A DNA stretch of 23,979 bases. Source: a virus. Positions 1-23,979 of this stretch are shown here, one piece after another. Under the pieces are notes generated by a model. That model saw nothing but the letters and a program-made list of their open reading frames with translations, was not told the origin of the DNA and did no database searches. Where the stretch lies: the IMG/VR virus record IMGVR_UViG_3300026519_000570, positions 1-23,979 of that record; one strand, written 5' to 3'. Each line of letters opens with the position of its first letter. Position 1 is the first letter of the stretch. Made by a program: the position numbers and the translations under genes.

Positions 1-207
1 GTGATCGGATGGTTGCTCGGCAAGCTTTTCGGTTTCTATGTGAAGGATGTGCGTAGGCTTGATCCGGATAAACCTTTGCTTGTCGTAGTTCGTGGTGGCG
101 ATGACGAGGATGTGGCTCGTTTCTCCGCTGAACTGGGCAGGCATGTCTCGGATGTTATCGTTGTCGTCTCGGATTCTTTCGATGTCCAACTGATGAGGCT
201 AGGATGA
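1..207 (+). CDS. Small hypothetical phage protein, possibly 5'-truncated
   Basis: The reading frame is open from a GTG at the first base, giving 68 residues. The true start may lie upstream of the window, so no ribosome binding site can be judged. The N-terminus is hydrophobic (WLLGKLFGF) and the middle is an alternating valine/acidic stretch with a run VVVRGGDDED. I do not recognise a family. The stop overlaps the portal ATG as ATGA, so the two are translationally coupled. Its position just before the portal is where the large terminase or a small accessory gene usually ends, but 68 residues with no motif do not allow a terminase call. Confidence 0.6.
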   Translation: MIGWLLGKLFGFYVKDVRRLDPDKPLLVVVRGGDDEDVARFSAELGRHVSDVIVVVSDSFDVQLMRLG

Positions 208-1748
208 AGGTCGTATACAGGAAGTCCGCGGACAGAAAGCCAGTTGTTGTGTCTGGGCGATCCACTTCGCAGTCCTTGGCAATGCGGTTGGCCAAGGAGG
301 ATAGGGAGTGGAACGCTGAGCAGGCGCTTGATAGGGCTCGAGATAGGGTTCGTGTTGCCGGAGTTCATTCTTGGACTGCTGCCACGGTTCTGTCTATTGC
401 TAGGCCAATTGTGGCTATCCAGTGGGATGTTGTTCCGATTCGGACTGACATCGATGTGGACATCGATGACGTTGAGCCCATTCGGTCCTTCTTCGAGGAT
501 CGTTACAAGGACTACGTCCATGTGAGGGACTACATCACTACTGGCTCTAAGCTCATGTACACGGCTGCGAATCTCAAGTTGCATGGACAAGCGGCTTGGG
601 AGATCCTGTATGACGATGATGGGGTGCCTACCGGATTTGATGTGATTCCTGGGTACATTGTTCCCAATGTAGACGACGACGGGTATCTGGAGTCGCCTGC
701 TTTTACGGCTCATCTGTGGACGGGCGGTCAGGTTGAGTACGAGGTCGGTGACATCGTCTACTTCGTGATGCCGTGGCGGGAAGGAGCTCCGTGGGGGGAC
801 AGCGAGTATGATGCGTTGCTGGACGTGGTCATTCCTGCTGATATCCATGCTGGGATATCCTACAGGGAGATCTTTGAGAACATCAATGCTCCGTACAACG
901 GGGTTTGGGAGGTGGACCCGAACGTCTCGGACGAGGACTTCGAGTTCTTCCTCAACTTGCTGGATGAACGTTACACGGGGTCGAGGAATTACGGCAGAAA
1001 CATCGTGGCGATCCGTGGAACCGTGAACTGGAAGCCGACAGCATCTCTATCTGACGAGGATGCTCCATATCTGGGAGGGAGAGAGTTCAGCAGAGATGAG
1101 GTCGCATCGGTCACGGGAGTCAACACGAACAAGCTTGGGATCACGGCCAATGCGACCAAGGCCAACATGAGGGAGTCGAGGCGGGACTTCTTCGAGGCTG
1201 CTCAGGGTCCCATTCTCCGTGTCATGGAGGAGGTGATCACGGATCAGGTTATCTGGAGGCTGTTCGGCGAAGACCGTCTCTGTTTCAAGTTCCGTCAACC
1301 CGATTTTCTCAACGCGCTGGAGCGAGCGACGGTCAACATGCGGGAGATCCAAACCGGCGTCATCAGTCCGAACGAGGCGAGGGCTCAGAAGGGAATGCCT
1401 CCCAGGGATGGTGGCGATGTATATGTGGATCCAACCCAGGGACGTGCTCCCTCGCGTGTGGCAGGAGATGGCGAATCCGACATTCCAGAACCCGAAAGGC
1501 CGCCCAGGGATGAGGAGGACACGAGCAAGGATGTTCTTCGTGAATTGAGGCAGTGGATGCGCTTCGAGAAACGCATTCGTCAGGGGAAGCGTGCTAAGCG
1601 CAAGTTTTTCGTGAGGCATGTCCCTAGGCCCATTGCTGAGCTGATCGAGGACAGAATTGATGGTGTAGAAGATCCTGAGATTGTGGAAGAAGTGTTCAGG
1701 CAGATCATGGATGCTGTAGAAAAGGGGTATGAATATGAGTGCGACTAG
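204..1748 (+). CDS. Phage portal protein, HK97-type
   Basis: This 514-residue protein is the portal, the dodecameric ring at one capsid vertex through which DNA is packaged and to which the neck and tail attach. Length and organisation fit the HK97-like portal family. The N-terminal part includes HSWTAATVLSIARPIVAIQW, typical of the segment before the wing domain. A conserved late motif reads GVISPNEARAQKGMPP followed by GGDVYVDP, matching the family signature in which the stem/crown is followed by 'NEAR...G(L/M)PP...GD'. The last 90 residues are highly charged. GAGG lies six bases before the ATG. The next genes are a zinc ribbon, protease and capsid protein, the usual order for a head operon. 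The alternative, a different phage portal subfamily, would not change the role. Confidence 0.93.
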   Translation: MKVVYRKSADRKPVVVSGRSTSQSLAMRLAKEDREWNAEQALDRARDRVRVAGVHSWTAATVLSIARPIVAIQWDVVPIRTDIDVDIDDVEPIRSFFEDRYKDYVHVRDYITTGSKLMYTAANLKLHGQAAWEILYDDDGVPTGFDVIPGYIVPNVDDDGYLESPAFTAHLWTGGQVEYEVGDIVYFVMPWREGAPWGDSEYDALLDVVIPADIHAGISYREIFENINAPYNGVWEVDPNVSDEDFEFFLNLLDERYTGSRNYGRNIVAIRGTVNWKPTASLSDEDAPYLGGREFSRDEVASVTGVNTNKLGITANATKANMRESRRDFFEAAQGPILRVMEEVITDQVIWRLFGEDRLCFKFRQPDFLNALERATVNMREIQTGVISPNEARAQKGMPPRDGGDVYVDPTQGRAPSRVAGDGESDIPEPERPPRDEEDTSKDVLRELRQWMRFEKRIRQGKRAKRKFFVRHVPRPIAELIEDRIDGVEDPEIVEEVFRQIMDAVEKGYEYECD

Positions 1749-1980
1749 AGGATGGGATTGCGTCGCGTGCGGCACGAGTCTCGGATCCATCGAGAACGGC
1801 GTGCTTACTGCTGACGTGGACAGGGTTGTCGTGGATGGGAACAAGGTGATCGTGCATTGTCCTGATTGTGGCGCGACCAAGGTCTGGTATGTGTCGGATA
1901 GGCTGACCAATATTGCCAATGAGATCGCTGAGGAGTTCAAGCGTGCTGCCCGTCGATCTATGGTGAATAAGGTTGGCTGA
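1735..1980 (+). CDS. Small zinc-ribbon protein
   Basis: An 81-residue protein overlaps the end of the portal gene. ATG 1735 is preferred over the in-frame ATG 1729 because the purine-rich AAAAGGGG (1720-1727) is 7 bases before 1735 but only 1 base before 1729. Two CxxC knuckles, CVAC near the N-terminus and CPDC about 30 residues later, are the ligands of a zinc ribbon. The rest is a short helix-rich tail (ANEIAEEFKRAARR). Small zinc-ribbon proteins are common in phage head operons and may bind nucleic acid or protein; the function here is unknown. It is the last gene before the internal promoter at 1986. Confidence 0.75.
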   Translation: MSATRGWDCVACGTSLGSIENGVLTADVDRVVVDGNKVIVHCPDCGATKVWYVSDRLTNIANEIAEEFKRAARRSMVNKVG

Positions 1981-1985
1981 ATACA

Positions 1986-2014
1986 TTGACATTTCATGAA
2001 ATATGTGGTATAAT
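1986..2014 (+). promoter_or_regulatory. Consensus sigma70-type promoter with extended -10
   Basis: TTGACA (1986-1991) and TATAAT (2009-2014) are both exact consensus hexamers separated by exactly 17 bases. A TG pair at 2006-2007 gives the extended -10 form TGnTATAAT. It begins 5 bases after the zinc-ribbon stop and lies in an AT-rich gap that stands out from its neighbours. Predicted transcription start is near 2020-2022, leaving a leader of only about 15 bases before the ATG at 2035. It would drive the 85-residue protein, protease, capsid and possibly everything downstream. This is by far the best promoter I can see in the window. Confidence 0.85.
1991..2002. promoter_or_regulatory. 12-bp perfect palindrome in promoter spacer, candidate operator
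   Basis: ATTTCATGAAAT is its own reverse complement. It starts on the last base of the -35 hexamer and fills most of the spacer, where a bound dimeric repressor would block RNA polymerase. The sequence shows the dyad and its placement; that a protein binds there is inference. A short palindrome of this size is expected several times by chance in 24 kb, so only its position makes it notable. Confidence 0.45.
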
Positions 2015-2034
2015 ATATGCGCAGGAGGGTTGTC

Positions 2035-2292
2035 ATGCTGAGTCTGTGCGTCGGCGACATCATCGGGAGCGAGGATGAGCTGAACAGGATTCTTGCCGTG
2101 TGGGAGGGCCCTGTTCAGGATTTTGGCGGCGGTGTAAAGGACATTTTGGCGGAGGACTTTGTTGACATCGTGGGGAATTCCTATGTCAGGTGGTCTAGGA
2201 AGACTGGAATTCCTAGGAAGAGGATGAGGGAGATCATCGAGGAATGTCGCAGGGTCGCTGGTTTCAGTAGAGTATATGGGGGAGAGGAATGA
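2035..2292 (+). CDS. Hypothetical 85-residue head-operon protein
   Basis: An in-frame ATG at 2017 lies inside the -10 region of the promoter and cannot be on that transcript. The start at 2035 is therefore preferred; it follows AGGAGGG (2023-2029) with 5 bases spacing. The protein has an acidic N-terminal half and a basic C-terminal segment, VRWSRKTGIPRKRMREIIEE, whose pattern could be a small helix-turn-helix, but I cannot assign a family. It is the first gene after the promoter and overlaps the protease ATG as ATGA. A role in head assembly or control of the operon is possible; neither is shown. Confidence 0.7.
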   Translation: MLSLCVGDIIGSEDELNRILAVWEGPVQDFGGGVKDILAEDFVDIVGNSYVRWSRKTGIPRKRMREIIEECRRVAGFSRVYGGEE

Positions 2293-3362
2293 AGTACGGA
2301 AAGTCTGTTTACAAGTCCATGGATGGCATCCTCTCCGAGGATGAACGCATCGTGGGCGGTTTCTTCACGGATGATCTTGTGGACGAGTACGGCCACATGA
2401 TCTCTCGGGAGGCCATGGAGAAGGCGATTGAGGAGTATAAGGAGTGGATGAATATCCGTGATATGCATGGTCGTCCCGTTGGCAAGGCTATCCGTGTTGG
2501 CGGCGAGCCTTGGAACTACATCGAGGCCCAGATCATGGACGACGAGGTCTGGGACCTTGTGATGAAGGGTGTGTACAATGGGTTCAGCGTTGGCATTCTG
2601 GTCACGGATTTTCGCCTTGTCGACCTCGAGGATGTTCCGGAGGAGAAGTTCGCTGGCGTTACCGGTGCGGTCCGAAAGATGGTCGAGGATGTGGGCTTTG
2701 TGGTGGAGATCACGGACTGTGCCCTAATTGAGGTGAGCATCGTGGATCGCCCTGCGAATCCTCGTGCTCGTTTTGCTACTCTGACCAAGTATTTTGGTTC
2801 CGACGGAGAGATTATGGAACTTCCTTCCGTGGATAAGGTTGTGAAGTCCGTCGAGGTCGGGGAAGCGGAGGTTGAAGAGGATGTCGTGGCTGAGGTCCAT
2901 GTTGACGAGAAGGTCGAGATGGAGACTCATGCTGATCCGGCTTACGTTGAGAGCGTGGATGAAAAGGAGGGCGAGAGCGATGATGTGATGGTCTTCGTTG
3001 TTCAGCACGATATGGATGTTCTGAAGGATGTTGTGTCGGAATGTGTTCGTGCTGAGATGTCGGCTTTCGCGGAGAAAATGACCGAGAAGTTCTCCCTTGT
3101 TGTGGATGAGAAGCTCTCGGCTATCTCTGGCGATGAGGATGACGGTGAGATGGAAGCCCTAGATGCGATCGAGGTCATGGCTGCCATCTTCTCAGATGAG
3201 AAGTTCCTCGACACAGTCGCCGACAGGATTGCGAAGAAGCTCCGCGGTGGCCGATCTCGTGTGGCTCGGCGTACTGTCGAGAAGGACACGGAGAAGCAGA
3301 TCTCGGACGGAGATGTCCGTGTCATTGCCGAGCGTGTCGCAAAGATGATTTTTGAATCTTAA
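2289..3362 (+). CDS. Prohead protease (HK97/XkdF-like) with long acidic C-terminal extension
   Basis: The first 165 residues resemble phage prohead serine proteases of the herpesvirus-assemblin fold. They contain RDMHGRPVGK with candidate catalytic His60, NGFSVGILVTD, and EVSIVDRPANPRA with candidate nucleophile Ser150. These match the family pattern 'H...VG', 'GFSVG' and 'E(V/I)S(L/I)VDRPANP'. Such enzymes cleave scaffold and sometimes capsid N-termini inside the immature head. Residues from about 175 to 357 are strongly acidic, then helical and charged, unlike the catalytic part. There is no separate scaffold gene before the capsid gene and the capsid protein lacks a long N-terminal delta-like domain, so this extension may be the fused scaffold (inference). 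The start overlaps the upstream stop as ATGA. Confidence 0.88.
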   Translation: MKYGKSVYKSMDGILSEDERIVGGFFTDDLVDEYGHMISREAMEKAIEEYKEWMNIRDMHGRPVGKAIRVGGEPWNYIEAQIMDDEVWDLVMKGVYNGFSVGILVTDFRLVDLEDVPEEKFAGVTGAVRKMVEDVGFVVEITDCALIEVSIVDRPANPRARFATLTKYFGSDGEIMELPSVDKVVKSVEVGEAEVEEDVVAEVHVDEKVEMETHADPAYVESVDEKEGESDDVMVFVVQHDMDVLKDVVSECVRAEMSAFAEKMTEKFSLVVDEKLSAISGDEDDGEMEALDAIEVMAAIFSDEKFLDTVADRIAKKLRGGRSRVARRTVEKDTEKQISDGDVRVIAERVAKMIFES

Positions 3363-3380
3363 TGTTGGAGGAATGTGAAT

Positions 3381-4673
3381 ATGAGCACGTATATCAAGAA
3401 TGCATTGACTTCGGCGACCGGTTCTGCTCTGTTTCCCGAGGATCTATCGCCCGCCCTTGTTGAATATCTTCAGAAGGCATCTCCGCTCTTCGCTATGCTG
3501 CCGCGGCGTGGTGTGACTTCCACTCCGCACCAGTATGTGGTCCGGACTGCCCTGCCCAATGCTTGGGTTGAGGCGGAGGGCACGGATCCGCAGTTCAGCA
3601 ATAGCAGCTATCAACGGAAGTCGGTGGATATCAAGGTTCTTCGAAGCTGGGGTTCTGTGACCGGATTCACCCAGCGTTTCACGGAACAGTTCATCGATGC
3701 GCTGGCTGCTGAGATCGACGGCAGCATGGCGAGTCTTACGGATGTGTTCGAGAACCAGATTCTGTGGGGTGACACGGCCGATGCCTTGCAGATGAAGGGT
3801 CTCGAGCAGTTCATGCGGGAGGATAGCACGGCTCTGGCGAACAATATCTTCGCTCCGGCTGCTGCGTTGACCCTCTCTGACCTCGACAATGCTCTGGACA
3901 CGGTCGAGGTCTACCGTGGCGTCATGCGGGATCCGAAAGCTTTCGTGATGTCTCCGCAGATGATCAGCCGTGTTACTTCTCTGCTTACTCGGATCCAGCG
4001 GACCGTGTCCGAGGTGGAGATCGAGGGCGGTTTCCGTGTAGCGACCTATCGGGGTGTTCCTCTGCTGCCCAGTGGGTTCGTTCGGCCCGCGAATACCACT
4101 ACTTCTCCTGCTGTAACCGCTACGGCTGCTGCGGGCGGCACGGTTCCGGATGGGACCTACTACTACGCTATCAGCAGCGTGACTATGTACGGGGAGCAGA
4201 CTGTTGGCGCCGAGGCGAATGTGACTCTGGGCACCGGCAACAACACCACTAACTTGACTTGGACCGCGGATCCGAATGCGGTTCTGTACAAGGTGTGGCG
4301 TGGTACCGTTTCCGGCAATCTCGAGCTGCTGGATGTGATCCCTGCCAAGACCTACACCAACGGCGCCCCCACGGGGAATGTCACGTCTTACAGCGATGAT
4401 GGGACCAAGACTCCTGTGGCTCAGATCAAGCCGTTGCAGGTCGTGTCCGGCGTCGTGGATGAGACTGTTTACCTCGTGAATCTGAGTCGGGATCGGGGTC
4501 TCTATCTGGCTGGTGGTGTGTCGCCTCTGGGTGAGCAGACCGAGGAGTTCGTGACCCTGACTCCGCTTGCTACTCGAAAGAGCTCGTTCGATTTCATGAT
4601 TGAGTCCTTCACCGCTCTGGTTGTGCAACAGCCCGTGGTGAATGTCATCATCCGGAACGTGCGAGCTGGCTAA
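3381..4673 (+). CDS. Major capsid protein with inserted fibronectin/Ig-like domain
   Basis: A 430-residue HK97-fold capsid protein follows the protease directly. ATG 3381 is preferred over the in-frame GTG 3375 because GGAGGA (3367-3372) is 8 bases before the ATG and only 2 before the GTG. The core includes LPRRGVTSTPHQYVVRT near the N-terminus, DPKAFVMSPQMISRV in the A/P-domain region and a C-terminal strand. At about residues 243-344 the capsid sequence is interrupted by a beta-rich segment: PDGTYYYAISSVTMYGEQ, then LTWTADPNAVLYKVWRGT, then SYSDDGTKTP. This is the pattern of a fibronectin type III/Ig-like domain, after which the capsid fold resumes at AQIKPLQVV. Surface Ig-like domains on capsids are known and are thought to aid adhesion. 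Confidence 0.9.
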   Translation: MSTYIKNALTSATGSALFPEDLSPALVEYLQKASPLFAMLPRRGVTSTPHQYVVRTALPNAWVEAEGTDPQFSNSSYQRKSVDIKVLRSWGSVTGFTQRFTEQFIDALAAEIDGSMASLTDVFENQILWGDTADALQMKGLEQFMREDSTALANNIFAPAAALTLSDLDNALDTVEVYRGVMRDPKAFVMSPQMISRVTSLLTRIQRTVSEVEIEGGFRVATYRGVPLLPSGFVRPANTTTSPAVTATAAAGGTVPDGTYYYAISSVTMYGEQTVGAEANVTLGTGNNTTNLTWTADPNAVLYKVWRGTVSGNLELLDVIPAKTYTNGAPTGNVTSYSDDGTKTPVAQIKPLQVVSGVVDETVYLVNLSRDRGLYLAGGVSPLGEQTEEFVTLTPLATRKSSFDFMIESFTALVVQQPVVNVIIRNVRAG

Positions 4674-4683
4674 TGATATCGTC

Positions 4684-4715
4684 GGGGGAGGGACGGTTTC
4701 CATCGTCCTTCCCCC
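4684..4715 (+). terminator. Strong hairpin after the capsid gene (attenuator or processing site)
   Basis: GGGGGAGGGACG (4684-4695) pairs with CGTCCTTCCCCC (4704-4715), a 12-bp stem with one G-U pair and an 8-base loop, starting 10 bases after the capsid stop. No U-tract follows, so it is not a classical intrinsic terminator. It could be a partial terminator, an RNA 3'-end stabiliser or a processing site that lets capsid mRNA exceed downstream mRNA. Confidence 0.6.
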
Positions 4716-4732
4716 AGATCCTCCTTGGGGGA
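4710..4732 (+). promoter_or_regulatory. Alternative hairpin covering the next ribosome binding site
   Basis: TCCCCC (4710-4715) can also pair with GGGGGA (4727-4732), the apparent ribosome binding site for ATG 4737, across an 11-base loop. This uses the same C-run as the 3' arm of the larger 4684-4715 hairpin, so the two folds exclude each other. Pairing is seen in sequence; regulation is inference. The upstream hairpin is far longer and would normally win, freeing the ribosome binding site. Confidence 0.3.
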
Positions 4733-4736
4733 CCGA

Positions 4737-5318
4737 ATGGCTTGGGAGATTGTCAGCGCGGACTATGTAGCCGATATGTGTGGCCTGACCGTTCAGGAGT
4801 TGGACGACAGGTGGTACGATTTTGCTGTGGACCTCATCCGTCGTCGTGTCGGAGAGAGTGCCGTACAGCCGGTTCAGGTCACCGAGAAGCTGAATGGGAA
4901 CGGAACTCGCTACATTAGGGTGAGTCGTCCTCCTATTGATTTCGTGTCTCAGCTCAAGGTCGAGGACGCTGTTATACCAAGTAATCTGTACACCAACACG
5001 GAGCTGTACGTCGTCCTCGTGGACAAGATTGCCGTGAATCCGCATGTCGAGATGGATGTGTTTCCCGTCGGCATTGCCAACGTCGAGGTGACGTACACCA
5101 CGAAGGATCCGGACAATGTGGTTGCCAATGCAATCGCGCTGGTGATCAGGGAGTTGGCGACGATCAAGAAGACGCAGGGTGGTCTTGTGAGATTTCAGAC
5201 GTTTGTCTCGGGTGAGAGGAACGAGAATGACCTGAGAGCTCTTTCTCCTGCTGCCCACAAGCGCGTCATCCAGATTGTGGAGTCCCTGCTGCCGAGAGGG
5301 AAGTTCAATGCGCGATGA
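4737..5318 (+). CDS. Head-tail connector (neck adaptor) protein
   Basis: A 193-residue protein sits immediately after the capsid gene, where the adaptor that docks on the portal is normally encoded. ATG 4737 is preferred to the in-frame TTG 4725, since GGGGGA at 4727-4732 serves the ATG with four bases spacing. The N-terminal part (ADYVADMCGLTVQELDDRWYDFAVDLIRRRVG) is helical, like the 'VTLEEAK...' helices of connector proteins. The middle is beta-rich (RYIRVSRPPIDFVSQLKVED, VEVTYTT), followed by a helix NAIALVIRELATI. This arrangement fits gp6/gp15-type adaptors, though without a diagnostic motif. Its end overlaps the next gene by 11 bases. Confidence 0.65.
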   Translation: MAWEIVSADYVADMCGLTVQELDDRWYDFAVDLIRRRVGESAVQPVQVTEKLNGNGTRYIRVSRPPIDFVSQLKVEDAVIPSNLYTNTELYVVLVDKIAVNPHVEMDVFPVGIANVEVTYTTKDPDNVVANAIALVIRELATIKKTQGGLVRFQTFVSGERNENDLRALSPAAHKRVIQIVESLLPRGKFNAR

Positions 5319-5958
5319 TGAAGGGATTGCTGGTCTTGGCAGAAGGATAGCTGAGAGATATGGGGATGAGTTCAAGGGGGCTCTTTCGGGGAGGCTGAGG
5401 CGTGGCTCCATGGTAGCCGTGATGTATGTTTTTGGCGCAAGACGGCTTGCTATCGGCCACGCGATCAGGGAGATCCATCCCAGGGTTGCTCGCCTTGGAC
5501 TGCGCAGGCTGTCTGAGAGGATTGTCAGAGCCATCAGAGTTGCTCTCAGGCCTATAACGAGGAGTGGTAGGCTTGCCAATTCGTTCGGGTGCGATCTGAG
5601 GGAGAACTGGTCCGATATCTACACAACTGAGCCGTATGGTGTGTCCATACTGCCTGATGGCAAGCTGGATGAGGGTATTCCATCCATAGAGGATCTGAAG
5701 GCGTGGGCGAGAAGGAAGCCCGAGTTGAGGGATCTCGACGAGAAGGATTTTGAGAGAACGATGTATGCCATCCAGAGGGCGATTAAGACAAAGAGAGGGC
5801 TTGGGAAGACAGGACGATCCACGCTGGTTGCTTTGCCTCCCAAGGGCAAGCGTGCATACGAGTATCGGGAAGTGGCGTTTTCTCTTGTTGAAAGATCTGA
5901 GGTTGGCGGTACCGACATGGAGAAGGCGTGGGAGGAGGTCCTGAGTGAGTTGGATTGA
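5308..5958 (+). CDS. Neck/tail-completion protein, HK97 gp10-like
   Basis: The 216-residue product starts at ATG 5308 with GAGAGGG (5294-5300) 7 bases upstream; further upstream in-frame starts would overlap the connector gene more. The N-terminal third is rich in arginine. A motif RPITRSGRLANSFG resembles the 'P.DTG.LR.SI' signature of HK97 gp10-like neck proteins, and YGVSILPDG is the kind of beta hairpin that follows it. A segment GIPSIEDLKAWARRK is also familiar from such proteins. It would act at the head-tail joint, stopping DNA leakage or joining the tail. The C-terminus contains a second helical domain. The family assignment rests on motif resemblance only. Confidence 0.6.
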   Translation: MRDDEGIAGLGRRIAERYGDEFKGALSGRLRRGSMVAVMYVFGARRLAIGHAIREIHPRVARLGLRRLSERIVRAIRVALRPITRSGRLANSFGCDLRENWSDIYTTEPYGVSILPDGKLDEGIPSIEDLKAWARRKPELRDLDEKDFERTMYAIQRAIKTKRGLGKTGRSTLVALPPKGKRAYEYREVAFSLVERSEVGGTDMEKAWEEVLSELD

Positions 5959-6373
5959 TCTGGCCAACACGGTCAAGGCGTATATGCAGTCTTATGTGAC
6001 CGGATTGGATGGAGGAAATGTCGTCATTGGCGATGAGCTTGCTGTTGTCAGCGCGATGGCGACCGGCGGGTACAGCGTGGGTTGCGTAGTTGCTTATGAC
6101 ACGGCCGATTCCGTTGGAAGTCGTTTTGTCGATAGGCGCATGATCTACTCTGTGATGGCCAACGTGTTCTCCGAGGTAGATGGGTCTGATCTGGTTGGAG
6201 CGTATAGCAGGGCCGTGTCCATGGTGCAGGAAGCGTTAGACAACATCAGTTCCTCTGGGATGTTCAAGAACTACGTGGTGCGCAGGGTTGGGGCAGGTCC
6301 TGTGATCCAGTACGTTCGCAGTGACCGTTACTACTACGTCGTTCCCATAGACTTTCAGGTGGAGACAGGATGA
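5945..6373 (+). CDS. Tail terminator-like / minor capsid protein
   Basis: The 142-residue gene starts with GTG, supported by GGAGGAGG (5931-5938) six bases before, and overlaps the preceding gene by 14 bases. It has a helical N-terminus (WIDLANTVKAYMQSYV), a central helix (DLVGAYSRAVSMVQEALDNI) and a C-terminal beta strand pair (RYYYVVPIDFQVETG). A small alpha/beta protein ending in a 'V.FQV..' strand, just before the tail genes, fits tail-terminator proteins that cap the tail tube and join it to the head. No residue-level signature proves this, and a second neck protein is the alternative. Confidence 0.55.
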   Translation: MSWIDLANTVKAYMQSYVTGLDGGNVVIGDELAVVSAMATGGYSVGCVVAYDTADSVGSRFVDRRMIYSVMANVFSEVDGSDLVGAYSRAVSMVQEALDNISSSGMFKNYVVRRVGAGPVIQYVRSDRYYYVVPIDFQVETG

Positions 6374-6723
6374 TGAAAAACAAGAAGAAGGGCAAGAAGA
6401 GGGGTAAGAAGAAGAAGAAATCTGCTGGTGATACTATGGATGGGATCGAAGCGATTCGTGCCGTTCTGCGTGGCGAGGACGTTGTGTTTGATGAGGTGAC
6501 GGTTGATCCGACTCCGTGGCCCATGCACATGGTTGGACCGAAGTTTCACCGTGTGGTGGCAGAGGGCGGCATCCTGAGGATCCATGTGGATCTGGGTACG
6601 GATGACGATCTCTTCGTGGGCTTTGAGCGTGTGGACGAGGACGGGGACTACATTGTGTACAGGAGGCTAGGCGCTGATGCGAACGATGGTGGTGGCCCCG
6701 GGGCCGACGACGAGTACATTTGA
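6370..6723 (+). CDS. Hypothetical protein with lysine-rich N-terminus
   Basis: The 117-residue protein begins with an extreme basic tract (MMKNKKKGKKRGKKKKK); the corresponding DNA is an almost pure purine run. The remainder is acidic and beta-prone, ending in a Gly/Asp-rich tail. AGGTGGAG (6357-6364) lies five bases before ATG 6370 and eight before ATG 6373; either could be used. The basic tract could bind DNA, RNA or an acidic protein partner. Its last 47 bases overlap the glycosyltransferase gene, suggesting the two are co-translated. No family is recognised and the function is unknown. Confidence 0.6.
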   Translation: MMKNKKKGKKRGKKKKKSAGDTMDGIEAIRAVLRGEDVVFDEVTVDPTPWPMHMVGPKFHRVVAEGGILRIHVDLGTDDDLFVGFERVDEDGDYIVYRRLGADANDGGGPGADDEYI

Positions 6724-7723
6724 CATATATTGGTACACGCTGAGAGCTCTGGACAGGCTGGATGTTGATTCCTTTGGGTTCGCTTCACATTCACGCATTA
6801 CGTACCATCAGATTGGAAAGAGGTCAATAGAGGATCTCGGCCTCAGCTACACGGTGAGCGTAATTGGTTCTACGGTGATGGATGTGTTGGGGGCTGTGGC
6901 GGATACGCTTCCCGATGTAGTTCATGTGGTGGATGGGAGCTTGTTCGGTCATCACCTGATGGCCCGCCTGAGAAGGCTGTCTGAATCCATGGCGGATCCG
7001 TTCGTTGTCTCCATACACATGACGGAGGAGCCGTACAGTGCCACGGGATTCGAGGATATGCGCAAATACGCGCATGTGGTCTTTGTGAACGATGCCTATG
7101 CGGTGTCTGAGTTCGATCCCGACGGATCCAAGATGGTCTACTGGATGCCGCACGCCTATGATCCGGAGGTCCATAGTCCAAATTTGGACTATGACAGCAA
7201 GGACATCGATCTGCTCTTTGTAGGCACCGTATATCCCGAGAGAGTTCCGTATCTGAAGGCGGACTGGGGGGATATGGTGTGCGTCTTTGGTGGATCTGAT
7301 CTGGGAAACGATGTTGATCTTTCCTTTGGCAACGTGTCCAACGACGAGTTGGCTAAGCTGTATCGGAGGTCGAAGATCTGTTTGAACAAGCACAGGGAGA
7401 TGGGCTCTGTGCTGGATGAGTCGCAGACGTATAGGTATCCGCCGCACGCTGTCTCCCCGAGGGTTGTGGAAGCTATGGCTTGCGGTTGTGTTGTGTTGAC
7501 TGATCACAGGCCTGAGCTAGATGAGATTGGGAAGGATGCCGTGCTGTTGTACAGCAATGTGGAGGATGCTGTTGGGCTTGCGAGGGACGTTGTCCAAGAC
7601 AGGGATGCTTGGACGGATATAGCGCGTAGGGCGAGGAGCGCGATCGAGAGCAGAAAGTACGACACGAACGTATCTCGGATGTTGGATATTTGGGATGATG
7701 CACTGAAGTTGTTGAGGAGGTAG
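6677..7723 (+). CDS. GT-B glycosyltransferase (CgeB / Glyco_trans_1-like)
   Basis: This 348-residue enzyme has the layout of a GT-B glycosyltransferase, which moves a sugar from a nucleotide donor to an acceptor. The N-terminal half contains Rossmann-like strands (PDVVHVVDGSLFGHHLM, PFVVSIHM, HVVFVND). The C-terminal half has DIDLLFVGTVYPER, the short helix DELAKLYRRSKICLN and the signature SPRVVEAMACGCVVLTD (around residues 260-276, with Glu265). It ends in a helix-rich tail (ARRARSAIESRKYDTNVSRMLDIWDDALKLL), all typical of CgeB-like and GT4-like families. AGGAGG (6661-6666) supports ATG 6677. Unusually, it lies between the tail terminator and the tail tube gene. The likely acceptor is therefore a virion protein, but a host surface polymer cannot be excluded. 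Confidence 0.85.
   Translation: MRTMVVAPGPTTSTFDIYWYTLRALDRLDVDSFGFASHSRITYHQIGKRSIEDLGLSYTVSVIGSTVMDVLGAVADTLPDVVHVVDGSLFGHHLMARLRRLSESMADPFVVSIHMTEEPYSATGFEDMRKYAHVVFVNDAYAVSEFDPDGSKMVYWMPHAYDPEVHSPNLDYDSKDIDLLFVGTVYPERVPYLKADWGDMVCVFGGSDLGNDVDLSFGNVSNDELAKLYRRSKICLNKHREMGSVLDESQTYRYPPHAVSPRVVEAMACGCVVLTDHRPELDEIGKDAVLLYSNVEDAVGLARDVVQDRDAWTDIARRARSAIESRKYDTNVSRMLDIWDDALKLLRR
7172..7193. repeat. Perfect 22-bp palindrome within the glycosyltransferase gene
   Basis: The half-site CATAGTCCAAA (7172-7182) is followed without any gap by its exact reverse complement TTTGGACTATG (7183-7193). No base is mismatched. It lies in frame through the codons for HSPNLDY. A perfect 22-bp dyad is not expected by chance in 24 kb. 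It could be a protein-binding site or an RNA/DNA cruciform element; the function is unknown. Confidence 0.9.
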
Positions 7724-7726
7724 AAT

Positions 7727-8125
7727 ATGGCAGTCACCGGTGGCGAGAATGCCCTTGTCTACGTGGGTGGTGTGGAGATGCCTCAGCGAAATAGCTGGAG
7801 TCTCGACATCAGCCGCGAGTACCGTGAGGCTCGTGTTTTCACGTCTAATCCTGCCGCGGGGAGTTGGACGGATCAGATCCCTGGGTATCGCTCTTGGAGT
7901 GGTTCCATCGATGGGTACTACGACAATGCGGATGAGTCCCCGATCACCGCTGCGTTTGCCAACACCGCTGCGCAGATTGTCCTGTACGAGGACCGAAACA
8001 ATCTGAACAAGTATTGGTACGGCAATGCTTTCGTGGACATGAGCGAACAGGTTCCTGCGGATGATTTCGTGACCTTGAGCTTGTCCTTCACGGGGACTGG
8101 GCAACTGACTCGAATCTCGATGTAG
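7727..8125 (+). CDS. Major tail tube protein
   Basis: A 132-residue protein with GAGGAGG eight bases before the ATG, four bases after the glycosyltransferase stop. The sequence is beta-rich: NSWSLDISREYREARVF, then PGYRSWSGSIDGYYD, and a closing VTLSLSFTGTGQL. The pattern 'SI..D....(E/D)V..F........P..(R/K).WSGS..GYYD' is common in siphovirus tail tube proteins, which stack as hexamer rings around the tape measure. Length and position, directly before the chaperone pair, fit well. It has no appended Ig-like domain, unlike many tail tube proteins. It is also a plausible acceptor for the sugar transferred by the adjacent enzyme (inference). Confidence 0.85.
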   Translation: MAVTGGENALVYVGGVEMPQRNSWSLDISREYREARVFTSNPAAGSWTDQIPGYRSWSGSIDGYYDNADESPITAAFANTAAQIVLYEDRNNLNKYWYGNAFVDMSEQVPADDFVTLSLSFTGTGQLTRISM

Positions 8126-8147
8126 TAAATTCAGACAGGAGGAAGTG

Positions 8148-8498
8148 ATGGCGACTATTCAGGTGGGCGATGAAGAGATTGTTGTTGGGCGTGTATCCCC
8201 TGAGCAGGTGGCTGGGTTGACGAACATTATTGGTCGCTACTTCCGTGGCGCCAGTGAGTCCCTGTCCGGCCTAGATGATGTGGACAACATCGCGCTGATC
8301 TCTGCCTTGCTCATGGCTGTTGACGGCAATGCCTTGGTTGAGCTTGGGCAGCTTGTCAGTGGCAAGGATGAGGAATGGGTTCGGGAGAACTTTGATCTTG
8401 GGTGGATCACAGAGGGTCTGGTTGCTCTCCTCGATGCCATTGATCTGCAGAGGGTAATTAGAAATTTTACGTTAATTGCTTCCCGAATTCAGGGCTAG
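8148..8498 (+). CDS. Tail assembly chaperone, short form (gpG-like)
   Basis: This 116-residue protein lies between the tail tube and tape measure genes, the fixed position of tail assembly chaperones, which coat the tape measure while the tube polymerises. AGGAGGA (8137-8143) is four bases before ATG 8148, better than the in-frame GTG 8145. The sequence is helical and acidic (SPEQVAGLTNIIGRYF, ENFDLGWITEGLVALLDAIDLQRVIRNF). Ten codons after a slippery heptamer at 8462-8468 the zero frame ends. Most ribosomes should make this form; a minority should shift to -1 and make the long form. Confidence 0.85.
   Translation: MATIQVGDEEIVVGRVSPEQVAGLTNIIGRYFRGASESLSGLDDVDNIALISALLMAVDGNALVELGQLVSGKDEEWVRENFDLGWITEGLVALLDAIDLQRVIRNFTLIASRIQG
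8450..8468 (+). promoter_or_regulatory. Programmed -1 ribosomal frameshift site
   Basis: A AAT TTT (8462-8468) is a canonical X XXY YYZ heptamer exactly in the zero frame (codons AAT, TTT). After slipping, reading continues AAA TTT TAC GTT and stays open to the TAG at 8771-8773. The -1 frame is blocked by TAG 8459-8461 directly before the site, so the two frames first become compatible here. GAGGG at 8450-8454, seven bases upstream, could act as an internal Shine-Dalgarno stimulator. I see no strong downstream hairpin. The long fusion is 107 residues plus 101 residues, 208 in total. Confidence 0.88.
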
Positions 8499-8518
8499 CG
8501 CAGCTTGTAGAGATAGCT

Positions 8519-8773
8519 ATGGTGGAGGTGGGTATCAGCCGTGGCGATGCTCTGGACATGGGCTACAGGGCGTTGTCACGGCTGATATACCGATATAGGG
8601 TTGTGGAGTACGAGAGGCGGCAGTGGGAACTATTTGTGGCTTCTATGTGCCACACGCCACAGAGTAGGGATGCGGCGAATAGGCAACACAATGCGGCCAA
8701 GAAAGCTCTGCGCGACATGAGGAGGAACATCAACATTCTGAAGGAGTCTCTGCGCAGGAGGGGAATTCTGTAG
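8519..8773 (+). CDS. Tail assembly chaperone, frameshift extension (gpGT-like)
   Basis: This is the second chaperone ORF. The only ATG-initiated form begins at 8519 and gives 84 residues, but it has no convincing ribosome binding site. The frame is open from 8462, so it is more likely expressed as the C-terminal part of a 208-residue fusion made by -1 frameshifting at 8462-8468. The sequence is helical and basic (YRALSRLIYRYRVVEYERRQWELF, NAAKKALRDMRRNINILKESLRRR), as expected for the T domain that binds the tape measure. The tape measure gene starts two bases after its stop, with AGGAGGGG inside the end of this gene. Confidence 0.85.
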   Translation: MVEVGISRGDALDMGYRALSRLIYRYRVVEYERRQWELFVASMCHTPQSRDAANRQHNAAKKALRDMRRNINILKESLRRRGIL

Positions 8774-8774
8774 C

Positions 8775-11700
8775 ATGGCATCCAACCAGAAGAACGTCGT
8801 CATCAGTATTGTAACCAAGTCCAACTTGGCTGGCGTTGATAACCTTGTCAAGGGTTTCAACAGGCTGAGATCTGCTGGGGATAAGGCTCGCAGTGGCTTG
8901 GACAGGGTCGCGATGAGCACAGAGAAGCTCGGACGCGGCTTTGTCAGCATGAATGCCGTGTTGGACAAGGTGGATGCTGGACTGAGGAGATTTCGGTCCA
9001 CGTTGCACGATGTGTTTGGCGGCGTTCGCATGGTTGGTCAGGCGTTGCAGAATGCGGGCGTTATGTTGTCCGTGTTCGTGACGCTTCCTCTTCGATCTTT
9101 CCTGCAGTCATCCATCAACCTGATGCTGGATTTCGACGAGGTGCTGATCGAGATCCGGAAGGCTGCGGGTTTGACAACTGACGAGATGAGGAAGCTCGGG
9201 GATGCATTGACGCAGATGTCTGCTACGGTTCCTCAGACTGTGGTAGAGCTCGGCAAGATGGCTGAGATGGCGGCTCGCCTTGGTCTCAGAGGCACAGCGG
9301 CTCTGACAGCGTTCACGGATGTGGTAGCCAAGCTCGAGGTGGCTACGGACCTTGAGGCCGAGGATGCTGCCAAGGCCCTTGCTCGTCTGACCGCTCTGTT
9401 CTACAGGGGGGCGAAGAGCGGGGAGGAATACTATCGTTTCCTGAACGCTGTAGGCAGTGCCTTGAATGAGGTGGGTCAGGCCACTGCGGCGACCGAGTCG
9501 CAGATTCTGTCCGCTGTGGTGCGTGCTGCTCCTGCTGCCGCGGCCATCGGGATGCCCGTGGAGCAGTTGATCGGCCTTGCGGGTGCCGTGGTCGAGACGG
9601 CTGCCAGCGCGGAGCGTGGTGGCACTCAGTTGAACAGGGCGCTATCCGAGCTAGCGACCAATGCGGTGGATGTGGGCAAGGCGGTCGGATTGCCTGTAGA
9701 GCAGTTCAGGGCGCTGATAGATGAGAATCCTACTGAGGTCTTCTTGGCTGTAGCCGAGGCAATCGGCAACATCGAGAGCGAGTCTTTGCGAGCGGCTGCG
9801 GCGGCTCAATTGTTCGGCGAGACGGGCGCGAAGATCGTCTCCATTATGGCTGCTGCTGGCACGGGCGTGGATCGGGTCGCCGAGAAGATACGGATATCCG
9901 AGAGCGCCTTTGCAGATGCGACATCGCTCCAGATTGAGTTCTCGAGGGCGATGGATGGCGTGAAGAACCAGCTCAAGCTGCTGCGGAACAACATCAACCT
10001 GTTGTCCATCTCCATTGGCAAGGTTCTTCTTCCCCAGATCACCAAGATCCTCACCTATGCGGTTCCGGCCGTTCGCGAGCTGGCTCGTCGCTTCGAGATG
10101 TTGAGCGAGGAGACCAAGCTTGCCGTGGTTGGGTTCACTCTGTTGGCCACGGTTCTGGGACCGCTGATGCTGGCATTTGGTTCCACGCTGTTCTTCCTCG
10201 GCATGATGGCGTCTGGCTTTGTGGCCTTGGCCAGCGCCATGTTCTCCATCATGACTCTGCCCATCCGTCTGGCTGGTGTGGTGGGCGTTCTGATCAATGT
10301 CGTTGGCGGACTTCCTGTAGCTCTGGTCGCTGCTGCTGCTGCTATCCTCATGTTCAGCGACAGCGCGAGGAATTTGTTCTTTGGCTTCATCCGCAATATG
10401 TTTGTCTGGGGAAGCAACGCTGCCACGGCATTCGCGGATGGATTCTCGTCTGCTGTGCAGTATGCAATTGGCGTGGTGCAGCAGTTCTTGGAAGCCATTG
10501 CGAGATTTTTCAGGGCTGAATCGCCTCCCAAGGAAGGTCCTCTCTCTGAGATCGATGAGTGGGGCAGGAGGACTGCAGAGGCGTTCGTCGAGGGATTTGC
10601 GTCTGCCAGCGTGGATGGCATCATACGTTATGCTGGAATTGTCAGCGAGGCGTTTGAGAGGTCATTGCGACAGATGCCTCTGGAGTGGGGAGATGCGTTT
10701 GGCAGGCTGACATCAATTGTTCGCACGGCTGCCTCGGCGGTAGCTCGTCTCAATAGGATGAAGCCGGATGAAGCTGGCAAGAACGTCGCCAAAGCCATTG
10801 AGGGGATCGGTGAGCTTGTCGGTGCAATAACTGGCGCTGGGATCAGCGTGGACAGTGCTTGGGCGAAGGTCAGTGGAGCGGTTGGGCAGTTCGCTGAGGA
10901 TATACGCACCGCGATAGGACTGCAATCAGATCTCGTCTCGGAAACCAAGCGTCTCGCCGAAGTGCGTCGTGAACTCGAGGAGATCGACCAGCGCTTGCAG
11001 GATGAGATCCTCGAGATATCTCAGCGACGTGATCTGACATTGGAGGAACGTGCTGCCTTAATCCGTCAGGCCAAGATCCGTGCGGCGGCACGTAAGAGAC
11101 AGCTCAGGGATGAGGAGAAGGCTGCCGAGGAGCGCGTCGATGTGCTCCGCGACGAGCTGCGCAAGGTGGAACAGATTATCGAGACCATTGCGCAGATGAT
11201 CCAGCAAGCGACCAAGGCTGCCGTTGCCAAGGTCGAGAAGCCCAAGGTGGATGACATCATCCCCATTGACGGATTCGAGTTCTCCCTGGGTAGGTTGAAG
11301 GACATCCTCGCCGAGCCCTTTGAGTTTGCGACCGAGGAGGTCGGTCGTTTCATGCAGAAGGTTGCGGAGGCGGAGGCGAAGGTGAAGTCCTTCATTGCGG
11401 GACTCATGAAGGAGGATCCTCTCTCTGCTGTCCTTGGTATCTCGGATGAGGATGCCGAGAAGCTGAGGGAAATGCTTCCTGCGGAGGACATCGAGGGCAT
11501 TCTTGAAGGATCTGGTTTCTCTGAACTGTTCTACGAGAAGGGCCTCGAGCTTCGTCGCCGGATTGACGGCATTGTTAGATCCGTGATGGACTTTGTCGAT
11601 GTGATCAGGGATCTCAAGGATCTCTTCAGCGATGGGCAATGGATCGAGTTGCTGGAGAGAGCCATGGATGCCATGTCAGGTGGGGAGGACGGCGGAGACA

Positions 11701-13691
11701 CGTCAGTCAACATCAGCGATATTGCGAAGGCTCTCGGCGCCTTATTTGGTGCGTTGTTCCTCTACAAGACTCTCCGTTCCAGCATTGGAATGCTGATCTC
11801 CATCTGGAATGTCCTGAAGTGGCTGGGTGGCTTGGGCATGTTCTTGGGCAGGGTTACGGGCATCGGCAGGTTCTTGGGGATGTTGTGGACCGGAGTTAGA
11901 GCGTTTGGTGGGTTCGGCGTCCTGTTTGGCATGTTTGTCCTGCGTGGTGTTCTGTCCTTGCTCGCTGGTATTGGCAGATTGGGTCTTGGTGCGCTGGTGT
12001 GGATCGGCAGGCTTCTGTACGGCGGATTGGCTTGGATTGTGTCGGGTATCATATTGTTCGCGAGATCCTCGGTCGTCTTCGGGCTGGGTGTCATGAACGC
12101 AGTGATATCCGTCGTCAGCAGGATTGCAGGACTGGGTTGGAGAGCCCTGCTGGGTACCGGCGGCGCGTTGCTCGCTATCGGTCGTGGAGTAGGTTCTATA
12201 TTGGCTGCGTTTGGCATAGGAGGCTCTCTTGCAACTGCATTTGGACTGCTGATATTTCTGGCTGCGCTGGCTGGATGGTTCAAATTTCAGTGGCCTGATC
12301 TCAAGGACAGCATAGATGAGTTCAGGGATGGTTTAACTAACTTGGTCGACACGATAATCGGCAAGAGCGATGAGACCCTTGAAAGTGCGAGCGAGAGTCT
12401 GGCGAAAGCGTTCGGCAGGTTGCAAGGCAGTATAATGAAGACCATTTTCTTTGCCGGCAATCCTTTGGCCGGTGTTGCGGCCAAGTTTGGCACCGATCTT
12501 GCTATTGCTGTATACGAAGGACTGAAGGAAGGCGACCTGAAGGGAAAGGTCAAGAAGGCTGTTGAGGATGCGATCACGGGTGGCGAGGGGGATTCTCCCT
12601 TGAATAAGGCGAGAAGAGCTTGGTACGATCTCGCTATCGCCATGTGGGAAGGTTTCAAGGAAGGAGATATAGGTGGCAAGCTGAAGAAGTGGCGGGACAA
12701 CTTGTTCGGCATCGGCGGCGGTGGAGTTGGAGGAGGCGGAAAGGGCGGATTTGGTGGACCGGATGCTCGCAAGAGCGGGTTGTTGGCTGCTGGATCCATC
12801 TTCGCTGGGATGAAGGACTGGTTTTCGAGAAGGAAGCAAGATATTGAGGATTTCGGGAAGTCTTTCTCCGAGACCGTTGTAGGAGGATTCAAGAACTGGC
12901 TGAATGAGAGATACGAGGAGTTCTCTGCGTTCATCGATGCGATTGTGGAGTGGTACAGGGGAGATGGCGAGTCCGGCCTTGACGAACAAGGTCGTATCAT
13001 TGCTCAGGCCATCTTGGCCGGAATTGTTGCGCTCATAACCGGAAATTACACAGCTTTCGGTGCCATACTCGGTGCTCTGATTGATTGGTATGAGGAATCA
13101 AAGTCTGATATTGAGAACAGGTCCAAGGGCATCGGTGTTACAATTATCGGTGGGATCACTGGCAAGATATGGGAACTCAGGAATGCGTTCGCCATCATAG
13201 CCGCTTCATTCTCGGATTGGTGGACTCGTTTCAAGGAGGATCCGACCAATATTATATTGACCGCTGCCAGCGATCTGGGCGAAGCGATTGTGGATTGGAT
13301 CAAGTCTGGCATCAGTTCTGCTTGGCAGGGCTTTATCACTTGGCTGGGTCAGAAGATAAAGGATGCAATAAGTAGGATTATCAACGATAACATCCCGAAA
13401 GGAGATGATGGAGGAGACGGGGGTGGCGGCGGAGGCGGTGGTGGAGGCGGCTTTGGCGGTCGCAGCAAGAGGGCCGTTCCTCCGGTCGGACTAGGTGAAA
13501 AGGATGGATTGATTGGCGCGTTGGAACCTGCGTCCATTGGCTCGTTGTTGGCTCCGGATGTGAGCAAGCCGGATAGGGCTCGCGATGGCGTTGTGGTGAA
13601 CATGGTGAACAACTTCTACGTGGATGACGATGTGGACATCGAGGAAGCAGCGAGGAAGATCTCTAGGCAGATCCTCTTGGCAGGAGCGTAG
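8775..13691 (+). CDS. Tail tape measure protein
   Basis: At 1638 residues this is the largest gene and sets tail length; the common rule of about 0.15 nm per residue implies a tail near 245 nm. The N-terminal third matches the TP901-type tape measure domain: DFDEVLIEIRKAAGLTTDEMRKL, TAATESQILSAVVRAAPAAAAIG, then ERGGTQLNRALSEL and FGETGAKIVSIM, ending LLRNNINLLSISIG. A hydrophobic stretch follows (about 447-523), then SPPKEGPLSEIDEWGRR, a motif often seen in tape measures. A long charged coiled coil covers about 717-815. A second, very long Gly/Leu-rich hydrophobic block covers about 988-1170. Two near-identical 21-residue repeats and a poly-glycine linker (about 1549-1565) precede the C-terminus. 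Confidence 0.95.
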   Translation: MASNQKNVVISIVTKSNLAGVDNLVKGFNRLRSAGDKARSGLDRVAMSTEKLGRGFVSMNAVLDKVDAGLRRFRSTLHDVFGGVRMVGQALQNAGVMLSVFVTLPLRSFLQSSINLMLDFDEVLIEIRKAAGLTTDEMRKLGDALTQMSATVPQTVVELGKMAEMAARLGLRGTAALTAFTDVVAKLEVATDLEAEDAAKALARLTALFYRGAKSGEEYYRFLNAVGSALNEVGQATAATESQILSAVVRAAPAAAAIGMPVEQLIGLAGAVVETAASAERGGTQLNRALSELATNAVDVGKAVGLPVEQFRALIDENPTEVFLAVAEAIGNIESESLRAAAAAQLFGETGAKIVSIMAAAGTGVDRVAEKIRISESAFADATSLQIEFSRAMDGVKNQLKLLRNNINLLSISIGKVLLPQITKILTYAVPAVRELARRFEMLSEETKLAVVGFTLLATVLGPLMLAFGSTLFFLGMMASGFVALASAMFSIMTLPIRLAGVVGVLINVVGGLPVALVAAAAAILMFSDSARNLFFGFIRNMFVWGSNAATAFADGFSSAVQYAIGVVQQFLEAIARFFRAESPPKEGPLSEIDEWGRRTAEAFVEGFASASVDGIIRYAGIVSEAFERSLRQMPLEWGDAFGRLTSIVRTAASAVARLNRMKPDEAGKNVAKAIEGIGELVGAITGAGISVDSAWAKVSGAVGQFAEDIRTAIGLQSDLVSETKRLAEVRRELEEIDQRLQDEILEISQRRDLTLEERAALIRQAKIRAAARKRQLRDEEKAAEERVDVLRDELRKVEQIIETIAQMIQQATKAAVAKVEKPKVDDIIPIDGFEFSLGRLKDILAEPFEFATEEVGRFMQKVAEAEAKVKSFIAGLMKEDPLSAVLGISDEDAEKLREMLPAEDIEGILEGSGFSELFYEKGLELRRRIDGIVRSVMDFVDVIRDLKDLFSDGQWIELLERAMDAMSGGEDGGDTSVNISDIAKALGALFGALFLYKTLRSSIGMLISIWNVLKWLGGLGMFLGRVTGIGRFLGMLWTGVRAFGGFGVLFGMFVLRGVLSLLAGIGRLGLGALVWIGRLLYGGLAWIVSGIILFARSSVVFGLGVMNAVISVVSRIAGLGWRALLGTGGALLAIGRGVGSILAAFGIGGSLATAFGLLIFLAALAGWFKFQWPDLKDSIDEFRDGLTNLVDTIIGKSDETLESASESLAKAFGRLQGSIMKTIFFAGNPLAGVAAKFGTDLAIAVYEGLKEGDLKGKVKKAVEDAITGGEGDSPLNKARRAWYDLAIAMWEGFKEGDIGGKLKKWRDNLFGIGGGGVGGGGKGGFGGPDARKSGLLAAGSIFAGMKDWFSRRKQDIEDFGKSFSETVVGGFKNWLNERYEEFSAFIDAIVEWYRGDGESGLDEQGRIIAQAILAGIVALITGNYTAFGAILGALIDWYEESKSDIENRSKGIGVTIIGGITGKIWELRNAFAIIAASFSDWWTRFKEDPTNIILTAASDLGEAIVDWIKSGISSAWQGFITWLGQKIKDAISRIINDNIPKGDDGGDGGGGGGGGGGGFGGRSKRAVPPVGLGEKDGLIGALEPASIGSLLAPDVSKPDRARDGVVVNMVNNFYVDDDVDIEEAARKISRQILLAGA
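12495..12689 (+). repeat. Tandem 21-residue repeat in the tape measure
   Basis: DLAIAVYEGLKEGDLKGKVKK (12495-12557, residues 1241-1261) and DLAIAMWEGFKEGDIGGKLKK (12627-12689, residues 1285-1305) align without gaps at 15 of 21 positions, all differences being mild except Lys/Gly. They are 44 residues apart start to start. Codons differ at many identical positions, so the duplication is old. Confidence 0.7.
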
Positions 13692-13693
13692 AC

Positions 13694-15655
13694 ATGGGTC
13701 TTGTGCATCTTGAGCTTGTTTCAGTTGGGTACAACAGTGCATCTGCCCTGACAACTGAGGAGAAGGTTGTTTTTTTCTCTGAGAGGGAGAGTACTACGAC
13801 GAACTTTGTGGACAAGGAGTTGATTGATGGATCCTTCTCCATCAGTCCGCCGCGCTTGGGCAGGGATGGTCAATATGCGCCTCGGACGGTGCGTTTTTCC
13901 TTTAGGCTGAGAGCGCCGGCTGGCATTTCGGAAGATTATATATTTGCTGAGCTGAGTAGGATAGCAAATGTTGTCGCTCTCGCGAACGATCCATATCATC
14001 GCGAGAACATAGGCTATGCTTCGGGCATGATTGAGTACGGCGATACGGACAATGATATTTTTACGGGTATGCGTGGCACGGTGCTCGCGATGTCGGTGAG
14101 CGCTGGCGACGTGACTGTGTCTGGGAACATGGAGGGTGGAGCGGCCAGCACGACTACTTGGGGGAACAGGGTATATGCATGGAATGTTATCAGGGGTCAC
14201 ATAGAACATCCTGCTCTGAGGTTTTCCGATGTCGAGTTGTTCAGGGATGAACAGGGGGGATTTGTACTCGACGCCGTAGATGTCGAGCTAACGGTTGAGC
14301 CGACATGTATATCGGCCCCTTACGTGAGGTCGGCAAGCATATACAACATCAATACATTGGCAGGGACGAGATGGTATCCATACGGAGGCATGTGGTACAG
14401 TTTCTATCTAGATATGAAGGATGTAGCTCCCGTGAAGACGGGCATGAAGATGTATATCACGCATGAGACGGGGAGTGCCATCATCGTGTCTAGGTTTGCT
14501 GGGAATCCAATATGGGAGTTCCCTGGGTATCCGATCCAGACGGTTGGCACGACAACTCCGCCTCCGTTTTTCGTGACAGCTACGACTCCTCTGGAGACGC
14601 CCACAAATCTGCGGACTGACGACTATCTGATGATTGACTGTGATGGGGTGGGCAACTTCCGCTATGCGAGGAACAGCACGGCAGCTTGGTCCAATTATAT
14701 TCCCATTACGGTGAATGAGGCGATATCTCTGAATATCAGTCCGTGGCCAGGGGGTGTGTCTCAACCCAAGATCACCTTCACTGCCAATCCGTCCTCAGCA
14801 TCTACTTGGAAGATACCATGGCATCAATACGAGTTGAATTACACGGGTGGCACGGCTAGTCTTGAGCCGACGACAGCTACGCCGGATTACTTCGAGAATG
14901 GAGTGAGCATTGCCAAGTGCTGGGTCAATGTCCCTGTGGCCGCGCGGGGCAGATATTACTTGGCATTGTTGCACAACACGGACAACGGTGTCATGACAGA
15001 GTGGCGTGCCAAGGTGAAGCCAGTGTCCGTGGGAAGGTATTCGTCGTCGCCGTCGTCATATCCGAACGATGGTCTGTGGCGTGCTGTTGAATCCAATGCG
15101 TACTACACTCCTTGGGTCGCTCATGACAGCAGTGGTTACACGGATGGGTTTACCGTGCTGACCGTCCTTGATTTCACTGCGTTTGGCAACCCGTTGATGA
15201 TGAATCCGAGGGGGCACGCTGTATTCGAGATCGAGATCTTTGTGAGAACGCACTATTCGGCTCCAAGGAACAACGCTTACGTGAACGGTATCATGCTTCT
15301 GTCCGCTCAGGATGATGTAAGCACGTTTGTCGGCGTGTGGGGTGAGTCACTGGGAAGGATCGTGCTGTCTTCTCTGGATATTGATAATCCGTATGTGGGA
15401 TCTGTGTTCATTACGGACGAGGATATCTCGGGCTTGTCTGATTCATATCGGCCTGTATCGGTGTTGCCCATGTCAGCGTTCGGAGTTCCTCCTGCGTTGG
15501 TGGGTGGAGTGCGAAACTATGTGGTGGTGAGACCGATGCGCGGCAGCATGTATTATGGCTATCGGTCCATCAGCGACCCTGTGCAACAGCCAGATCCGAA
15601 CAAGAACATATTGGACGTATACGTGCAGGACAGGCTTCTGTATCCTAGGTATTGA
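13694..15655 (+). CDS. Distal tail protein (Dit-like), long form
   Basis: The gene directly after the tape measure normally encodes the distal tail protein, the ring at the tail tip. At 653 residues this is longer than simple Dit proteins. The first 220 residues are consistent with a Dit N-domain (SISPPRLGRDGQYAPRTVRFSFRLRAP, then AVDVELTVEP). The rest is beta-rich, with aromatic segments such as GTRWYPYGGMWYSFYLDM and RSISDPVQQPDPNKNILDVYVQ. It may carry extra carbohydrate-binding modules, as in 'evolved' Dit proteins, but I cannot name them. GCAGGAG precedes the ATG at a usual distance. A different minor tail protein is the alternative. Confidence 0.7.
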   Translation: MGLVHLELVSVGYNSASALTTEEKVVFFSERESTTTNFVDKELIDGSFSISPPRLGRDGQYAPRTVRFSFRLRAPAGISEDYIFAELSRIANVVALANDPYHRENIGYASGMIEYGDTDNDIFTGMRGTVLAMSVSAGDVTVSGNMEGGAASTTTWGNRVYAWNVIRGHIEHPALRFSDVELFRDEQGGFVLDAVDVELTVEPTCISAPYVRSASIYNINTLAGTRWYPYGGMWYSFYLDMKDVAPVKTGMKMYITHETGSAIIVSRFAGNPIWEFPGYPIQTVGTTTPPPFFVTATTPLETPTNLRTDDYLMIDCDGVGNFRYARNSTAAWSNYIPITVNEAISLNISPWPGGVSQPKITFTANPSSASTWKIPWHQYELNYTGGTASLEPTTATPDYFENGVSIAKCWVNVPVAARGRYYLALLHNTDNGVMTEWRAKVKPVSVGRYSSSPSSYPNDGLWRAVESNAYYTPWVAHDSSGYTDGFTVLTVLDFTAFGNPLMMNPRGHAVFEIEIFVRTHYSAPRNNAYVNGIMLLSAQDDVSTFVGVWGESLGRIVLSSLDIDNPYVGSVFITDEDISGLSDSYRPVSVLPMSAFGVPPALVGGVRNYVVVRPMRGSMYYGYRSISDPVQQPDPNKNILDVYVQDRLLYPRY

Positions 15656-15658
15656 TCC

Positions 15659-17074
15659 ATGGCTTTCTACGCTCATCTTGTCTCCAGATCGTTTGCGTAC
15701 AACTACGAAGATGGCCGCGTCAAGAGCTTGGGTATTGGAGCTGGCTCGACGGACACGGTTTTCAACATTGATGGAAGCACATTGACTTGGGTTGACACTG
15801 GGGATGATTTTGTCTTCATATCTGGTTTGAACGTCAACTACGGCAGCACGGTTGTGTCCACGGTCACGTCTGGCGGGTATATCACGCAGGTCACGGTTGC
15901 GGATCCAATGCCATACGTGCCGTCCGTGGGCGATCAGTTTATCGTTGTTCACAGAAATAGTGGACTCGGATTTTCTGATCTGGGAGTTCTTGGGCGTGTT
16001 GTGGATGGAAGTGTCGAGTTTCGTGCTATGGGCGGACCAATTCGTGCCGAGCTAGAGATACATCCTTTCTCCGGACATGGCTTCAAGGTAAGCGAGGATG
16101 TGGTTGGCGATGCGATCAGGATCTCCGATGGTTCAGGCAGAGACGTATGGTTTGGGGTCATAGATGAGATATCCATATCTGATCGCAGGGTTTCTGTGGT
16201 CGCTGTTGGTCTCATAGAGATGCTGAAGACATATCGGTACGATGTTGATTGGTCAGCGACAGCGACGACGCGTGATGTTCTCATGGACATCTTGGTGTCC
16301 AGTCCAACACATCTCTCTCTTGGGTATGGCGGGTTTGTGGACAGGAAGGTATTTGATTCGGGGACGAACACGTTCATTTACGAGCTTGCCAATGCTCAGA
16401 CATCTTCGGGCGGTATCGGTCCATTCAATTTCAGCGAGACGGTGCCCGTTGCCTATGATGCTGTCATGAGAGTGCTCGAAGTAGGCGCGATGCCGTTGGC
16501 ACCGGAGGCGCTGTATCTTCAGATATGGGGCCAGAGATTGTACTTGACGCGCCGAGCAGGCGATGATTACACGGTAGACTACTATATCTCCGCCAAGGAT
16601 GCGGATGTGGATCTGGAGGCGGATTCTGTAGTTCGTGGCCTCTCTGGCAAATACAATAAGCTGTCCATCACGTACACGCAGGATGGCGTTGTTCTATATA
16701 CGACGCCCGTGTACGACCTGTTATCCTATGCTAGGGATGGTATCAGGGAGTATGTCGAGTCATTGGATGAGGCAGGTCAGGCTAGGATTATCGCGGAATG
16801 GCGCTCGAAGCTGAAGACCAAGACCATTTTCTCTGGTCGGGTTCGTCTTGGGCATAGAGTCTGGCTAGGCGGATTGTTGGGCAGCAGTGTTCCACCGTGG
16901 TGGGTTCGTCCTCTGGACAGGTTGCACGTGCAGGAGTCCAGATATGGAAGAGATATAGTCATGGATGTGGGGTCTGTGACTGTGTCTTTTCCGAACGGTG
17001 ATGTACAGGTTACTCCTCTCGAGTACACGGATCCGATCGAGATTGTGTCGCAATACATAGATATGGATACATGA
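15659..17074 (+). CDS. Tail hub / minor tail protein
   Basis: A 471-residue protein encoded after the distal tail protein, the place of the baseplate hub (Tal or gp27-like) in siphoviruses. The central part, VWFGVIDEISISDRRVSVVAVGLIEMLKTYRYDVDW followed by TTRDVLMDIL, resembles the hub segment where an interface strand is followed by 'V.A.G....L......' and a short helix. Later segments contain YDAVMRVLEVGAMPLAPEALYLQIWGQRLYLTRR and a helix RARIIAEWRSKLK-like stretch (ARIIAEWRSKLKTKT). It lacks an obvious protease, lysozyme or peptidase motif. The upstream ribosome binding site is weak (TAGG), so coupling to the previous gene, three bases away, is likely. Confidence 0.65.
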   Translation: MAFYAHLVSRSFAYNYEDGRVKSLGIGAGSTDTVFNIDGSTLTWVDTGDDFVFISGLNVNYGSTVVSTVTSGGYITQVTVADPMPYVPSVGDQFIVVHRNSGLGFSDLGVLGRVVDGSVEFRAMGGPIRAELEIHPFSGHGFKVSEDVVGDAIRISDGSGRDVWFGVIDEISISDRRVSVVAVGLIEMLKTYRYDVDWSATATTRDVLMDILVSSPTHLSLGYGGFVDRKVFDSGTNTFIYELANAQTSSGGIGPFNFSETVPVAYDAVMRVLEVGAMPLAPEALYLQIWGQRLYLTRRAGDDYTVDYYISAKDADVDLEADSVVRGLSGKYNKLSITYTQDGVVLYTTPVYDLLSYARDGIREYVESLDEAGQARIIAEWRSKLKTKTIFSGRVRLGHRVWLGGLLGSSVPPWWVRPLDRLHVQESRYGRDIVMDVGSVTVSFPNGDVQVTPLEYTDPIEIVSQYIDMDT

Positions 17075-17075
17075 T

Positions 17076-20000
17076 ATGCCTGCATTGACTATTCCCAAGC
17101 TTGTTGAGAAACTACGATCTTATTTCATGTATGCTCGTGGCGACACCCAGATAGGTGGCAACATCACGCCGGATGCGGACAAGGCGTACAATATAGGTTC
17201 TCCGAGTAGAAGGTTGAGCGTCATCTACGCGGACACGGTGGATGCGAACGTCAGTGCGGGGACGTTTTCCGGATCTACGTGGTCCCATCCTGGGGATATG
17301 ACCATTGATCCTAAGGTGGACAATGCGACCACGACCCTTTTCGTCTTAAACAGTGGCGTAGGGGGCGTAGCAAACTTGAATGTGGAGAACGACATCATCG
17401 TTGGCGGTCTTGTGGACGGGGTCGATGTTGCTTCGCTAAAATCCTCTTATGATTCGCATGTTGCCAGTGCGGATTCACATCATAATGCCTTTGTCGGCCT
17501 GAAGGATGATGTGGGCAGCACGGTGTCTCCGGATCCGTCCGACCTGATACAGATTGTGGGTGGAAATGGACTCTCATCTGTCGCAGGAGCGAGCACGCTC
17601 ACCTTGTCGGTCAATGTCGGCGATGGGATCCAGATTGTGTCCGATGCAGTAGCCGTGGATTCCACCGTGGTTCGCACGTCGAGGCAGGTGATTGCGGGTC
17701 AAGGTCTCGTCGGTGGGGGATCTCTTTCTGCCGATGTGACCTTGGATGTGAATGTCGGAGCGAGCCTCCAGATTGTCTCGGATGCGGTGCAGGTCAATCA
17801 GGGATACTCGTTCAACTGGTCTGCGGTGCATAACTGGGGCGGCGGTGTGTCGTTGGATCCTGCTGGAGCTGTGTCTGCCCCTGGGAGCCTGCGGATCAAC
17901 ATTGACAGTGACAACAACACAACGAACGCCGCGCTGGTATTCGGAAAGGACGGAGGAGGCACTTTATCCACAGAGATTGGACGGATCAGCGAGAACGGCG
18001 ACTTCTCTGTGTCACGAGATATCCGCACGGGACGCTACTATCTCACTCCTGCTGGCGATATATGGGCTCGTTTCACGGATGAGCTGAGCGGCGATGCTTC
18101 CTACATCGGCGCAGGCGGTTTGACTGTCATCGGTGGAGGAGAATCGGCGAGTGCTGTGTTGAGTGGCGGAGGTATAGCGGGTTCGTCCGAACGCCTTGTT
18201 CTCGCGTCGGATGTGACGGGGGCAGGCGAGGCAATCCGATTTGTGACATCGCTCCAGAATGGGTGGGCGAGCAGGGTGGACGCCGTGTCCATCCTAGGTG
18301 ATGGCAGAGTAGGCATAGGTACATTGACGCCAAACGTGCAGCTTGACGTTGTTGGCTCTGTCAACATCAGTAATGCCTTGGGCGTGAATGGCGCGGCGGA
18401 CATTGCCGAGGATCTGACCGTAGGTGCGGCTTACTCCACACCCGGGGTTCTCTTTGTTGACGTGTCGCAGCAGAACGTTGGGATCAACCGTGCGCCTGAT
18501 AACCAGTTTGCGTTGGATGTGAGTGGTCCTGCGCGGGCGGATTGGTGGGTGGGTCCTCATGCGTTGCAGCTCAGCGATGCGAAGATGATCGTGCATTTCG
18601 ATGGACCGTTGCCGTATGAAGAGGATTTTACGGGATTTGCTGTGGGTCATGCAGGGCAGCAGCCGAACCATAGCAGCAATACGCAAGTATATCGCCCAGG
18701 GAAGTTCGGCAAGGCGTTGCAGATTGCGGTTGGGACGAAGAATTTGATTCCGAATCCTGTGTTTGGCTACGATGACCCTCCTGTGAGCAACGGTCCGGTT
18801 GCTGGCTGGAATTTTGCCAATGCGTATGGTGGCGTGGTCAGCTACGGCACTACATCTGAGCGAAGATTATTTGGGAAGTATTCTGCATTTCAGGAGTTGG
18901 ATGGTACGCAGACGGGTTATGTTGGGATTGCAACAACCGCAATCTCTGATCCTAGTATTGTGAGCGGAGCCGTCTTTGTTCAGAGTGGATGGGTGTTTTT
19001 TGACTCATACATGTCTCACATATACTTGATTCTTCGTTGCTACGACTCATCCGGCAATTTCATATCTGACCTAACTAAGACATATTATCCTCCAGATATC
19101 AAGTCTGGAGAGTGGAATTTTGTCTACATATATGGGACATTGCCTGTTGGTACGTCTAAAGTGAGTTGTCAATTCAGGATTCCACCTGATTATGTGGGCA
19201 AGGTGTATTTTGATGGTGCTCAGCTTGAGAACAAGCCGTACACAACCCCTCTCGCTTATGGGGATATGCCGAACCATTCTTGGGCTGGTACTCCGCATCT
19301 ATCTGCTTCCACTCGAACTGACTATTCTATTCAGTATGCGGATATGGAGCTAAGAGTTCCGTTCACGGTTGCTGGATGGTTTGGCTACGCCCATGATGTA
19401 CAGGCTGAGCCGACTGGATCGCAGGGCGATAGAAGGCATTTCTTCATTGCGACTCCAGACAGATCTACAAGCATCACTGTGTACATGAATGACGGCGATC
19501 AACCGTATGCGTTGGCTACCGGAGAAACTGTTGCCCTGAATGGAGGAGATGGGAACACTTGGCCTGCTTACACGTGGAAGCATTGGGCCATCACTGTGGA
19601 TGGATCTGGCAATGCTACTCTTTACTTGGATGGCACTCAAGTTTCGACAGCTTCGTGGCCGAGCACGAAGAGTGTTGTGTATGATATCATAGAGATTGGC
19701 TATTTCCCAGGGGGAGGATACACACACAATGGATGGGTAGATGATCTTGTCGTGTTGGATCGTGCGGCTTCTGCTGATGAGATCCGTGCCATATACGAGT
19801 CCAATGCTCCTGTATTTGCGGAATCCAGTGTTTTTGCGTTTCGTGCACCAGCGAGGGAGTTTTTATGGGTCGACGATGAGGGAATGTGGGCGCGATTGGA
19901 GAATGGACGTGGGGCTTTCGGCTTATACTTGGGGGATGCTACCAAGAGCTGGGCTGGTTTGACATTGGATCCAGGGGATCTTGTCATTGGTGATGCGAGT

Positions 20001-20993
20001 ATTGTTGGTGGAGGGTATATTCACTTCAAGCCTTCCACAGGAAGCATGTCCATTGTCGGAGATGGATCTGGTATTACCAACATCGACGGCGGAAATATAC
20101 AGACGAGAACGATTACGGCAGATAAGATCGTGTCGAATTCTCTCACATCCGCGGAGATTGCTGCAGGAGCGATTACGACATCTGAGCTAGCTGCGAATTC
20201 CGTGACATCTGACAAGATAAATGTTGCCCAATTGTCAGCAATCTCCGCTGACATGGGATTGCTGAACGCGGGAGAGATTAGGATTGGCACCGGAACGATT
20301 GGTTCGAATTTCACGGGTCATCGTTTCTGGACAGATACGAGCGGCGTTGGTAGAATTGCTGGGTATAACAACAATGTGATTCAGTGGGAAGGCGCAACAG
20401 ATGGGAAACTGAAAGCTGGATCTGGGTCTGTGGTAGCAGATTCTTCTGGTCTCTCTCTATTCAGTGGGGGGACTAAGATAGCAGAGCTTGACTCCGATGG
20501 ATTGAGCTTTCTAAGAGGATCTGGGCACATATATTGGCTTGTTGATCCAGAGAGCACTTGGGCCGGTCAAGGAGAGATAAGGGTGCGTGGCCTAGATGAC
20601 CTCGGGACTCTGTCTACCAAATTGCACATTGAAGCCATTGGGAATCCAGATATAGGATACGAACACAAAGGGAGATTTGAGGTTACTGTCAAAGCGTACA
20701 ACGAGGATGTATCTGACACTGGAGTATTGTACTTGGAGAGCGGGAGGGGGGTTTACGGTGGCGCGCCAAAGTTTGATGTGAATTTGCAGGCTGGGAGCAT
20801 GGTTGTAACTTCTCGTAGCTCGACATGGAGTGGGCCCAACAACACTGTGCACTATTTCAATCTGAACGGTATCATTGATTTCAAATGGTCAATGGGGGAT
20901 AGTTCAAAGGATCCGAGATCCGTTGTGCCGGATGATTGGGTGGAAGTTAGAATAGGCGGCACAACGTATTATTTGCCGGCGTATCTGGTGTGA
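17076..20993 (+). CDS. Tail fibre / receptor-binding protein with nested CBM-LamG modules
   Basis: A 1305-residue fibre. The N-terminal part has YNIGSPSRRLSVIYADTVDA, a familiar fibre start, then beta repeats: GDGIQIVSDAVAV and GASLQIVSDAVQV. From about residue 505 (IVHFDG) a LamG-like fold starts. It is interrupted at about 554-727 by a CBM4/9-like sandwich (NLIPNPVFG ... YVGKVYFDGAQLENKPYTTP), then resumes at about 728-910 with PFTVAGWFGY, WKHWAITVDGSGNATLYLDG and DDLVVLDRAASADEIRAIYE. Around 1012-1054 a ten-residue-period repeat appears: ITADKIVSNS, LTSAEIAAGA, ITTSELAANS, VTSDKI. The C-terminal 190 residues are probably the tip. It likely binds cell-surface carbohydrate. The ribosome binding site is weak and the start is one base after the hub stop. 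Confidence 0.85.
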   Translation: MPALTIPKLVEKLRSYFMYARGDTQIGGNITPDADKAYNIGSPSRRLSVIYADTVDANVSAGTFSGSTWSHPGDMTIDPKVDNATTTLFVLNSGVGGVANLNVENDIIVGGLVDGVDVASLKSSYDSHVASADSHHNAFVGLKDDVGSTVSPDPSDLIQIVGGNGLSSVAGASTLTLSVNVGDGIQIVSDAVAVDSTVVRTSRQVIAGQGLVGGGSLSADVTLDVNVGASLQIVSDAVQVNQGYSFNWSAVHNWGGGVSLDPAGAVSAPGSLRINIDSDNNTTNAALVFGKDGGGTLSTEIGRISENGDFSVSRDIRTGRYYLTPAGDIWARFTDELSGDASYIGAGGLTVIGGGESASAVLSGGGIAGSSERLVLASDVTGAGEAIRFVTSLQNGWASRVDAVSILGDGRVGIGTLTPNVQLDVVGSVNISNALGVNGAADIAEDLTVGAAYSTPGVLFVDVSQQNVGINRAPDNQFALDVSGPARADWWVGPHALQLSDAKMIVHFDGPLPYEEDFTGFAVGHAGQQPNHSSNTQVYRPGKFGKALQIAVGTKNLIPNPVFGYDDPPVSNGPVAGWNFANAYGGVVSYGTTSERRLFGKYSAFQELDGTQTGYVGIATTAISDPSIVSGAVFVQSGWVFFDSYMSHIYLILRCYDSSGNFISDLTKTYYPPDIKSGEWNFVYIYGTLPVGTSKVSCQFRIPPDYVGKVYFDGAQLENKPYTTPLAYGDMPNHSWAGTPHLSASTRTDYSIQYADMELRVPFTVAGWFGYAHDVQAEPTGSQGDRRHFFIATPDRSTSITVYMNDGDQPYALATGETVALNGGDGNTWPAYTWKHWAITVDGSGNATLYLDGTQVSTASWPSTKSVVYDIIEIGYFPGGGYTHNGWVDDLVVLDRAASADEIRAIYESNAPVFAESSVFAFRAPAREFLWVDDEGMWARLENGRGAFGLYLGDATKSWAGLTLDPGDLVIGDASIVGGGYIHFKPSTGSMSIVGDGSGITNIDGGNIQTRTITADKIVSNSLTSAEIAAGAITTSELAANSVTSDKINVAQLSAISADMGLLNAGEIRIGTGTIGSNFTGHRFWTDTSGVGRIAGYNNNVIQWEGATDGKLKAGSGSVVADSSGLSLFSGGTKIAELDSDGLSFLRGSGHIYWLVDPESTWAGQGEIRVRGLDDLGTLSTKLHIEAIGNPDIGYEHKGRFEVTVKAYNEDVSDTGVLYLESGRGVYGGAPKFDVNLQAGSMVVTSRSSTWSGPNNTVHYFNLNGIIDFKWSMGDSSKDPRSVVPDDWVEVRIGGTTYYLPAYLV

Positions 20994-21008
20994 GAGGAGG
21001 ATTGAGCA

Positions 21009-21206
21009 ATGTTGAAATTAGATGCACTAAGGAAGCGCATTGGCGATCTAGACAAGCAGATCGATGAATTCCGTCGTCAGGCGGAACAGCAATTGGCCGT
21101 GTTGCAGGGAAAGCGCATGGCGTTGCAGGAGCTGTTGGATGAGCTGGAGGGTAGCCATGAAGACGCTAGCAGTGACGATGGTGGCGGCGTCGATCTTCCT
21201 GAGTAG
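21009..21206 (+). CDS. Small coiled-coil protein
   Basis: A 65-residue protein with GAGAGGAGG (20992-21000) eight bases before the ATG. Residues 1-48 form a heptad-like amphipathic helix (LKLDALRKRIGDLDKQIDEF, then QQLAVLQGKRMALQELLDELE), followed by an acidic Asp/Ser/Gly tail. No membrane segment or signal peptide is present. It lies between the fibre gene and an overlapping lipoprotein gene. Small coiled coils here may be fibre chaperones or trimerisation partners. The coil-plus-lipoprotein arrangement superficially recalls spanin pairs, but the missing membrane anchor argues against an inner-membrane spanin. Confidence 0.7.
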   Translation: MLKLDALRKRIGDLDKQIDEFRRQAEQQLAVLQGKRMALQELLDELEGSHEDASSDDGGGVDLPE

Positions 21207-21321
21207 TTGTGTTTCCAACTATGGGCAGTGTTTCTTCTCTTGGCAGACGGAAGCAGATGAGGATGGGCTCGTCTTCTACGGCGAGCTCGTGTATGACTGT
21301 CAGGTCGAATTGGAGGAATGA
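21157..21321 (+). CDS. Short lipoprotein (spanin- or exclusion-like)
   Basis: A 54-residue protein starts inside the coiled-coil gene in another frame, with GGAGGG (21146-21151) five bases before the ATG. The start MKTLAVTMVAASIFLSSC is a lipoprotein signal: basic n-region, hydrophobic core, and lipobox Leu-Ser-Ser-Cys with Cys18 as the modified residue. The mature part is 37 residues, acidic, with two more cysteines able to form a disulfide. The stop overlaps the next ATG (TGATG). Known phage lipoproteins of this size act as outer spanins or as superinfection-exclusion factors. Neither can be chosen from the sequence. In-frame longer starts (for example 21064) lack a signal peptide at their N-terminus and are disfavoured. 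Confidence 0.7.
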   Translation: MKTLAVTMVAASIFLSSCVSNYGQCFFSWQTEADEDGLVFYGELVYDCQVELEE

Positions 21322-22523
21322 TGGCTAGGGACCACAAGTTTGCTGCACATCTGATTCCGACGCACTGGGGACAGAGGGATGAGGAGCACCTATCCCGTAT
21401 TGCTCCCAAGAGCATCAAGATCATTGACCGATTTGAGAGGGTGCCGTTGCTGTACCGTCTTTCTCCGAATTCGATCATCGTGTACAGGGATCATCCTTTG
21501 TCGGAGCAGCACGATGATATGATGAGGGATCCGGAGGGAACCGGAAAGCGTCACGCCGCTGAATGGGCCGAGAAACTTGCTCGGTGGCGGCATCCTGTAC
21601 CTGATGAGCAGGTCGTTGTGTTGGGCATCAATGAGCCGAGGGTGTGGGATGATCCAGATCCGAAGCGATTTGGCAGTCCTTACGCGCAGGGCGTGTATAG
21701 GACTGTTGAGTACACCGTTGCGTTTCTGGATGCGTTGACCAAGCTCGGTATTCGTGGCGGGGCACTCAACTTGAGCGTGGGCTGGCCTGCTAATAGTGGC
21801 AAGGATATGCCGCCTGTGTGGGAACCATATCGTCCCGTGTACGATTCGATCCGCAAGGGTCAACACATCCTGTTTTTGCATGAGTATTGGCCTCATCAGG
21901 GACCTGAGATGCATCTGGGTTGGATGGCGGGGCGTGCTCTCAAGTGTCCTTGGGATGTCCCTATCATCATCGGAGAATGTGGCCTTGAGGAGCGCGTGAC
22001 ATCGCCGAACGTGCCTCCGTCTCGCTGGGGATGGAAGGGTTGGCTGACACCCGAGCAATACATGGATCAGCTCTGGCGGTATCATGACATCATGAACGAC
22101 AGGAGGATCCACAGCTTGCAGATCTTCACATGGGACTTCTCTCAGCCCTTTGGCTCGCTGGACATCCGTGACATGCTGGATTTGATCCCCGAGAACAGTG
22201 CTTGGGACAATGCTATATGGGACTACGGCGGCACGAGGCCGCCTGGGGATGCGGTTCCTATTCCTCCGGATCCATCCTTGGCTCAGGTTCTTGTGTCGAG
22301 AGCGCAGGAGGAACAGGTGATTCGTTTCAATCCAAACGCTGCATTGCAGAAGAGCATCTTTGCTGACGGCTATGTGCCCAACTCTCCCGAGTTCGAGGTT
22401 GACCATCGTGGACAGGTCTACGTTGCCCAGCGTGCCGAGCACATGGGCACGGGAGATGTCCGTGTCTACTACGTGCCGAAGTTCGAGTGGGACAAGGTGG
22501 AGTATATCGATGCAGATGTGTAG
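21321..22523 (+). CDS. TIM-barrel glycoside hydrolase-like protein (probable lysin or depolymerase)
   Basis: The 400-residue protein has the layout of a clan GH-A (beta/alpha)8 glycoside hydrolase. VVVLGINEPRVWD places an Asn-Glu-Pro motif (Glu105, candidate acid/base) at the end of a strand, as on strand 4. HILFLHEYW follows. DVPIIIGECGLEE places Glu219 (candidate nucleophile) as on strand 7, and SLQIFTWDF fits strand 8. Two glutamates about 114 residues apart are usual for the clan. Residues after about 310 form a proline-rich linker and a small C-terminal domain. There is no signal peptide. GGAGG lies 4 bases before ATG 21321 (only 1 base before ATG 21318). It probably cuts a cell-wall or capsule polysaccharide, during release or entry; the substrate is unknown. 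Confidence 0.75.
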   Translation: MARDHKFAAHLIPTHWGQRDEEHLSRIAPKSIKIIDRFERVPLLYRLSPNSIIVYRDHPLSEQHDDMMRDPEGTGKRHAAEWAEKLARWRHPVPDEQVVVLGINEPRVWDDPDPKRFGSPYAQGVYRTVEYTVAFLDALTKLGIRGGALNLSVGWPANSGKDMPPVWEPYRPVYDSIRKGQHILFLHEYWPHQGPEMHLGWMAGRALKCPWDVPIIIGECGLEERVTSPNVPPSRWGWKGWLTPEQYMDQLWRYHDIMNDRRIHSLQIFTWDFSQPFGSLDIRDMLDLIPENSAWDNAIWDYGGTRPPGDAVPIPPDPSLAQVLVSRAQEEQVIRFNPNAALQKSIFADGYVPNSPEFEVDHRGQVYVAQRAEHMGTGDVRVYYVPKFEWDKVEYIDADV

Positions 22524-22719
22524 CCATCCGCATAGAAGAGAGCATTGCTGGCATCTGGACACTTTCCCCATGGCCCATCCTACGGAAGCGCTAGAAAGGT
22601 GTTGTTTTTGTGGTGAGACAAGGATGGTGCACAAGGATGATGTAGGTATGCATCGTCGGGATGCGGAACATGGGGCATACCTTGTCCCATTCTTTGTCCG
22701 TCGCAAGGGGGGTGGATAA
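22510..22719 (+). CDS. Small zinc-ribbon protein
   Basis: A 69-residue protein starts inside the end of the hydrolase gene (14-base overlap), with AAGGTGGAG (22494-22502) seven bases before ATG 22510; ATG 22516 is also possible. Cysteines and histidines cluster as Cys4, His6, His8, His12, Cys13, His15 and then a RCCFCG knuckle (Cys31-Cys34), which suggests a zinc-binding fold. The C-terminus is basic. Longer in-frame starts upstream (22360) would translate the hydrolase region in a low-complexity Ser/Thr/Arg frame and are rejected. The function is unknown. The stop overlaps the next start as TAATG. Confidence 0.6.
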   Translation: MQMCSHPHRREHCWHLDTFPMAHPTEALERCCFCGETRMVHKDDVGMHRRDAEHGAYLVPFFVRRKGGG

Positions 22720-23177
22720 TGGACTATAAGCGATTGTACGACATCGTGCAATCTAATTATGTAGGGCAGACTCCAGAGCAGATTGCTGCGGATATGGCTA
22801 CTGTGGTGAAAGTGGGCAGAAAGGATGCGGAGGTAGCGAGTCTGTTCAACATATTGGTGAAGAATGGCGAGTATCCAAAGATCGTGGATGCTGCTGCAAA
22901 TGCTACGGATGTCAACTTGCGTGGCGCGGCCATCACTGCGCTGGCCTTGAAGGACACCATGTCCGATGTTCCCATGATTGATCTTGATCATCCAACTGCT
23001 CAAGCGTTTCTTAACCTGTTTCTTGTGAATGGGGTGATCACGCAGGCGACCTATGATGAGATCATGGCACTTGGGGATGATATGCGCACAAAGGCGGAAG
23101 CAACCTACGGCTTGATGCGTCCTCCATCTCCAGAGGATATCCGCTTTGCGTTGCAACGGTATGGAGGCGTTCCATGA
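22719..23177 (+). CDS. Hypothetical phage protein
   Basis: A 152-residue protein, with a purine-rich AAGGGGGGTGG directly upstream and a one-base overlap with the preceding stop. The sequence is mostly helical: YKRLYDIVQSNYVGQTPEQI, KDAEVASLFNILVKNGEYPK and a conserved-looking VNLRGAAITALALKD. Later LDHPTAQAFLNLFLVNGVITQATYDEIMAL has the appearance of the small helical phage proteins often found downstream of tail fibres. I cannot name a function. The end overlaps the next gene as ATGA. Confidence 0.75.
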   Translation: MDYKRLYDIVQSNYVGQTPEQIAADMATVVKVGRKDAEVASLFNILVKNGEYPKIVDAAANATDVNLRGAAITALALKDTMSDVPMIDLDHPTAQAFLNLFLVNGVITQATYDEIMALGDDMRTKAEATYGLMRPPSPEDIRFALQRYGGVP

Positions 23178-23515
23178 CGACGAAAGCACAGACACAGACG
23201 TTGATCAACCAGACGACAACCATTGCGAATCCGAACTCTGTGGATGTGAGCACGGCGGATCACATTATCGTCACGGCGACCATTGAGCAGGTGGGGACAG
23301 CCACGACTGCTGCTGTGTTGACTGTCGAGGGTTCTCCGGATAACGGGACTACGTGGGTGGAAATTGCTAGAGTGTCTGCTGGCGTCAATGCTGGAACGTA
23401 TGAGTTTGTGATACCCATTTCCACGGCTTGGCCTAGCATTCGGACTCCGTTCACGGCACAGAGTGGCGGCACATCTAGCACGGCCAATTGTTGGGTTCTT
23501 ACAGCTACGCTATAG
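23174..23515 (+). CDS. Hypothetical beta-rich protein
   Basis: A 113-residue protein with GGAGG (23163-23167) six bases before the ATG. It is rich in Thr, Val, Ala and Ser with alternating hydrophobic patterns (VDVSTADHIIVTATIEQVG, AAVLTVEGSPDNGTTWVEIA, YEFVIPIS, CWVLTATL). This suggests a single beta sandwich, similar in feel to decoration or fibre-tip accessory proteins. No signal peptide or membrane segment is present. It precedes a LamG-like gene, so a structural or receptor-contact role is possible but unproven. Confidence 0.7.
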   Translation: MTTKAQTQTLINQTTTIANPNSVDVSTADHIIVTATIEQVGTATTAAVLTVEGSPDNGTTWVEIARVSAGVNAGTYEFVIPISTAWPSIRTPFTAQSGGTSSTANCWVLTATL

Positions 23516-23524
23516 GTGTAAAGG

Positions 23525-23979
23525 ATGGCCATAACGGCGAGGCGTCCTGAGATACCGAAACTCAATCCGAACAATCCGCTGACCAGCGGGCTCCTTGGGT
23601 TCTGGGAGTTCAACCGTCGTTGCTGTGGATATTCCAGCACGGAGTTCTATCCGATAGGTCGGACGTTCCGGCCATTTGTCGTTTTCGACTCGGGACCGGT
23701 GTGGGCTACCGGATCCCTGGGCGATGCCCTGTGGTTCGACGGTACCGGCGCGTGGCGACTGGAGCTGGACATTCGGGGTGGATTGGGTTCCGAGATCATC
23801 CGTGACCTCACCATGCTGGCTATTGTGGAGCGGCCAGCGTCGGTGACGGATATCCTCGGCGGGCCATTCTCGCTAGCGTACCATACTGGGGCTGGCACGT
23901 CCGACGCGTTCGACATAGACGAGTCCGGCACACTGGCTTTGAGAATTCGAGCCCGTGGATCATCAGGTGTTAACGCCCT
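23525..23979 (+). CDS. LamG / concanavalin A-like lectin domain protein (3' end outside window)
   Basis: The frame is open from ATG 23525 to the window edge (151 codons seen). AGGTG (23514-23518) lies six bases before the start. The N-terminus reads LNPNNPLTSGLLGFWEFN, the start pattern of many phage and bacterial LamG-like (concanavalin-fold) proteins. It is followed by GDALWFDGTGAWRLEL and IIRDLTMLAIVERPA, matching the core strands of that fold. It is probably a second carbohydrate-binding tail or virion-surface protein, beside the LamG module of the fibre at 17076-20993. The C-terminal half is unseen. Confidence 0.75.
   Translation, partial: MAITARRPEIPKLNPNNPLTSGLLGFWEFNRRCCGYSSTEFYPIGRTFRPFVVFDSGPVWATGSLGDALWFDGTGAWRLELDIRGGLGSEIIRDLTMLAIVERPASVTDILGGPFSLAYHTGAGTSDAFDIDESGTLALRIRARGSSGVNA

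Follow-up and report, generated by a model that had tools for sequence, protein, structure and literature searches.

The window, by which we mean the whole stretch of DNA analysed here, is the complete 23,979-base IMG/VR record IMGVR_UViG_3300026519_000570, a genome fragment running from the portal gene to the fibre gene and beyond. Among its structural genes a glycosyltransferase (GT) gene directly precedes a tail tube gene, in the following setting:

3375–4673, plus strand: major capsid protein (phrog_752, E 1.5e-14) with an Ig-like insertion at about residues 235–345, recognised by eye
4725–5318, plus strand: head-tail adaptor (phrog_442, E 7e-8)
5945–6373, plus strand: 142-aa ORF at the tail-terminator position (gene order only)
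6370–6723, plus strand: 117-aa ORF with a lysine-rich N-terminus, overlapping the GT start by 47 nt
6661–6666, plus strand: Shine-Dalgarno sequence AGGAGG of the GT gene, within the preceding ORF (from the sequence)
6677–7723, plus strand: CgeB/YkvP-like GT-B glycosyltransferase, 348 aa (PF13524, alignment, AF2, Foldseek)
7454–7504, plus strand: donor-site motif SPRVVEAMACGCVVLTD of the GT, residues 260–276, containing P261, R262, E265 and G270
7714–7720, plus strand: Shine-Dalgarno sequence GAGGAGG of the tail tube gene, in the final GT codons (from the sequence)
7727–8125, plus strand: major tail tube protein, 132 aa, the putative acceptor (phrog_1407, E 1.9e-19; AF2 and Foldseek)
8775–13691, plus strand: tape measure protein (TIGR01760, E 5e-31)

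The GT reading frame, already recognised at 6677–7723 in a preliminary description of this DNA, is confirmed. Its 348 codons compare with 182 for the longest stretch lacking a stop among 200 shuffled sequences, and the start is backed by a family alignment, in which the conserved residues P8, G9, S13 and D16 lie downstream of it, as well as by the Shine-Dalgarno sequence. GC content, GC3 and codon likelihood of the gene are those of its neighbours, indicating long residence in the operon and not a recent insertion. The GT stop codon lies 3 nt before the start of the tail tube ORF, whose AlphaFold model matches the monocin tube (3e-8), lambda gpV (9e-6) and the SPP1 tube in Foldseek searches; this ORF is a genuine tail tube by both PHROG and fold. 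The earlier placement of the GT between terminator and tube genes therefore stands on the tube side, while the terminator has no homology support in the window, where the 117-aa ORF lies directly upstream. Judging from gene order, the 142-aa ORF at 5945–6373 is presumably the gene that had been called a terminator; it gave no PHROG or profile match to a terminator family and no detectable homologue, and a family search likewise gave no match for the ORF at 6370–6723.

The window capsid is nearest to those of Leptospira phages LE3 and LE4 (29% identity to LE4), which gives no support to an actinobacterial kinship of this phage, although the capsid of one relative (L095) is actinophage-like. Elsewhere in the window, a small ORF at 1729–1980 overlaps the portal 3' end and has weak zinc-ribbon matches, a 1305-aa fibre-like protein (17076–20993) carries a Laminin_G_3 domain at residues 760–903, and a 401-aa ORF (21318–22523) has by eye the look of a glycoside-hydrolase TIM barrel, with no match to any family, PDB sequence or cultured phage.

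The product of the GT gene is an intact GT-B glycosyltransferase of the CgeB/YkvP-like family, as judged by sequence and predicted fold. It matches Pfam PF13524 (Glyco_trans_1_2) with an E-value of 8.3e-18 and 65.2 bits, against a gathering cut-off of 25, and also has a weak DUF3880 match. Its AlphaFold model (mean pLDDT 92.7, pTM 0.91) comprises the two Rossmann-like domains of the GT-B fold; the closest PDB folds found by Foldseek are retaining GT-B enzymes such as MshA, BshA and PimA, and the BFVD matches are annotated as YkvP/CgeB glycosyl transferase-like proteins. The earlier assignment to a GT-B enzyme of CgeB type is thus borne out by profile and structure alike. Cellular CgeB-like GTs share the PF13524 domain and are colinear with the window protein along its whole length at about 20–24% identity. 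The viral clade stands apart from them in having its own D16, TExPY and HAYDPxxH motifs and, unlike the cellular members seen, in being linked to a tube gene. More remote comparisons include T4 alpha-glucosyltransferase, a DNA-modifying enzyme that shares the GT-B fold but only about 10% identity and has a different gene context, and staphylococcal SdgB, a protein glycosyltransferase that appears at rank 48 of the fold matches but is larger, 11% identical and directed at a different acceptor.

An alignment of 87 viral GTs contains 15 invariant residues (D16, T116, E117, P119, Y120, H166, R189, G206, Y229, N237, R240, P261, R262, E265 and R278), and all 15 are present in the window protein. Its donor-site residues are intact, including Y229, N237, R240, P261, R262 and E265 as well as R278 and E280 just after the SPRVVEAMACGCVVLTD motif, from which we infer that the protein transfers sugar. 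It has no hydrophobic segment resembling a membrane helix, the maximum 19-residue Kyte-Doolittle value being 1.46.

Relatives of the window GT are public contigs, mostly uncultivated, and those of viral origin were recovered by profile searches only; single-sequence searches of viral contigs with the family GT P0001, the window portal and the window capsid returned nothing, nor did a strict SPRVxEAMACG DNA pattern. A first profile, built from the window GT and nine cellular relatives, retrieved 16 viral loci, the best of which have a tube homologue directly downstream of the GT. A second profile, built from five viral GTs, retrieved 170 viral relatives, of which 80 were kept. Loci were picked by GT sequence and never by neighbourhood, and neighbourhoods were scanned for tubes with an HMM made from six of them. 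A tail tube homologue lies downstream on the same strand in 85 of 88 GT loci. Because some contigs were fetched twice, we also give counts by cluster, which are 66 of 69 at 95% identity and 50 of 53 at 70% identity; since tube-linked loci supplied the query GTs, the pairing holds for this GT subfamily. The gap between the two genes has a median of 30 nt and is within 100 nt at 69 loci. The contig ends just after the GT in two of the three loci where no tube was found (L040 and L089), and the third (L044) keeps the terminator-GT-tail gene order with no detected tube. A PHROG tail terminator precedes the GT in L037, L044 and L145, and each of twelve larger records (37–122 kb) encodes exactly one GT of the family. 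More distant CgeB-like GTs (L027, L030–L036) occupy other contexts, several of them also in structural operons. Those of L031–L036 form a different CgeB-like group downstream of terminase-, portal- and gp10-like genes, some with an epimerase-like gene.

The reciprocal search, started from six tubes, gave the same result. Among the best 80 of 176 tube loci, the GT lies upstream of the tube in all 79 informative cases, the remaining locus (L130) having too little upstream sequence. In a second tube search around L028, covering 13 loci, the GT is present beside all ten tubes at least 33% identical to that of L028 and absent beside the three most distant ones (L208–L210; IMG/VR contigs, 23–27% identity). 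The remote tubes of RcRhea, HTVC026P and SG586P1 (Rhodobacter, Pelagibacter and Streptococcus phages) also lack a GT, as does the tube of Gordonia phage ThankyouJordi, which shares 41% capsid identity with L095. The GT-less remote tubes instead adjoin a connector, terminator or other small gene. These neighbourhoods indicate that the usual order is terminator or connector followed by tube, and that the GT is an insertion between them. Losses of the GT may occur among deeper tubes beyond the best 80 of 176.

Several relatives carry sugar-tailoring genes near the pair, as would be expected of a system that makes a tailored glycan. In L145 an epimerase/dehydratase gene lies immediately upstream of the GT, an order repeated in L159; L095 has an island of a GT2, an NAD epimerase and a TOD1/MUCI70-like GT (3307–6112) between an HK97-type capsid gene and the tail genes; and methyltransferase genes neighbour the pair in L026, L038, L200 and L202. 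Two loci encode fusions directly upstream of the tube, each in a single ORF: a methyltransferase joined to the CgeB-like GT (L204, 1207–2802) and a weak GT2-like domain joined to the CgeB-like GT (L201, 643–2412). The tube stays next in line despite the methyltransferase, epimerase and endonuclease-like genes found around or within the pair in some relatives. The endonuclease-like case is a DUF559/restriction-endonuclease-like ORF placed between GT and tube in L202 (3107–3991). In L026 the tail tube at 4376–5428 bears a C-terminal LamG (concanavalin-like lectin) domain and is followed by a second tube copy that lacks it (5535–5921).

GT and tube distances are correlated (r = 0.80; best of 1000 permutations, 0.26), consistent with co-divergence as a linked unit, although linkage alone could produce such a correlation. 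In the GT tree the window protein falls inside the viral clade (99/99 support) on a long branch, and in the tube tree the window tube branches between GT-linked and GT-less tubes. Because the window tube groups with GT-less tubes, the pair may have had a separate, second origin in the window lineage, but the unrooted tree is also compatible with one gain. The simplest reading is that the pair arose once and that the window is a deep branch.

The GT-tube pair thus recurs in more than 50 uncultivated lineages, counts that do not represent independent events because the adjacency could stem from one insertion in an ancestor and its inheritance thereafter, and it occurs in no cultured phage searched (tblastn, 50,697 records). 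In that search P0001 gave two weak matches only (E 9e-3), in two records of one Acinetobacter phage, and two other family GTs and one family tube gave none. No member of the family was found in the plasmids searched. Profile searches of 399 Pseudomonadota genomes and single-sequence searches of 395 Desulfobacterota genomes found cellular CgeB-like GTs only and no prophage with the GT-tube pair. No paper on GT-tail tube pairing was found in the literature collection searched.

We hypothesize that the GT is a dedicated virion glycosyltransferase whose acceptor is probably the tail tube. As a cytosolic, nucleotide-sugar-dependent GT-B enzyme devoted to virion decoration, it would be translated from the late structural operon immediately ahead of its likeliest acceptor and would attach at least one sugar to tube subunits, either ahead of tail polymerisation or while it proceeds, yielding a glycosylated tail. 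In many relatives the neighbouring epimerase, methyltransferase and extra GT genes would probably make or tailor the glycan. The proposal draws on the reciprocal pairing without loss among the close tubes, the invariant active site, a predicted cytosolic enzyme and putative acceptor made in sequence from one operon, and the precedent of the mycobacteriophages. The reciprocal linkage makes a virion target, and the tail tube in particular, the best explanation, so that the interpretation in the preliminary description is partly supported. Among the tubes, Ser and Thr positions are common, but no Ser, Thr or Asn acceptor is universally conserved. Two tyrosines, Tyr87 and Tyr96, are nearly universal candidates but may have a structural role, and a different virion protein encoded in this operon could be the acceptor instead.

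The precedent itself differs in arrangement. According to PMC12363180, PMC12619734 and PMC11600133, which cite Freeman 2023, mycobacteriophage GTs glycosylate the C-termini of the capsid and tail tube proteins. From the same sources, Che8 (gp108-110), Corndog (gp38) and Myrna resemble the window in encoding their own GTs for virion decoration, which includes the tail tube there and putatively does so here, and in Corndog-like phages a methyltransferase gene accompanies the virion GTs, as in some relatives of the window. Unlike the window enzyme, however, the GTs of Che8 and Myrna are not of the CgeB family, in that their records contain no PF13524 match. By our own reading of the sequences, Che8 gp108-110 look like other GT types, and they are encoded at the right genome end and not at the tube, whereas the window has one GT-B enzyme fixed beside the tube gene. 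No CgeB-type GT was found in LE4, the closest capsid relative.

It is rather unlikely that the GT acts mainly on another virion protein, such as the capsid, a fibre or the tape measure, with its place beside the tube reflecting operon position only. Such a role would accord with the modification of capsid as well as tube by mycobacteriophage virion GTs (PMC12363180), with the location of the Che8 GTs at the far right genome end, and with the LamG domain of the window fibre and the Ig-like insertion of the window capsid. Against this, linkage is specific to the tube gene even where extra genes surround or interrupt the pair, and the capsid Ig-like domain, which had been put forward as a target, is unsupported because linkage is to the tube and not to the capsid.

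We give little credence to alteration of a host surface glycan late in infection, whether to exclude superinfecting phages or to mask a receptor. Phage GTs that convert the host serotype are well known, and two cellular relatives (L117 and L118) have further GT-like genes as neighbours; the obligate tail tube pairing, the late-operon position, the absence of a hydrophobic segment from the GT and a window in which no flippase or membrane partner was seen all point elsewhere. Glycosylation of phage DNA, as performed by the T4 alpha- and beta-glucosyltransferases, is very improbable. T4 AGT (1y6f) is among the fold matches and a diversity of phage GTs act in DNA hypermodification (Pyle 2024, as cited in PMC12619734), but the fold match is generic to GT-B enzymes, the gene is linked to the tube rather than to nucleotide metabolism, and this genome fragment contains no base-modification gene within the window. 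That the protein is only an assembly factor or a passenger (moron) settled next to the tube, with no relevant catalysis, would fit a single ancestral insertion with vertical inheritance but is scarcely credible given the invariant donor-site residues and the absence of loss among the 79 close tube loci (best 80 of 176).

If the glycosylation of tail tubes proposed here is real, then, given that over 50 uncultivated lineages carry the pair, sugar-decorated tails would be common in environmental phages and would bear on how these phages adsorb, are recognised by immune systems and interact with their hosts. To our knowledge, virion glycosylation has been shown in a few mycobacteriophages only. 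We tentatively suggest, as a bolder and doubtful extension, that these phages form a large and as yet uncultured group in which the tube GT is never lost, tube glycosylation is obligate for tail assembly or function and no mere optional coat, and variable tailoring enzymes create lineage-specific tail glycans. The pair makes the question directly testable, with one enzyme, one small candidate acceptor and two adjacent genes. A possible route to a cultured host is offered by L159 (IMGVR_UViG_2933731626_000001), a 37-kb record that carries the GT-tube pair and whose identifier, by our own reading, looks isolate-type.
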